A DNA stretch of 52,721 nucleotides from an uncultured bacterium (lineage in GTDB: Bacteria; Calescibacteriota; Calescibacteriia; Calescibacteriales; Calescibacteriaceae). The stretch lies in NCBI GenBank assembly GCA_938036315.1, contig CALHPK010000003.1, forward strand, positions 1 to 52,721, written 5' to 3'. The notes beneath the pieces were generated by a model that was not told the DNA's origin, searched no databases, and was given only the letters and a program-made list of their open reading frames with translations. Shown one piece after another: positions 1-52,721 of this stretch; position 1 is the first letter of the stretch; every line of letters starts with the position of its first letter. The position numbers were made by a program, and so were the translations under genes.

Positions 1-89
1 AGTGGATAGAAAAATTAGAAAATAGGGAATACATTGAATATCTTGCAGAGAAATTGTGGGAACTGAAAAGCGAGAGCTCAACAAAATAA
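1..89 (+). CDS. C-terminal end of an unidentified protein (partial)
   Basis: An open frame enters the window at base 3 and ends at the TAA at 87-89, giving 28 residues. They are charged and helical (they begin WIEKLENREYIEYLAEKL) and end in Ser/Thr/Lys, as an ordinary soluble C-terminus would. Nothing identifies the family. The gene lies on the same strand as the MEMO-type gene that starts 144 bases later. The gap between them is AT-rich and long enough for a separate promoter, so a shared operon is not shown. Confidence 0.5.
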   Translation, partial: WIEKLENREYIEYLAEKLWELKSESSTK

Positions 90-233
90 CGAAAAATTCT
101 GAAAGCTCCGAATGTTATCTACTCTGCACTAACACGTAAAAAAGAGTTTTTTATCATATTTGATCCATAAAAACCTAAGATAAGATAACATAAATTTTGT
201 TGTCCCATATTAATCTGAATAAATTTTCTGTTT

Positions 234-1442
234 ATGGAGATAATAGACCTTACTCCTAAACCGAAGTTGAGGCAGAATATTGAAGTTATGCCTTTGGGCA
301 ATGGTAAATTTGCACTTCGAGATATCGTCGGATTTACCGAAGAAACTCTAGTTCTCAATGAAGTCTCCGTACTTATATTATCTTTGCTCGATGGCAGAAG
401 GACTCCTACAGAGATAAGAAAGATTATGCAATCATCTTTAGGATTTGACATACCAGAAGATGAACTTAATAACTTCATAAATCTGTTAGATGAGAAGGGA
501 TTTTTAGATTCTTTGCGCTTTAGATCTCTGAAAACTGAGAAGATAAAAGAATTTAGTCTGCAGGTTGTCAGAAAACCCAATTTCGCTGGAAGATCTTATC
601 CTGAAGGTGGCAAAGAAGCCGAGGAATTTTTTGAAGCGATTTTATCTTCTTTTTCGTACAAAGGGAAAGCCAAAAAGCTCTTAGCAATTTTATCCCCTCA
701 TATAGAGATCGTGAACGGAGTAAGGATATATGGTGCAGTTTGGTCATTTGTTAGAGATTTAGCCCCAAAACCCGATATATTCTTTGTGTTTGGGACCTCT
801 CACCCTTACTCCACCTGCCATTTCATCCCTACCGAAAAAGATTTTGAGACTCCGTTCGGAATTCTGAAAAATGCAAAGGAAATATCCTCTGAGATAAGGA
901 AGATCATCGGTGATGGAGCCGAAGACGAAATCATTCATAAAAGTGAACATTCAATAGAGTTTCAGTCAATATTCATCAAATATCTCTTTCCTAATGCCAA
1001 AATAGTTCCAATTTTATGCCCATCCTCCTGGATGGATTCAGAGGAGGGAAAGAAAAGATTTCTTGATACTCTACATTTGATCAAAGAAAGAATTATCAAG
1101 AATCTGAAGGGAACAAACTATATTCTTGTATCAGCTGGAGATTTAGCACATATAGGGACACGGTTTGGAGATCCTCCGGTTACTCAGTACGATGTGTCAT
1201 TGGTTAGGCTGAAGGATATAATCTCTCTTGTGAAGTTTGCAGAAAATAAAGCCGAAGAATTTTTAGAAAGTATAAATTTCGATAGAAATGCCAGGAAAGT
1301 TTGCGGAGTCTCTCCTACTTATGTTCTTCTAAAACTTATAGATGATCAGCAGACTAAAGGAGAGGTTCTCGGATGGGACATATGGGTCGATGAAACACTA
1401 TCGGCAGTAAGTTTTGGAGCAGCCTATATAGAAAAGACTTAA
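234..1442 (+). CDS. amrB: AmmeMemoRadiSam system protein B (MEMO family) with N-terminal PqqD-like domain
   Basis: The product has 402 residues. Residues ~1-105 form a small helical/winged-helix module like the PqqD fold found in front of some bacterial MEMO proteins. Residues ~115-402 are the MEMO domain, recognised by AILSPHIEIVNG, GTSHPYS, EHSIEFQ, a C-terminal SAGDLAHIG and the final FGAAY strand. The family is related to class III extradiol dioxygenases, and several of the histidines that line the pocket are visible. Bacterial MEMO often sits beside an AMMECR1 protein and a radical SAM enzyme; neither is in this window. The reaction is not settled in bacteria, so the assignment is to family only. 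There is no clear ribosome site; a TAAATT lies 8 bases before the ATG, which would fit a leaderless transcript. Confidence 0.87.
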   Translation: MEIIDLTPKPKLRQNIEVMPLGNGKFALRDIVGFTEETLVLNEVSVLILSLLDGRRTPTEIRKIMQSSLGFDIPEDELNNFINLLDEKGFLDSLRFRSLKTEKIKEFSLQVVRKPNFAGRSYPEGGKEAEEFFEAILSSFSYKGKAKKLLAILSPHIEIVNGVRIYGAVWSFVRDLAPKPDIFFVFGTSHPYSTCHFIPTEKDFETPFGILKNAKEISSEIRKIIGDGAEDEIIHKSEHSIEFQSIFIKYLFPNAKIVPILCPSSWMDSEEGKKRFLDTLHLIKERIIKNLKGTNYILVSAGDLAHIGTRFGDPPVTQYDVSLVRLKDIISLVKFAENKAEEFLESINFDRNARKVCGVSPTYVLLKLIDDQQTKGEVLGWDIWVDETLSAVSFGAAYIEKT

Positions 1443-1501
1443 TCCGAATAAATAAAAAATTAAAATTTAATACAGATGAAGAATCAATAAAACTATACCT
1501 T

Positions 1502-1777
1502 ATGAGTATTTCTGATAAAGAATTCAATGATATAATAGAGTCACTCTCTCGGCTTTATAGAAAAAGTTTCGCTGAAACTTTAAGGGATCTGTGCAACGAG
1601 GCTGAAATAGAGTTCAAATTAATTCTCACCGCTGAAGATAAGAAGAAAATCATAAGAAAGATTCTTGAAAAGCCAGAAGCACAGAAGATTATCCCCCCTG
1701 ATAAAGCCGGTAAAATAAGGGATTGGTTAGAGACAAAAAAAGGAAAAGGAAGAAGAAAATCGAATGTAGATTCTTGA
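1502..1777 (+). CDS. small charged helical protein, unknown
   Basis: The frame encodes 91 residues, strongly charged and predicted mostly helical, ending in a Lys/Arg-rich stretch (KKGKGRRK) that could bind nucleic acid or acidic partners. There is no signal peptide, membrane helix or cysteine pattern. It lies between the MEMO gene (59-base gap) and the MATE gene (10-base gap) on the same strand, which supports a real gene cotranscribed with its neighbours. I do not recognise the family. The residue composition resembles the flanking genes, and the competing minus-strand frames have no support. Confidence 0.55.
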   Translation: MSISDKEFNDIIESLSRLYRKSFAETLRDLCNEAEIEFKLILTAEDKKKIIRKILEKPEAQKIIPPDKAGKIRDWLETKKGKGRRKSNVDS

Positions 1778-1787
1778 TCTGAATTGA

Positions 1788-3173
1788 ATGGTAAGCTGGA
1801 GAAAGAATGTACTCGACAGAGTATACTCAGCATTTAAAAATAAAGATGTCATTTGGATTCTCAAGCTTGCAGCAATATCTACTATTTCTCTTTCTGTTTC
1901 GAACATCCACAATTTCTTCGGGACAATTATGGTCGGACACACCGGTGAGATGTCCACAGAGCAAATTTCAGCAACGGGAATTGCTCTACTGATTGTCCTT
2001 CTTTTTTCATCGCCTATGAATGCCTTCAGTTCCGCCACTCAATCTATAATGTCCAAACTGTGGGGTAGTGGAAAAAGAAGGACCGCCTTATTTTCCCTCA
2101 AGTCAGCAATCGGGATAAGTTTCCTGATTAGTTTGACGGCCACAATCTTGATATTGATTGTAGGTGAAAATTTTATCAAAATTATGGCACCTGATCAGAG
2201 CGTGGCCAATTACAGCAAAAGATTTCTTACCATAAGGATAATCGGACTACCATTCACCTCTGTGACTTTTGTTATGAGGGCTTTCTTTGACGCGATTGGA
2301 GAACCTAAAAACCATCTGAAATTCAATCTATATTCTACCGTTCTCTGCATCATTTTGTCATATTTTTTAGTCTTTGGAGTTTTCTTTCCTCGGATGGAGC
2401 TATATGGTTTCGCATTAGCATCATCTCTTTCTTCAATTTTTGCTGCAGTATACGGAGGGCTACTACTTAAGAAATACTTACAGGAAAACTTTACTATTGA
2501 CGAGATAGGAAGACCGGAATATATGGAAAAGATCGCTGACTTTTCCTTGAAAAATTTCAAGGTGGCTTTTCCAGCATTTATAGCTTCTTTTGTCGTAGCT
2601 TTGAGCTTTATTGTCTTTCTGTGGGCATCTGGGGTAGCAGGAGTTGAACATCAGGCAGTAACATTCGCACTTATAAATATCTTGGGAGTTGTAATACTCC
2701 CAGCATCAGCTATTGCCTTCTCGCTCGCTGGCGAGATAGGAAGACTACTGGGAAAAAGAGAAATCAAAAGAGCTAAATTAGCCTTCCACGATACACTCTT
2801 AGTAATGGGAACTGTTACACTAGCTATATCAATACTTTTCCTCATATTTCCAGAAAAGATAATTGATATATTCTCAGATAGAGATAGATTAATTAATATT
2901 GGGAAGGATACTATTTTGTTTTTTTCTCCCTCAATACCCTTGGTCTTTTTAGGAATGCTTATTTCAACTACTCTCGTTTCCCTTGGAGATACAAAGTTCA
3001 TAGTTACTGTTGAATCAATCCTACATTTCTGCTTCTTCCTCCCGTCAGTTTTAATCTTGGGCTTTTACTACAAAGCAGACTCAAAATATCTATGGCTGAT
3101 GATATCAATATATTTTTCTATGTTCTTTGCTGTATTATTTCTAAGGATAAAGTCTGGCAGATGGATAAGATAA
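1788..3173 (+). CDS. MATE family multidrug/organic cation efflux transporter
   Basis: The product has 461 residues with about twelve hydrophobic segments in two similar halves, the MATE architecture. Family-typical features are the early IMVGHTGE segment after helix 1, a SxxTQ/SIMSKLWGSG stretch at the end of helix 2, and RAFFDAIGEPK after helix 4, close to the usual RGxGDT/RxxGxP region. MATE proteins export cationic drugs, metabolites or lipid-linked molecules using H+ or Na+ gradients; the substrate cannot be told here. The gene follows the 91-residue frame by 10 bases and ends 26 bases from the convergent pdxH. The start at the first ATG leaves a short basic cytoplasmic N-terminus. Confidence 0.88.
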   Translation: MVSWRKNVLDRVYSAFKNKDVIWILKLAAISTISLSVSNIHNFFGTIMVGHTGEMSTEQISATGIALLIVLLFSSPMNAFSSATQSIMSKLWGSGKRRTALFSLKSAIGISFLISLTATILILIVGENFIKIMAPDQSVANYSKRFLTIRIIGLPFTSVTFVMRAFFDAIGEPKNHLKFNLYSTVLCIILSYFLVFGVFFPRMELYGFALASSLSSIFAAVYGGLLLKKYLQENFTIDEIGRPEYMEKIADFSLKNFKVAFPAFIASFVVALSFIVFLWASGVAGVEHQAVTFALINILGVVILPASAIAFSLAGEIGRLLGKREIKRAKLAFHDTLLVMGTVTLAISILFLIFPEKIIDIFSDRDRLINIGKDTILFFSPSIPLVFLGMLISTTLVSLGDTKFIVTVESILHFCFFLPSVLILGFYYKADSKYLWLMISIYFSMFFAVLFLRIKSGRWIR

Positions 3174-3199
3174 TTGGAACCCCTGACCAGAACATATCA

Positions 3200-3808
3200 T
3201 TACGGACACAAGTATATTTTTCTCCACAACGATTCATCCTGCCTCTCAAAAAGAACTCTTTTGTGCAATCTTACTTGAGTATATACTAAAAATTCGAATT
3301 CTTGGGGTAATATTCTATATCCTCCCCAATGAGGAGGGCGAGGGACATCTTTGTTTTCAAACTGCTTTCTGAACATTTCAAACCTTCTGAGGAGCTCTGC
3401 ATAGGATTCGATAGGGGCACTTTGCTCCGATGCCCAAGCGGCAATCTGAGCCTCGCGCGGCCTCGAATGAAAATAAACTTCGGATTCCTCAGGGGAAATT
3501 TTATACACGCTACCCCTGATCTTGACTTGTTTTTTTATCGAATTCCACCAGAACGCAACAGCTACGAAAGATATACGCTCTATCTCCCTACCTTTGACTG
3601 ATTTATAATTTGTGTAGAAGGTTAATCCATTGCGATCAAAATCCTTAAGAAGTACAAATCTTATATTAGGATTCCCATCCACCCCAACTGTAGATAAAGC
3701 CATTGCAGATGGAATCTCTTCCGTCTTCTGAGCTTCAGAATACCACACCCGAAATACATCAAACGGATCCTGAGAAAGATCCAAAAACTCCTCAAGATGA
3801 TCCTTCAT
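3200..3808 (-). CDS. pdxH: pyridoxamine 5'-phosphate oxidase
   Basis: The product has 202 residues, slightly shorter than the ~218 of enteric PdxH, with full-length FMN-binding split-barrel features. These include PSAMALSTVG with NIRFVLLKDFD, TFYTNYKSVKG, the Q-V-K-I-R-G strand, SRPREAQIAAWAS followed by EQS, and the C-terminal RLHKRVLFER and WRKIYLCP blocks. The enzyme oxidises pyridoxine/pyridoxamine 5'-phosphate to pyridoxal 5'-phosphate with FMN and O2, so the organism probably meets oxygen at least at times. The usual WQG before RLHxR is replaced by FLVYTQV, a modest departure in the dimer/substrate region. The gene is convergent with the MATE gene and divergent from fpr. Confidence 0.93.
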   Translation of the reverse strand: MKDHLEEFLDLSQDPFDVFRVWYSEAQKTEEIPSAMALSTVGVDGNPNIRFVLLKDFDRNGLTFYTNYKSVKGREIERISFVAVAFWWNSIKKQVKIRGSVYKISPEESEVYFHSRPREAQIAAWASEQSAPIESYAELLRRFEMFRKQFENKDVPRPPHWGGYRILPQEFEFLVYTQVRLHKRVLFERQDESLWRKIYLCP

Positions 3809-3895
3809 AGCCTATAAAAATTTCTAATAGATCATCAAATTTATAAAAAACTGAAAAAAAAGAAGTTTAAGTGTACTTTCGAAAATTTGGAAACT

Positions 3896-3902
3896 GAGGA
3901 GG
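3896..3902 (+). promoter_or_regulatory. strong ribosome binding site of the ferredoxin-NADP reductase gene
   Basis: The GAGGAGG heptamer lies 10 bases before the ATG at 3913. It is one of the few strong Shine-Dalgarno sequences in the window and fixes this start. Confidence 0.7.
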
Positions 3903-3912
3903 AAATAAAACT

Positions 3913-4659
3913 ATGAGTGAATTCCTTCAAGGAGAGCTTATAGAAAGAATTGATTTTTCGGAAGATCTTGGAATGTTCAAATTCAGAATCGTTGGGGCTC
4001 AAATACCTAAGTTCATCCCGGGACAGTATGCTACTCTCGGGCTCGAAGGAGAAGATGGCAAAATCATATGGAGACCATACTCCATAGTTTCTTCGCCCTA
4101 CGAACCTTTCTTGGAATTTTATATCGAGCTTGTCCCACATGGTAAGCTTACGCCAAGAATATGGAAATTGAAAGTTGGTGATAAAATCTGGATAAGACCA
4201 CGTATTGTTGGTAAATTCAATCTCGACACAAGAGCTAAAAAGCATCTTATGGTTGCAACAGTTACTGGCGCAGCACCATACATAAGTGCGGCGAGAACCC
4301 AAAGATATGACCTCGAAAACGGAAAAATTTCTGAACCCCACAAGTTCCTCATAATCCACGGAGCATCAAGATCTTGGGAATTGGGAATCTACAGAACCGA
4401 ATTAGAAGAACTATCAAAAAAAGTAGATTGGCTGGTATATATTCCTACAGTATCTCGTCCATGGGAAGATACTAAATGGGAAGGTGAAGTAGGTAGAGCC
4501 GAAGATATAGTAAGAAAATACGCAGATCAGTATGGTTTCACAGCTGATGAAACTATAGGTTATGTTTGCGGTAACCCTGATATGATAAACAATGTCAAGG
4601 GAGTTCTGAAAAGAGCAAGGTTCCCAGATGATAGAATAAAAGAAGAAAAGTATTACTGA
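3913..4659 (+). CDS. fpr: ferredoxin/flavodoxin-NADP(+) reductase, bacterial type
   Basis: The product has 248 residues, the usual length for bacterial FprA-type reductases. The FAD domain (residues ~1-100) carries the RPYSIVSSPYE flavin motif and the LVPHGKLTPRIWKLKVGD segment. The NADP domain carries the VTGAAPYIS nucleotide loop, the HGAS strand and the GYVCGNPDMI motif that closes the nicotinamide pocket. The C-terminus ends in aromatic residues (EEKYY), as in the bacterial subclass that stacks an aromatic residue on FAD. The protein is cytosolic and moves electrons between NADPH and ferredoxin or flavodoxin. It stands alone, divergent from pdxH, with its own strong ribosome site. Confidence 0.9.
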   Translation: MSEFLQGELIERIDFSEDLGMFKFRIVGAQIPKFIPGQYATLGLEGEDGKIIWRPYSIVSSPYEPFLEFYIELVPHGKLTPRIWKLKVGDKIWIRPRIVGKFNLDTRAKKHLMVATVTGAAPYISAARTQRYDLENGKISEPHKFLIIHGASRSWELGIYRTELEELSKKVDWLVYIPTVSRPWEDTKWEGEVGRAEDIVRKYADQYGFTADETIGYVCGNPDMINNVKGVLKRARFPDDRIKEEKYY

Positions 4660-4671
4660 AATCTTCTTTGG

Positions 4672-4721
4672 ATTACCAGATAAGATAAAAAATCAAATTA
4701 CCCGATAAGATAAAAAATCAA
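4672..4721. repeat. 25-bp tandem duplication spanning the uppP stop codon
   Basis: The two units, 4672-4696 and 4697-4721, differ at one base (CCAGATAAG versus CCCGATAAG). The second unit holds the last seven codons and the stop of uppP (read on the minus strand as LIFYLIG-stop); the first is an untranslated copy of the same segment, including a second stop codon. Confidence 0.9.
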
Positions 4722-5486
4722 AGAAACAAATGACATAAGTAATTTGTATAGTCCGAAGATCCAGAACTTCCTTTTTTGAACAACTATTTTTCTCAGTATA
4801 AAAAGAGCAATTAATCCAGAAACAAATGCTGATGCCACCCCGACTATAATACTTGAGATCCCTATATCTTCGAAGAATCGATTTCCTTCGAACAGCATCT
4901 TCAAAAATTCATATCCAGCAGCCGATATTATAGTTGGTAATGAAAGAATGAATGAGAAATTGAAGGCTTCTTGAGGGGTCAATCCCAAGATCAAAGATGC
5001 CGAGATCGTTGAGCCAGAGCGAGATATTCCAGGAACAGCTGCAACCCCTTGAGCAACACCAATTAAGACAAATACCAGAAATTTCCTCAAATTGATTTTG
5101 AAAGAGAACGAACTCAGCAGAATTATTATACTTCCGACAAAAAAAGATATAGACAGAATCACTAAACTCTCCTCCGCTTTTCTTGCGAAGTTCTCCAAGA
5201 CAAGAGCAATCGGCACAGTCGCTAAAAAAGCTATTGCCAACTTATAAATTTCATCTTTGCTTCTCAATCTGGCTAAAATTTCCCTGAACATAAATGCAAT
5301 CACTGCTAATATAGTACCTATATGCAAAGCTATATCAAACGCCAATGGATTTTCAACCTTAATTCCCATTGCGATTTTAAAGAAAGCAAGATGACCTGAA
5401 CTCGAAACAGGCAAAAATTCTGTCAATCCCTGCACTACTCCCAAAATAAAGGCTTCTATGATTGTCATCCTAATACCCCCCGCCAT
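4698..5486 (-). CDS. uppP: undecaprenyl-diphosphate phosphatase
   Basis: The product has 262 residues and about eight membrane helices. Both family signatures are present: the first block E-F-L-P-V-S-S-S-G-H with the upstream GVVQGLTEFLP, and the second block GVAAVPGISRSGSTI. The enzyme dephosphorylates undecaprenyl diphosphate at the membrane, recycling the lipid carrier used for peptidoglycan and O-antigen-type polymers; the window also holds a WecA-type transferase and PBP2 that depend on this carrier. The first ATG is preceded at 6 bases by a perfect TATAAT and no ribosome site, while the internal Met7 has a G-rich stretch upstream. Either could be the true start; six residues are affected. 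Confidence 0.94.
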   Translation of the reverse strand: MAGGIRMTIIEAFILGVVQGLTEFLPVSSSGHLAFFKIAMGIKVENPLAFDIALHIGTILAVIAFMFREILARLRSKDEIYKLAIAFLATVPIALVLENFARKAEESLVILSISFFVGSIIILLSSFSFKINLRKFLVFVLIGVAQGVAAVPGISRSGSTISASLILGLTPQEAFNFSFILSLPTIISAAGYEFLKMLFEGNRFFEDIGISSIIVGVASAFVSGLIALFILRKIVVQKRKFWIFGLYKLLMSFVSLIFYLIG

Positions 5487-5492
5487 AATTTA

Positions 5493-5498
5493 ATTATA
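5493..5498 (-). promoter_or_regulatory. candidate -10 element for uppP, leaderless arrangement
   Basis: On the minus strand a perfect TATAAT stands six bases before the ATG at 5486. Transcription would begin at or next to the start codon, giving a leaderless mRNA. A convincing -35 element is not visible. Confidence 0.4.
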
Positions 5499-5520
5499 TA
5501 ATCTCCCCCTAAATTACAAA

Positions 5521-7317
5521 TTACCTGATAGAAATCCCAAAATCCTGAAATATCTCAAAAACCGGCTTTATCCTTACCTTAGTGTTACCCATTGTAAACT
5601 CTCCTCCGTTATGAAAATAAATCCTCTTTGATATAAATCTGATCTCATTAAGAAATGATTTTAGCTCGTCTTGCATATTAGCTAAAGCCAGGGCCATTGC
5701 AATCTCTCCCCATTTAGTAAAGTCAAAAATATTAAGCTCATACCCTTTGAGGTAAAATTTAGCTGAATCCTTATACTCATTCTTCTTAAATTTTATCCTA
5801 CCCAAAAGGAAATATATATCAGATATCTCGGGAAAGTTCTTCAGTGCCTCCATAGCCAAATCCTCCGCCTGCTTCAAATCTCCATTCTCCAAAGAAAAAT
5901 TGGAAAGAAGTACAAAAATTCTTGAGATCAAAGCTTTGGAAATCTCCAAACGTATCCTTTCAATATCGCTTATATGCTCAATCCACACATAATCAATGTA
6001 GCTCTTTATATAATCATAATGAGAAAAAATAATTGGGCAGAAAAAATTTGGGAAACCATCTATCTCGCGAGGTAATGGAGATTTAAGAAATTGTTGAGAT
6101 GCAGTCAAAAAGCCTTTATTATCTCCAGCACTATAGAGAAGATAAGCCAAATTATACCAATATATAGAGAACTTCGGATTCAAAGCTAATGCAGAATTCA
6201 TATACTTTATAGCATTCTGCACATATTTCCTCCTCAATTCTACATTCTCCGCCTTAAAAGCTGAAGAAAAAAATAAAAATGATAAATCATTGAATACTGA
6301 GGATTTCAAGATTTTATCCTCACTTACACTTATAGCTATCTCTACCCCAAGATTTTCAATATAGTTTATATTACCTTCTGTAAATTCCTGAGGGCAATTA
6401 AAAAAAAGATTTATCAATGAGCGAAGAGAAGAGACTCTCAAATGTGGATCTTCTCTATCTATCCTCTCCGCCTTTGCATAACTTAGAGTATCTAAGATCT
6501 TATTCCATAATTTCACTCCTTGTACTGCTTCAATCCTTTCAAACCCAGCTGAAGCTACAGTCTCCCTCGCAACATCATCCTCTATATATCTTATAAGTAG
6601 TTCTTCAACATTTTCAGACCTATAAGGTATCGCTTCTGACCACTTGCGGATGTATTTCCACGTCTCTACATTCTCATCTTCCAGAAATAAAAGTGAGCGG
6701 GAATTCAGAGCTTCAAAAGTCCGCATGTTCATCTCTTTGCGTACAGAAAAGTTGAAAACAATTTTTGAAGATGCCAAGACTAACGGATACAAATTTTCAT
6801 CGTAAAGCCCACCTCCAATTACAATCTTGTATCTTTCAGGAAGGAGCAGTATCTTCCTCAAAATATGGTTTCTTCTGGTATGAATCCCCGGATTCAAGTT
6901 CCCCAGAAAGACAACATCTATCTTCTTCTCAAGCTGAGATACCTCACGAAATCTCTTACAGTCGGCTATAATTCCGAAAAGTGGAAGCTCAACAAACTTT
7001 GATGATATCCTCCTTAATCCCAGATATCCAACAGAATCAACAAAGATTACAGAAAATTTCCTAATCTGCTGTAAATATATGTAAGAATTCAGATTCCAAT
7101 CGGTTAATATAACAGGATATGTTCTCGAAAGTAGCGGACAGAAAGAATATTCAGGAGAAATTACAATAAAATCATCCAAATTCTCAAGATAATCTTCAAG
7201 CCCCACAATAGATAGTTTCTTGGGTTCGGATTTTCTGTAATCCTTGTCATCTATATCAAACTCAGTCTCTCCTATTCCAACTTTAGTTGTACCTATAACT
7301 GTAACTTTTCTTCCCAT
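5521..7317 (-). CDS. CgeB-like glycosyltransferase with C-terminal TPR-like helical region
   Basis: The product has 598 residues. Residues ~100-275 look like the GT-B C-terminal lobe of CgeB/glycosyltransferase group 1 proteins: KIDVVFLGNLNPGIHTRRNHIL, then VIGGGLYDENLYPLVLASSKIVFNFS and the MRTFEALNSRSLLF sugar-nucleotide-binding region. From ~300 the protein is helical with tetratricopeptide-like repeats, for example around AIKYMNSALALNPKFSIYWYNLAYLLY and ALKNFPEISDIYFLLGRI. There is no signal peptide, so it acts in the cytosol, probably transferring a sugar to a polysaccharide precursor or a protein; the acceptor is unknown. A 7-bp tandem repeat (AAATTAC, 5511-5524) runs over the stop codon. 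A TATAAT is 11 bases before the start. Confidence 0.72.
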   Translation of the reverse strand: MGRKVTVIGTTKVGIGETEFDIDDKDYRKSEPKKLSIVGLEDYLENLDDFIVISPEYSFCPLLSRTYPVILTDWNLNSYIYLQQIRKFSVIFVDSVGYLGLRRISSKFVELPLFGIIADCKRFREVSQLEKKIDVVFLGNLNPGIHTRRNHILRKILLLPERYKIVIGGGLYDENLYPLVLASSKIVFNFSVRKEMNMRTFEALNSRSLLFLEDENVETWKYIRKWSEAIPYRSENVEELLIRYIEDDVARETVASAGFERIEAVQGVKLWNKILDTLSYAKAERIDREDPHLRVSSLRSLINLFFNCPQEFTEGNINYIENLGVEIAISVSEDKILKSSVFNDLSFLFFSSAFKAENVELRRKYVQNAIKYMNSALALNPKFSIYWYNLAYLLYSAGDNKGFLTASQQFLKSPLPREIDGFPNFFCPIIFSHYDYIKSYIDYVWIEHISDIERIRLEISKALISRIFVLLSNFSLENGDLKQAEDLAMEALKNFPEISDIYFLLGRIKFKKNEYKDSAKFYLKGYELNIFDFTKWGEIAMALALANMQDELKSFLNEIRFISKRIYFHNGGEFTMGNTKVRIKPVFEIFQDFGISIR

Positions 7318-7360
7318 ACTAAATTCTTATTATATTGATTTGGTTCAAATTTTTTTAGGC

Positions 7361-7398
7361 AAGTTCTCCGCTACCTTACAAGTTCTCCGCTATCTTCT
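7361..7398. repeat. 19-bp imperfect tandem duplication over the acyl-CoA dehydrogenase stop
   Basis: The units 7361-7379 and 7380-7398 agree at 16 of 19 positions (shared core AAGTTCTCCGCTA). The stop codon of the minus-strand gene (7371-7373) falls in the first unit; the second encodes its last residues. Confidence 0.8.
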
Positions 7399-8870
7399 TT
7401 CCAGAGATCTGCTAATTTTTTGAACAATTCCTCAACCTCTTCTTCCCTTTTCTCATCCGGTAGCTCAAGAAATCTTTCTACATAGTTTTCAGCATCTTTT
7501 AATTTTTTGATTTTAAATTCATCACCTTTGTATTTTTCTTTGAAAAATTCAAACAGCAGTTTGTGGGCATTCTTTTTCGCTATGGTTTCAAGGCCATCAA
7601 GCATCTGCCTATGAGGAGTTCCCTCCCAGATAGAGAGAATAATGGACTCCCTAAAGAGCCTTTCTACAGGGAACTCTTCGAGAATCCCTAATCCTCCCCA
7701 GACTTCCATCACCCACTTTGATGTCTGAATAGCTGTCTCAGCAGTGTAGTATTTTGATATATGAGAAATTAACCGAAAGAGATTGAAGTTGTCTGAATTA
7801 AATGGTGGGAGCTCCTTCCAAACTTTATCGAAGAACTGGACACAATCCCACGCCATATGGAAACATTTCTCAAGCTCGATTAATCTATCATTCAGCTGTT
7901 TTCTCATCAATGGATGCTCTATAACATTTTTTCCAAACGCAAACCTTTGACTTGTAAATTGAATAGCCAAAGAAACTGCTCTTTGGATTACCGCAACAGA
8001 ACCAAAGATATTTGAGACCCGAGATGAATTAAGAACATCTAAAATTTCATATGGTCCCCATTCTTTCTTTCCAAGAAGGATAGCTTCTGAATTTTTAAAT
8101 TCAACTTCTCCGGTTGGTACTGATCTTGTACCGATTTTGTTTTTAAGTCTTCTGACGAAGAAGTTAAGCTCTCCATTTTCTCTGGTTCTTTTTATGAGAA
8201 ATAGACTTAGCCCTTTGATATTTTTAGGTGCTCCCTGAGGTCTTGCTGCAACTACAGCAACTTCAGCCCCAACGTTTGAGGAGAAATATTTCTCACCATT
8301 TAAAAACCATCTGCCATTTTCCTGACGCGCTTCCGTCTCGATCGAGTATCCAATATCTGAACCGCCTTTCACTTCAGTTATCCATGTTGCTCCCTGCCAC
8401 ACACTCTTGTCTCTTTTCCTCATCTTTGGGAGAATTTCGTCCTTTGTTTTTTCATCACCATATTTATCAATTGCTATAGCTGTTGACAAACTTACCGTAT
8501 AGGGACAGGCAAGCCCAGAATCAAAGAAAGTGATTATATACTCCATCAGATAAAATGGCTTCACAGAATTTTTTAGAAAGACATAATCAATTATCCCTCT
8601 TTTATATCCTTCGTACAGGAGCTCCCAGTATTCGGCAGGATACTGAATTTGATCTATTCTCCTACCAGATTCATCGAACATCTTAAGCCAAGGAGTTTTA
8701 TTATTATCAACTGCCCAAGAATAACTTTCTCCCACTTCACACCACCATCTTTCATAATCTTGAAGCTCTTCAAAGTTTACGTACTTAGAAATCGTATCTT
8801 TGCCTACCTTAAAATCAAGATATGCCGAAGGAGAAAAGAGAATTTGATACTTCCTTTTGATATCGCTCAT
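7371..8870 (-). CDS. acyl-CoA dehydrogenase family flavoprotein
   Basis: The product has 499 residues, longer than the ~380 of short/medium-chain enzymes and closer to the AidB/long-chain type. Visible features are the WITEVKGGSDIG substrate/FAD loop, GEKYFSSN (the usual G-x-K-x-x-x-S-N), the SQRFAFGK FAD motif near residue 310, the HISKYYTAETA helix and the terminal SIWEGTPHRQML. The Glu of WEGT (about residue 416) is at the position of the catalytic base in AidB-like and related members. A charged extension of ~70 residues follows. The enzyme would introduce a 2,3 double bond into an acyl-CoA and pass electrons to ETF; no etf genes are nearby. The acyl-CoA synthetase and SCP2-like genes at 18.7-23 kb fit a lipid-degrading capacity. 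Confidence 0.85.
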   Translation of the reverse strand: MSDIKRKYQILFSPSAYLDFKVGKDTISKYVNFEELQDYERWWCEVGESYSWAVDNNKTPWLKMFDESGRRIDQIQYPAEYWELLYEGYKRGIIDYVFLKNSVKPFYLMEYIITFFDSGLACPYTVSLSTAIAIDKYGDEKTKDEILPKMRKRDKSVWQGATWITEVKGGSDIGYSIETEARQENGRWFLNGEKYFSSNVGAEVAVVAARPQGAPKNIKGLSLFLIKRTRENGELNFFVRRLKNKIGTRSVPTGEVEFKNSEAILLGKKEWGPYEILDVLNSSRVSNIFGSVAVIQRAVSLAIQFTSQRFAFGKNVIEHPLMRKQLNDRLIELEKCFHMAWDCVQFFDKVWKELPPFNSDNFNLFRLISHISKYYTAETAIQTSKWVMEVWGGLGILEEFPVERLFRESIILSIWEGTPHRQMLDGLETIAKKNAHKLLFEFFKEKYKGDEFKIKKLKDAENYVERFLELPDEKREEEVEELFKKLADLWKEDSGELVR

Positions 8871-8872
8871 AA

Positions 8873-8886
8873 TATAAAATTTTATA
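8873..8886. promoter_or_regulatory. 14-bp perfect AT palindrome at the acyl-CoA dehydrogenase start
   Basis: The sequence TATAAAATTTTATA ends two bases upstream of the ATG of the minus-strand gene, in the 90-base region shared with the divergent glycosyltransferase. It could be an operator or just promoter AT-richness. Confidence 0.3.
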
Positions 8887-8960
8887 AAGTATAGATTTAT
8901 TTTTTACATAAATTTCGGACTTTGGTTTTTATATATGCATTTTCTGATTCGTAACCCTGC

Positions 8961-10274
8961 ATGGTGTTTGCAAAGGAAAGCAAATTTTTGAAGCAGGTTG
9001 AAGAAATCATATCATCTCATATTTGTTTGAAGATCCCTGAGCCGGTGGATTTTTTCGTTGCAATCCCTACCCTTGCCGACGAAAGTGTGTTCGAAATAAT
9101 TGAATCCTTGCGCATAGCAAATATCCCAGATGGCAAGCGTGTATCAGTGGTAGTACTTGTTAATGATTCCGAAAACACACCAGAACAGATGAAAGAAATA
9201 AATAATAAGATACTTGAACGCTTTGAAAAATCAGGGTATTGTAAAGGTATATCCATATGCGGAAATTTATCTATATATGTAAGATCTTTAAGAAACATCC
9301 CACAAAATATAGCAGGAGTTGGATTCGTAAGGAGAGTCCTTATGGATGAAGCTATATGCGTGTTTACAAGGGAGCTAAAGAAAACAAAATCCCAAAGCGC
9401 AATCGAATTTCTAAAAGAAAAATTTATATTCTCTCTTGATTCTGATTGTACCGTATCACCTGATTACTTTGAAAGGGCACTTGAATTTTTAGAAAAAACA
9501 AAAGCAGATTTTGGGATTTTTCTCTTTGAGCATAGATTATCAGAAGATCCAAAAGCAAAAATCGCAGGCATACTATGGGAACTGTTCCTCAGATACTGGA
9601 GAGATTCTCTAAAGGTCGCAGGATATCCCTTTGCATACTACCCCATCGGCTCACTGTTTGTGTTTAGAGGATACTTATATCCTATCATAGGTAGAATAAG
9701 CTTAAGGAAAGCCGGAGAAGATTTTTATTTCCTTCAAAAAGTTCTTCACTCATTCCAAGTTATAGATATTCCAGCCTTTGTTTTCCCTAAAGCCGAACCA
9801 TCATCAAGAACTCCTTTCGGAACAGGATACGAGATCCTTCAGTATATCTCCGGAAATGAATCAAGATTAAAATATGTATGGAACTATAGATCATTTAAAA
9901 TTATAGAGCAAGTTATAAAGGGAAATGAGCCTGAAGAGTTTATAAAATTTCTCAACTCTGAACCAAAATATAAACTTCAAATTGAGAACATAAGACAACA
10001 CTCTGGCCAGAATTTCAAGAGAAACTTTGTAAAATGGTTCAATCCTTTTAAAGTTCTGAAATTCCTGAGGTTTCTTGAATCTATTTATCCGAAATCTCCA
10101 ATAGACTCAGAAATCCAGAAATTGATAAATGATATAAATCAACAAAATTTGCTAGACCTCAGTTTAGCTGATGAGTTCTTCAGCACAAAGGAAAATGAAA
10201 ATTTTGAGGTAAGAATATTGAAATTTCTAAATATACTTAGAACTTTTGATATGAAAATTTCCTTCCTGCTCTGA
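8961..10274 (+). CDS. GT-A (family 2-like) glycosyltransferase
   Basis: The product has 437 residues. The N-terminal Rossmann-like half begins VDFFVAIPTLADE and continues VSVVVLVNDSENTP; the FIFSLDSDCTVS segment near residue 155 supplies the DxD-type metal/nucleotide motif; AGEDFYFLQKV near 255 matches the ED acid region of GT2 enzymes. There is no transmembrane helix, so it is probably cytosolic or peripheral. The C-terminal ~130 residues are helical and unrecognised. The substrate is unknown. It is monocistronic as far as can be seen, divergent from the acyl-CoA dehydrogenase and convergent with the amidotransferase. Confidence 0.72.
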   Translation: MVFAKESKFLKQVEEIISSHICLKIPEPVDFFVAIPTLADESVFEIIESLRIANIPDGKRVSVVVLVNDSENTPEQMKEINNKILERFEKSGYCKGISICGNLSIYVRSLRNIPQNIAGVGFVRRVLMDEAICVFTRELKKTKSQSAIEFLKEKFIFSLDSDCTVSPDYFERALEFLEKTKADFGIFLFEHRLSEDPKAKIAGILWELFLRYWRDSLKVAGYPFAYYPIGSLFVFRGYLYPIIGRISLRKAGEDFYFLQKVLHSFQVIDIPAFVFPKAEPSSRTPFGTGYEILQYISGNESRLKYVWNYRSFKIIEQVIKGNEPEEFIKFLNSEPKYKLQIENIRQHSGQNFKRNFVKWFNPFKVLKFLRFLESIYPKSPIDSEIQKLINDINQQNLLDLSLADEFFSTKENENFEVRILKFLNILRTFDMKISFLL

Positions 10275-10324
10275 TTTTTTTTCTCTTTCTTCTTCCTTCA
10301 ATCTTCTACTCTCGCTTTCTCAGC

Positions 10325-11005
10325 TTAAGTCGGATTCAGATTAAAGAATCTAGAATAGAATAAATCGGCTTTTAGTCTATAGGTAGGGTAGATGTTTTCT
10401 GTCTGCTTCATTATAAGCTCTATATCATGTCTGTCGCGGAACCATTCCTCAACAATTTTCGGTGTAACTTCTATGTGAAACTGGAGAGCATACGAATTGT
10501 CGTATCTGAATGCTTGTTCTGGAAAATACTCCGAATACGCCAATCTTGTTGCCCCAAAAGGCAAGTCATATGTATCTCCATGCCACTGAAGAACGGTCGA
10601 AGTACCTGATGGGTCAATAATTGTTCTAAATATTTTATCCACCATACCATCATCTGTTGCAGTGATATTAAGCCACCCGATCTCTTTGATCTTACCTGGG
10701 TATACTTTTGAGCCGAGCGTATGTGCAAGTAGCTGTGCTCCTAGACACACACCAAGGATTCTAATACCCCTTTTCAATGCATTCTCCATTGCTCTGGCAA
10801 CATTTCTGAGGAAATGGTACCTATTCATCTCGTATACAGCCATTGGCCCTCCCATCACTACAAGATATTCGTACTTGTCAAGAGGTGGTATCTCTTCTCC
10901 CAAACCTGCCTCTACTATTCTGTAACCTATAGCATGCTGGGCTAAAAATTCCGCTATTGTACCTGGACCTTCAAGAGGAGAATTTTTTATAATTAATACA
11001 TTCAT
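10325..11005 (-). CDS. class I glutamine amidotransferase (GMP synthase N-terminal-like)
   Basis: With the ATG at 11003-11005 the product has 226 residues; the open frame reaches a TTG 18 bases upstream, but GAGGGG lies 10 bases before the ATG and decides the start. The catalytic triad is visible: Cys in GVCLGAQ (~87), His and Glu in FHIEVT (~177 and 179), with VVMGGPMAVYE forming the oxyanion/glycine loop. Such stand-alone proteins hydrolyse glutamine, or gamma-glutamyl compounds, and many are misnamed GMP synthase; no synthetase domain follows. The gene is last in a minus-strand run after pth (50-base gap). Physiological substrate unknown. Confidence 0.85.
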   Translation of the reverse strand: MNVLIIKNSPLEGPGTIAEFLAQHAIGYRIVEAGLGEEIPPLDKYEYLVVMGGPMAVYEMNRYHFLRNVARAMENALKRGIRILGVCLGAQLLAHTLGSKVYPGKIKEIGWLNITATDDGMVDKIFRTIIDPSGTSTVLQWHGDTYDLPFGATRLAYSEYFPEQAFRYDNSYALQFHIEVTPKIVEEWFRDRHDIELIMKQTENIYPTYRLKADLFYSRFFNLNPT

Positions 11006-11055
11006 CAAGAACACACCCCTCAAGAATATTTTTCAGATTAACACATAAATTTAGT

Positions 11056-11637
11056 TTAGGTTATTTCTATTGAGTTGACAACACTCATTGATTTAGCTAA
11101 ACTTTCATTAACTATCATTTTGAGACCACTAAACGATAAATCAAGAATTTTTTTTAGATTTTGCATTTCGTAATCAGAAAATCTTCCGAGAACAAAATTA
11201 GTCACATCAGATTTATCCTTTGGTCTGCTTATCCCAAGTCTTATTCTTATGTTGTTTTTTCCGAGACGTTCTATAACAGAAAGAACCCCTTTGTGTCCCC
11301 CTGCTCCTCCATCCCATACAATTTTCACCCTTCCGAAAGAGATATCAACATCGTCGTGGGCAATAATGATTTCCGCTCCTTCAAGAGAAAAATAATTTAT
11401 AAATTTTTCAGCTGTTTCTCCCGAAAGATTCATATAGGTTTTGCCTTTGAAAACAAAGGTTTCATACATAAACTCCTCCGCTTGGACAAGTTTGAGATAG
11501 GCTCCAAAATCAAGGTTTTTGAATCTTGTTCCAGTTCTGGCGGATATAAAATCCGCAAAGAGAAAACCGAAATTATGTCTGGTGTAAGTAAACTCATCAC
11601 CCCAATTCCCCAGGCATATCAGAAGGAACTTTTTCAT
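11056..11637 (-). CDS. pth: peptidyl-tRNA hydrolase
   Basis: The product has 193 residues, the standard length. LGNWGDEFTYTRHNFGF carries the catalytic His at ~21; MNLSGE and HDDVDISFGRVKI carry the Asn and Asp that position it; GGAGGHKGVLSVIERLG is the conserved lid region and FVLGRF the C-terminal signature. The conserved first motif usually reads GLGNPG; here it is CLGNWG, a small deviation. The enzyme cleaves peptidyl-tRNA released from stalled ribosomes and is essential in most bacteria. It lies 21 bases downstream of the ZnuA-like gene in a minus-strand cluster. Confidence 0.93.
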   Translation of the reverse strand: MKKFLLICLGNWGDEFTYTRHNFGFLFADFISARTGTRFKNLDFGAYLKLVQAEEFMYETFVFKGKTYMNLSGETAEKFINYFSLEGAEIIIAHDDVDISFGRVKIVWDGGAGGHKGVLSVIERLGKNNIRIRLGISRPKDKSDVTNFVLGRFSDYEMQNLKKILDLSFSGLKMIVNESLAKSMSVVNSIEIT

Positions 11638-11658
11638 TCCCTTTCAGAAAAACTTTCT

Positions 11659-12783
11659 TCATTCCTCCATTGTGATTACACTGCTTCTGATCCATCCAAT
11701 GCTCTTACCATCGGTTACCTTTACCCATTCATTTTGTTTATCAAGAATAAGAACTTTCTGCCCTCCCATAATTTTTCCGGCTTGACCTGCTGTTGATTGC
11801 GGACGATCTCTCAAAATTATACTTGAGTATCTTGAAGTTATATATCCATACTTTTGAATTTCAGCCGGTGGTCTTTCAGGTGGTATAGTTGTAATCTCGT
11901 GAGCAAAAGTTTTTGGGGGGATTGGACGGGACATCTCTTCCCTTTGCGGGACCAACTTTTCAGCATCTCCTGTAAAAGATATTCCACTCACAACCGATGA
12001 GAAATCTGGAAACTTTTTACCAAGGTGAGCTGGAATCTTGAGGGTAGCAATTCCCGCAGACATAAATCCTATTTCGGCATCTCTTTCGATGTTATGAGGA
12101 ACGACTACCAATGGTATATTCATCTTCTTCATAAACTCAGCGGAATCTCGTGCAGCTCTGTAGGAGAAAGTTTCGTTTTCTCTCTTTTTGAGTATAAGTT
12201 CGGAGTTAAGTTTCATCTGTGTTACAAAATTGTTCACGCATGGAGAGTAAGTTGCTACTTTTACACCCATATATGGCAACAGGACAGCGCTAAGTTCCGA
12301 GAAAAATTTATCGACTTCGCTGAAGAACTCAGAGAGTCTTTTTTGATAGAACTCTTCTGAAAAATCGGGGGATAGTTTTTTCAGTATTCCTGAAAGGATT
12401 ATCGCTAATTTTTTGACATCTTCTTTGCTATAGATAAAGCAATGAGATCCGTTGAGGTATCTGATGTATTTTGATATATCAACGTGCCCAACTGCTCCTT
12501 CAACTATTTTTGGGTTTCTAGCAAGCCACAAAGCCTCTCCAATCCAGCGCCTTTCAAATGTTCCAGTATGAATAAAAACATCCGCCCTATTGAGTAACCT
12601 AATATGGCTCTCAAGAGGGCTAAAGGAATAAGGATCGTTAACTGTTTCATCAACAATGTAATAGATCTGGTGAGAAGGATCGGCTATATTTTTCACTATG
12701 TAGTAAATATCGTAGTTCGAAGTCACAATAACCGCTGATGCTGAAATAATTCCAGCTGTAAAGATACCGATCATCATAGCCAT
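11659..12783 (-). CDS. secreted ZnuA-like solute-binding protein with degenerate metal site and C-terminal SH3 domain
   Basis: The product has 374 residues. A hydrophobic signal segment (residues 1-20) precedes a ZnuA/TroA-type fold: the linker DPYSFSPLESHIRLLNRADVFIHTGT matches the family's DPHxYEPxPSD...ADL, and the second half follows GSHCFIYSKEDVKKLA and VKVATYSPCVNNF. In metal-binding members three histidines hold the zinc. Here the first is Tyr (DPY, ~52), the second may survive as H114, and the third is lost in YSPC (~180). Residues ~305-374 form a bacterial SH3 domain (ILRDRP, GWIRSSVI). No transporter permease or ATPase gene is near. I infer a cell-wall-associated or signalling role, not metal uptake. 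Three close Met codons leave the exact start open. Confidence 0.65.
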   Translation of the reverse strand: MAMMIGIFTAGIISASAVIVTSNYDIYYIVKNIADPSHQIYYIVDETVNDPYSFSPLESHIRLLNRADVFIHTGTFERRWIGEALWLARNPKIVEGAVGHVDISKYIRYLNGSHCFIYSKEDVKKLAIILSGILKKLSPDFSEEFYQKRLSEFFSEVDKFFSELSAVLLPYMGVKVATYSPCVNNFVTQMKLNSELILKKRENETFSYRAARDSAEFMKKMNIPLVVVPHNIERDAEIGFMSAGIATLKIPAHLGKKFPDFSSVVSGISFTGDAEKLVPQREEMSRPIPPKTFAHEITTIPPERPPAEIQKYGYITSRYSSIILRDRPQSTAGQAGKIMGGQKVLILDKQNEWVKVTDGKSIGWIRSSVITMEE

Positions 12784-12811
12784 CTACACTACATATTAAT
12801 TATTAATCTAA

Positions 12812-13969
12812 TCAGAATAAATTAAACATAGCTTGCAAGTAGAATATGTTCTGAGGCAAAGCTGCCTCAGAGAAATTTCCTGTCCACTGTAGCCTTAATC
12901 TAACGTAGTCTGTAGGAAGAAATGTAGCGGAAATCGATATATCTGCAATCTGTGGACGGGATACTACTCCCCCACCTTCTGGAAACACATTACGAGGGAT
13001 GCCGAAGATCTCAGGTCTTATCCCAGCAGCGAAAAAATCAATGGGTCTGACAACAAACTCTGAAAATAGCCCTCCTTCAACCCTTAGTATTTGAGGGATC
13101 GACTCTCTCTTTATTATATATCCGACCCTTGCTGAGAAGATCTCTCCGAGATTGAAGAAAGCATCCCCTCCGAAGAACTCTGTGAAGTTTTCCGCGGGGG
13201 ACACAATAGCAGTTCCCTTGGAATCTAATCTGTCCGCTGAATTATTTTTCCCGGTGCACCAGAAAAGTCCGAATCCACCATTCACTGGTTCCTGCCCAAA
13301 AGTATTCCTTATAGATATGAGGTTAACAAATTCAAAACTCCCTCGGCTACCCCAGGGTTTCTCAGAACCATCAAAAACCTGATAAATAAACTCGAGTGAC
13401 CACGGCAAGGGCGGGAAAAGAGATATCTCTAACCCCTCATCTAAAAAGCCATCTATCCCAAAAAAGTTTCTTATCGTGAACGGTCTTTCTACGAACCATC
13501 TGTCCCAGAATTTTTCTTGGTTCAAATTCCCTATCGCTCCATAGAATCTTCCCATAGTCACCCTTACAAAGGGTAATCCCCGTGTTGATACAAATAACTC
13601 CTTGATTCTTATTATATCTTCTATCGTATCCGCTGAATAAAGAGTTCGTGAAGGGGTACTGAAGAAATCTCGAACTGAAGTCTGCTCCACTGCTATGGAT
13701 TCGGTAAAAAATGATAATGTATAGGGATTAACATCAAAGGATCCCTTAAGGAAAAAGTATCCTCTTGAGCCTTTTGCTTCAAGCTCTAAATTCCTAATAG
13801 CAAACATCCAATAGTTATTTCTCCCTAAAAACGATGCAAAAAGCGAATTGCCTTTAACAGAAAAATCAACCTCTGCAAACAATTGGAGAACACCAATGAT
13901 GTGGAAAACTAAAATAAAAAAGGGAACTCTAAGACAAGTAAGACAGGTCTCAACTACTCCTCTACTCAT
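12812..13969 (-). CDS. outer-membrane porin-like beta-barrel protein
   Basis: The product has 385 residues with an N-terminal signal peptide (hydrophobic run LRVPFFILVFHIIGVLQ, then LFA-E). The rest is made of alternating aromatic/hydrophobic strands separated by Gly/Asn-rich turns, and the chain ends in Phe after FYLQAMFNLF, the C-terminal aromatic rule recognised by BamA. There is no similarity to a named porin that I can see. It lies 28 bases upstream of the ZnuA-like gene on the same strand and downstream of lpxH by 171 bases. Probably a porin or alginate/phosphate-selective-type channel; the substrate is unknown. Confidence 0.6.
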   Translation of the reverse strand: MSRGVVETCLTCLRVPFFILVFHIIGVLQLFAEVDFSVKGNSLFASFLGRNNYWMFAIRNLELEAKGSRGYFFLKGSFDVNPYTLSFFTESIAVEQTSVRDFFSTPSRTLYSADTIEDIIRIKELFVSTRGLPFVRVTMGRFYGAIGNLNQEKFWDRWFVERPFTIRNFFGIDGFLDEGLEISLFPPLPWSLEFIYQVFDGSEKPWGSRGSFEFVNLISIRNTFGQEPVNGGFGLFWCTGKNNSADRLDSKGTAIVSPAENFTEFFGGDAFFNLGEIFSARVGYIIKRESIPQILRVEGGLFSEFVVRPIDFFAAGIRPEIFGIPRNVFPEGGGVVSRPQIADISISATFLPTDYVRLRLQWTGNFSEAALPQNIFYLQAMFNLF

Positions 13970-14140
13970 CTGGTTCCACCTCTGAAAAAATTTTAAAAAA
14001 ACATTCTGGTTCAGGTTATAGAAATCATTCGTAAAAATTAAATTATTCTTTACTTTAGAGAGACAAAATTTATTGTGGGCGATAAATAGCTTTTACACAA
14101 AAGGGCTTTCCATCCAACTCGGTCAGATTGCGTTGGAGAC

Positions 14141-14872
14141 TCAAAAATCTACGGTTCTGATGAAGATATTATTATCTTCAGAAATTTCCAGAAAAGTTCC
14201 ACGGTTATGTCCCCAAAAACCCGAGTTTGCGTAGGTTTTTCCTTGTGATTTAATCACCATTGGAATATGGCAGTGACCAAAAATTACCACCTCTGCCTTT
14301 TTTTCTTCAGCGATTGCGAAGGCTTTCTCTAACATATTAATAGCTATTTTCATTCTCTTCCCTTTCAAGGCTGGATGCGAATTCCTCTTGTAGGATATGT
14401 ATGACAGAAATTCCCCAACCCTATTTATCGCTTTCTCAAGGTAGCCATTAGCCACTGCTCTAAATAGTTTCTCAGTCCTAAGAACCGCCCTTCTGTAAAC
14501 CATATGAGACAGCTCTCCAGAATACAAATCTCCGTGAGAGAAGAAAAACTTCTGTTTGTTTATCGTGATATACGCCTCTGTAAATCTTCCTATTCCCAAA
14601 TCTTCGAGCCAAACAAGGTGAAAATCATGGTTTCCTTCTATATAAATTATTTTTCTCTCGTTTTTTTTCGCTTGACTCTCAAAAACTGAGATAATCTCTG
14701 AAAAATCATCCTCAAACTCTTTGTTTCTCCCAATCCATATATCAAATATATCTCCAAGCAGTACCACATGGGCATCTGCAGAATTTATAAAATCAGCAAG
14801 AGCCTTTGCTCTGGGATCTTTTCTTTTTAAATGAATGTCAGAAATTATAAAAATTTTCCCGTTGATCTCCAT
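14141..14872 (-). CDS. lpxH: UDP-2,3-diacylglucosamine pyrophosphatase (LpxH-type metallophosphoesterase)
   Basis: The product has 243 residues, matching LpxH length (~240). All metallophosphoesterase motifs are in place: SDIH (residues 11-14), LLGDIFDIW (Asp 41), EGNHDFH (Asn 81, His 82), FSHGDLY and FGHCHIPM. The W after the GDxxD block and the size favour LpxH over general phosphodiesterases. LpxH hydrolyses UDP-diacylglucosamine to lipid X in lipid A synthesis, at the inner face of the cytoplasmic membrane, and so implies an LPS outer membrane. It appears first in the minus-strand series lpxH, porin, ZnuA-like, pth, amidotransferase. Other lipid A genes are not in the window. Confidence 0.85.
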   Translation of the reverse strand: MEINGKIFIISDIHLKRKDPRAKALADFINSADAHVVLLGDIFDIWIGRNKEFEDDFSEIISVFESQAKKNERKIIYIEGNHDFHLVWLEDLGIGRFTEAYITINKQKFFFSHGDLYSGELSHMVYRRAVLRTEKLFRAVANGYLEKAINRVGEFLSYISYKRNSHPALKGKRMKIAINMLEKAFAIAEEKKAEVVIFGHCHIPMVIKSQGKTYANSGFWGHNRGTFLEISEDNNIFIRTVDF

Positions 14873-14954
14873 TTAACAACTACTTTAGGAATTGTAATGA
14901 TCTGAGAAATAAATAAAAATTTGGTAAAACTTTTTTAGCATATATCTGAAGCTT

Positions 14955-14974
14955 AGCAATTACAAGCAATTACA
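14955..14974. repeat. perfect 10-bp tandem repeat in the lpxH/alaS promoter gap
   Basis: AGCAATTACA occurs twice head to tail, in the 191-base region between the divergent lpxH and alaS genes. Confidence 0.85.
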
Positions 14975-15002
14975 TTCGACAGCCTAAAATAAGTCAAATA
15001 AA

Positions 15003-15021
15003 ATCGGTATTCCGATATAAA
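15003..15021 (+). promoter_or_regulatory. candidate alaS promoter with small inverted repeat
   Basis: ATCGG-TATT-CCGAT is a perfect 5-bp inverted repeat (15003-15016), immediately followed by TATAAA (15016-15021), a plausible -10 about 43 bases before the alaS start. AGTCAA at 14992 is a weak -35. No T-box-like leader is visible. Confidence 0.3.
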
Positions 15022-15063
15022 ATAGAAAAAACATTCTGGAGCGGTTAGAGAGAATAAAGTTAT

Positions 15064-17685
15064 ATGATGAAGGTATCCGAAATAAGGCAAGAATTTTTGA
15101 GTTTCTTTCAAAAGAAAAATCACACAGTACTGCCATCATCCTCGCTTATTCCTCAAGCTGATCCCACACTACTTTTCACAAATGCTGGAATGGTTCAGTT
15201 CAAAAGGTACTTTTTGGGTGAGGAGCCGGATTATATTAATGTAGCAACCTGCCAGAGATGTCTCAGAGCAGGCGGTAAGCATAATGATCTGGAAAATGTG
15301 GGTAAAACTGCAAGACATCTGACATTCTTCGAAATGCTGGGGAACTTCTCATTCGGAGGATATTTCAAAAGAGAAGCTATAAAAATGGCGTGGGAACTTG
15401 TCACAGAAATATTTAAATTACCCAAAGAAAGAATTATTGCTACAGTCTTTGAAGAGGATGATGAAGCAGAAAAGATATGGCTTGAAGAGACAGATGTCAA
15501 AGAAGTTATCAGACTCGGAAAATCAAGTAACTTCTGGACAATGGGAGATGAGGGACCAGCGGGTCCGTGTTCCGAAATAATATACGACAGGGGTGAGGGG
15601 GTCTCAGACAAAGATCACAAATGCAATGGACCCACATGTGATTGTGATAGATTCCTTGAGATATGGAACCTCGTCTTTATGCAATTCAATCTTATAAAGG
15701 ATGGAAGAATTGAACCACTCAAAAGGAAGAACATAGATACTGGTATGGGGCTAGAGAGAATTGCCATGATTTTGCAGAACAAATCCTCTGTATTCGATAC
15801 TGATGTGTTTGAACCTCTTAAAAATGAGCTAAGCATCCATGCACCAGAAGTTATGAAAGATGAATTTACTCTACGGGTCGTACTTGATGCAGCAAGAGCA
15901 GCATCTTTTGCAATAGCAGATGGAATTATGCCATCTAACGAATCCAGAGGATACGTTATAAGAAGAATAATAAGAAGAGCTCTAAGACATTCAATAAAAT
16001 ACACAGACTCACCATTTTTGCACATGGTATCATCAGCAGTCGTAAAATCAATGAATGACTTCTGGACACACCTTAAAGGGAAGGAAAAAATTGTTTCGGA
16101 AACTGTAAAGATGGAAGAAGAAAAATTCTTTGAAAATCTCGCAAGGGCACTACCACTTTTAGAAAGAGAAATAGAGGATACTATCAAAGCTCAGGAGAAA
16201 GAACTAGATGTCGACTCCGCATTTATGCTCTGGGAAACCTACGGCTTACCTTTAGACATAATAAAAGAAGTAGCAGGAGAGAGGGGACTTTCTCTAAATG
16301 AAGAGAAATTATCCCAAAAAATAGAGGAATGGAAACAGAAATCGAAAAGAACGGACAAGGAGGACGAAGAGTTGATAACAAAAAGAATATATTCCATTAT
16401 ACCATCTCAATCAACGGAATTTTTAGGATACTATACCACATACTCGGAAGGTTTAATAACTCACATCCTTGACAAAGACCTTAATACAAAAAAGATAGCA
16501 ACTGAAGGGGACGAAGTATTCATAGCAACAGACAAAACTCCGTTCTATCCAGAGGGAGGAGGACAAGTTGGAGATAGCGGAATAATCAGAACCGAATCGG
16601 GAATCGCAAAAATTTATGACACAAAAAAAATGAAAGGAGATATAATTTTGCATAAAGCTAAAGTCATACAAGGGAAACTTGTCGAAAATAGCAAAGCTTT
16701 CTTGGAAGTTGATAGACTAAAAAGAGAACAGTCGGCAAAACATCATACAACAACGCATCTGCTTCATTCAGCCTTACGAAATCTCTTCGGAACCCATATA
16801 AGACAAATGGGATCTTTAGTTGAACCAAAAAGGCTTAGATTTGATTTTTCCCATCCAGTTCCCCTATCAGAGTCTGATATCGACCAGATAGAGAATACCG
16901 TGAACGAATGGATAATGCTGAACTTTGACGTTGAGCACGAATACGTAAAATTTGAAGAAGCTATCCGAAGAGGAGCTCTCGCGTTCTTTGGAGATAAATA
17001 CGGTAAAATCGTCAGAGTAGTGAAGATCGGAGAGGTTTCATTAGAACTGTGTGGCGGAACTCACTTAAAGCAAACAGGACAAGCAGGAATTCTTAAAGTG
17101 ATAAAGGAAAGTTCCGTAGCCTCTGGAGTAAGAAGGATCGAAGCCGTAGCCGGATTCGAGCTTATAAAATATATCAGAGAAAAAGAAAACTACATCAAAG
17201 AATTAGCTAACATCCTCAAAGTTTCTCCCTCAGATGTCCTCAAAAAAATAAAAAGTATAACTGAAGAAAAAGAAAAGTTAGAGTCAGAAGTCGATTCTCT
17301 CAGAAAGAGGTTGGCAGAAACTATATCTAATCCCCAGATAAAAGAAATAAACGGGAAAAGGATAATATTTGACTACCTAAGAGGTCTCGGCAAAAAAGAA
17401 GCTTCATATCTTGTCGACAAATTACGCGAAAAACTTCAGAATTCGGCTGTACTGGTAGTGACAGAATCCGATGGCAAATTGTTTATTGTTGGTGGAACAA
17501 ATATTCCACAAATCAACATAGGAGATGTTGTGAAGAGAATTTCGAATTTCCTTGGGGGAACAGGTGGGGGAAAACAAAGTTTTGCAGAGGGTAGCGGGAA
17601 AGTAGCAAAACCCAAAAACGAGATCTTCGAAAAATTCGAAGAAATAGTAAAGGAGCAACTGGGCGAAGATAAAAGAATCAACTAA
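15064..17685 (+). CDS. alaS: alanine--tRNA ligase
   Basis: The product has 873 residues, full length, with all AlaRS domains. The class II catalytic core (1-~240) carries LFTNAGMVQFK and the GxGLERI-type TGMGLERIAMIL. The editing domain (~550-690) has its zinc/catalytic residues in HHTTTH (560-565) and CGGTH (Cys 663). Then follow a coiled coil and a C-terminal C-Ala domain with GGTGGGKQSFAEGSGK. It charges tRNA-Ala in the cytosol and clears mischarged Ser/Gly. Two adjacent ATG codons begin the frame, after a GAGAGAA ribosome-site-like stretch. It is followed after 17 bases by the MidA-type gene, probably one transcript. Confidence 0.98.
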   Translation: MMKVSEIRQEFLSFFQKKNHTVLPSSSLIPQADPTLLFTNAGMVQFKRYFLGEEPDYINVATCQRCLRAGGKHNDLENVGKTARHLTFFEMLGNFSFGGYFKREAIKMAWELVTEIFKLPKERIIATVFEEDDEAEKIWLEETDVKEVIRLGKSSNFWTMGDEGPAGPCSEIIYDRGEGVSDKDHKCNGPTCDCDRFLEIWNLVFMQFNLIKDGRIEPLKRKNIDTGMGLERIAMILQNKSSVFDTDVFEPLKNELSIHAPEVMKDEFTLRVVLDAARAASFAIADGIMPSNESRGYVIRRIIRRALRHSIKYTDSPFLHMVSSAVVKSMNDFWTHLKGKEKIVSETVKMEEEKFFENLARALPLLEREIEDTIKAQEKELDVDSAFMLWETYGLPLDIIKEVAGERGLSLNEEKLSQKIEEWKQKSKRTDKEDEELITKRIYSIIPSQSTEFLGYYTTYSEGLITHILDKDLNTKKIATEGDEVFIATDKTPFYPEGGGQVGDSGIIRTESGIAKIYDTKKMKGDIILHKAKVIQGKLVENSKAFLEVDRLKREQSAKHHTTTHLLHSALRNLFGTHIRQMGSLVEPKRLRFDFSHPVPLSESDIDQIENTVNEWIMLNFDVEHEYVKFEEAIRRGALAFFGDKYGKIVRVVKIGEVSLELCGGTHLKQTGQAGILKVIKESSVASGVRRIEAVAGFELIKYIREKENYIKELANILKVSPSDVLKKIKSITEEKEKLESEVDSLRKRLAETISNPQIKEINGKRIIFDYLRGLGKKEASYLVDKLREKLQNSAVLVVTESDGKLFIVGGTNIPQINIGDVVKRISNFLGGTGGGKQSFAEGSGKVAKPKNEIFEKFEEIVKEQLGEDKRIN

Positions 17686-17702
17686 ACAGAAAAAATATCC
17701 CA

Positions 17703-18725
17703 ATGTTTATAAGCTTTGAAGATTTCACAAAGATATGGTCAGAAAAGTTCTATAATGATCAAACACCACAGGAACACTTCCTAACACTTCCCCAGATTTC
17801 AGATATCTTTGCTCTGGCAATCCTTTCTCACATAAAAAGCTTGGGAATAAACGATAAAATTACACTGATCGAATTGGGAGCGGGAGATGGAGATCTTGCC
17901 GAAAAAATAATAGACTATTCTCATCACTTTCAGCTGAATTTCGACAAATTAATCCTCATCGAGAAAATCCAGAAAAGAATCGAAAATATACTGAAAAAAC
18001 TCGAACGCTATAAAGGGATTGTTTCTGTATCGAAAGAGATAGACAACATAGATTTACATGGATCAAAAAAAAACTTTACAGTAGTCATTGCTAATGAATT
18101 TTTTGATTCTCTACCATTTTCAGTAGTCAAGATCCAACAGCAAAGAATTTATGAGCTTTTCGTAAGCTTAAATAACAATGATATAGTAAAACTCTGCTTT
18201 AAGGAACCGAGAGAAAAAGTCTTAAATTTTATTCTTAGATATATTGGAGATGAAATTTCTTCTACTGCCGATGAGTTTTTCTTTGAGGTCTCACCTTCGT
18301 TTGATGCAATAAAAAATTTCAGATGGGCAGATTATCTTATAATCTCCGACTATGGATACAGGTATTTTTCTGAAAGATCTCCATTTGGGTCGGTATCGAT
18401 ACATTGGAGATTTTGGGTTGAGAAACTTGATTTCTCAGATATTACCTCTGCAGAGGCCAAGATAAGTAAATTTTTTGGGAAAGGAGATATTTCATTCTTT
18501 GTCGACTTTGAAATTCTTGAAAAAATCCTGAAGGAAGAGAGTTTTCACACAGAGATAAAAAGACTATCATCTTTTACGTTATTAAACCTCCAAAATTTCA
18601 AAGAGATATCTGAGAATTTTTTGAAAAGCAGAAAAGAAAATATACTTTCTTTCTCGGATATTATGTCAGGATGGGGGAATTTTTTCGTTCTCACTGCTTC
18701 CAGAGATTGCAGACCGGGTTATTAG
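17703..18725 (+). CDS. MidA/NDUFAF7-family SAM-dependent methyltransferase
   Basis: The product has 340 residues. The SAM site is seen in LIELGAGDGDLAEKI (~residue 57) and the family signature in VVIANEFFDSLPFSVVKI (~127-143), matching the ANEFFDALP of MidA/DUF185 proteins; SDYGYRY matches the later DYG motif. The mitochondrial relative methylates an arginine of a complex I subunit; the bacterial substrate is unproven and no complex I genes are nearby. Like many DUF185 proteins the C-terminal lid is AT-rich and variable. It lies 17 bases after alaS and is convergent with the acyl-CoA synthetase gene. Confidence 0.82.
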   Translation: MFISFEDFTKIWSEKFYNDQTPQEHFLTLPQISDIFALAILSHIKSLGINDKITLIELGAGDGDLAEKIIDYSHHFQLNFDKLILIEKIQKRIENILKKLERYKGIVSVSKEIDNIDLHGSKKNFTVVIANEFFDSLPFSVVKIQQQRIYELFVSLNNNDIVKLCFKEPREKVLNFILRYIGDEISSTADEFFFEVSPSFDAIKNFRWADYLIISDYGYRYFSERSPFGSVSIHWRFWVEKLDFSDITSAEAKISKFFGKGDISFFVDFEILEKILKEESFHTEIKRLSSFTLLNLQNFKEISENFLKSRKENILSFSDIMSGWGNFFVLTASRDCRPGY

Positions 18726-18758
18726 TCAGTGGACAGGGTGGTCCAAGTTGTTAGTCAG
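18718..18758. repeat. pair of stop-codon-containing direct repeats between convergent genes
   Basis: GTTATTAGTCAG (18718-18729) and GTTGTTAGTCAG (18747-18758) match at 11 of 12 bases, 29 bases apart. The first contains the stop of the methyltransferase gene, the second the stop of the convergent synthetase gene. Confidence 0.6.
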
Positions 18759-20673
18759 GGATTATCTCATCGAGCACGGAAGGATTTTCAAGCGAGGATA
18801 TATCCCCCAGAGGTTTGCCGAGATATTTGGACCTGATGAGTCTTCGCATAATCTTTGCGTTTCTGGTTTTTGGTAGACCAGAGACGAACTTAACTTTCTT
18901 TGGAGCAAGTGGCTTACCTAATTTCTCAGAAATGGCATAAATCACCTCTTGTTCCAAGCTTCTATCAGGGCTGATCCCCGGGCGTGGTACAGCGAAGATA
19001 ACAATTGCTTCTCCCTTTAGCTCATCTGGTACTCCGATTGCGGCAGCTTCTATAAACTTACCGGTGCCAATAACCACGCTTTCTACCTCTGCTGGTCCAA
19101 CTCTTTTACCTGCAACCTTTATAGTGTCATCACTTCTGCCGTGAAGAAACCAGAAGCCGTCCTCATCTTGTGACGCAAAATCTCCGTGCCACCAAATTCC
19201 CTCCCACCTTGACCAATATGTATCTATGTATCTTTGAGGTGATTTCCATAGTCCTCGGGTCATACCTGGCCAAGGTTTTTTACACACAAGCTCCCCAACT
19301 TCTCCCCTCCTGACAGGGCTACCGCCCTCATCGAATATATCTATATCCATACCGAGACAAGGACCTACAAGGCTTGTCGGCTTTATCTTATCTATAGGGT
19401 GTGGAGAGAGGAAGCACGCTGCAACCTCTGTTCCCCCAGCCAGATTTATTATAGGAACCCTTTTCTGACCTATCTTCTCGAACGCCCACATATACGGTGC
19501 CATATTCATAGGTTCCCCCGTTGAGCCGATATACTTGAGTGAATCCAATGGTTTCTTAATAACCTCCTCTTCCTTGAACTTCATAAGAGATCTGATAAAT
19601 GTAGGAGAAATTCCCAAAGCCGTGATCCTATGCTTGTGAACCATATCAAAAATTCTTGATGGAGCTGGATAGTCAGGAGCCCCATCATAAATAAACAAGG
19701 TTGCACCATTAGCGAGGGCAGCAACAATCTCCCACGGTCCCATAATCCATCCTATATCTGTTATCCAGAAGAGAGTTTCCCCAGGTTTGAGATTCATCTG
19801 AAAAGCCCCCTCCTCTGCTATTTTCACAAGAAATCCACCATGGACGTGAACCGCGCCCTTGGGTCTTCCAGTAGTTCCAGATGTGTAGATTATCATAAAA
19901 GGATCTTCTGAGTCCGTGTCCTCCGGTTCATAAGAAGGAGAAGGAAGATCATCAACTACAAGATCTTTTGACGATAAACCAATTTTCTCACCCGTTCTCC
20001 TGAAGACTATGATCTTTTCAATGCTTCCCACCCCTTCCACCGATGAATCAGCAACCTCTTTCATGTTTACAAACTTTCCTCTCCTAAAGAAGCCATCAGC
20101 AGTTATGAGAATCTTTGCATCAGAATCTTCAAGTCTTATTTTTACTGCTTCTGGTCCATATCCAGAGAACATAGGAACACATATTGCTCCGACATAGGCT
20201 ATTGCTAAAAAGCTAGCAACTGTCTCCGGAACCATAGGCATAAAAAGTCCTACTCTGTCTCCTTTTTTAATTCCTGACTTTTTCAGAAGCGTTGCCACTC
20301 TCTGCACAAGCTCTGATAATTCTTTGTATGTTAACACTCTGGTTATTCCTTCTTCCCCTTCCCATATCAGTGCTGGGGAGCTCGGAATCTTTTCAACAAA
20401 TCTTAAGCAGTTTTCTGCAAGGTTTATTTTTCCATCCGTGAACCATCTCGCCCATTGTATACCTCCCGAGGTGTCCAAAACTTGCGTGTATTTTTTCCTC
20501 CATTTCAGCATCAAAAATTTCTCTACCTCCACCCAGAATCTTTCTATATCTTCAGTGGATTTCTTCCTCAAGTCATTTATATCTTTTGCACCAAACCCGT
20601 GGCAGAATTCAGCAACCCGAGACCTCAGGTATTCTCCGTACGGTTCCCATATAATAGGTAACCTATCGACCAT
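18751..20673 (-). CDS. AMP-forming acyl-CoA/acetyl-CoA synthetase
   Basis: The product has 640 residues, the length of acetyl-CoA synthetases. ANL-superfamily motifs run in order: the P-loop YTSGTTGRPKG (~270-280), WITDIGWIMGPWE, GSTGEPMN, the adenylate site NLAGGTEVAACF, WWHGDF and the hinge GRSDDTIKVAGKRVGPAEVES. The catalytic Lys is in the C-terminal NAKIMRR (Lys ~607), where the usual acetyl-CoA synthetase has SGKIMRR. It makes acyl-CoA from a carboxylate, ATP and CoA through an acyl-AMP. Acetate, propionate or another short acid is likely. It is divergent from a sigma-54 activator gene, with repeated palindromes between, suggesting regulated expression. Confidence 0.88.
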   Translation of the reverse strand: MVDRLPIIWEPYGEYLRSRVAEFCHGFGAKDINDLRKKSTEDIERFWVEVEKFLMLKWRKKYTQVLDTSGGIQWARWFTDGKINLAENCLRFVEKIPSSPALIWEGEEGITRVLTYKELSELVQRVATLLKKSGIKKGDRVGLFMPMVPETVASFLAIAYVGAICVPMFSGYGPEAVKIRLEDSDAKILITADGFFRRGKFVNMKEVADSSVEGVGSIEKIIVFRRTGEKIGLSSKDLVVDDLPSPSYEPEDTDSEDPFMIIYTSGTTGRPKGAVHVHGGFLVKIAEEGAFQMNLKPGETLFWITDIGWIMGPWEIVAALANGATLFIYDGAPDYPAPSRIFDMVHKHRITALGISPTFIRSLMKFKEEEVIKKPLDSLKYIGSTGEPMNMAPYMWAFEKIGQKRVPIINLAGGTEVAACFLSPHPIDKIKPTSLVGPCLGMDIDIFDEGGSPVRRGEVGELVCKKPWPGMTRGLWKSPQRYIDTYWSRWEGIWWHGDFASQDEDGFWFLHGRSDDTIKVAGKRVGPAEVESVVIGTGKFIEAAAIGVPDELKGEAIVIFAVPRPGISPDRSLEQEVIYAISEKLGKPLAPKKVKFVSGLPKTRNAKIMRRLIRSKYLGKPLGDISSLENPSVLDEIIPD

Positions 20674-20724
20674 ACGAAAAAATCTTAATATTTGTTACTA
20701 ACTTGTTGCAAATATAAGTATCTT

Positions 20725-20811
20725 TGTCGATCTTCTGACATCCTCATATAAATAACTTTGTCAATCTTTTTGTCGATCTTTTGACATCTTCCTATTGTCA
20801 ATCTTTTGACA
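20725..20811. promoter_or_regulatory. cluster of repeated 16-bp palindromes between acyl-CoA synthetase and sigma-54 activator genes
   Basis: Three elements of form TGTC-(G/A)ATCTT(T/C)T-GACA lie at 20725-20740, 20771-20786 and 20796-20811; the last is the best palindrome (TGTCAA-N4-TTGACA). A half copy begins at 20759. Each full copy is followed by a TC(C/T)TC-type tail. They are 50-140 bp upstream of the synthetase start and 130-220 bp upstream of the activator start, as expected for operators or enhancer sites. An alternative is simple tandem duplication of no function. Confidence 0.55.
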
Positions 20812-20942
20812 TCTTCCCACCCAACATAGTTTGAAAAATTCAGAAAGCCAAAAAAGCCAAGATTCCACCTAAAGTAATTCCTTCTTGCTTGATAATTAAT
20901 ATTTGAAGGGTTCTTTCACCTAAATTAATATAGTATTGTCGA

Positions 20943-22238
20943 ATGAGTAGCCTCAAAAATAATAAATTGAAAGCTATAGAGGTTGATTGTAGATTTTTTG
21001 ATGCTCTATCTGATGCAATCATCATATTTGATGAGAACTATTCTTTGCTGTATGTATCAAGTGGAGCTGAAAAGATATTCGAAAAACCCAAAAACGAAAT
21101 CATACTCAAAAATTGCAAAGAAATCTTTGGAGAAAATTTCTCAGAGAACATCAGTCCAGAAACTATAATATCAGCAAAAATAACACAGAAGAAGAAAATA
21201 AAGATCAAAATAAATTACCTGTCAAAGTTTGATGAATTCACAATAGCAATAATATCTAAGGTTTCTTCCCTAAGTGATGAGGACTTATTTATGGGGATGG
21301 TCGGGGCAAGTTACAAGATGAAGGAAATTTTTGAGCTAATAAAAATCGTTGCTCCAACAAATTCTCCGGTTATGATAACAGGTGAAACAGGAACTGGGAA
21401 AGAGATGGTAGCAGAAGCCATACACAATCTATCGAAAGTGTCTGGTCCACTTATCAAAGTCAACTGTTCAGCTCTTCCGGAATCTCTGCTTGAGGCTGAA
21501 CTCTTCGGATATGTAAAGGGGGCTTTCACAGGCGCAGAAAAAACAAAACCTGGCAAATTTGAGCTCGCACACAATGGAACATTGTTTTTGGATGAAATAG
21601 GAGACCTCCCACTAGCGCTTCAGCCAAAAATCTTAAGAGCAGTAGAACGAGGCGAAATAGAAAAACTTGGAGATACAAAAGTGACAAAAGTAAACTGCAG
21701 AATCATATGTGCAACAAACAGGAACATCGAAGAAGAAGTTGTGAAGGGAAATTTCAGATCTGACCTCTATTTCAGACTATCTGTATTCAGAATTCATATC
21801 CCCCCCCTTCGAGAAAGGAAAGAAGACATAATCCACCTTGCAGATTACATCCTTGAAAGACTGAACAAAAAATACGGAATAGGAATGAAATACCTCACCA
21901 AACAAGCTATAGAGGAGCTACTTGATTGGCACTTTCCAGGAAACATCAGAGAGCTCGAAAACCTTCTTGAAAGAGCCTATGTTATGTCCAAAGGTAACGC
22001 CATAGATGAGAGCATTATAAAGAAACACAAAGAAGCACTAACTAGCTACCCAGAACAGAGGAACAACCATATAGAAACCCTGTCATATCAAGACATAGAA
22101 AGAGAAAAGATTTGGAATACACTACTGAAAACTGGCTCAATATCATCCACCGCCAAGGAGCTGAATATAAGCAGAGTAACACTATGGAGAAAAATGAAAA
22201 AATATGGAATAGCTTGGAGAAAAAATTCTAATTTATGA
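20943..22238 (+). CDS. sigma-54-dependent transcriptional activator (PAS, AAA+, Fis-type HTH)
   Basis: The product has 431 residues. A PAS-like sensor occupies ~15-70 ([23 protein letters not shown]). The AAA+ domain spans ~117-345 with Walker A GETGTGKE (147-154), the sigma-54-contacting GAFTGA loop (193-198) intact, Walker B FLDEIG (215-220) and RxxLPPLRER-like [12 protein letters not shown] Fis-type helix-turn-helix ends the chain ([22 protein letters not shown]). It would open sigma-54 promoters in response to a cytosolic ligand or redox state; there is no receiver domain. It is divergent from the acyl-CoA synthetase, a likely target. TATAGT eight bases before the ATG and no ribosome site suggest a leaderless mRNA. 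Confidence 0.92.
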
Positions 22239-22270
22239 TCTCCGATAAGAAAAATCTCCGACAAGAAAAA
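22239..22270. repeat. 16-bp tandem duplication immediately after the activator stop codon
   Basis: TCTCCGATAAGAAAAA (22239-22254) and TCTCCGACAAGAAAAA (22255-22270) differ at one base. The first begins at the base after the TGA. Confidence 0.9.
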
Positions 22271-22592
22271 AGCTCTGGTAACCAAATTGTATCAGCAGTC
22301 TGATAGAAAAACTTCATGGCAGTAGAGAAGACAAAACTGCATTATTTACTAACTAAAATTGGCTATCAACCAAGTTCACCAAAAAATTGGGCTCTGCACA
22401 ATTTGTACGCAAAGCTAAAAGAAACAAACCTCCTGAAATTGATAAAACTCTACTACTTTTGTTGGCTTGCTTTCCGCAAGAACCATGGAAATAAAGCGGT
22501 AGACAATTGTAGACAATTAACTGACTAAATTAGCCACATTTCTGCTCATTGAAAATCAGGCTCCCCATAATTTACGCACCAAAGCTAAACTT
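22271..22592. other. 322-bp stretch without a convincing gene, with diverged internal repeats
   Basis: One open frame of 70 codons (22316-22528, plus strand) exists but has no ribosome site, low complexity (Lys/Leu/Tyr-rich) and no recognisable family, so I do not call it. The stretch contains a 10-bp tandem repeat TAGACAATT(G/A) at 22500-22519. Two diverged copies of a ~25-bp segment also occur, around CAATTTGTACGCAAAGC (22390) and TAATTTACGCACCAAAGC (22568). It looks like decaying former coding or repeat-derived DNA. Confidence 0.4.
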
Positions 22593-22626
22593 CACAAAAC
22601 TATGGATAACACAAAACTATGGATAA
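22593..22626. repeat. perfect 17-bp tandem duplication spanning the stop codon of the SCP2-like gene
   Basis: CACAAAACTATGGATAA occurs at 22593-22609 and 22610-22626 without mismatch. On the minus strand the second unit encodes the last residues (VYP) and TAG of the gene; the first unit is a non-coding copy containing a second TAG. Confidence 0.93.
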
Positions 22627-23042
22627 ACTGAGAAAACCCTTACAAGGTGGAACAAACTCCTAAGTTTTTTAGGATTGAACTTTATCTTCATCTCCCCTGT
22701 AACTATCTTCTTCACAAGCGAAACTAAAAGTTTATCCGGCATAGGAATGTACAGAGGTTTTACTAACTTTATCCTTGATAGATCTATAAGATCGGCAGTT
22801 GTCCCGTGGATCTCTATATCTGGACTATAAACTTCACCATCAAATATAACGACTTTATCCTTCCTGAAGGATAAACTTACCTTCACATCAGCATCCTTTG
22901 CATAAATGAAAATCTCCCCCCCAACACAGGAAGCATCTTTTTCTTTCCAACTATTTCTTCTCAAATTATCTTCAATAAGCTGAGAAATCATCACAGCAAG
23001 ACCATTTTCTTTCGCCTTCTCATCAAGCTCAACTTTGAACAT
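22617..23042 (-). CDS. SCP2-like sterol/lipid-carrier domain protein
   Basis: The product has 141 residues. The pattern is that of a single SCP-2 domain: an amphipathic first helix (AVMISQLIEDNLRRN), beta strands ending in KVVIFDGEVYSPDIEIHGTTADLIDL, and a C-terminal part with VTGEMKIKFNPKKLRSLFHL resembling the GxLKIxG... helix of the family. Such proteins bind acyl chains in a hydrophobic cavity. No signal peptide is present. It fits with the acyl-CoA genes of the window but is separated from them. The assignment rests on fold-level resemblance and could be wrong. Confidence 0.5.
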   Translation of the reverse strand: MFKVELDEKAKENGLAVMISQLIEDNLRRNSWKEKDASCVGGEIFIYAKDADVKVSLSFRKDKVVIFDGEVYSPDIEIHGTTADLIDLSRIKLVKPLYIPMPDKLLVSLVKKIVTGEMKIKFNPKKLRSLFHLVRVFSVYP

Positions 23043-23190
23043 AATTTCCTATTTTTGCAAATTCTAAAAAAGTAACTAATTTGTCAGATTTTTTAACTGC
23101 AATACAAAAAAAATTTCCAACCCTTTTTATTCTATAAAATTTTCTTTTTGATTGATTCTGCTTTGCGTTTCTATAAAAACAAAGGGGGAA

Positions 23191-23250
23191 ATGGATTACC
23201 TTTAAATGGATTAACTTTAAATGGATCACCTTTAAATGAAGCACCTTTGT
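23191..23250. repeat. four-copy 15-bp minisatellite downstream of the Trm112 gene
   Basis: Four consecutive 15-base units begin at 23191, 23206, 23221 and 23236. The first three follow ATGGAT(T/C)A(C/A)CTTTAA with 1-2 changes; the fourth is more diverged (ATGAAGCACCTTTGT). The array lies 9-68 bp beyond the minus-strand stop codon, in the gap before the SCP2-like gene. An open frame through it (minus strand) is only a product of the periodicity. Confidence 0.9.
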
Positions 23251-23258
23251 AGGTAGAT

Positions 23259-23465
23259 CTACTTTTTCAGAGGGACCGCTTCGGAAATTAGCATTATGGG
23301 TATCCCATCTTCTATCTTGTATAAAAGCTCACATTTTTGACATATAAGACCTGAATTCTCCTCATCAAGAATAAGATCACCCTTACACTTCGGACACGCC
23401 AGGATTTCCAGCAATTCATCTGCTATTATCTTCTTTTTTCCTTCATCTTTTTTCTTGCTATGCAT
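23259..23465 (-). CDS. Trm112 family zinc-ribbon protein
   Basis: The product has 68 residues. Residues ~17-65 match the Trm112 fold: LLEILACPKCKGDL, then GLICQKCELLYKIEDGIPIM. Four cysteines (~24, 27, 42, 45) form a zinc site; eukaryotic and some bacterial members keep variable cysteines here. In eukaryotes Trm112 activates tRNA, rRNA and release-factor methyltransferases; in bacteria the small proteins are found with methyltransferases or glycosyltransferases and their role is unclear. The N-terminus is Lys-rich. It is divergent from the 1017-residue lipoprotein. Confidence 0.83.
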   Translation of the reverse strand: MHSKKKDEGKKKIIADELLEILACPKCKGDLILDEENSGLICQKCELLYKIEDGIPIMLISEAVPLKK

Positions 23466-23552
23466 ACGATTAAATAAATTAGCTATACTTAAATTTAACT
23501 TTATACTTTACCACAATTCTTTTAGAGTTATTAAAATATATCTTCTATAAAG

Positions 23553-26500
23553 ATGATGAGGAGAAATTCATCTAAAACAATAATAGTAGTATCAGCTCTT
23601 TTTTTCTTCTTTTTGGCTACCTTAGGGTGTGCAAATAAAGAGAGTAAAAGGAATTACGACGCGCAAATTCGGAGAGCATTAGATCTTATCGAGTCAGGTT
23701 ACTTTCCCGAAGCCGAAAAAATTTTCCTTGATGTAAAATCCCAGGATCCACAAAACTGCCAGGCCTCATATGGATTAGTCTTCGTATCAATAAATAAATT
23801 CGTGACCTCCTTAAATTCAATCATCTCTCTATTGTCTGGGGTAGGAGGATTTTCGGCACCTATTGAACTTCAAAGAATACGCGAGCAATCTCTTTCCAAA
23901 CTAATCCATACTTTACTTTCACCGTTCCTATTCCCCATTGATGAAATCTCAAGGAATATAAAAATTGTCATTGATAAAAAGTGTAGTGTTGATGTTGCAG
24001 TTCCTATAACTATAGGTTCGGATACTAACCCAATTTCCAAGTTTTATTTAGGGAAAAAAGGGGGAACAGCTCGGCGCTGGGGACCAGCAGAAGCATCATT
24101 CATAGGGGCTATTGCTAACATGCTGAACTCCTTTTTTAACCTTATACTCTCCATAAATATCGATATAGATCTTGCAAAACTAATAGAAGCTCAGATAAAT
24201 TTTGGTAGTATCGGATTCCAAACAAACCCTCAGAATTTTCTACAGGACCAAAGCACTGAATCTATATTACGAGGATTCGCAACCCAACAAATCAGAATAT
24301 TCTCCTCAGCAATAGAGATAAATCCGGCAGACCCGGTGGGCATCTTCTCATCCTTAGCTTATATTATAGATACAAGTCCAGATTTACTCAAACTTAACCC
24401 AGGTGCAGAATATACAATAGGTAAAACCTTAGAACAACTTTCATACTCTTTCAAACTCCTTTCCGATCTTATCGAATTAATCCCAACAAATGATAAAAAC
24501 AATATTCTGGCTTATGAAGACGTTGGAGAAAAAGGATTATCTGTGGATGACATAATCTATCTCAATGTCTACAATTACTCAGATCTTGAGCAGGGTCTAT
24601 TCACAAGAATCAGGAACATCGATATAAAAATAGATTCAATTCTTCTCTCCTTATTTATAAAACCCATATTAGACAAGGAAACGAGAAGGAAATATCAAGA
24701 TATACTACTGAGATTTTCAAAAGCTTTTGATGTAGAAAATCCTAACATTCCAGATGAACAGAGGTGGATCTACGCTGAAGATATCAGATATCTACTACCA
24801 TTATTTGAGATAAAAAACACAATAAGGTTCAATCCTAAAAAATTTGTAGAAGGTCTAAAATCTAATCCAGAAGGATTAAGAGCTATTCTACCATTCTGGA
24901 CAGATCTTAATGGAGATGGTTTCCCTGATTTTATCATAGAAGCTGAAACAGTTAGAAATTCGAAAAAATTTTGTTTTGAAAAACAGGAAAGGATAGAAAA
25001 ACCTTTTGTGTTGGGTCCCCTCATACAAATCCAAAGAGAGGATGTGATAAAACGAGTAGATTTTATTTACTCAAAGGGAAAGATAACATCTGATTTTTCA
25101 TGCGAAATTCGAACTGATCTCAAATCAAACTCGATCCAAAATTATTCAGCAAGTATTTTAGCATCTCTCTATGCTAAAAATTTTTCAATAGATTTTAAAA
25201 ATTATGGGCTCATATTCCTTGTATCTCCTTGTGAACAGTATGATACGGCTATAGAAAAAAATTTTATCTGCTATGATACCGTTGGGAAAAATGCAGTACC
25301 TAAGACATTTATAGCAGGGAAAAAATATAATTTAGCAGAGGTTATAAAAGATAAAGATTTATCCTCCGAGTTTGAGATAAAAGTAGTAAGAAGCTATACA
25401 GAGCATACCGGTGACACTCCTTGGTTTCATATTTTTGTAGAATCCGACACAGTGAACGTAAGAATTAATTGGCGTCCTGAGATGTACCAGAATGCAACAA
25501 GCTTCACCATAGAAGCATATAATACCGAAGATAATTCGGGTCAGCCGATCACTTCAGCAGTATTTAGCAAAGAAGTTTCATCTGGCAACATATCTATAGA
25601 TATAAAAGAGTACCGAGAAAAGTTTGGTGATATCCCAAAATCCCTTGTAGTGAAGTTATCATACTTCTGGGAAGATTGCAGTAATACAGTATGCACAAAA
25701 TACTCAACCCTAATAAAGAAGATTCCAGTTTATATCCACTATCCTGCCGATTTCGGATTTGAGAACTCAGATTGTACTATTGCCAGCTGGAGAAAACTTC
25801 GCTCTACTCCATTCTCATCTTACCTCCCTGAACTCAATTTTATATCTGATGAATTCCACAAAATAGAATGTAAACAAAAGACTATAGAATTCGGTAACAG
25901 ATCATTTCAGAAATCGGTAGAAGTAGAAGTTGATTCTTGTCTTCTCCCATTCAACAGAATCGCCTTTATCCTTCCGGTCTCTGTGATCCAGAATGAGTTT
26001 ATGCCCGAAGATTTTGAAGTCTATGCCCTACGCAGAGAACTTACTACAGATGAAATAAAAGTAATGTCATTAGGAATAAATGCAGGCTACTACATAAATG
26101 AAAATATATCATTATCAAAAACAAATGGAGAAAACACAGTCTTTTACTACTTTTTCACAGATCCAAATGTTCTACGAGACGAAACATTCAAAAAATTTCC
26201 TAAATACACTAAAGCAGTTATCGGATGTCAAACAGTTATATCAAGATGCTTTTTTAGCCAAGATGAAAGGCACTTCCCATCAAAAATACTCTTCAAGGGG
26301 CAAATCTATAAACCAAGCATAAAAAGTGATTGCATATTTCCAGAGGGGAATTGGTCTTACTATTATGTAGCCTGGCGCGATCCAACATTTTTCGACTCCG
26401 TGGAAGTAAACTTAGAAAACTTAGGAAACTTATGCCCGCAAGATCCCATAGGCTGGATCAAACCCGATCAATACATTATAAACAAAGTTATATCTGATTT

Positions 26501-26606
26501 TTTAAGCAAAACCTTATCTCCAATAAATACCTTAGTATTACAGATAATAGGCTTGGTTCTTGGTGGAAGTAATATTGGACTTGCCTCAGGAGAATTCTGT
26601 CAGTGA
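23553..26606 (+). CDS. large lipoprotein with N-terminal TPR-like repeat, otherwise unknown
   Basis: The product has 1017 residues. A signal peptide ends in the lipobox LATLGC (Cys 26), so it is a lipoprotein. Residues ~35-75 look like a TPR pair (AQIRRALDLIESGYFPEAEKIFLDV). Around residue 450 a DLNGDGFPDF segment resembles an FG-GAP/Ca-binding loop. The remainder, to ~1010, is mixed alpha/beta with scattered cysteines and two Ig-like stretches, and matches nothing I recognise. The stop overlaps the GTG start of the next gene by 4 bases, so the two are translationally coupled. It heads the exoprotein block of the window. ATGATG at the start leaves a one-residue uncertainty. Confidence 0.7.
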   Translation: MMRRNSSKTIIVVSALFFFFLATLGCANKESKRNYDAQIRRALDLIESGYFPEAEKIFLDVKSQDPQNCQASYGLVFVSINKFVTSLNSIISLLSGVGGFSAPIELQRIREQSLSKLIHTLLSPFLFPIDEISRNIKIVIDKKCSVDVAVPITIGSDTNPISKFYLGKKGGTARRWGPAEASFIGAIANMLNSFFNLILSINIDIDLAKLIEAQINFGSIGFQTNPQNFLQDQSTESILRGFATQQIRIFSSAIEINPADPVGIFSSLAYIIDTSPDLLKLNPGAEYTIGKTLEQLSYSFKLLSDLIELIPTNDKNNILAYEDVGEKGLSVDDIIYLNVYNYSDLEQGLFTRIRNIDIKIDSILLSLFIKPILDKETRRKYQDILLRFSKAFDVENPNIPDEQRWIYAEDIRYLLPLFEIKNTIRFNPKKFVEGLKSNPEGLRAILPFWTDLNGDGFPDFIIEAETVRNSKKFCFEKQERIEKPFVLGPLIQIQREDVIKRVDFIYSKGKITSDFSCEIRTDLKSNSIQNYSASILASLYAKNFSIDFKNYGLIFLVSPCEQYDTAIEKNFICYDTVGKNAVPKTFIAGKKYNLAEVIKDKDLSSEFEIKVVRSYTEHTGDTPWFHIFVESDTVNVRINWRPEMYQNATSFTIEAYNTEDNSGQPITSAVFSKEVSSGNISIDIKEYREKFGDIPKSLVVKLSYFWEDCSNTVCTKYSTLIKKIPVYIHYPADFGFENSDCTIASWRKLRSTPFSSYLPELNFISDEFHKIECKQKTIEFGNRSFQKSVEVEVDSCLLPFNRIAFILPVSVIQNEFMPEDFEVYALRRELTTDEIKVMSLGINAGYYINENISLSKTNGENTVFYYFFTDPNVLRDETFKKFPKYTKAVIGCQTVISRCFFSQDERHFPSKILFKGQIYKPSIKSDCIFPEGNWSYYYVAWRDPTFFDSVEVNLENLGNLCPQDPIGWIKPDQYIINKVISDFLSKTLSPINTLVLQIIGLVLGGSNIGLASGEFCQ

Positions 26607-27172
26607 AAAAATGGACAAAAACTCTTATAGCAATACCGTTACTTCTACCATCAGAAATTCTAGCTCACAAACTTTACCACCAAAGAAGCTTTGACTTATT
26701 CATCGGTGAGGACAAAATAGAACTATATGTGATATACAGAGTACCACCGGGCGAGAAAGCATATAAAATTAGAAAAAAAGCTGATTTGAACCTAAACAAC
26801 TTCATAGATGATGATGAGATCGAAATTGTAAAGAATGAATTAATAGTAGAAGCCTTATCTGGATTCAGGGTAACTCTTCAAGGATATCCAGTAAATATCA
26901 GAATTTCGGATGTAAAATTAGATCTGGCAAGAGAATCCTATTCCTCTTTAGAAATAAGTGCATTCATTACTGTACCGATATGGCTTGCTCCAGCTCCTCC
27001 ACCTCCTAGCTTCAAAATTGGAATTATAGAAGAAAAATTCGAACACTCACATATAAGAATAAAATCCCAATTCAAAATAAAAACAGAAAAGGGAAAAATC
27101 AAACTCAAGGATGGACTATTTCATGGAGAACTTAGAAGGTTTTCTCCAATTATCATCAGAGTACAGCGTTAA
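26603..27172 (+). CDS. secreted protein with EF-hand-like loop, coupled to the large lipoprotein
   Basis: The product has 189 residues from a GTG start that overlaps the previous stop as GTGA. A short signal peptide (KTLIAIPLLLPSEILA) is followed by HKLYHQRSFDLFIGEDKIELYVIYR and a D-x-N-x-N-type acidic loop, ADLNLNNFIDDDEIE (~55-70), resembling an EF-hand/dockerin calcium site. This arrangement recalls the periplasmic part of HupE/UreJ-related proteins, which often begin with an AHK stretch and have a D-x-N-x-D loop, but no membrane part follows. A Pro-rich turn (APAPPPPS) lies near 133. Function unknown; the coupling suggests a partner of the 1017-residue lipoprotein. Confidence 0.6.
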   Translation: MKKWTKTLIAIPLLLPSEILAHKLYHQRSFDLFIGEDKIELYVIYRVPPGEKAYKIRKKADLNLNNFIDDDEIEIVKNELIVEALSGFRVTLQGYPVNIRISDVKLDLARESYSSLEISAFITVPIWLAPAPPPPSFKIGIIEEKFEHSHIRIKSQFKIKTEKGKIKLKDGLFHGELRRFSPIIIRVQR

Positions 27173-27280
27173 AAGGAACATTAAACCACTCTAAAATTGC
27201 TTCCTAAAGCGTGGTAAATTTCCCCGTGAGAAACTTTCAATTCAAAATATCCAACTTAACAGTTTTGTAAAATAGCTTTT

Positions 27281-29470
27281 ATGAGGGTACTCTCAATTGC
27301 TACTGCTTTAGTCAATATTGCTATTTCACTTTTTATCATTCTCCTTTCAATTGGAGGGGGACACACCTTTTCACCTTTTGCTCAGCAGACTGGTATCTTA
27401 TACAAAGTCTACGGGATCTTCTTCCTCTCCGTAGGTTACGCGTCTGTTTCCCTTGCTTTGGCTATACTGATACTAAATGCCATAGCAATAGCAAACCTAT
27501 GCTCAAATAGGGCGCTAACCTACATGCTTATCTCTACCCTCTTTGTGACCGCTGGTTCTGCATTTTTACTTTCTTTCATAAATGAATCATTTGGTGGAGT
27601 TATAGGATACCACATCAAAGATTTTCTAATCAAGACTGTAAAGATACCCAACAACACAGCATTCATACTTGCGCTATTTTCAACCATCACCCCTTTATCC
27701 TTATTTTTATACCCAGCAATCACGACCTTGCTAAGGAAGGTAATAAAGAAGGATAGTCAAAATGACCTTACATCTACACAAAATAAACAACAAATAGAAC
27801 CTCTATTATCGTTAGATGAAACCTCACACAGCACAGAACTTATAAAGATTGAATACTCCAAACCCGCAAAAGGCGAAAGGTTAATAGATATAGATCAAGA
27901 AGAAAAAACAGTAGCATTAAATAAAGAAATCAAGAACAAACAGAACTCAAAAAATGAGAAAAAGCAAAAGGAAGAAATTGGGAAAGGAATACTCCCTCAT
28001 ATTTGTGAAAAATTCATCGAAGGCGATGATAGTCAGGAAGATGGCAAGAGTACAAAGGGGGGGAAATATGATTTCATTTTACCATCACTTGATCTCCTTG
28101 ATGAGCCAGAAGCCTCTGAATATGACCCTCCAGCAGTGCTTAGCATAATCTCTCAAGATCTACTCCGCGCACTAGAATCATTTGGAATAACAGGAAAAAT
28201 AATATCAATGACATCAGGACCTGTTGTGAACTTTTTCGAATTTATTCCTGCTTCTGGAATAAGAGCTACACGGCTGATTCAGTATACAGACGACATAGCG
28301 ATAGCGATGAGATTACCCGGGATAAGAATTATAGCTCCGGTTCCGGGGAGTGGAGCTGTTGGATTTGAAGTTCCACGAAGTAAAAGAAGCATTGTGAGGT
28401 TAAAGGAAGTCATAGATGCCCCAGAGTCAAAAAAAATGAAAATTCCCCTTGCTATAGGGAAGGATATATACGGTAGGCCATTTGTTATAGATCTTCATAA
28501 ACTTCCACATCTTCTTGTAGCAGGAACCACAGGGTCTGGCAAAAGCGTGCTTCTTAACTCAATTGTAGCAAATCTTCTTTTTAGGTTCACCCCGGATGAG
28601 CTAAAGCTGATTCTGGTTGATCCCAAAATGCTAGAATTTTCACCATATAGTGGGATCCCGAATCTCATAACAGATGTTATAACTAATCCTCGGGGGGCCA
28701 TCGATGTTCTGAGATGGGCTGTTGATGAGATGCTCAAACGCTACCAAGTTATGAAGAAAGAACAGGCAAAAAACATAGATAACTATGTTGAAAAGACAGG
28801 AGAAAAGATTCCAAAAATAGTCATAGTAATCGATGAATTTGCAGATCTGATGGTGAGTTCTGCAAGAAAGGTAGAGGAATATATTATGAGATTATCACAA
28901 ATGGCAAGGGCAGCTGGGATCCACATAATACTAACAACTCAAAGACCTTCCGCAGATGTTGTCACAGGGATAATTAAAGCAAACCTACCTGCAAGAATAG
29001 CTCTGCGAGTGTCTGATAAAACAAATTCACGCGTTATCTTGGATGTTAATGGAGCAGAAACCTTACTTGGGCAAGGAGATTTTCTGTTCTCAATGCCAGG
29101 AATTATGCCACAAAGAGGGCACGCATGCTTTATATCCGATGACGAAATTGCACGAATAATAGAGCATCTGAAGGCACAAAGAGAACCAGAATACATACAG
29201 ATAGTGTCCCAAGATGAAGAGGAAGACATCTTAAATTCTGAACTTTTTGGGGATAAAGACCCAAAGTTTAGGGAGGCAGTTGAAATAGCCAAAAATTATG
29301 GGCAGGTCTCAATATCACTGCTTCAGAGAAAACTCGGCATAGGATTCAACCGCGCAGCAAGGATAGTGGAAGAAATGGAAGAAGCCGGAATAGTGAAAAA
29401 ACACGATAAAAAATTAGTCTATATAGGACTTAACCCCCACAGGGTGGAAAAATCTCAACAAAATAACTGA
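27281..29470 (+). CDS. ftsK: FtsK/SpoIIIE-type DNA translocase
   Basis: The product has 729 residues. Four membrane helices fill residues 1-~150; a Lys/Glu-rich linker of ~120 residues follows; the motor domain (~285-640) has Walker A AGTTGSGKS (414-422) and Walker B IVIVIDEFADLM (~516), and TTQRPSADVVTG. The C-terminal ~70 residues form the winged-helix gamma domain (GQVSISLLQRKLGIGFNRAARIVEEME) that reads KOPS/SRS sequences. The protein pumps DNA at the division septum and helps resolve chromosome dimers. It lies between secreted-protein genes, 108 bases after the 189-residue gene, so it may have its own promoter. Confidence 0.95.
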   Translation: MRVLSIATALVNIAISLFIILLSIGGGHTFSPFAQQTGILYKVYGIFFLSVGYASVSLALAILILNAIAIANLCSNRALTYMLISTLFVTAGSAFLLSFINESFGGVIGYHIKDFLIKTVKIPNNTAFILALFSTITPLSLFLYPAITTLLRKVIKKDSQNDLTSTQNKQQIEPLLSLDETSHSTELIKIEYSKPAKGERLIDIDQEEKTVALNKEIKNKQNSKNEKKQKEEIGKGILPHICEKFIEGDDSQEDGKSTKGGKYDFILPSLDLLDEPEASEYDPPAVLSIISQDLLRALESFGITGKIISMTSGPVVNFFEFIPASGIRATRLIQYTDDIAIAMRLPGIRIIAPVPGSGAVGFEVPRSKRSIVRLKEVIDAPESKKMKIPLAIGKDIYGRPFVIDLHKLPHLLVAGTTGSGKSVLLNSIVANLLFRFTPDELKLILVDPKMLEFSPYSGIPNLITDVITNPRGAIDVLRWAVDEMLKRYQVMKKEQAKNIDNYVEKTGEKIPKIVIVIDEFADLMVSSARKVEEYIMRLSQMARAAGIHIILTTQRPSADVVTGIIKANLPARIALRVSDKTNSRVILDVNGAETLLGQGDFLFSMPGIMPQRGHACFISDDEIARIIEHLKAQREPEYIQIVSQDEEEDILNSELFGDKDPKFREAVEIAKNYGQVSISLLQRKLGIGFNRAARIVEEMEEAGIVKKHDKKLVYIGLNPHRVEKSQQNN

Positions 29471-29573
29471 ATTATATCCCTATTATAACCTCACAGAACA
29501 AAAAAGAATCAAAAATCAGATTCGGATTTTAATGAAATAAAAATTTTCAATTCTGTGGAAAAGTTAAAAAAAA

Positions 29574-29584
29574 ATGATTATCAT
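29574..29584. promoter_or_regulatory. Fur-box-like inverted repeat upstream of the 607-residue lipoprotein gene
   Basis: ATGAT-T-ATCAT is an exact inverted repeat. Extended to 19 bases it agrees with the Fur consensus at 13 positions, including 12 contiguous central ones. It is 47 bases before the ATG at 29631, overlapping a possible -10 (CATATAAAC). Iron regulation is inferred only from this match. Confidence 0.3.
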
Positions 29585-29630
29585 ATAAACGGGAAACTTA
29601 TTTTAACAAAAATAAGAGAGGTACCAGGCT

Positions 29631-31454
29631 ATGACGGGGTTAAAAAAGTACTGGGGTTATTTAGGAATAGGGATAGGTATTATACTCTTTTTAGCTTGTG
29701 GTGGTACTGACGACCAACAACCTAAGATGAAGTTCCCGACTGGTGAATTAATAGCGCTTTCGGTCTACGGAGAAAGAGGTTTTACAGACTATAAAGTGTA
29801 TTTCAGAGGATGGGAAACAGATACCCCTCAAACAGTATTCATTACGGATTCAAAGAAGGAAACCACATATGGTTCTGCTTATGTTCTTCCAGTAGAACTT
29901 GTAAAGAGTGTATGGGGAGATAGGCTTCCGGAGCTTTATCATTTCACACCTCAGCCCGATGGGACAATAAACGTAGATGAGAAAACAACAGCACTTTATC
30001 TTGTTATGGTTGCACCTCCATATTTTTGGATGTTTACACCACGGGCTATCGTTTTTGCAGCGGGGCATATAATCCAACATCCTGAGTTCAAAACTCTATA
30101 CCAGAAAGTCGCAGAAGTAAAACCAGGAGAACTCCTAACAGAAAAATCCTCAAATATATTCGCACTTGCCTCGAAAATAGCGGAAGACGTAAGGGAAAGC
30201 TTGCTACCTGCTAAAGCAACACCAAGACTTCAACCTGAGTTGGAAGCTGGAGAAGACTGTGTCAACAGCAGAGTTGCTAAAATAATGGGAGGAGGAGGAA
30301 CAATAAAGTGGAAGGTCAGACATATGATATTTTATGGAATAGGATTCTATAGAGGTTTTGAGATCACAAACGACAAAACTCCAGTGAAATATGCTGTATC
30401 AAAGGCTCAGTATGGAAAAATAGATCTCTCCCTTGACAATATATTGTCATTCAATATATTCAACCCAGAGGAAGAGTTCGGCGTTGACCTTCCCGAGCCT
30501 AAAAGAGACCCGTACGGAATAAGGTGGGAAAAAGGGATAGAACTGAGCACCTCGGTATTTACAAATCCGGTAAAAAGAGTAGGTTTAATCGCAAATTTTG
30601 GAAGAGCAGTAAAGTACACAGTTGAGATAGTGGTTCCTAACATTGCAGCGTGTATCCCAGATGGCGATACCTGGGGATGGGTAGTCGCTACTGCCCAAAA
30701 TCTCCTGACAGGCCAAGAAGAACTTACTCTCAAGTCAATATTTGCGTCAGGAGCATGGGATGAAGCCCTAAACCTGATATCTCAACTCTTTCAAGGTTCA
30801 TTCCTGTCTAACCTGCTAAGTAAGTTTGGGTTCAGCGGATGTGGGTATGGAGTTAACTTTATTATAAATCAGATAGCAGCAACTATAAGGAATTTTCCAC
30901 TTGTTAAACTATGGGATGCCTTTACAAGATACATACCATTTGGGATAGAACTTTTCACAAGACCCAAGACAGCATATTTTAGAGCCTACAATGGACAGCC
31001 TATGCCGGCAGAGTCCCCTGTTCTATCTCACTTCCCTCAGAGCACCTCCTCACCTGGATATATGAAGCTATCCGTACTTCCATACGGATGCGATAGATTT
31101 AACTGCGCAATAAGAATAAATTGTGGAGATGAAAAAGGCCTGTATGAGAAAAGCTTCAGGACCCCTCCCGGAACTTGTGAGTATGAATTAAATTTACCTC
31201 TGCCCCCGGGGTTTTATGGACAAAGCTGTATACTATCACTAATATTCAACAACAATGAGGAAACTAGCAGGAAAACTATATCTATATCCAATTGTCCAAC
31301 CTGTCCAGTTCCTTCTATGGGGGGCAAAGGCGGAGCGCAAGAGGAAGGTGGATGTAGTTCTGCCCCTGTACATAGCCCATACTTTGTATTTGCTATAGCG
31401 ATAATCTTCATACTCAAAGCTGCAAGACAATACTACAAAGAAGAAAGAAACTAA
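29631..31454 (+). CDS. lipoprotein with C-terminal GGC/membrane-helix/basic sorting tail
   Basis: The product has 607 residues. The N-terminus has a lipobox FLAC (Cys 23) followed by GGTDDQQ, indicating a lipoprotein. The body is unknown, with a Cys-bearing C-terminal domain (~470-560). The last 40 residues contain a CPTCPVP spacer, then EEGGCSS (Cys 575), a hydrophobic helix (~582-595) and a basic end, KAARQYYKEER. This three-part tail resembles the MYXO-CTERM/JDVT-CTERM class, where Cys is processed and the helix is removed or retained. GAGAGG before the ATG gives a normal ribosome site. The same kind of tail occurs inside the 1226-residue frame at 48986-52666. Confidence 0.7.
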   Translation: MTGLKKYWGYLGIGIGIILFLACGGTDDQQPKMKFPTGELIALSVYGERGFTDYKVYFRGWETDTPQTVFITDSKKETTYGSAYVLPVELVKSVWGDRLPELYHFTPQPDGTINVDEKTTALYLVMVAPPYFWMFTPRAIVFAAGHIIQHPEFKTLYQKVAEVKPGELLTEKSSNIFALASKIAEDVRESLLPAKATPRLQPELEAGEDCVNSRVAKIMGGGGTIKWKVRHMIFYGIGFYRGFEITNDKTPVKYAVSKAQYGKIDLSLDNILSFNIFNPEEEFGVDLPEPKRDPYGIRWEKGIELSTSVFTNPVKRVGLIANFGRAVKYTVEIVVPNIAACIPDGDTWGWVVATAQNLLTGQEELTLKSIFASGAWDEALNLISQLFQGSFLSNLLSKFGFSGCGYGVNFIINQIAATIRNFPLVKLWDAFTRYIPFGIELFTRPKTAYFRAYNGQPMPAESPVLSHFPQSTSSPGYMKLSVLPYGCDRFNCAIRINCGDEKGLYEKSFRTPPGTCEYELNLPLPPGFYGQSCILSLIFNNNEETSRKTISISNCPTCPVPSMGGKGGAQEEGGCSSAPVHSPYFVFAIAIIFILKAARQYYKEERN

Positions 31455-31500
31455 GATTCTAAGATTAAGATTCCAAAATTAAGATCTAAGATTAAGATTC
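31452..31500. repeat. AAGATT-type microrepeats after the 607-residue lipoprotein gene
   Basis: CTAAGATTAAGATTC occurs exactly at 31459-31473 and 31486-31500, 27 bases apart, and a shorter form CTAAGATTC starts at the stop codon (31451). Confidence 0.75.
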
Positions 31501-31542
31501 TAACACCCCATTTTTTATATCTTATCTTTCCTTTATTCGTTA

Positions 31543-34134
31543 TTATTTTATAAAGAAGATGATCCCAGGAGACCCGAGGCATGCAGAAAATTCATAAGAA
31601 CTGTAACATTTCCCCAAAGAAAAATATACTTTATCAAAGTGAGTCTTTTTTATAATATACGGTTTTGATGGATTCTTAATATCAAATTCCATAAGACCAG
31701 AGTAAGAGGAAGCAATAAAGAGGTGATTACCTAAATGAGAGACCCCGGCTGCTATATCGTTAGGTACACCATAATCAAGCGAAATTCTTGTTATCTCAAC
31801 GGGGAAATCACCCGATATATCCCAGATCCTAAATGTATGATCCTGTCCCTCCGCAGAAAAGAGCAGATTCCTTTGTTCATCCACATCTATCTGATAAAAT
31901 TGCATAATTGTCTCGTGCTCGCTCACCTTCGTACCATCAGGAGCGAAAACATAAAGTTTACCAGATGATATAGCATAAACACGCCTTGAAGTGGGAAAAA
32001 CTCCAATTATGGGTTGATCTGTAGTTATTTCCTTACCATTCTTGATGATGATATTTTGAGCATCGGGAGAGACACTAAAAACCAAAAGCTTGTTACCTGC
32101 GCATACAAAAAGTAGCAAACTGCTACCATCCTTTAATGCTGATACACAATTTATTTGAGCAGATAAAAGCCTTTCATCATTAATCGCAACTGATTTCCAC
32201 TCACCTTCATAGTCATAGGAGATTATAACTTTTCCTTCTTGAACCTGAGATGTTTCGATGTCATCAGAGATCCCAACGAAAATAAAGTTATCTTTAGAGT
32301 AAATTGCTGAGGGAGATCCTTCGGGCACCTCAAAATACTTTATAAACGTAAGCTCTTTTGTAAAAACAGCATATCCTCCATCACCTGCTATATAGATTCT
32401 TTCACCATCGAAGAAAAAATCTTTCAGGCTTCTCAGAAGCCTAAAAGTATCCCTTCTATCTTGATAGAAGGTTTCAAGAGATTTTGAAGTTACTGAATAT
32501 ATCTTTCCTCCATTGCTATATGAAAAAAGCGTTTCTCCTCTACCCTTAACACTACTGAATTTCCTTTGGTTAACCGAGAAAACAACAGAGTTGCACGGAG
32601 ATAATTCCCCGTGAACTTCACATGGGAACTCATTCGTACCTAAAAATATTTTGTCTATATCAATGAGTGATATTGACAAAAAAGCAAGTTTCCAATTATC
32701 TCGCTCAAACTTCAGGAGATTTCGATTGCTAACATCCACTATATAAAATGAATCAGAAAGGAGGGATGGCAAAATTACTAATCTGCCATCTATATAATCA
32801 AACTCATAAACGGAGTATAGTTCGGGAAAATCTTCGGTAGTTATTACAAACTCAGTTTGAACTCCCGGAAACTGCCCATAAAGAGGGATCTTTATAAGCT
32901 CAATATACACAGGAGGATCTGTTCCTCGATTGACAAGGAGGAGATGGAAATTTTCAGCATCGTAAAAAGATTTTACGGAGGAATAGAAACCAATCTGTGG
33001 ATGTTTAATCTCCCAACAGTTATTCCAGTCCCTATCACAAATCAAAAGAATTTGATTTATATGATCAATAATTATAGTGTAAGTCAATGGTGAAGATGAG
33101 CCTGAAACTTCTACAGGATAAAGAAAGAGGAAATTTCTGTCTGAAATTTTTTCCGTATACCTTATATCCTCTGCCCACTTGAATGTCCCCGCTGATGATG
33201 AAAAATATAAATAAGCTTTTCCTCCGTTAAAATAGAACTTTGCAAATGCAGGAGAAGAAAAATCACTCAAAAGATCTAGACCGAACCAATCAACTACTTC
33301 TTTGCTATTCTTTATTATCATAACCCCCGGCCTTCCCAAGAGTGCAACATATTCGGTACTACCGTATGTAAAAACATCTCCGATCTTCATTGTTTGCGAG
33401 AAAAAAGGAGCAGAAAATACTTCATTTCCAGATATCACTTCTATATACCTTGAGATTTTAGAGGAGGCGATTTTCTCACAAAAAAAATACTTGGAAACTG
33501 CGTAATTACCTAACTTATCCTCGATAGATACTGTTGAAGGATAAAGCCCGGGATCTGCAAACTGACATAAATTATATGTTGCTTTTGTTGAAAATTCAAA
33601 AATCCCATCTCCATCGCAATCCCATCTGAAGCTACAATCAGAACAATCCTTAATATATAAAGAAAAACCTACAGATAAAGGAGGAGAACCCGAGCAAGTG
33701 CTGGCAACAAGATAAAAATCAAATTCCTTCCTTTGCAAAACTAAAATAGTTTGTGAGTCCTCTTTGACTTTTTCCTCTCCCTCTACCCTAACATAGATAG
33801 TTATAGGGAAACCCGAATATTTGAAATCATCAACAACAGGAAAATCAGGGAAGTAGTAAGTCTCGGTTACAGTTTTTTCATAATTTCTTGAGTTCGGCCG
33901 TTCATCAAGGTCATATTTTCCATCACCATCTAAATCCAGCTGGATCAACCTTATTTTTTTGGTCGAATGCGCAGAAATTCTGACTTCAACCAAAAGTGGT
34001 TCTATTCCCTTCGCTGGCTCAACAGAAAAATCAAGATCTAAATTTTCGGATTGGCACAGCGGAATAAAAGCGAGCGAAGATAACAGTATTACAATTGCAA
34101 CTATCAATACAGCAAAAATAAGATATCTTCGCAT
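31543..34134 (-). CDS. secreted or membrane-anchored protein with PKD-like domains and a beta-propeller region
   Basis: The product has 863 residues. The N-terminal hydrophobic stretch (~4-24) is a signal peptide or anchor; the Cys after FIPL is not a good lipobox. Two PKD/Ig-like domains (~30-230) each carry a D-x-D-G-D-G turn (LDLDGDGKYDL, WDCDGDGIFEF). From ~240 to 850 the chain is repetitive beta sheet with LVIVD/propeller-like blades; the later ones, such as FRIWDISGDFPVEI and LMEFDIKNPSKPYIIK, are typical LVIVD repeats. These proteins are exported and usually mediate binding or display at the surface. It lies downstream of the Cys-rich 867-residue gene (53-base gap), probably cotranscribed. 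Molecular function unknown. Confidence 0.65.
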   Translation of the reverse strand: MRRYLIFAVLIVAIVILLSSLAFIPLCQSENLDLDFSVEPAKGIEPLLVEVRISAHSTKKIRLIQLDLDGDGKYDLDERPNSRNYEKTVTETYYFPDFPVVDDFKYSGFPITIYVRVEGEEKVKEDSQTILVLQRKEFDFYLVASTCSGSPPLSVGFSLYIKDCSDCSFRWDCDGDGIFEFSTKATYNLCQFADPGLYPSTVSIEDKLGNYAVSKYFFCEKIASSKISRYIEVISGNEVFSAPFFSQTMKIGDVFTYGSTEYVALLGRPGVMIIKNSKEVVDWFGLDLLSDFSSPAFAKFYFNGGKAYLYFSSSAGTFKWAEDIRYTEKISDRNFLFLYPVEVSGSSSPLTYTIIIDHINQILLICDRDWNNCWEIKHPQIGFYSSVKSFYDAENFHLLLVNRGTDPPVYIELIKIPLYGQFPGVQTEFVITTEDFPELYSVYEFDYIDGRLVILPSLLSDSFYIVDVSNRNLLKFERDNWKLAFLSISLIDIDKIFLGTNEFPCEVHGELSPCNSVVFSVNQRKFSSVKGRGETLFSYSNGGKIYSVTSKSLETFYQDRRDTFRLLRSLKDFFFDGERIYIAGDGGYAVFTKELTFIKYFEVPEGSPSAIYSKDNFIFVGISDDIETSQVQEGKVIISYDYEGEWKSVAINDERLLSAQINCVSALKDGSSLLLFVCAGNKLLVFSVSPDAQNIIIKNGKEITTDQPIIGVFPTSRRVYAISSGKLYVFAPDGTKVSEHETIMQFYQIDVDEQRNLLFSAEGQDHTFRIWDISGDFPVEITRISLDYGVPNDIAAGVSHLGNHLFIASSYSGLMEFDIKNPSKPYIIKKTHFDKVYFSLGKCYSSYEFSACLGSPGIIFFIK

Positions 34135-34187
34135 CTTTCAAATTTTCAAATGTATTTCTCAAGGAAATTAAAACAGAAAAATAAAAT

Positions 34188-36791
34188 TTACTTGTAAGAT
34201 GAACATCCAAAGTTCTCAATAGTACTTACATAAAACTTCTTTGACCACACACTTTCATTACCACTCTTATCTTTTGCTTTTATAACAATTTTATGTATAC
34301 CAGGTTCAAGTCTAAGCGAAAATCTCTTATCCTTCGTCCATGGATAAAATTCCCCGTTATCAATACTATATGAAATCTCAATTTCTTCCTCTGGTGTGAA
34401 TGTATCATAGGTTTTTACAAATACTTCAAATTTTGGAGGTATGACCTCTTCTATATTAGTATTTATCTGCGGGCCTATACTATCTATTAAGAATTCTATT
34501 GTGACCGGTGTTGGATCAAACACCTTTGTTTCTCTATCCGCTGCGAAAATCTTTATACTGTGGTATCCTTCAGGGAACGGTCCGAATCTCATTTTTGGAG
34601 ATAACGAAATCCTCCAGGCCCCTCCATTCACTGAATAGTAAAATACAGGATCTTTCGCTCCAGTAGCTTTTGCCGACACTTCAACTCCCTCCCAAGTTGG
34701 CTTGCTGAGATTCTCTATTTCTGTCTCAATAGTAGCTCTTCCGAGCGGAGGAGAAACCCCGATTTGTCTATCAACAAAGTCAGTAAACCACCGCCCCGTA
34801 AGCGCTCCTGTTATACCAAATCTCATTCTTAAAAAATTACTATTGACATCAAAACTTGAATTCAGATCTGGTTCTCCAAAGCTTCCCCTGGTATAAGTTG
34901 CGTGTGGAACTGGATCTAAATTTGGTGGATTTGCAAGCAATCCTTCTGAATCAAGGATAACAGGAATGAGCCTGTTCCCCCAGTAAAGTCCACCAAATAG
35001 GTTCCCACTTAATATTACACCAACAATATCAGCAACAATAGAGTTCCAGTTACCTCCCGGAGGGAACTGAGGATGTGTTGAATCTTGCTGGACTCCCAAT
35101 ATATCAGGATCTATAACTAATCCAAAATACAGAACTCTACTTTGAGTCGAGCATGGAGCACCAGTACAGTACCACCAGGCTAAATTTAATCCTATAGTTA
35201 GCCGCAGAGGATTGAAAGAGAAAAGCCTTCTCCAGACCCCATCTCTTATCCAGAATTCAAAATCATAATCAACTGTAGCAGCAATATCTGTGGGATAATT
35301 AACTAATGTTCCCCCTGCAGGTCGTTGTACATTCCCACCACATTGGACACTGCCACAGTTTGTAGGAATTGCTCGTATACCCATAAGCTTCCCAGAACCA
35401 TCAGGGCAAAACTGCTTTATCCCCGGGATCAGCATTCTCCATTGCTCACAGGTCCCCAGCAACCCTAAGACCGATCCTAATCCTTGGGTGTTCTTTGATA
35501 CAGGTATCCCTGAACCTGGTGGGTCCTCAAAGTCTAAAACTCTTTCGTTTATGAGGAGACAGAACAACCTTTGGAAAAATGAACAATGAATAGCAGCACA
35601 CATATGAGCTCCCCCACATGGCGAACTGCTACTGCCCGAAACAGATGGGCATGCACACCCACGTGTACCTGGATCTCCGACACCGGGAATATCATCATAA
35701 TCTAGCTCGACATCTATTGCACCACGAATCTGAACTCCCGGTCCGGGTATAGCACAAAAGGCTGTTTCTATTCCTACATCATAGTATATCGTTCCGCCCA
35801 AAAGCCACCCGAACTTTCCCCCATCCCTACATGGTCTTGTGGTAGATGGAGACACACTAACGATATCGGTCCCCATAAAATCCATAAGATCAAAAACAGA
35901 TGCCGGTCCAATGTATGGGCGCTGACCTGCCGGTAGAGTTCCACTACCACCTATCAAATCCTGATTAAATGCCTGATATCTCAACTGAGCTTGTAAGAAA
36001 GCCACGAACTGGGCAAGAGTACGATTTGTAGGGAGTTGCGTCCATCTGATTCCGATACCTGCGGGATTTCCGAGAAAGAAGTATGCAACAGATACGCCTA
36101 TATCCTGTAGGGTTGGTCCCACGCAAGCTTGCAAACTCGGAGCAAGAAAATTTTCAACGTGCCTTATGAAAAAATTGATGCCCGCTCTGAACGGTGCTGC
36201 CGTTACGACAGCCTCTGCTAAATAGATATCATTAGCTCCCCCACCTACCCCAGTCTGATTGGCTCTGATCCGTATATGAGCAGTAATCTGGATATTTCCC
36301 TCTATTTGTATGTAATCAGTAAACATAGGATAGTATCCTGGACAGCTCTGTGTACCATCTACAACAGAAATCGAGCAAGTTAAATTGTTAATAGTCCAGT
36401 TTGTCACCGCTAACTCGGTGATAATTATGTCACCCTTGCCAGGGATGGGGAGAGTAAAATTATTTGTCAGTAAATTACGTGGATTGTATGGTTCTGACAA
36501 AGTACAGTCATACGGACTTTCTTTACATCTGCAGTGTGCGTTGGCACTCTGATTTCCTGTTACCCTTTGAAGAAGACACCGAACAAGGTTTCTGAACTCA
36601 GTTGAATTAAATATACTGCTACATTGAGTGTTAAGCCATGTCCAGAATCCACTTTCAAGCTGAACCCATATACTTCCATTACAGCCTGCTGATGAATTGC
36701 ATTCTACCACATGAGAACTAGCTTTAGACTTCAGTAAAAAGAAGATTAAGGTAAGCCATACTATCCTTTTTATCTTCCCTTTATTCATCAT
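34188..36791 (-). CDS. large Cys-rich secreted protein with C-terminal Ig-like repeats
   Basis: The product has 867 residues. A signal peptide (IVWLTLIFFLLKSKASS) precedes a long Cys/Gly/Pro-rich region (30-~640) with at least twenty cysteines, e.g. CKESPYDC, GCACPSVSGSSSSPCGG and CGSVQCGG, probably disulphide-bonded. Residues ~690-860 form two Ig-like domains of the Y_Y_Y type (VFYYSVNGGAWR, EISYSIDNGEFYPW). The chain ends GCSSYK, echoing the Cys motif of the sorting tail seen elsewhere but without a membrane helix. It is read toward the 863-residue gene and divergent from a small membrane-protein gene. Function unknown. Confidence 0.62.
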   Translation of the reverse strand: MMNKGKIKRIVWLTLIFFLLKSKASSHVVECNSSAGCNGSIWVQLESGFWTWLNTQCSSIFNSTEFRNLVRCLLQRVTGNQSANAHCRCKESPYDCTLSEPYNPRNLLTNNFTLPIPGKGDIIITELAVTNWTINNLTCSISVVDGTQSCPGYYPMFTDYIQIEGNIQITAHIRIRANQTGVGGGANDIYLAEAVVTAAPFRAGINFFIRHVENFLAPSLQACVGPTLQDIGVSVAYFFLGNPAGIGIRWTQLPTNRTLAQFVAFLQAQLRYQAFNQDLIGGSGTLPAGQRPYIGPASVFDLMDFMGTDIVSVSPSTTRPCRDGGKFGWLLGGTIYYDVGIETAFCAIPGPGVQIRGAIDVELDYDDIPGVGDPGTRGCACPSVSGSSSSPCGGAHMCAAIHCSFFQRLFCLLINERVLDFEDPPGSGIPVSKNTQGLGSVLGLLGTCEQWRMLIPGIKQFCPDGSGKLMGIRAIPTNCGSVQCGGNVQRPAGGTLVNYPTDIAATVDYDFEFWIRDGVWRRLFSFNPLRLTIGLNLAWWYCTGAPCSTQSRVLYFGLVIDPDILGVQQDSTHPQFPPGGNWNSIVADIVGVILSGNLFGGLYWGNRLIPVILDSEGLLANPPNLDPVPHATYTRGSFGEPDLNSSFDVNSNFLRMRFGITGALTGRWFTDFVDRQIGVSPPLGRATIETEIENLSKPTWEGVEVSAKATGAKDPVFYYSVNGGAWRISLSPKMRFGPFPEGYHSIKIFAADRETKVFDPTPVTIEFLIDSIGPQINTNIEEVIPPKFEVFVKTYDTFTPEEEIEISYSIDNGEFYPWTKDKRFSLRLEPGIHKIVIKAKDKSGNESVWSKKFYVSTIENFGCSSYK

Positions 36792-36941
36792 AATCTTAAT
36801 TTCTTCTTTTCTAAATTATAAAATAATCCTGAGATTTTAAATTTTGAAATCTTGATGACTTTTTAACTTTGGCTGAATTGTAAGCTTGATGAGAATCTTG
36901 GATTTAGGCTATATTCCCATCTTATACCTATTTTTTGTACT

Positions 36942-37340
36942 ATGAAGCTAAAAGAAGCTGTGGCATCCTTTATAAGTGGCTCCATAATCTCTCTTTTGAA
37001 TACCTTAATTGAACACCTATCCAATAAGTATCAGCTTTATACAATCAAAGGAGAACCAAAGATTTTCTCAACACCAATCTATTTTTTCCTCTTATGGATG
37101 GCTCTTGCAACAGCATATGCTTTAACAAGCTTCAGACTGAAAAAAAGAACTTATTTATATTTATATATACTTATCGGGATTCTTGCGGGGTGGCTCTTTG
37201 ATTTATCAGCATGGAAAATCGGAATTCTGTCTATAGGAGATAGAGGTAATCCACTAATTAACGCATTTATATGGATATTTTTAGTTCCATTGACGATACT
37301 TATTGCTCACTCAATCCGAAAATTGCTCAACAAAGGTTAA
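36942..37340 (+). CDS. small membrane protein, four predicted helices, unknown
   Basis: The product has 132 residues with hydrophobic segments at about 7-27, 45-65, 72-92 and 105-125. Basic loops (RLKKRTY, RKLLNKG) put both ends probably in the cytosol. No catalytic motif is evident; the Glu-Glu signature of CPBP proteases is absent, so it is not an obvious sorting-tail processing enzyme. Its stop overlaps that of the convergent aroD (TTAA at 37337-37340). TTGGAT-18 bases-TTATAC upstream is a plausible promoter. Confidence 0.6.
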   Translation: MKLKEAVASFISGSIISLLNTLIEHLSNKYQLYTIKGEPKIFSTPIYFFLLWMALATAYALTSFRLKKRTYLYLYILIGILAGWLFDLSAWKIGILSIGDRGNPLINAFIWIFLVPLTILIAHSIRKLLNKG

Positions 37341-38014
37341 TCAGATTTTAGAATTTTATATAATAACGAAGCGGAGGGCTGTCCGGGAGCACTTCCTTCT
37401 CTCCCGACTCTCCCATAGACAAACTTAGAACCAAAAACCGGAAGAACGATTCTTGATATAAGCGAGATCTTAGGATGCCCCATACACATAAGGGAGAGAA
37501 GAGTATCTGAATTTTTAAAAGAGATCCTTCTTGCCCACAAAGCTAACTCTACAATAGTCTTATATGAAGTTGAAAAGACCGCAGCCTTGAATATGTCCCC
37601 TCCATCCAGTTCAGCTCTTCTGAAGAGTTTATCGAGCTCCCTATCGTTAACCCTCCCATCAAAACTGTGATATGATAAGATGACCTTTTTACCCTTTGAA
37701 CGAGCGATCTGAACAACATCTAAAAATTCTGGTAAAGATGATAATTCAATATCAACAAAATCAACTTCGTCTATAAATTCCAAATAAATCTGTTTCCTAT
37801 AGGGAATGTACATTCCGCCTTCACTTTCAGCTCTTACAGTAATTATAATAGGTTTTATCTTCGAAAATTTTCTGATAGCCTTGTGATAATCTTTCTGAAT
37901 TAAATCAGCTCTTATCTCAAGTATATCTGTGTACTTTTTAAATTCTTTTATATACGCCGACTCCAAGGGGAAATATGAAATAACACCTATTACATTCACT
38001 TCTGACAAGGTCAC
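37337..38014 (-). CDS. aroD: type I 3-dehydroquinate dehydratase
   Basis: The product has 225 residues, the length of AroD. Type I features are visible: DILEIRADL at the start of the barrel, IITVR, the catalytic His in LSYHSFDG, the Schiff-base Lys in GGDIFKAAV and the substrate loop GREGSAPGQPS. It dehydrates 3-dehydroquinate in the shikimate pathway. No other shikimate genes are nearby. The start is a GTG three codons from the divergent mrdA frame; a second GTG five codons later is possible, so the N-terminus is uncertain. Confidence 0.92.
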   Translation of the reverse strand: MTLSEVNVIGVISYFPLESAYIKEFKKYTDILEIRADLIQKDYHKAIRKFSKIKPIIITVRAESEGGMYIPYRKQIYLEFIDEVDFVDIELSSLPEFLDVVQIARSKGKKVILSYHSFDGRVNDRELDKLFRRAELDGGDIFKAAVFSTSYKTIVELALWARRISFKNSDTLLSLMCMGHPKISLISRIVLPVFGSKFVYGRVGREGSAPGQPSASLLYKILKSD

Positions 38015-38064
38015 TTATGTGTATAATTTTATATCTATCTAAGGCTTTAGCTAAAATTCAATTT

Positions 38065-39837
38065 ATGAAAACTTTCCGAATAAGAGTTGCTATTTTGTGG
38101 TCAATTTTGCTTTTTTTTGCAGTAGCTCTTATATCAATGTTCTTTCACTTGCAGGTAGTGAATAAAGAAACGATTCTTGAATCGGCAAGGTCTCTAAAAA
38201 CCCGGGTGAGACTTTACCCCCCTGAAAGAGGGAATATATATACCCGCAACGGAAAGCTTATAGCAACCAATACGAATTCAATAGATATAGTAACCTTCCC
38301 ACTTGAACTCAGAGGACAAATACCGGAGGAGTTAGAACAATTTTTCGGCAAAGAAGCAATAGATGAGATAAGAAAGCTAAAAAGCTACTACCCCTATATA
38401 ATAAAAGCGGATATAAGCTATGAAGAAGCAGCTCAGTTTCTACCAATTATGATTAATGCCCCCTATTTCCATATCGCAGTAGTAAAAAAGAGATTTTATC
38501 CATTTGCAGAAATATACGCCCATGTAGTAGGACATATAAAAGCTGAAAAAAATTATAAATTCAAAGGAATGTACGGAATTGAAAGGATCTATGATGAGAT
38601 CCTTGAGGGAGAACCTTCAAGAGCGATCATAGAAGTTAACGCATACGGAAAAGAGCTCAGAGTCATCGATGAGATAAAAGGGAAAAAGGGAGAAGATATC
38701 TTCTTAACGATCCACTCAGAACTGCAAGAACACGCATACAAACTTATGGTAGGTAAAGAAGGAGCTATTGTTGCTATGAATCCTAAAAATGGAGAAATTC
38801 TTGCTTTTGTCTCGACTCCATCATTTGATCCAAATACATTCAGTAGAAGACCAGATCTTGAAAGATGGAAAGAATATGTATCTGATGAGAATAAACCGCT
38901 TCTCAATAGAGCTGTTTTTGGAGGATTTCATCCAGGATCAGTCTTCAAAATCATCGTTGCCATAGCAGCACTTGAGGAAAAAGCAATCTCCCCAGACTAT
39001 AAAATATCGTGCAAAGGAAAATTTCAATTTGGTAAGAGAACTTTCAGATGCTGGAAAAAAGAAGGTCACGGAGCTGTTGACCTTATAGATGCAATTGCAA
39101 AGTCCTGCGATGTATACTTTTACAACCTTGGTCTAAAATTAGGAGTCGACAAAATCTCAAAATACGCGTTCAAACTCGGACTCGGTATGAAAACTGGTAT
39201 TGATTTTTCTGTTGAGTCGCAAGGGATTATTCCAACCCGAGAATGGAAAAGAAAGGTACTGAAAGACAAATGGTACGACGGGGAAAATATATCTCTGGCA
39301 ATAGGTCAGGGATATACCACAACTACACCTCTTCAGATCGCTCGAGCAACCGCTGCCATAGTAAATGGTGGATACCTCGTAAAACCTCACCTTGTCAAAA
39401 GAATTGGCGACAGAGAACTAGAATACAAACCAGAGAAGATAGATTTAAATGAATCCACCCTGAAAATAGTAAAAGAAGGAATGATAAATACTGTGGAATA
39501 TGGAACAGCATACGGAAGCAGAATCCCGGGTCTGAAGTATGGGGGCAAAACTGGAACTTCTCAGGTTATCTCTTTTGAAGGTCTTGAGAAAATTCTGGGG
39601 AAACCAGCAGAAAAGATAAGCTTTGATGAGATTCCAAAAAGGTTCAGAGACCATGCCTGGTTTACTGCTTTTGCTCCCGCTGAAGATCCAGAAATTGTAG
39701 TTACAGTTCTTGTTGAGCATTGTGGAGGCGGAGCAAAATGCGCTGCTCCCATAGCAAAAGAAATAATCCTAAAATATATAGAAATAAAGAATAAGGAACT
39801 AAAAGTCGCTGGTACAAATCCAAAAATGCAGCGGTAA
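38065..39837 (+). CDS. mrdA: penicillin-binding protein 2 (elongasome transpeptidase)
   Basis: With the ATG at 38065 the product has 590 residues, starting MKTFRIRV and a single membrane helix, as in PBP2. The frame is open back to an ATG at 38017, but that would leave only two bases between divergent start codons; a weak AAGG there keeps it possible. The transpeptidase motifs are complete: SVFK (Ser ~292, Lys ~295), SCD (~347-349) and KTG (~495-497). The N-terminal YPPERGNIYTRNG matches the RGxIxDRNG block. It crosslinks lateral-wall peptidoglycan in the periplasm and normally works with RodA, which is not in the window. It is followed by nth at 7 bases. Confidence 0.92.
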   Translation: MKTFRIRVAILWSILLFFAVALISMFFHLQVVNKETILESARSLKTRVRLYPPERGNIYTRNGKLIATNTNSIDIVTFPLELRGQIPEELEQFFGKEAIDEIRKLKSYYPYIIKADISYEEAAQFLPIMINAPYFHIAVVKKRFYPFAEIYAHVVGHIKAEKNYKFKGMYGIERIYDEILEGEPSRAIIEVNAYGKELRVIDEIKGKKGEDIFLTIHSELQEHAYKLMVGKEGAIVAMNPKNGEILAFVSTPSFDPNTFSRRPDLERWKEYVSDENKPLLNRAVFGGFHPGSVFKIIVAIAALEEKAISPDYKISCKGKFQFGKRTFRCWKKEGHGAVDLIDAIAKSCDVYFYNLGLKLGVDKISKYAFKLGLGMKTGIDFSVESQGIIPTREWKRKVLKDKWYDGENISLAIGQGYTTTTPLQIARATAAIVNGGYLVKPHLVKRIGDRELEYKPEKIDLNESTLKIVKEGMINTVEYGTAYGSRIPGLKYGGKTGTSQVISFEGLEKILGKPAEKISFDEIPKRFRDHAWFTAFAPAEDPEIVVTVLVEHCGGGAKCAAPIAKEIILKYIEIKNKELKVAGTNPKMQR

Positions 39838-39844
39838 AGTCTCT

Positions 39845-40537
39845 ATGACAACTGCAAAAGAGAAAATCAATATAAAAAAGCTCCAGAAATTAGAAAAACT
39901 TATCAGCGAAAACACTGATGCATACCCCATACGCGAATTCATTGAAAACAAAAAGTCACACAAAAACCTAGTAGATATCATTGTAAAAACAATTTTGTCA
40001 CAAAATACAAATGATAGACTCAGAGATCTGGCATTTTCCAGACTAAAGAGCGAGTTTCCAAACCTTCTCAAAATTCTGAATGCAGAAGATCAGAAGGTAA
40101 TAGAACTTATAAGAATCTGTGGTTTACCTCAAATCAAATTAGAAAGAATAAAAAATGCTCTCAGGAGAATTCTCGAAGAATTTAGGAATCCAGATGAGCT
40201 CTGTAAAATGGGAAAGGAAAAAGCTTTTTTGTTTCTCACATCCATAAGAGGAATAGGACCAAAGAGTGCAGAAGTTATACTCTTTTTTGGATGTGGATTT
40301 GACGCATTCCCCGTAGATACGCATGTGTCAAGAATAATAAGAAGAATTGGAATTGTCTCAGGTTCGCGCGAAAAAATATTTAAATTATGCTCACCACATA
40401 TCAAAAATAAAATCCTAGTTCATGTTTTCCTTATACATCACGGGAAAAAAATATGTACGGCAAGAAACCCAAAATGCAGTTTGTGTATCTTCAAAAATAT
40501 GTGCAACTTTCGGGCTGAATCGAAACTCTGTGGCTAA
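39845..40537 (+). CDS. nth: endonuclease III (DNA glycosylase/AP lyase)
   Basis: The product has 230 residues. The helix-hairpin-helix is GIGPKSAEVI, holding the catalytic Lys (~140); the catalytic Asp (~158) is in PVDTHVSRI. Four cysteines in CX6CX2CX5C (204, 211, 214, 220) build the 4Fe-4S cluster. It removes oxidised pyrimidines and cuts the abasic site in base-excision repair. A Lys-rich N-terminal ~30 residues is typical. It lies 7 bases after mrdA, so the two are probably cotranscribed. Confidence 0.93.
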   Translation: MTTAKEKINIKKLQKLEKLISENTDAYPIREFIENKKSHKNLVDIIVKTILSQNTNDRLRDLAFSRLKSEFPNLLKILNAEDQKVIELIRICGLPQIKLERIKNALRRILEEFRNPDELCKMGKEKAFLFLTSIRGIGPKSAEVILFFGCGFDAFPVDTHVSRIIRRIGIVSGSREKIFKLCSPHIKNKILVHVFLIHHGKKICTARNPKCSLCIFKNMCNFRAESKLCG

Positions 40538-40599
40538 AACTCTAATCTTAAGCAAAAACTTACACCCCAGAAAATGAAATCAGGATGTAGGAATAACTC

Positions 40600-40621
40600 C
40601 TAATATAATACTAATATAATA
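40600..40621. repeat. 11-bp perfect tandem repeat
   Basis: CTAATATAATA occurs head to tail in the gap between nth and the nucleotide-sugar dehydrogenase gene. Confidence 0.8.
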
Positions 40622-40668
40622 CCCTCACTAAACTGCAGAAGAATAAATTTCTTTGCTAAGGCGAGAAC

Positions 40669-42015
40669 TTATAGTCTCCAGTACAAGAAATTTTCTTTCT
40701 CAAAAAGCTCACGAGAATACATTCCCTTCACATCAACAACGATCGGATTCTTATCATCAAGAATTTTCCTGAAAAAGTTTATGTCAAGTTCATAGAAAGG
40801 TTTATGTTTGACTGTTATGACCACTGCATCATACTTTTTTTCGGATCCGAGTCTTTGTACAAAGTTTTTCCACTCAACAAATCCATTAAGCAAAGAAATA
40901 TCAAACTCTTTTTTAACCTCCTCTGGATCGGCAAAAGGATCAACAACATCGACACTTACTCCATGCTCAGCCAAAACATTGTAAACATCAACAACTCTAC
41001 TTTCCCTTGTATCTGGGATATTTTCTTTGAACGTTATACCCATTATAAGAACTTGAGAGCCTTTCACTGCCTTTCCTGCTTTTATCAGAAGCTTAACAGT
41101 ATTTTCGGCGACATACTTTCCCATATTGTTATTAATTCTCCTTCCAGCAAGGATAACTTCTGGGTGATATCCGAATTCCTGGGCCTTAAAAGCAAGATAA
41201 TATGGGTCAACAGATATACAATGACCACCGACCAAACCTGGTTCAAACCTCAGAAAGTTCCATTTTGTTGACGCTGCTTCAAGAACTTCTTTGGTATCAA
41301 TACCCATAAGATGGAATATCACAGATAACTCATTCATAAGTGCGACATTGATATCTCTTTGGATATTTTCTATAACTTTTGCCGCCTCAGCAGTTTTTAT
41401 ACTTTTTGCTATGAAAACCCCGGCTTTAACTGGGAAAGAATACATCTTTGCTATAAACTCAGCAGTCTCTTTGTCCTGTCCCGCAACAACTTTCACAACT
41501 TTATCAAAAGTATGATCCTTATCCCCTGGATTTACCCTTTCTGGAGAGTAGCCAATTCTGAAATCCACTCCCACCTTAAGCCCAGAGAATTCCTCTAAAA
41601 TAGGGACGCATATATCCTCGGTCACCCCGGGATAAACCGTGGACTCAAGAACAACGTAACTACCCTTTTGTAAATTTCTCCCAACAGTTTCACAAGCGGA
41701 CTCAACAAACCTTAAGTCTGGAATCTTATTACGCGTCACAGGAGTCGGAACTGCAATTATTATAAACCTTGATTTGCTTATTGCTTTTGAATCTGATGTG
41801 AATTCTATCCCAGAGTTTATTATTTCTTCTTTTGAAAATTCACGTGTTGAATCAATTCCGATTTTAAGCTCGCTAATCCTTTTGTCGCTTTTATCGTATC
41901 CTATTACCCTAAAGTATTTTGCAAAATTCACAGCAACATGTATACCAACATAGCCTAACCCTACAACACATATTTTTTCCTTTCCGTTAACAAAGCTCTC
42001 TAAACTTGGGAACAT
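40669..42015 (-). CDS. nucleotide-sugar 6-dehydrogenase (TviB/WbpO-like UDP-HexNAc dehydrogenase)
   Basis: The product has 448 residues. The NAD-binding loop is VGLGYVG (18-24), with the second-domain signature IGYSPERVNPGDKDH (~155-168), which separates UDP-N-acetylhexosamine dehydrogenases from plain UDP-glucose enzymes. The catalytic Cys is in GGHCISVDPYYL (Cys 266), and TFKENIPDTRES closes the C-terminal domain. It oxidises C6 of a UDP-sugar to a carboxylate twice with NAD+, giving a uronic acid for a surface polysaccharide. It is the third gene of an operon after the WecA-type transferase (76-base gap). GlcNAc versus ManNAc/GalNAc cannot be decided. Confidence 0.88.
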   Translation of the reverse strand: MFPSLESFVNGKEKICVVGLGYVGIHVAVNFAKYFRVIGYDKSDKRISELKIGIDSTREFSKEEIINSGIEFTSDSKAISKSRFIIIAVPTPVTRNKIPDLRFVESACETVGRNLQKGSYVVLESTVYPGVTEDICVPILEEFSGLKVGVDFRIGYSPERVNPGDKDHTFDKVVKVVAGQDKETAEFIAKMYSFPVKAGVFIAKSIKTAEAAKVIENIQRDINVALMNELSVIFHLMGIDTKEVLEAASTKWNFLRFEPGLVGGHCISVDPYYLAFKAQEFGYHPEVILAGRRINNNMGKYVAENTVKLLIKAGKAVKGSQVLIMGITFKENIPDTRESRVVDVYNVLAEHGVSVDVVDPFADPEEVKKEFDISLLNGFVEWKNFVQRLGSEKKYDAVVITVKHKPFYELDINFFRKILDDKNPIVVDVKGMYSRELFEKENFLYWRL

Positions 42016-42091
42016 AATCTACAATAACACCATTTATAAGATAATATAGTCTCTTTGCTACTTATGTAATTTACAGAATCAAGGTTGTTTT

Positions 42092-43267
42092 TTATATTTT
42101 AAAGCTTGCAAACGCGTCTTTAGATGTTCTTCTGTCAAGAAACATCGCAAACCAAAAGGAAAAAGATAGAACAATCACAATACCACCTATGTAAATAAGG
42201 TAAGAAACCCGCAAGAGAATCAAAAAAATAAATACAAAAGACATCAGAGCGGATATAATATAGATCACAAATACTGATTTTCTTTGAGAACCAAGCAGAA
42301 AAAGAAGCCTGTGGTGGATATGGTCCTTACCAGTGAATGAAATCCAATCAGACAGATCCTTTACAAGTCCATATTTTACTCTGAATATAGTTATTTGAAT
42401 CATATCAAAAAGTAAAACCCACATTACCAAGGCTGGTCCTAAGATAGCTTTATAATACTCTCCAGGGTTGGCCCAGGCCACATCTGCTGCAATAGCTGCA
42501 AGTACGAATCCACAGAACTGAGCACCGACATCTCCAAGGAAAATCCATGCCGGATGGAAATTATACAGGAGAAACCCTGCAAGCGCCCCTATAAACGGAG
42601 ATGCAATAAGCACTGGATCAGAAACTCCATTTACTAATGATATAAATGAACAGAAAAATGCTATTATTATACCTAATCCTGCAGCGAGCCCATCCAAGCC
42701 GTCTATAAAGTTGTAAGCGTTGGTAAACCCCACTATCCATATTAACGAAAGTGCTTGATTAGCTTTTTCTCCCCATAAAGTTTGAGTAGGGAATAGTCTA
42801 AGAGATATGCCACTATCAACCACCCACAGTGCAAAGAAAAACTGGAATAGTAACCTCACCTTTGCGGAGAGCTTGAACACATCATCTAAAAGCCCAACAA
42901 CGGCAAGAAGTGAACCAGCAATCATCAAAACTTTATACTTTTGTGGGTAAGAATTTTCAGAGAGCAGTATAGCACCGGCAAAACTCAGAACTACCGCCAC
43001 CCCGCCCAAAAGAGCAATATCCTGCTTATGGATTTTTCTACCTTCACCCGGTTTATCAACTATACCGAGAATTTTTGAGACTTCCACCATAGACGGAGTG
43101 AAAATCAATGAAAGTAAAAAAGCACTAATAAACAGAAAAAATGATTGAGAAATGTTTAGGATATCCCATGTAGAATTTGCCACAAATAGTCCTAAAAAAA
43201 TGATAAAAAAGCCTTTAGGGGTTCTGAAGAAATTTCTCACTCTAAATAGCAGATTATTTTCCTGCAT
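42092..43267 (-). CDS. WecA/MraY-family undecaprenyl-phosphate sugar-1-phosphate transferase
   Basis: The product has 391 residues and about ten membrane helices. The catalytic Asp pair is DD 128-129 (GLLDDVFKL), followed by NAYNFIDGLDGLAAG (184-197), FLGDVGAQFCG (~243-253) and the HIHHR (316-320) motif of the GlcNAc-type branch, as in WecA and TagO. It transfers a HexNAc-1-phosphate from a UDP-sugar to undecaprenyl phosphate on the cytosolic face, starting O-antigen, ECA-type or teichoic-like polymer assembly. Its start overlaps the end of the PIG-L gene by 14 bases. The product of UppP at 4698-5486 supplies the lipid. Confidence 0.9.
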   Translation of the reverse strand: MQENNLLFRVRNFFRTPKGFFIIFLGLFVANSTWDILNISQSFFLFISAFLLSLIFTPSMVEVSKILGIVDKPGEGRKIHKQDIALLGGVAVVLSFAGAILLSENSYPQKYKVLMIAGSLLAVVGLLDDVFKLSAKVRLLFQFFFALWVVDSGISLRLFPTQTLWGEKANQALSLIWIVGFTNAYNFIDGLDGLAAGLGIIIAFFCSFISLVNGVSDPVLIASPFIGALAGFLLYNFHPAWIFLGDVGAQFCGFVLAAIAADVAWANPGEYYKAILGPALVMWVLLFDMIQITIFRVKYGLVKDLSDWISFTGKDHIHHRLLFLLGSQRKSVFVIYIISALMSFVFIFLILLRVSYLIYIGGIVIVLSFSFWFAMFLDRRTSKDAFASFKI

Positions 43268-43940
43268 TCTTGTGGGTAGAACTGTTATTGTTTTTGTGAT
43301 TCAGGTTGTTTATTATTTCAAGGATCTCAAGCAATTGGAACCTGTAGGGCTGGAAACCTTCAGCATATTCGCATCTTGCTTGTATTCCCCGAAAGTTAGC
43401 AGTAGATTTAGCAACCTCAAGTATATCAAGGCTTCCAATGTTAACTTTATCAACTTGAGACTTGTGTATGGAAAGAAGGGTTAATTTGTCATCAAGTACA
43501 TCTGATATATCTGTGAAAATGTCTGGCTTGAAACTCTGAGATGTACTCGGTACTTCATAAAAAAGAAGATTTTTTGAATACCTTGTAGCAGTTATAGCGG
43601 CTTTCGAGAGAGAATAATGGTCCTGATGAGTATCGTCATAGAAATTCACAAATATTATGTTTGGAGAGATTTTTTTCACAACTGATTCAACAGATTGGAT
43701 AAGTTCTCTGGAATAGAAAAGGAAAGTATCTTTAAAACCACCGAAGAAGATCTCTGCGTTGAGAACCTTTGATGACTCCTTCGCTTCTGAGACCCTCACT
43801 TCAGGATCACCTCCCATCTCTCCTGCGGTGGCAATATACATATATATTTTAGCTCCCATCTTAGAGAGTTTCAACAGAGTTCCTCCGCATCCGAATTCAA
43901 TATCATCTGGATGTGGGCCTATTGCAAGAATCCTCAACAT
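43254..43940 (-). CDS. PIG-L/LmbE family N-deacetylase
   Basis: The product has 228 residues. The zinc motif PHPDD (9-13) and the second zinc ligand in THQDHYSLS (~115) are clear. Members remove the acetyl group from N-acetylglucosamine-containing molecules, e.g. in bacillithiol, mycothiol or polysaccharide synthesis. Position directly before a WecA-type gene (14-base overlap) and a UDP-sugar dehydrogenase argues for a surface sugar substrate. TAAATT-5 bases-ATG with no ribosome site suggests a leaderless start. It heads the operon. Confidence 0.87.
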   Translation of the reverse strand: MLRILAIGPHPDDIEFGCGGTLLKLSKMGAKIYMYIATAGEMGGDPEVRVSEAKESSKVLNAEIFFGGFKDTFLFYSRELIQSVESVVKKISPNIIFVNFYDDTHQDHYSLSKAAITATRYSKNLLFYEVPSTSQSFKPDIFTDISDVLDDKLTLLSIHKSQVDKVNIGSLDILEVAKSTANFRGIQARCEYAEGFQPYRFQLLEILEIINNLNHKNNNSSTHKNAGK

Positions 43941-43950
43941 AATTAAATTT

Positions 43951-44054
43951 ATGCTTAAACTAGTTCTAACTCTAACAATTTTAAAATTTTCAATTTTTCT
44001 TGATTTAGCATATTTTCAATAATTTTTATTTTCAAAGCAATAAGATTTAAGCAT
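43951..44054. repeat. 9-bp inverted repeat flanking the gap between the PIG-L and kinase genes
   Basis: ATGCTTAAA at 43951-43959 and TTTAAGCAT at 44046-44054 are exact inverse copies enclosing 86 bp upstream of the PIG-L gene. It may be a large hairpin in the kinase 3' region or chance in AT-rich DNA. Confidence 0.25.
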
Positions 44055-44068
44055 AGCTAACTTTATTT

Positions 44069-44902
44069 TTAAAGATTAAAAGAAATATTGATAGAAGTTC
44101 CCTTATCTTTTTGGCTTTCAATAAGAAACTTACCATTTTTAAATCTTGTTTCAATAATCTTGTGAATAGTGTAAAGCCCCATACCTCTCCCAGAATGGAC
44201 TGTTGGCAACTCCTTAGAAGATAATCCTTTTACGGACTCAATACCTTCTTTTTTAATCTTCTCAAGAAGGTCCGGTGGAAATCCTGTACCGTCATCGGAA
44301 TAACTGATCCTTATGACATCTTCCCAAAATTCCAAATCTATTTTTATCTCCGCAATGGGATTCTTCCCTTTGCTGATTCTTGTGGCCTCCGGTTCAGTAG
44401 CGTGCTCAACTCCATTTCTTATAAGTGCAACAACAATATGAATTATATCTGGGAAGATTTTTGCGTATCTATCTAAAGCAACATCCCCCCTGATTTCGAA
44501 TTTGAAGTTAATCTTTTTTTTGAGAACTGCCGAATACTCTCTGAAGAACTCGGTCACATAATCCTTAAGGTTCTGAGGAGAATCGATAGTACTTGATCTT
44601 GCAGATGCTATGCGAGCCCTTATAAAAAGCATCTTTTTCTTAATATCCTCTATGACCTCTGGTGGTAACGGAACTTTAGAATCCCTTACTTGTGAAATTT
44701 TATCCTCTATTGAATGTAGTATATCCGCAACTTCCATCATTCCGAAAAAACCTGCCTCTCCTTTCAGTACGTGAACACGTGAATAAAGCTCGAAAACCGA
44801 ATTTTCATCATAGATACTTAATTTATCGAGCTCTTTTACAACCTCATCTACGATGCGTAAAGCATCCTCCTTCAGCAGGAAAAATTCTCCGCTCTCAAGC
44901 AT
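44069..44902 (-). CDS. compact CheA-like histidine kinase (Hpt plus ATPase domains)
   Basis: The product has 277 residues. Residues ~1-120 form an Hpt four-helix bundle with the phosphorylatable His 44 in SRVHVLKGEAGFFG, like CheA P1. A short linker leads to the HATPase domain (~140-277): N-box LIRNGVEHA (~160-168, Asn 163), DDGTGFP (~203-209) and GRGMGLYTIHKI (238-249). It lacks the dimerisation domain, sensor input and CheW-like regulatory domain of full CheA, as well as membrane helices. No response regulator or chemotaxis gene is near. It could be a minimal phosphodonor activated by partner binding, or transphosphorylate in trans. Confidence 0.8.
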   Translation of the reverse strand: MLESGEFFLLKEDALRIVDEVVKELDKLSIYDENSVFELYSRVHVLKGEAGFFGMMEVADILHSIEDKISQVRDSKVPLPPEVIEDIKKKMLFIRARIASARSSTIDSPQNLKDYVTEFFREYSAVLKKKINFKFEIRGDVALDRYAKIFPDIIHIVVALIRNGVEHATEPEATRISKGKNPIAEIKIDLEFWEDVIRISYSDDGTGFPPDLLEKIKKEGIESVKGLSSKELPTVHSGRGMGLYTIHKIIETRFKNGKFLIESQKDKGTSINISFNL

Positions 44903-44919
44903 ACTACAAAATACTCCCT

Positions 44920-44933
44920 GATTTTATAAAATC
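44920..44933. promoter_or_regulatory. 14-bp perfect palindrome upstream of the CheA-like gene
   Basis: GATTTTATAAAATC is self-complementary and lies 18 bases before the kinase start. A possible operator; it also fits AT-rich promoter composition. Confidence 0.3.
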
Positions 44934-45115
44934 GTCCCTTTATCAATTTTTATTTCTCTGACTTTTTGCTACCTCCTATGCACTTAATTTAAAATCATTT
45001 AAATTTAAATACTAAAAACCCTTAACCTAATTTCAGACTTCTATAACTACTTCAATCATTGCAATTTTGTTCCATCACTTTTCTGCATCTACCTAAAGAT
45101 TATATTATAAAATGT

Positions 45116-45679
45116 ATGAAAATTGGCTTCCAAAATGTGAAGTTGTATCCTTTACCTAACGAATTTGGAACAAGAATAAATGTTGTACCTCAATTTGTTG
45201 CTCCGACTTGGATAGCTGGGTGGGAAATAGGGAATGTTGTGAGAATAAAGTCAAAAGCCCTTATGAACGGAGATGTTCCACTAAACTCAAATGTAAAAGT
45301 AAGGTTTATCTTCGTTGACGGGAAAATGGTAGCGGTCGGAGGCAAGTCGGAAGTCTCGATAGTAAAAAAAGAAAAGATTGGGGAAAAAGAATGGTCTCCA
45401 AACTCTAAACTTCCCAACCCACCTGAGGAGGTCTCGGGAAAAGTTGCTCCTGATAGGAGCAATAAAAACAATGGACTCGATATCGGTGCGGAAATGAAAT
45501 TTTTCGAACTACTAGCAAGGTTAGCTATTGCTGACGGGGATTTAGAATTAGAAAGTGAACTTTTGAGAAACTATCTTTTGTTTCTTTCAGGTCTTATGTC
45601 AGATGGAGATTTTCGCAGAAAGCTCAGATCAATAGAAGAGAAAACTTTAGTAGGGAAGAACATAGAACTTCTTGCTTGA
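45116..45679 (+). CDS. unknown protein with beta N-terminal and helical C-terminal halves
   Basis: Using the ATG at 45116 the product has 187 residues (MKIGFQNVKLYP...). The frame is open 19 codons further upstream, but that segment is atypical (Cys/Phe/Leu-rich), and a TATATT nine bases before the ATG suggests transcription starts here. Residues ~1-85 alternate hydrophobic strands (VRIKSKALMNGDVPL, KVRFIFVDGKMVAVGG); a charged Pro/Asn linker follows; ~120-187 is helical (FFELLARLAIADGDLELESELL). No motif is recognised. It is divergent from the CheA-like gene and convergent with the MCE gene. Confidence 0.55.
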   Translation: MKIGFQNVKLYPLPNEFGTRINVVPQFVAPTWIAGWEIGNVVRIKSKALMNGDVPLNSNVKVRFIFVDGKMVAVGGKSEVSIVKKEKIGEKEWSPNSKLPNPPEEVSGKVAPDRSNKNNGLDIGAEMKFFELLARLAIADGDLELESELLRNYLLFLSGLMSDGDFRRKLRSIEEKTLVGKNIELLA

Positions 45680-45698
45680 TATAACCAGAACCATTATG

Positions 45699-47027
45699 TT
45701 ATCCTTTAATTTCAAATCCCAAAAGGAAGAATTTTCTATGATTTATGATATTTTCAACGCCTCCGTAAAACTTGAAGAATCTGTACCTTCCTCCAATAAG
45801 TCCCCTTAGGTTTGGTTCTGAAAAGCCGATGTTTTCTCCTCTGATGAAGAGAAAATCAAAGGGACTTAACTCGAGCAGAAAAGACGGCTGACTCCTTAGA
45901 AAACCCACACCTATACCAAGACCAGAAAGTGGGTAAACCCCTAAGATAGAGTTAAACCTTAAGGATTCGATATCTGGAGGAGAAACTATCCCGAGCTCAA
46001 GGAAAGCTTTATTCTTCCTGAAAGAAGCAAATAGTGTAGGAGAAAATGCCATTGTTGGAGCGGTATGAACTGCAACTTCCTCCCCCGGCTGAAGTATGCC
46101 CCCTTCAAGTCTCGCACCAACATCAATTGATCCCACTCCTTCCACTATCTTCTCCGCCCCCACCAAAATATTGTCAGCTTTGCTCAGACTCATGCTTACT
46201 CTTTGCGAAATCTCTTCAAATCCCCTTATAGTTTCTCTAAGCTTATTACCATCCTCTCCAGCTAAAGATAAGAATCCATCTTTTTCAACAACTTCCAGAA
46301 GATTCTTCAATTTAAAAGACGCTTCTTTGACATTTTTTGATGTCTCTGTAATATCTTTTGAAAATTCACCTAAAGCTGGATTAATCTCCTTTACTATGCT
46401 CTCAACATCGTGTAAGACATCCCGAATGTCTCTAACGAAATAATTAATTTCCATTATCGTTTTATCGAGATTTCTTGCAGAACTCCCAATAGAACTTGCA
46501 ATTTTTTCTTCTCTTATCTCAATTATGAACTCATTTATGTTATTGAGCAGTATTTTTAAAGAATCGGCAACTTCTGAGAATTTTACGAGTACCTCAGCCG
46601 CCCCTTCTGAAAGCTTACCTATTCCTCCCTCTTCCTCCCCGATGATTATGATATCTCCATCTTTGAGGTACTCTGAACTTTTACCCTGTCTGAAGGCAAT
46701 GATTCTATCTCCCAAAATTCCTTTCATTCTGAATTCAACTTTTGCATCTTTGGTAATTTTTACTCCCATTTTGATATCTGCCGTTATTATAGCTCTCAAT
46801 CCATCCTCTGAAAGCTGAATCTTCGAAACTTTTCCTATCTGAACTCCACTCAGGACAATGGGGCTACCCACTCCCAACCCCTCCGCGGATGGCGCTACTA
46901 TTTTAAGAGAATAACCAGAAAGTTCCCCAACTTTTAAAATTACCTTGACTATAAAAAAAACAATACCACTGGATATCAATAAAAATACTAAAGAAGCTAT
47001 AAAAGACCTCTTTGGAAACTCAAACAT
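45699..47027 (-). CDS. MlaD-like MCE-domain protein with long coiled coil and beta-rich C-terminus
   Basis: The product has 442 residues. One membrane helix (~10-30) is followed by an MCE domain (~38-120): the GLGVGSPIVLSGVQIGKVSKIQL block and the GILGDRIIAF strand are typical. Residues ~130-300 are a coiled coil, as in PqiB/MlaD tunnel proteins. The last ~130 residues are beta-rich with barrel-like strands (FSPTLFASFRKNKAFLELGIV, GGRYRFFKFYGGV), an addition not seen in enteric MlaD. MCE proteins carry phospholipids between the membranes, normally with MlaE permease and MlaF ATPase; neither is in the window. GGGG and GAG upstream support the start. Confidence 0.82.
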   Translation of the reverse strand: MFEFPKRSFIASLVFLLISSGIVFFIVKVILKVGELSGYSLKIVAPSAEGLGVGSPIVLSGVQIGKVSKIQLSEDGLRAIITADIKMGVKITKDAKVEFRMKGILGDRIIAFRQGKSSEYLKDGDIIIIGEEEGGIGKLSEGAAEVLVKFSEVADSLKILLNNINEFIIEIREEKIASSIGSSARNLDKTIMEINYFVRDIRDVLHDVESIVKEINPALGEFSKDITETSKNVKEASFKLKNLLEVVEKDGFLSLAGEDGNKLRETIRGFEEISQRVSMSLSKADNILVGAEKIVEGVGSIDVGARLEGGILQPGEEVAVHTAPTMAFSPTLFASFRKNKAFLELGIVSPPDIESLRFNSILGVYPLSGLGIGVGFLRSQPSFLLELSPFDFLFIRGENIGFSEPNLRGLIGGRYRFFKFYGGVENIINHRKFFLLGFEIKG

Positions 47028-47105
47028 ATTCTCAAATCCCCTACCGTAAAAATTTAATCATAGGACTAAAAATAAAGCTACAAATCCTATAAAATCGGAA
47101 AAGGG

Positions 47106-47930
47106 CTACATATTTTCTCCACCAGAAGATATTGAATTTTTATTAGACTTGATAAAAGTCTTTTTCATAAATAATTTTGCCATCTTTGTTACAAATGAAA
47201 TAGGTAGGATTCTGACTATTGCACGGTATATAGAATTTGCATCACCTGGGATAAGCGGAGACTTCCCTTTCAAAATACCATCCCATATAAGATTGACTGC
47301 ATCCTCCACTGCCATATAATTTTGAAATCTATATATTCCTTCTGACACGCCTGCTCTTTTTTGGAATTCAGTTTTGACACCACCTGGACAGACTGTAAAA
47401 ACCTTTATATTATAGTCTTCGAGCTCTCTTCTTATTGCTTCCGAAAAACTCAGTACAAAAGCTTTTGTAGCAGAATACGTAGCAAAAAACGGAATCGGGA
47501 AAAAACCCGCTAGCGAAGATAAGTTGATTATACATCCTCCACCCCCCTTTCTTATCCTATCCTTAACAAAATAAGAGGTAAGTTCGACCAGAACCCTGAC
47601 ATTAAGCTCTATCATCTGAATTTCTTTTTTTGTATCAAGGGTATGGAAATACCCTATAGTTCCAAATCCAGCATTGTTAACAAGTAGATCGACATCATGC
47701 TGTCTTGATATTTCCTCATAAAGCTCAGCAAGATTTACCTTTGTAAGATCAGCAGGATAAACCCATACCTTTCCTTTTCCCTTAGCTTCTATTTCTGATT
47801 TGACCTGCAGAAGTTTCTCCTCTGATCTCGCTATCAGGATGACATCTATTGAGTTTTCTGAGAACTTTTTAGCAAGAGCCTCACCTATACCATAACTTCC
47901 CCCGGTTATCAGAGCCAATTTACCAATCAT
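47106..47930 (-). CDS. short-chain dehydrogenase/reductase (classical SDR)
   Basis: The product has 274 residues. The cofactor loop is TGGSYGIG (9-16), NNAG is at 85-88, the catalytic Ser is in NLSSLAG (~138-139), and Tyr 152 and Lys 156 are in YSATK. The C-terminal FQKRAGVSEGIYRF and the helical extension resemble the oxidoreductases close to DltE/YqjQ and 17-beta-HSD-type ketoacyl reductases. The R in ARSEEKL after the second strand favours NADP(H). The substrate is unknown. It is transcribed toward the MCE gene (78-base gap). Confidence 0.88.
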   Translation of the reverse strand: MIGKLALITGGSYGIGEALAKKFSENSIDVILIARSEEKLLQVKSEIEAKGKGKVWVYPADLTKVNLAELYEEISRQHDVDLLVNNAGFGTIGYFHTLDTKKEIQMIELNVRVLVELTSYFVKDRIRKGGGGCIINLSSLAGFFPIPFFATYSATKAFVLSFSEAIRRELEDYNIKVFTVCPGGVKTEFQKRAGVSEGIYRFQNYMAVEDAVNLIWDGILKGKSPLIPGDANSIYRAIVRILPISFVTKMAKLFMKKTFIKSNKNSISSGGENM

Positions 47931-48086
47931 ACTTAAAATTAATTTAATTCAATTGCGATATAAAAAAATTCCGCAATATATTATTTTAGATTTTTCTTAC
48001 CTCTGTTATTTTCAAGCTTCACTAGCCCTCAAGTCAACCTTTTATTGGAAGAAATAGAAAAAGATTGATTTCTTATCTGAATTTCT

Positions 48087-48191
48087 TTACTTGGAGCACT
48101 CTTTGATGCCCAGACTTTGCTTGGAGCACTCTTTGATGCCCAGAGTCTCACCGTTTGAGCTTTTAAATTCAACTGAAGGGTGAATTTTCAC
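48087..48191 (-). CDS. possible 34-residue peptide with tandemly duplicated C-terminus
   Basis: From a GTG at 48189-48191 the frame reads MKIHPSVEFKSSNGET and then LGIKECSKQS followed by LGIKECSK and TAA. The 10-residue repeat comes from a 30-bp tandem duplication (48090-48114 and 48120-48144 identical over 25 bases). The position equal to the stop codon is CAA (Gln) in the upstream copy, so one stop has changed by a single base. No ribosome site is obvious and the peptide matches nothing. It could be the decayed end of a longer C-terminus of the FecR-like gene. Confidence 0.35.
   Translation of the reverse strand: MKIHPSVEFKSSNGETLGIKECSKQSLGIKECSK
48090..48144. repeat. 30-bp tandem duplication
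   Basis: Two 25-base identical blocks (beginning CTTGGAGCACTC) at 48090-48114 and 48120-48144; with the five bases before each, 29 of 30 positions agree. Confidence 0.93.
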
Positions 48192-48233
48192 TATGGTTCT
48201 TGCTGGGGATTCAAAGATTCCTTTGATCGATTA

Positions 48234-48989
48234 TTATTCTGCTGTGGGGATATCGACAATTTCTGGCTGAGATGGTAGCGAAAAAGCTCCTGATTCATCC
48301 TCATACCAAACCTTCCAGAAAAATCTAAGTGAGTACTTGTTGAGCGTCATAGCTTCCGGGAAAAACTTATTTTCCTTTACTTTTATATAGAAGATTGGCT
48401 TGAGAAAATCTCTGTCTAAAGCAAATTCTAACATATAGTGTACTGACTCATTTCCCCGCTCCCAAAAGAATATAGGGATATAGAGCTTTTGCCCTGCCCT
48501 CGGAAATACAAGCTGAACGGACTTTTTCATCATATAAATGTATCCTTCAGCTGGAACGAACCCCTGTCCTTTTTTTATCTTTATCCCATCAGCTTTTACT
48601 TCGCCATCCAATACTTCTACTCTCAGCTTCTCATTGCTAATTCTCAACAGAACTTTAGAATTCTCAATTATAAATGTCTTACCCCTGACAAATTCAAAAA
48701 CACAATTATCAGAGTACAAAAGTACTGTTCCGCTAAAATTATCTAATATTACATAAGGCTTTCCAATATAGATGAAAGCAGATTTGAATTTAACTGAACT
48801 TTGGGGATATAACTTAATCACACAACTACCATATATAGATGGAAAGGAAATAACCGTTACTCCTTCATCGACTGAAACTCCCTTTGGATATTCGGAGAAA
48901 TTTCCATATGAAAAATAGACATTGTAATCAATTTTCTTTTTGCAACTAAAAGAAATAAATACAAATATGAGAGGAACGATCTTTTTCAT
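48234..48989 (-). CDS. FecR-like lipoprotein
   Basis: The product has 251 residues. The signal peptide ends in a lipobox (FISFSC, Cys 16), so it is a lipoprotein. Residues ~40-150 form a FecR-type beta solenoid (LRVEVLDGEVKADGIKIKKGQGFVPAEG is the family's closing strand pattern). Residues ~165-245 form a FnIII-like domain with the common Y-x-L-E-x-A-x-D-x-x-F motif (YMLEFALDRDFLKPI) and FFWKVWYED. Such proteins are widespread in Myxococcota-like genomes. The ATG overlaps the end of the 1226-residue gene as ATGA (4 bases), so the pair is translationally coupled. The stop is doubled (TAATAA). Confidence 0.72.
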   Translation of the reverse strand: MKKIVPLIFVFISFSCKKKIDYNVYFSYGNFSEYPKGVSVDEGVTVISFPSIYGSCVIKLYPQSSVKFKSAFIYIGKPYVILDNFSGTVLLYSDNCVFEFVRGKTFIIENSKVLLRISNEKLRVEVLDGEVKADGIKIKKGQGFVPAEGYIYMMKKSVQLVFPRAGQKLYIPIFFWERGNESVHYMLEFALDRDFLKPIFYIKVKENKFFPEAMTLNKYSLRFFWKVWYEDESGAFSLPSQPEIVDIPTAE

Positions 48990-51900
48990 TTTTTAAAGAA
49001 GACCTTAATCTCAACTCTTCTATTCCTGAACTTTAAAGAATCATCTGATGTTTCTTCAATTGGGAAGGAATCTCCATATCCCACTATCTTGAATGGGAAT
49101 ATTACTCCTTTGTTGATTAGGAATTTCCTTACAGACTCAGCACGCTGGTAAGATAACTCAATATTCCACAAAAACTTACCTATATCATCAGTATGCCCCT
49201 CGATTATTATCTCAGATATATTTTCAATATTATTTTTTATAAATTTCACTGCATCCTCTAAATCCACATATTTTTGCGGCGGAATAGATGCAGAACCGAG
49301 CTGGAAGGAATCTATAACTTTTTTAAAAACTATGTTTCCCTCGGCTGAGTAAATGCTAAAAGGCCTAACCGGGAATGATTTCCTAAGTTCTTCATCTACC
49401 TTTGCTAAATCTCCTGAACTGAAACTACTACTAAGCTTCTCTCTACGCTGTATCATTTTTTTAGATAAATCCTTTTCATTTTCGTCTTCGCTTAACTTGC
49501 TCGGCTTATATTCCTTGCCTTCTTCGATGTCTTGTCTTTCACCCTCTGACTCAACGGCAAAAGTTTTCTCAGTTGGTCCGCTTATCTTTTCTGATTTGGC
49601 ACTCTCATTTGACATAGTGTCTTTTTTCTCCTCAATTTTCGTCCAGCCCTGAGTACTCCGCCCGATTCCTAACCACAAAGCGAAACCATCGGAAACATTC
49701 ACTGTGCGCGAAAGCTCACTGACTCTGATCTCGTATTCTTTACTTCCTTCAAGTGTAACATAATAGGCTGAAATATTGAAAGTTTTCCCATCAAAAGATA
49801 TACTCATATCTTGCTCAATAGGAACCCCGCTTCCATCTGATGAATAAAGAACGAGAAGAGAAGATGATCTGCGAACTCTCACTTGTAAGTCCGGATCAGC
49901 AGGAGATACCCAAATCTTCTGGTTCATAAAACCGTCACAAATAAAACTTGCCTCATAAAAACCATAAGGAAGTTTCAGCTCAAATATTCCATCCTTTGCT
50001 TTGTAAGACAAAAAAAGTTTTTCAATAATTATGTTGCAACTTGAAACCTGATTTCCAAACTCATCCACTATTTTCCCTCTCAATTTGAAATACTTGATGT
50101 TATGATTACTTCGAGGATTAAAATTCAATCCAGCTGAGAACATAATTCTAAAATCTGCAGAGCCTAGTCCACCTATAATCCCTTTGCTTCCCCCCACTTT
50201 CAAGAATATATCTTCTAAATCAACCCCGGCTAACAAAGATGCCTCACTTGCTACAAATCCTCTTTTTACAGCTATAGGGAGAAAAGAAAAATTCTCAAGA
50301 GAAAGGAAAAACATTCGAGAAATACTCAGGGTATGTCCGAGTGAAATCAGTAATCTAAAGGGAATGTCCTTACCCCCATAAATAACCCCCGAATTAATAG
50401 ATGTCTGACCTTTAGATATAATGAGGATAGCCCCACCAGAAAAAGGAGTACTTTCCAAATATCTTTTATTTCCAGTTGGGAGACCTAAAAACAATTCAGA
50501 ACCAATCTCATATCTTCCAGCATTACCAATCAACCCTTTCATACCTAAGAAAGTATCCATCAGATGAAGACCTGAATACTCTCCACGAGTATAAGCCATT
50601 GCAGGTAAAAGGTAAAACTCCGTTGAGTTATTTAGTGAGTATATAAAAGCTGGATTTGACACAATAACGTAGTCAAAAATTTTTCTCCTATAAACTTCTG
50701 AATCAAATTTGTAAGCAGTTTCAAACAGCGGAGAATACAGATATGAGCTGATAAATCCGAACTTAAAATTTCCCTCAGGGGAAGTTTGAATTGATCTTAC
50801 AAAGAAGAATTTGTCATAAGAATTTGGTAAGCTTACTATGCTAAATGTGTATCCATAATCGTGTAAAAAAGTTATTACTATGATAATTATCAATAATTTT
50901 GTCAATTTTCTGAGAACCACCAATAATAATATAAGGATAAAAGCCCCAGCAAGTGCGTACAAATGTTGAAGCTCTACTGATATACATCCCCCGCCCCTGT
51001 AAACAATCTCCGGAACTTTGGATCTCCCATACAATATCAGAGTGATTTCTCGATTCGATGGGTCATCAGACAGAATTTTGAGAACCCCCCGAATTTCTCC
51101 CGATTTTCCATTCGGGACAAAAGAAACTTTAATAGGATATGCTCCCCCAGGCGGAATGCTCACAATCTCATCAGATAGTATAAAATTTTCTGAATCAACA
51201 TAAAAGTTAGCATTGAGAGTAACTGTTCCGGTATTCTCCACAGAAAAAGATCGAGAAGAAGAATCATCTGACCAAACATCTCCAAAATCAATAGTTTGTT
51301 CTGCTTTAGAGAGCTTGATGCGAGGATATCCTCCCGCCCCATACAACTTTACCTCAAATATCTTAGATTCCACATTTCTGTACTCATCGAATGAAAAGTT
51401 AGACGAATTCGGAACTACAAAATATAACCTCAAAACAGCGGAATACTCCGTCACATCTTGGGGACTAAAAACCAGAGGGATGGTCACTGGACTTTCATAC
51501 AAGATAATACGAGGTAGCTCAAAATTTAGTGTCAAATTGAAAACCTGATCACCTGAGAGAGATATCTGAGAAATCATAACAGGGAACAAACCAGAATTTA
51601 CGATTGATAGATCTTTTTTGCTCTGATAATAAACTCTTATTCTTTCAAAATTTATACTTTCTGGAACAGATATATTGGGTTTTGATGCTTTGCCAGAGAC
51701 AGAAACTTTCACATAGGTTTTATCTGGATCGTTCGATTCTATATTGATATATGACTGGAAAGACCCTTCCTTCTCTGGTATGAAGAATAATTGAAATTCT
51801 AACTTCTTCATAGGTTCTACAACAAAAGGGAACGTTATCGACTCAATGTAAAAAGCCTGCGATTCAGAACTGATTCTTTTTATAATGAGATTCTCCGCTC

Positions 51901-52666
51901 CGACATTGGAAATAACAAAGCTAAATCTTGACGACTCATTTGGGAATATAGTCCCGAAATCTATTACCGTATTTTGCAGATACAATGACGGAAAAGGGTT
52001 TTTGACACCATACCCCACAGCTGAAATCTTCAGCTCTCCGATGTTTGAAAAGAAAGTTATACTACCTGAGAAATTTCCTTCGGAAGATGGCGTGAATATC
52101 ACGGGCACGAAGAATTTAGATTCAGCATCGACTCTGAAGTTAGTGATTGTGATAAAAAATGGAGATACAAAATAAGTCTGAGTTACAATGAGAGGGAATT
52201 TTCCGAAATTCTCAATCTGAACAAAAATAGTTTTGCTTTTGCCAACAAGAGTCCCCCCAAAATCAATGTTTGATGGGAGCGAGGGAATTGGCGAAGCCCA
52301 CACTCCAGAAATAGTAATAGAAAGCGTATAGCTATCAGAACCACTTCGTAAATTTATAGCTAAATTGTAAGTGAATTCTGAATTCAAAGCTTTAGACTGC
52401 ACAACAATTTTACTTGAACACCTGATTGAGCTTAATTGAGGAACATAATTTAGCTCACAGCTTATGTTCTGATTCTCCACTGTGAATGTGGCTGAGCTAG
52501 AAAAATTTATAATCGTGAAATCAATCTTAGGATCATCCTGAATAAATACATATCCAAGATTTATAATTTCTGGATCAACTTTAATGTTGCTCGAAAAGAC
52601 ATTTTTGTTGTATGATAGTATCAAGAGTGCTCCAATTATCGTAAAGATACTTAACTTCTTCACCAT
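48986..52666 (-). CDS. 1226-residue composite: Hydin-type repeats with sorting tail, fused in frame to an OmpA-family barrel protein
   Basis: Residues 1-24 are a signal peptide. About 30-555 carry repeated Hydin/ASPM/choice-of-anchor-D Ig domains (IDFGGTLVGKS, VIDFGTIFPNES, TIDFGDVWSDDS; SNDPDKT and SDDPSNR at domain ends). Then RGGGC (Cys 561), a helix (~570-585) and RKLTK form a complete C-terminal sorting tail. Without a stop this runs into LLIIIIVITFLHDYGYTF (591-608), a signal-peptide-like segment, then a beta-barrel (~610-880), a carboxypeptidase-regulatory-like domain (~885-990), an acidic linker and a C-terminal OmpA domain (IIEGHTDDIGKF, RAESVRKFL, NRRVEI) that binds peptidoglycan. 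GTG (codon 583) and TTG (588) could start a separate OmpA-type product. The gene overlaps the FecR-like gene downstream. Confidence 0.78.
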   Translation of the reverse strand: MVKKLSIFTIIGALLILSYNKNVFSSNIKVDPEIINLGYVFIQDDPKIDFTIINFSSSATFTVENQNISCELNYVPQLSSIRCSSKIVVQSKALNSEFTYNLAINLRSGSDSYTLSITISGVWASPIPSLPSNIDFGGTLVGKSKTIFVQIENFGKFPLIVTQTYFVSPFFITITNFRVDAESKFFVPVIFTPSSEGNFSGSITFFSNIGELKISAVGYGVKNPFPSLYLQNTVIDFGTIFPNESSRFSFVISNVGAENLIIKRISSESQAFYIESITFPFVVEPMKKLEFQLFFIPEKEGSFQSYINIESNDPDKTYVKVSVSGKASKPNISVPESINFERIRVYYQSKKDLSIVNSGLFPVMISQISLSGDQVFNLTLNFELPRIILYESPVTIPLVFSPQDVTEYSAVLRLYFVVPNSSNFSFDEYRNVESKIFEVKLYGAGGYPRIKLSKAEQTIDFGDVWSDDSSSRSFSVENTGTVTLNANFYVDSENFILSDEIVSIPPGGAYPIKVSFVPNGKSGEIRGVLKILSDDPSNREITLILYGRSKVPEIVYRGGGCISVELQHLYALAGAFILILLLVVLRKLTKLLIIIIVITFLHDYGYTFSIVSLPNSYDKFFFVRSIQTSPEGNFKFGFISSYLYSPLFETAYKFDSEVYRRKIFDYVIVSNPAFIYSLNNSTEFYLLPAMAYTRGEYSGLHLMDTFLGMKGLIGNAGRYEIGSELFLGLPTGNKRYLESTPFSGGAILIISKGQTSINSGVIYGGKDIPFRLLISLGHTLSISRMFFLSLENFSFLPIAVKRGFVASEASLLAGVDLEDIFLKVGGSKGIIGGLGSADFRIMFSAGLNFNPRSNHNIKYFKLRGKIVDEFGNQVSSCNIIIEKLFLSYKAKDGIFELKLPYGFYEASFICDGFMNQKIWVSPADPDLQVRVRRSSSLLVLYSSDGSGVPIEQDMSISFDGKTFNISAYYVTLEGSKEYEIRVSELSRTVNVSDGFALWLGIGRSTQGWTKIEEKKDTMSNESAKSEKISGPTEKTFAVESEGERQDIEEGKEYKPSKLSEDENEKDLSKKMIQRREKLSSSFSSGDLAKVDEELRKSFPVRPFSIYSAEGNIVFKKVIDSFQLGSASIPPQKYVDLEDAVKFIKNNIENISEIIIEGHTDDIGKFLWNIELSYQRAESVRKFLINKGVIFPFKIVGYGDSFPIEETSDDSLKFRNRRVEIKVFFKK

Positions 52667-52721
52667 CGCAGAATTAGATCGCTAACCTCTACTTTTCTGT
52701 CCTCTACCCTCTTTCTCCATT
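52660..52721 (-). CDS. possible C-terminal end of an upstream gene (partial)
   Basis: On the minus strand a frame enters from the window edge and reads VEDRKVEVSDLILRW before a TGA at 52660-52662. That stop lies inside the ATGGTGA at the start of the 1226-residue gene, the kind of overlap seen in coupled genes; the large gene has no ribosome site of its own. Only about 20 codons are visible, so the call is tentative. Confidence 0.3.
   Translation of the reverse strand, partial: WRKRVEDRKVEVSDLILRW

Follow-up and report, generated by a model that had tools for sequence, protein, structure and literature searches.

C-terminal sorting tails are usually taken as the end of a protein. In a gene from Calescibacterota, an uncultivated thermophile (hot-spring) phylum, and in genes from at least three other phyla, such a tail lies mid-protein. 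The window, which is the whole 52,721-nucleotide stretch of DNA analyzed here, carries this gene with the tail running straight into a signal-peptide-like segment and a predicted outer-membrane barrel. Does the gene make one protein or two, and how would two be separated? Probably a single gene yields a pair of envelope proteins, whose tail and second export signal can both be overlooked in annotation.

An internal sorting-type tail abuts a signal-peptide-like segment

The preliminary description, made from the letters of the DNA, had reported a frame that is unbroken across the junction. This is the case: the frame at 48986..52666 runs without an internal stop from Cys561 through to the OmpA domain. 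Its features and the gene behind it are as follows.

48986..52666, minus strand: whole open reading frame with an ATG start, predicted 1226-aa precursor (surface-type Hydin/ASH half plus barrel/OmpA half)
52592..52666, minus strand: first signal peptide, residues 1-25, predicted from sequence and hydrophobicity
50999..52591, minus strand: first half, Hydin/ASH Ig-like repeats of the 'choice-of-anchor D' type (NF012200)
50897..50995, minus strand: internal sorting-type tail, with GGGC (Cys561), helix 569-585 and basic end RKLTK 586-590
50984..50986, minus strand: codon of Cys561, an invariant residue and a candidate for lipidation/cleavage
50843..50911, minus strand: internal signal-peptide-like segment, residues 586-608, predicted cleavage near 607-609
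50114..50842, minus strand: predicted 12-stranded outer-membrane beta-barrel, residues 609-851 (AlphaFold2 model, structure match, hhalign)
49661..50095, minus strand: predicted beta-rich domains like carboxypeptidase-regulatory domains, residues 858-1002 (AlphaFold2 model)
49019..49306, minus strand: OmpA peptidoglycan-binding domain, residues 1121-1216 (PF00691, 5.3e-14)
48234..48989, minus strand: downstream gene, 251 aa, probable lipoprotein, overlapping the end of the precursor gene

The first half is matched by Pfam models (PF22544, 1.1e-23; PF15780, 4.4e-21) and, in four stretches, by the NCBIfam model choice_anch_D (1.3e-32). 'Choice-of-anchor D' is a domain name for proteins that bear one of several C-terminal anchors. 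The junction itself reads VYRGGGC(561)ISVELQHLYALAGAFILILLLVVL-RKLTK-LLIIIIVITFLHDYGYTFS(609)IVSLPN. A hydrophobicity scan picked up both the tail helix and the second hydrophobic segment, in line with the earlier reading. RKLTK is common to the two elements, being the basic end of the tail and the n-region of the internal segment, whose h-region is LLIIIIVITFL. The tail is not at a C-terminus, as 636 residues follow RKLTK.

The tail had been called MYXO/JDVT-CTERM-like. The tripartite form holds (invariant Cys, helix, basic end), but the family model does not recognize it. TIGR03901 (MYXO-CTERM) gave no matches in the genome of the window (G000) at E<=5 and none over its 20-bit cut-off in five genomes of the phylum. 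As a search for further substrates, the same model returned two sub-threshold matches only, both C-terminal tails of an orthologous pair in G001 and G003.

The layout is conserved in the phylum

An ortholog (A-type) is present in one continuous frame in all five genomes compared from the phylum, the four others being 34-36% identical. In these four the succession of elements is unchanged: Gly-x-Gly-Cys, helix, basic loop, second hydrophobic segment, signal peptidase-type site and barrel. A paralog of 2245-2674 aa (B-type) repeats the layout in four of the five genomes, with more typical tails in G003 and G001 (GGGCSCSSSSP-helix-RRKK). Since the same order recurs without a stop in all four other genomes and in a paralog family, the layout is more than chance. 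In one B-type gene, L031 (G000:C1, 3293-10036), the 2248-aa product has numerous Hydin repeats and a GGGCSCS tail ahead of an internal signal peptide (ASA|D) and the barrel/OmpA half.

Across the nine A- and B-type sequences aligned at the junction, Gly-x-Gly-Cys is invariant and the loop holds several Lys/Arg. Eight have a small residue just ahead of the predicted cut (ALS, SYS, SWA, SLA, ASA, AYS, LYS, LYS), the first five of these sites being clear; outside the phylum the sites are AxA. The site in the window is marginal and the weakest of the set, with a small residue only if the cut shifts one residue either way (GYT|F or TFS|I).

In sister genomes, tails of this type are also found at genuine C-termini: VGVLGCSASAGFSGFG-helix-IRRRVE* (G001, G003), GVAGCSCSS...RIKKRKA* (G004) and RACSCSSG (G003). 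The motif therefore does serve as a protein end in this phylum. A DNA pattern for Gly-Cys-Ser-Cys tails gave mostly chance matches, the real ones being three B-type genes and one standalone G004 tail. In G000, limited pattern and model searches found no standalone tail protein.

The second half resembles TraB-like barrel proteins

An AlphaFold2 model built from five orthologs has a mean pLDDT of 64, with most barrel blocks at 59-87. It places 12 strands at residues 26-240 after the cut, followed by the beta domains, a low-confidence linker and the OmpA domain. PF13620 (carboxypeptidase-regulatory) matches paralogs below its cut-off. Against solved structures, the barrel is closest to FapF (Z 22.0, 2.5 A, 211 residues) and a COG4313 channel (Z 21.4), while the last domain matches Pal/OmpA-C folds (Z about 16). 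PF00691 scores 52.8 bits on the window frame, above its gathering cut-off of 27.2. The second half had been described as an OmpA-type barrel. An OmpA peptidoglycan-binding domain does stand at its end, but the barrel is 12-stranded and FapF/COG4313-like, not the 8-stranded barrel of OmpA. This likeness is one of predicted fold; identity is 10-13%, and a shared function is not implied.

Barrels of autotransporters were also considered. Those of NalP and EspP score Z about 19, but passenger transit would not agree with the two strongly hydrophobic helices that precede the barrel, and this candidate was rejected.

Profile comparison by hhalign links the second half to TraB-like barrels of other genomes (99.3%, P 1.9e-20, 245-250 columns) and, at 82%, to the TraB pair alone. 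The TraB model NF033763 scores 38 bits on the window frame, over the OmpA domain only, with a cut-off of 700. The order signal peptide, barrel and OmpA domain is that of TraB, with a homologous barrel. By these results, TraB is a remote relative of the second half. Homologous barrels elsewhere have an ordinary N-terminal signal peptide at the place of the internal one. L077, part of an 896-aa fusion in G182, gives a match to the TraB model that spans residues 2-499, and its internal signal peptide coincides with TraB's own N-terminus.

The layout recurs in other phyla

A profile of the Calescibacterota barrel was used as the search query, and the layout was found in unrelated genomes. Myxococcota contain 16 such frames of 1269-3723 aa (L127-L143; lengths are stop to stop and some are cut by a contig end). 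L144 was left out, as its barrel stands alone and its long frame is due to chance. The Myxococcota tails are MYXO-CTERM-like, for example GRGCSTGGAG-helix-GRRRR, and lead straight into a canonical signal peptide and a TraB-like barrel. Their signal peptidase sites are A-x-A|Q (AHA|Q, AEA|Q, ADA|Q), with one SQA|Q.

The layout was also found in the phylum of G182 (ALA|F; five genomes compared) and the phylum of G265 (ASA|V; 35 genomes compared). The full member lists of these phyla show no overlap with Myxococcota or Calescibacterota, so they are distinct from both. The G265 tail is of the CFI-box-CTERM type (NF041770, 4.6e-28). A further example, L205 (G291:C369), is an 8019-aa frame with a GDC-helix-DRRRRG tail, a signal peptide (AHA|Q) and a TraB-like barrel. 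The layout thus occurs in at least four phyla, that of Calescibacterium included.

Split and fused forms occur side by side

The preliminary description had proposed looking for the two halves as separate adjacent genes, and this check was positive. In L159 and L160 (traA-traB), L147 and L163, a gene ending in a tail is directly followed by a TraB-like gene, and the G265 phylum has such pairs too. The traA and traB genes overlap by four bases (PMC3325183), and an overlap of this type is seen in L159 and L160.

In the G265 phylum the fusion is present in seven genomes. Within one genus, g406, G535, G536 and G539 have two overlapping genes whereas G538 and G541 have an in-frame fusion. In L219 (G539) and L220 (G535) the AGG AGG codons of the tail (Arg-Arg) double as the Shine-Dalgarno sequence of the overlapping downstream ATG. 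The G538 fusion retains both AGGAGG and an in-frame ATG, G541 retains the ATG with an eroded site, and the loop lacks an ATG in the fusions of G265, G533, G552, G561 and G549. From the sequences, we read this series as a path that putatively runs from an overlapping pair to an obligate fusion. Through this series a surface protein is tied to its barrel partner, and since a single genus has both states, the idea can be put to a direct test.

A quick tree of 48 second halves implies a minimum of six changes for the fused state, two of them forced by branches with strong support; sampling favored fusions, so no frequencies are to be read from this tree. We tentatively suggest, as a conjecture that could well prove wrong, that envelope polyproteins joining a sorting-tailed surface protein to a barrel partner form a recurrent Gram-negative class. 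They would arise by small indels in overlapping operon pairs, in which Arg codons of the tail can supply the Shine-Dalgarno of the following gene, and be kept for ordered cutting, by signal peptidase I and then a sorting protease, that yields equal amounts of both partners at one site.

Relation to MXAN_5598, TraA-TraB and other systems

A related protein is known from Myxococcus xanthus. MXAN_5598 is described as atypical, with an internal MYXO-CTERM, an adhesin-like N-terminus and a barrel/OmpA C-terminus; Guo, Haft and Wall (2025) liken it to a TraA/TraB fusion and propose that its N-terminal part is processed (PMC11980579). The preliminary description had called a polyprotein a new way to deliver paired envelope proteins, which is too strong given this 2025 account. 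Like the window frame, MXAN_5598 as there described combines a large N-terminal part, an internal Cys-helix-Arg tail, a barrel and an OmpA domain in one frame. Unlike it, MXAN_5598 belongs to another phylum and has other N-terminal domains, these being Hydin/ASH in the window. The available text on MXAN_5598 makes no mention of an internal signal peptide, other phyla or a split/fused series (PMC11980579). The fusion idea itself is known; new here are its occurrence in this phylum, the conservation of the internal signal peptide, the recurrence and the series from overlap to fusion.

Mass spectrometry has picked up MXAN_5598 in fractions of vesicles and of membranes (PMC4158809). These fractions fit release to the outer membrane, and do not tell which half was detected. 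Among the Myxococcota fusions, L132 and L129 have ftsZ close by downstream, as described for MXAN_5598 (PMC11980579), and are probably its orthologs. The N-terminal part of L132 matches the CglD model, not Hydin/ASH. L131, L134 and L136 are fused with the same layout and form a clade apart from the ftsZ-linked frames; no ftsZ was found downstream of L134 in the stretch examined. Myxococcota probably have more than one such fusion family.

The traA-traB system for outer membrane exchange in Myxococcota is similarly ordered, with a tail-bearing surface protein, then a signal peptide, barrel and OmpA domain. It differs in having two genes instead of one, and TraA carries PA14 and Cys-rich repeats, not Hydin. 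Membrane exchange is the function of traA-traB; the likeness of the window protein to this system is one of layout and barrel. Through this comparison, a partnership of the TraA/TraB kind, familiar from outer membrane exchange in myxobacteria, is connected to an uncultivated hot-spring phylum.

One bacterial gene giving two proteins through a cut at an internal signal peptide has a precedent in the FbcH cytochrome b/c1 precursor of Bradyrhizobium. FbcH differs from the window frame in that its products are respiratory proteins, with neither a sorting tail nor an outer-membrane barrel. A literature search for a published bacterial precedent of an internal signal peptide returned nothing useful.

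A probable two-protein precursor and its alternatives

We consider it probable that the gene makes one precursor, which signal peptidase I cuts first and a myxosortase-like protease second, to give two envelope proteins. The first half would be exported by Sec by means of its own signal peptide. Transfer would halt at the helix that follows Cys561, leaving the basic RKLTK loop in the cytoplasm. The second hydrophobic segment would then restart export as an internal signal peptide, placing both halves in the periplasm. A cut by signal peptidase I behind this segment would free the barrel/OmpA half for insertion into the outer membrane. The first step is most likely this release by signal peptidase I, because no more than about 25 residues lie between the second segment and the start of the barrel, and an outer-membrane barrel should be unable to stay tied to the inner membrane. 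The first half would keep a Cys-helix-basic tail of the type that myxosortase trims. Its putative lipidation, trimming and transport to the surface would follow the Myxococcus model (PMC11980579). The partners would be produced 1:1, from the fused counterpart of an overlapping pair of the traA-traB type.

We infer both cleavages, the lipidation of Cys561, the surface location and the partnership of the halves, the last of these, with the function of the first half, from their recurring pairing. Of the three explanations first offered for this frame, the polyprotein is the best supported.

Candidate enzymes are present. Each of the five phylum genomes has exactly one Rce1/CPBP protease (PF02517 over cut-off) and one signal peptidase I (LepB), and the type II secretin GspD is over cut-off in all five. 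The best NCBIfam matches of the protease are Mrt_core/MrtP/MrtC in each of the three genomes whose protease was compared, all under cut-off; that of G000 scores 86.9 bits against Mrt_core (NF040914; cut-off 100). The layout in five of five genomes and in paralogs, its recurrence, the split counterparts and these enzymes support a two-protein precursor. Counting against it are a tail outside TIGR03901, a protease below every NCBIfam myxosortase cut-off and, in the window frame, the weakest signal peptidase site. Myxosortase substrates known so far have a free basic tail at the end. The second hydrophobic stub behind the tail would have to be tolerated or trimmed off first.

These same shortfalls of tail and protease would be expected if signal peptidase I freed the barrel while the first half stayed unsorted, with the helix-loop-helix stub as its anchor in the inner membrane and the Cys motif as a relic. 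We regard this as unlikely. Gly-x-Gly-Cys is invariant in A- and B-type paralogs, the Cys is retained in the MYXO-type fusions, and similar tails end proteins in sister genomes.

An internal start was another of the explanations first offered, and codons 583 and 588 are indeed GTG and TTG as claimed. It is very unlikely that either makes the functional barrel protein. Some G265-phylum fusions do retain an in-frame ATG (G538 and G541, above), but five others lack one in the loop. No Shine-Dalgarno precedes GTG583 or TTG588, and no start codon is conserved among the nine Calescibacterota genes. The B-type gene of G001 has none before the h-region, and the A-type gene of G004 has no ATG, GTG or TTG in 85 codons around the junction. 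Upstream ribosomes would make the fusion anyway.

Equally hard to credit is one uncleaved protein that crosses the inner membrane twice and holds both large domains in the periplasm. An even count of hydrophobic segments makes this topology consistent, but the second segment is immediately followed by a predicted outer-membrane barrel, which would then be kept from the outer membrane. In addition, AxA-type sites are conserved from phylum to phylum, and relatives are separate genes.

Assembly error or a recently lost stop codon can be dismissed: the genome is a draft (85% complete), but the same continuous frame is found in four other independently assembled genomes and in both paralog families, and junction substitutions in a close B-type pair fall by codon position as expected for coding DNA in this frame (6/2/16; the A-type count, 12/7/9, is uninformative).

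Neighboring genes

L042 (G000:C6, 1192-1818), the only CPBP/Rce1-like protease gene of its genome, lies directly behind a diacylglycerol-kinase-like gene (260-1192), so named from the appearance of its sequence only. At the precursor locus, an MlaD-domain (MCE) gene lies nearby (45699-47027, minus strand). Of the four other phylum genomes, three have a homologue of the 251-aa lipoprotein gene (38-39% identical) directly after the ortholog, and this gene and the precursor gene likely form one operon.
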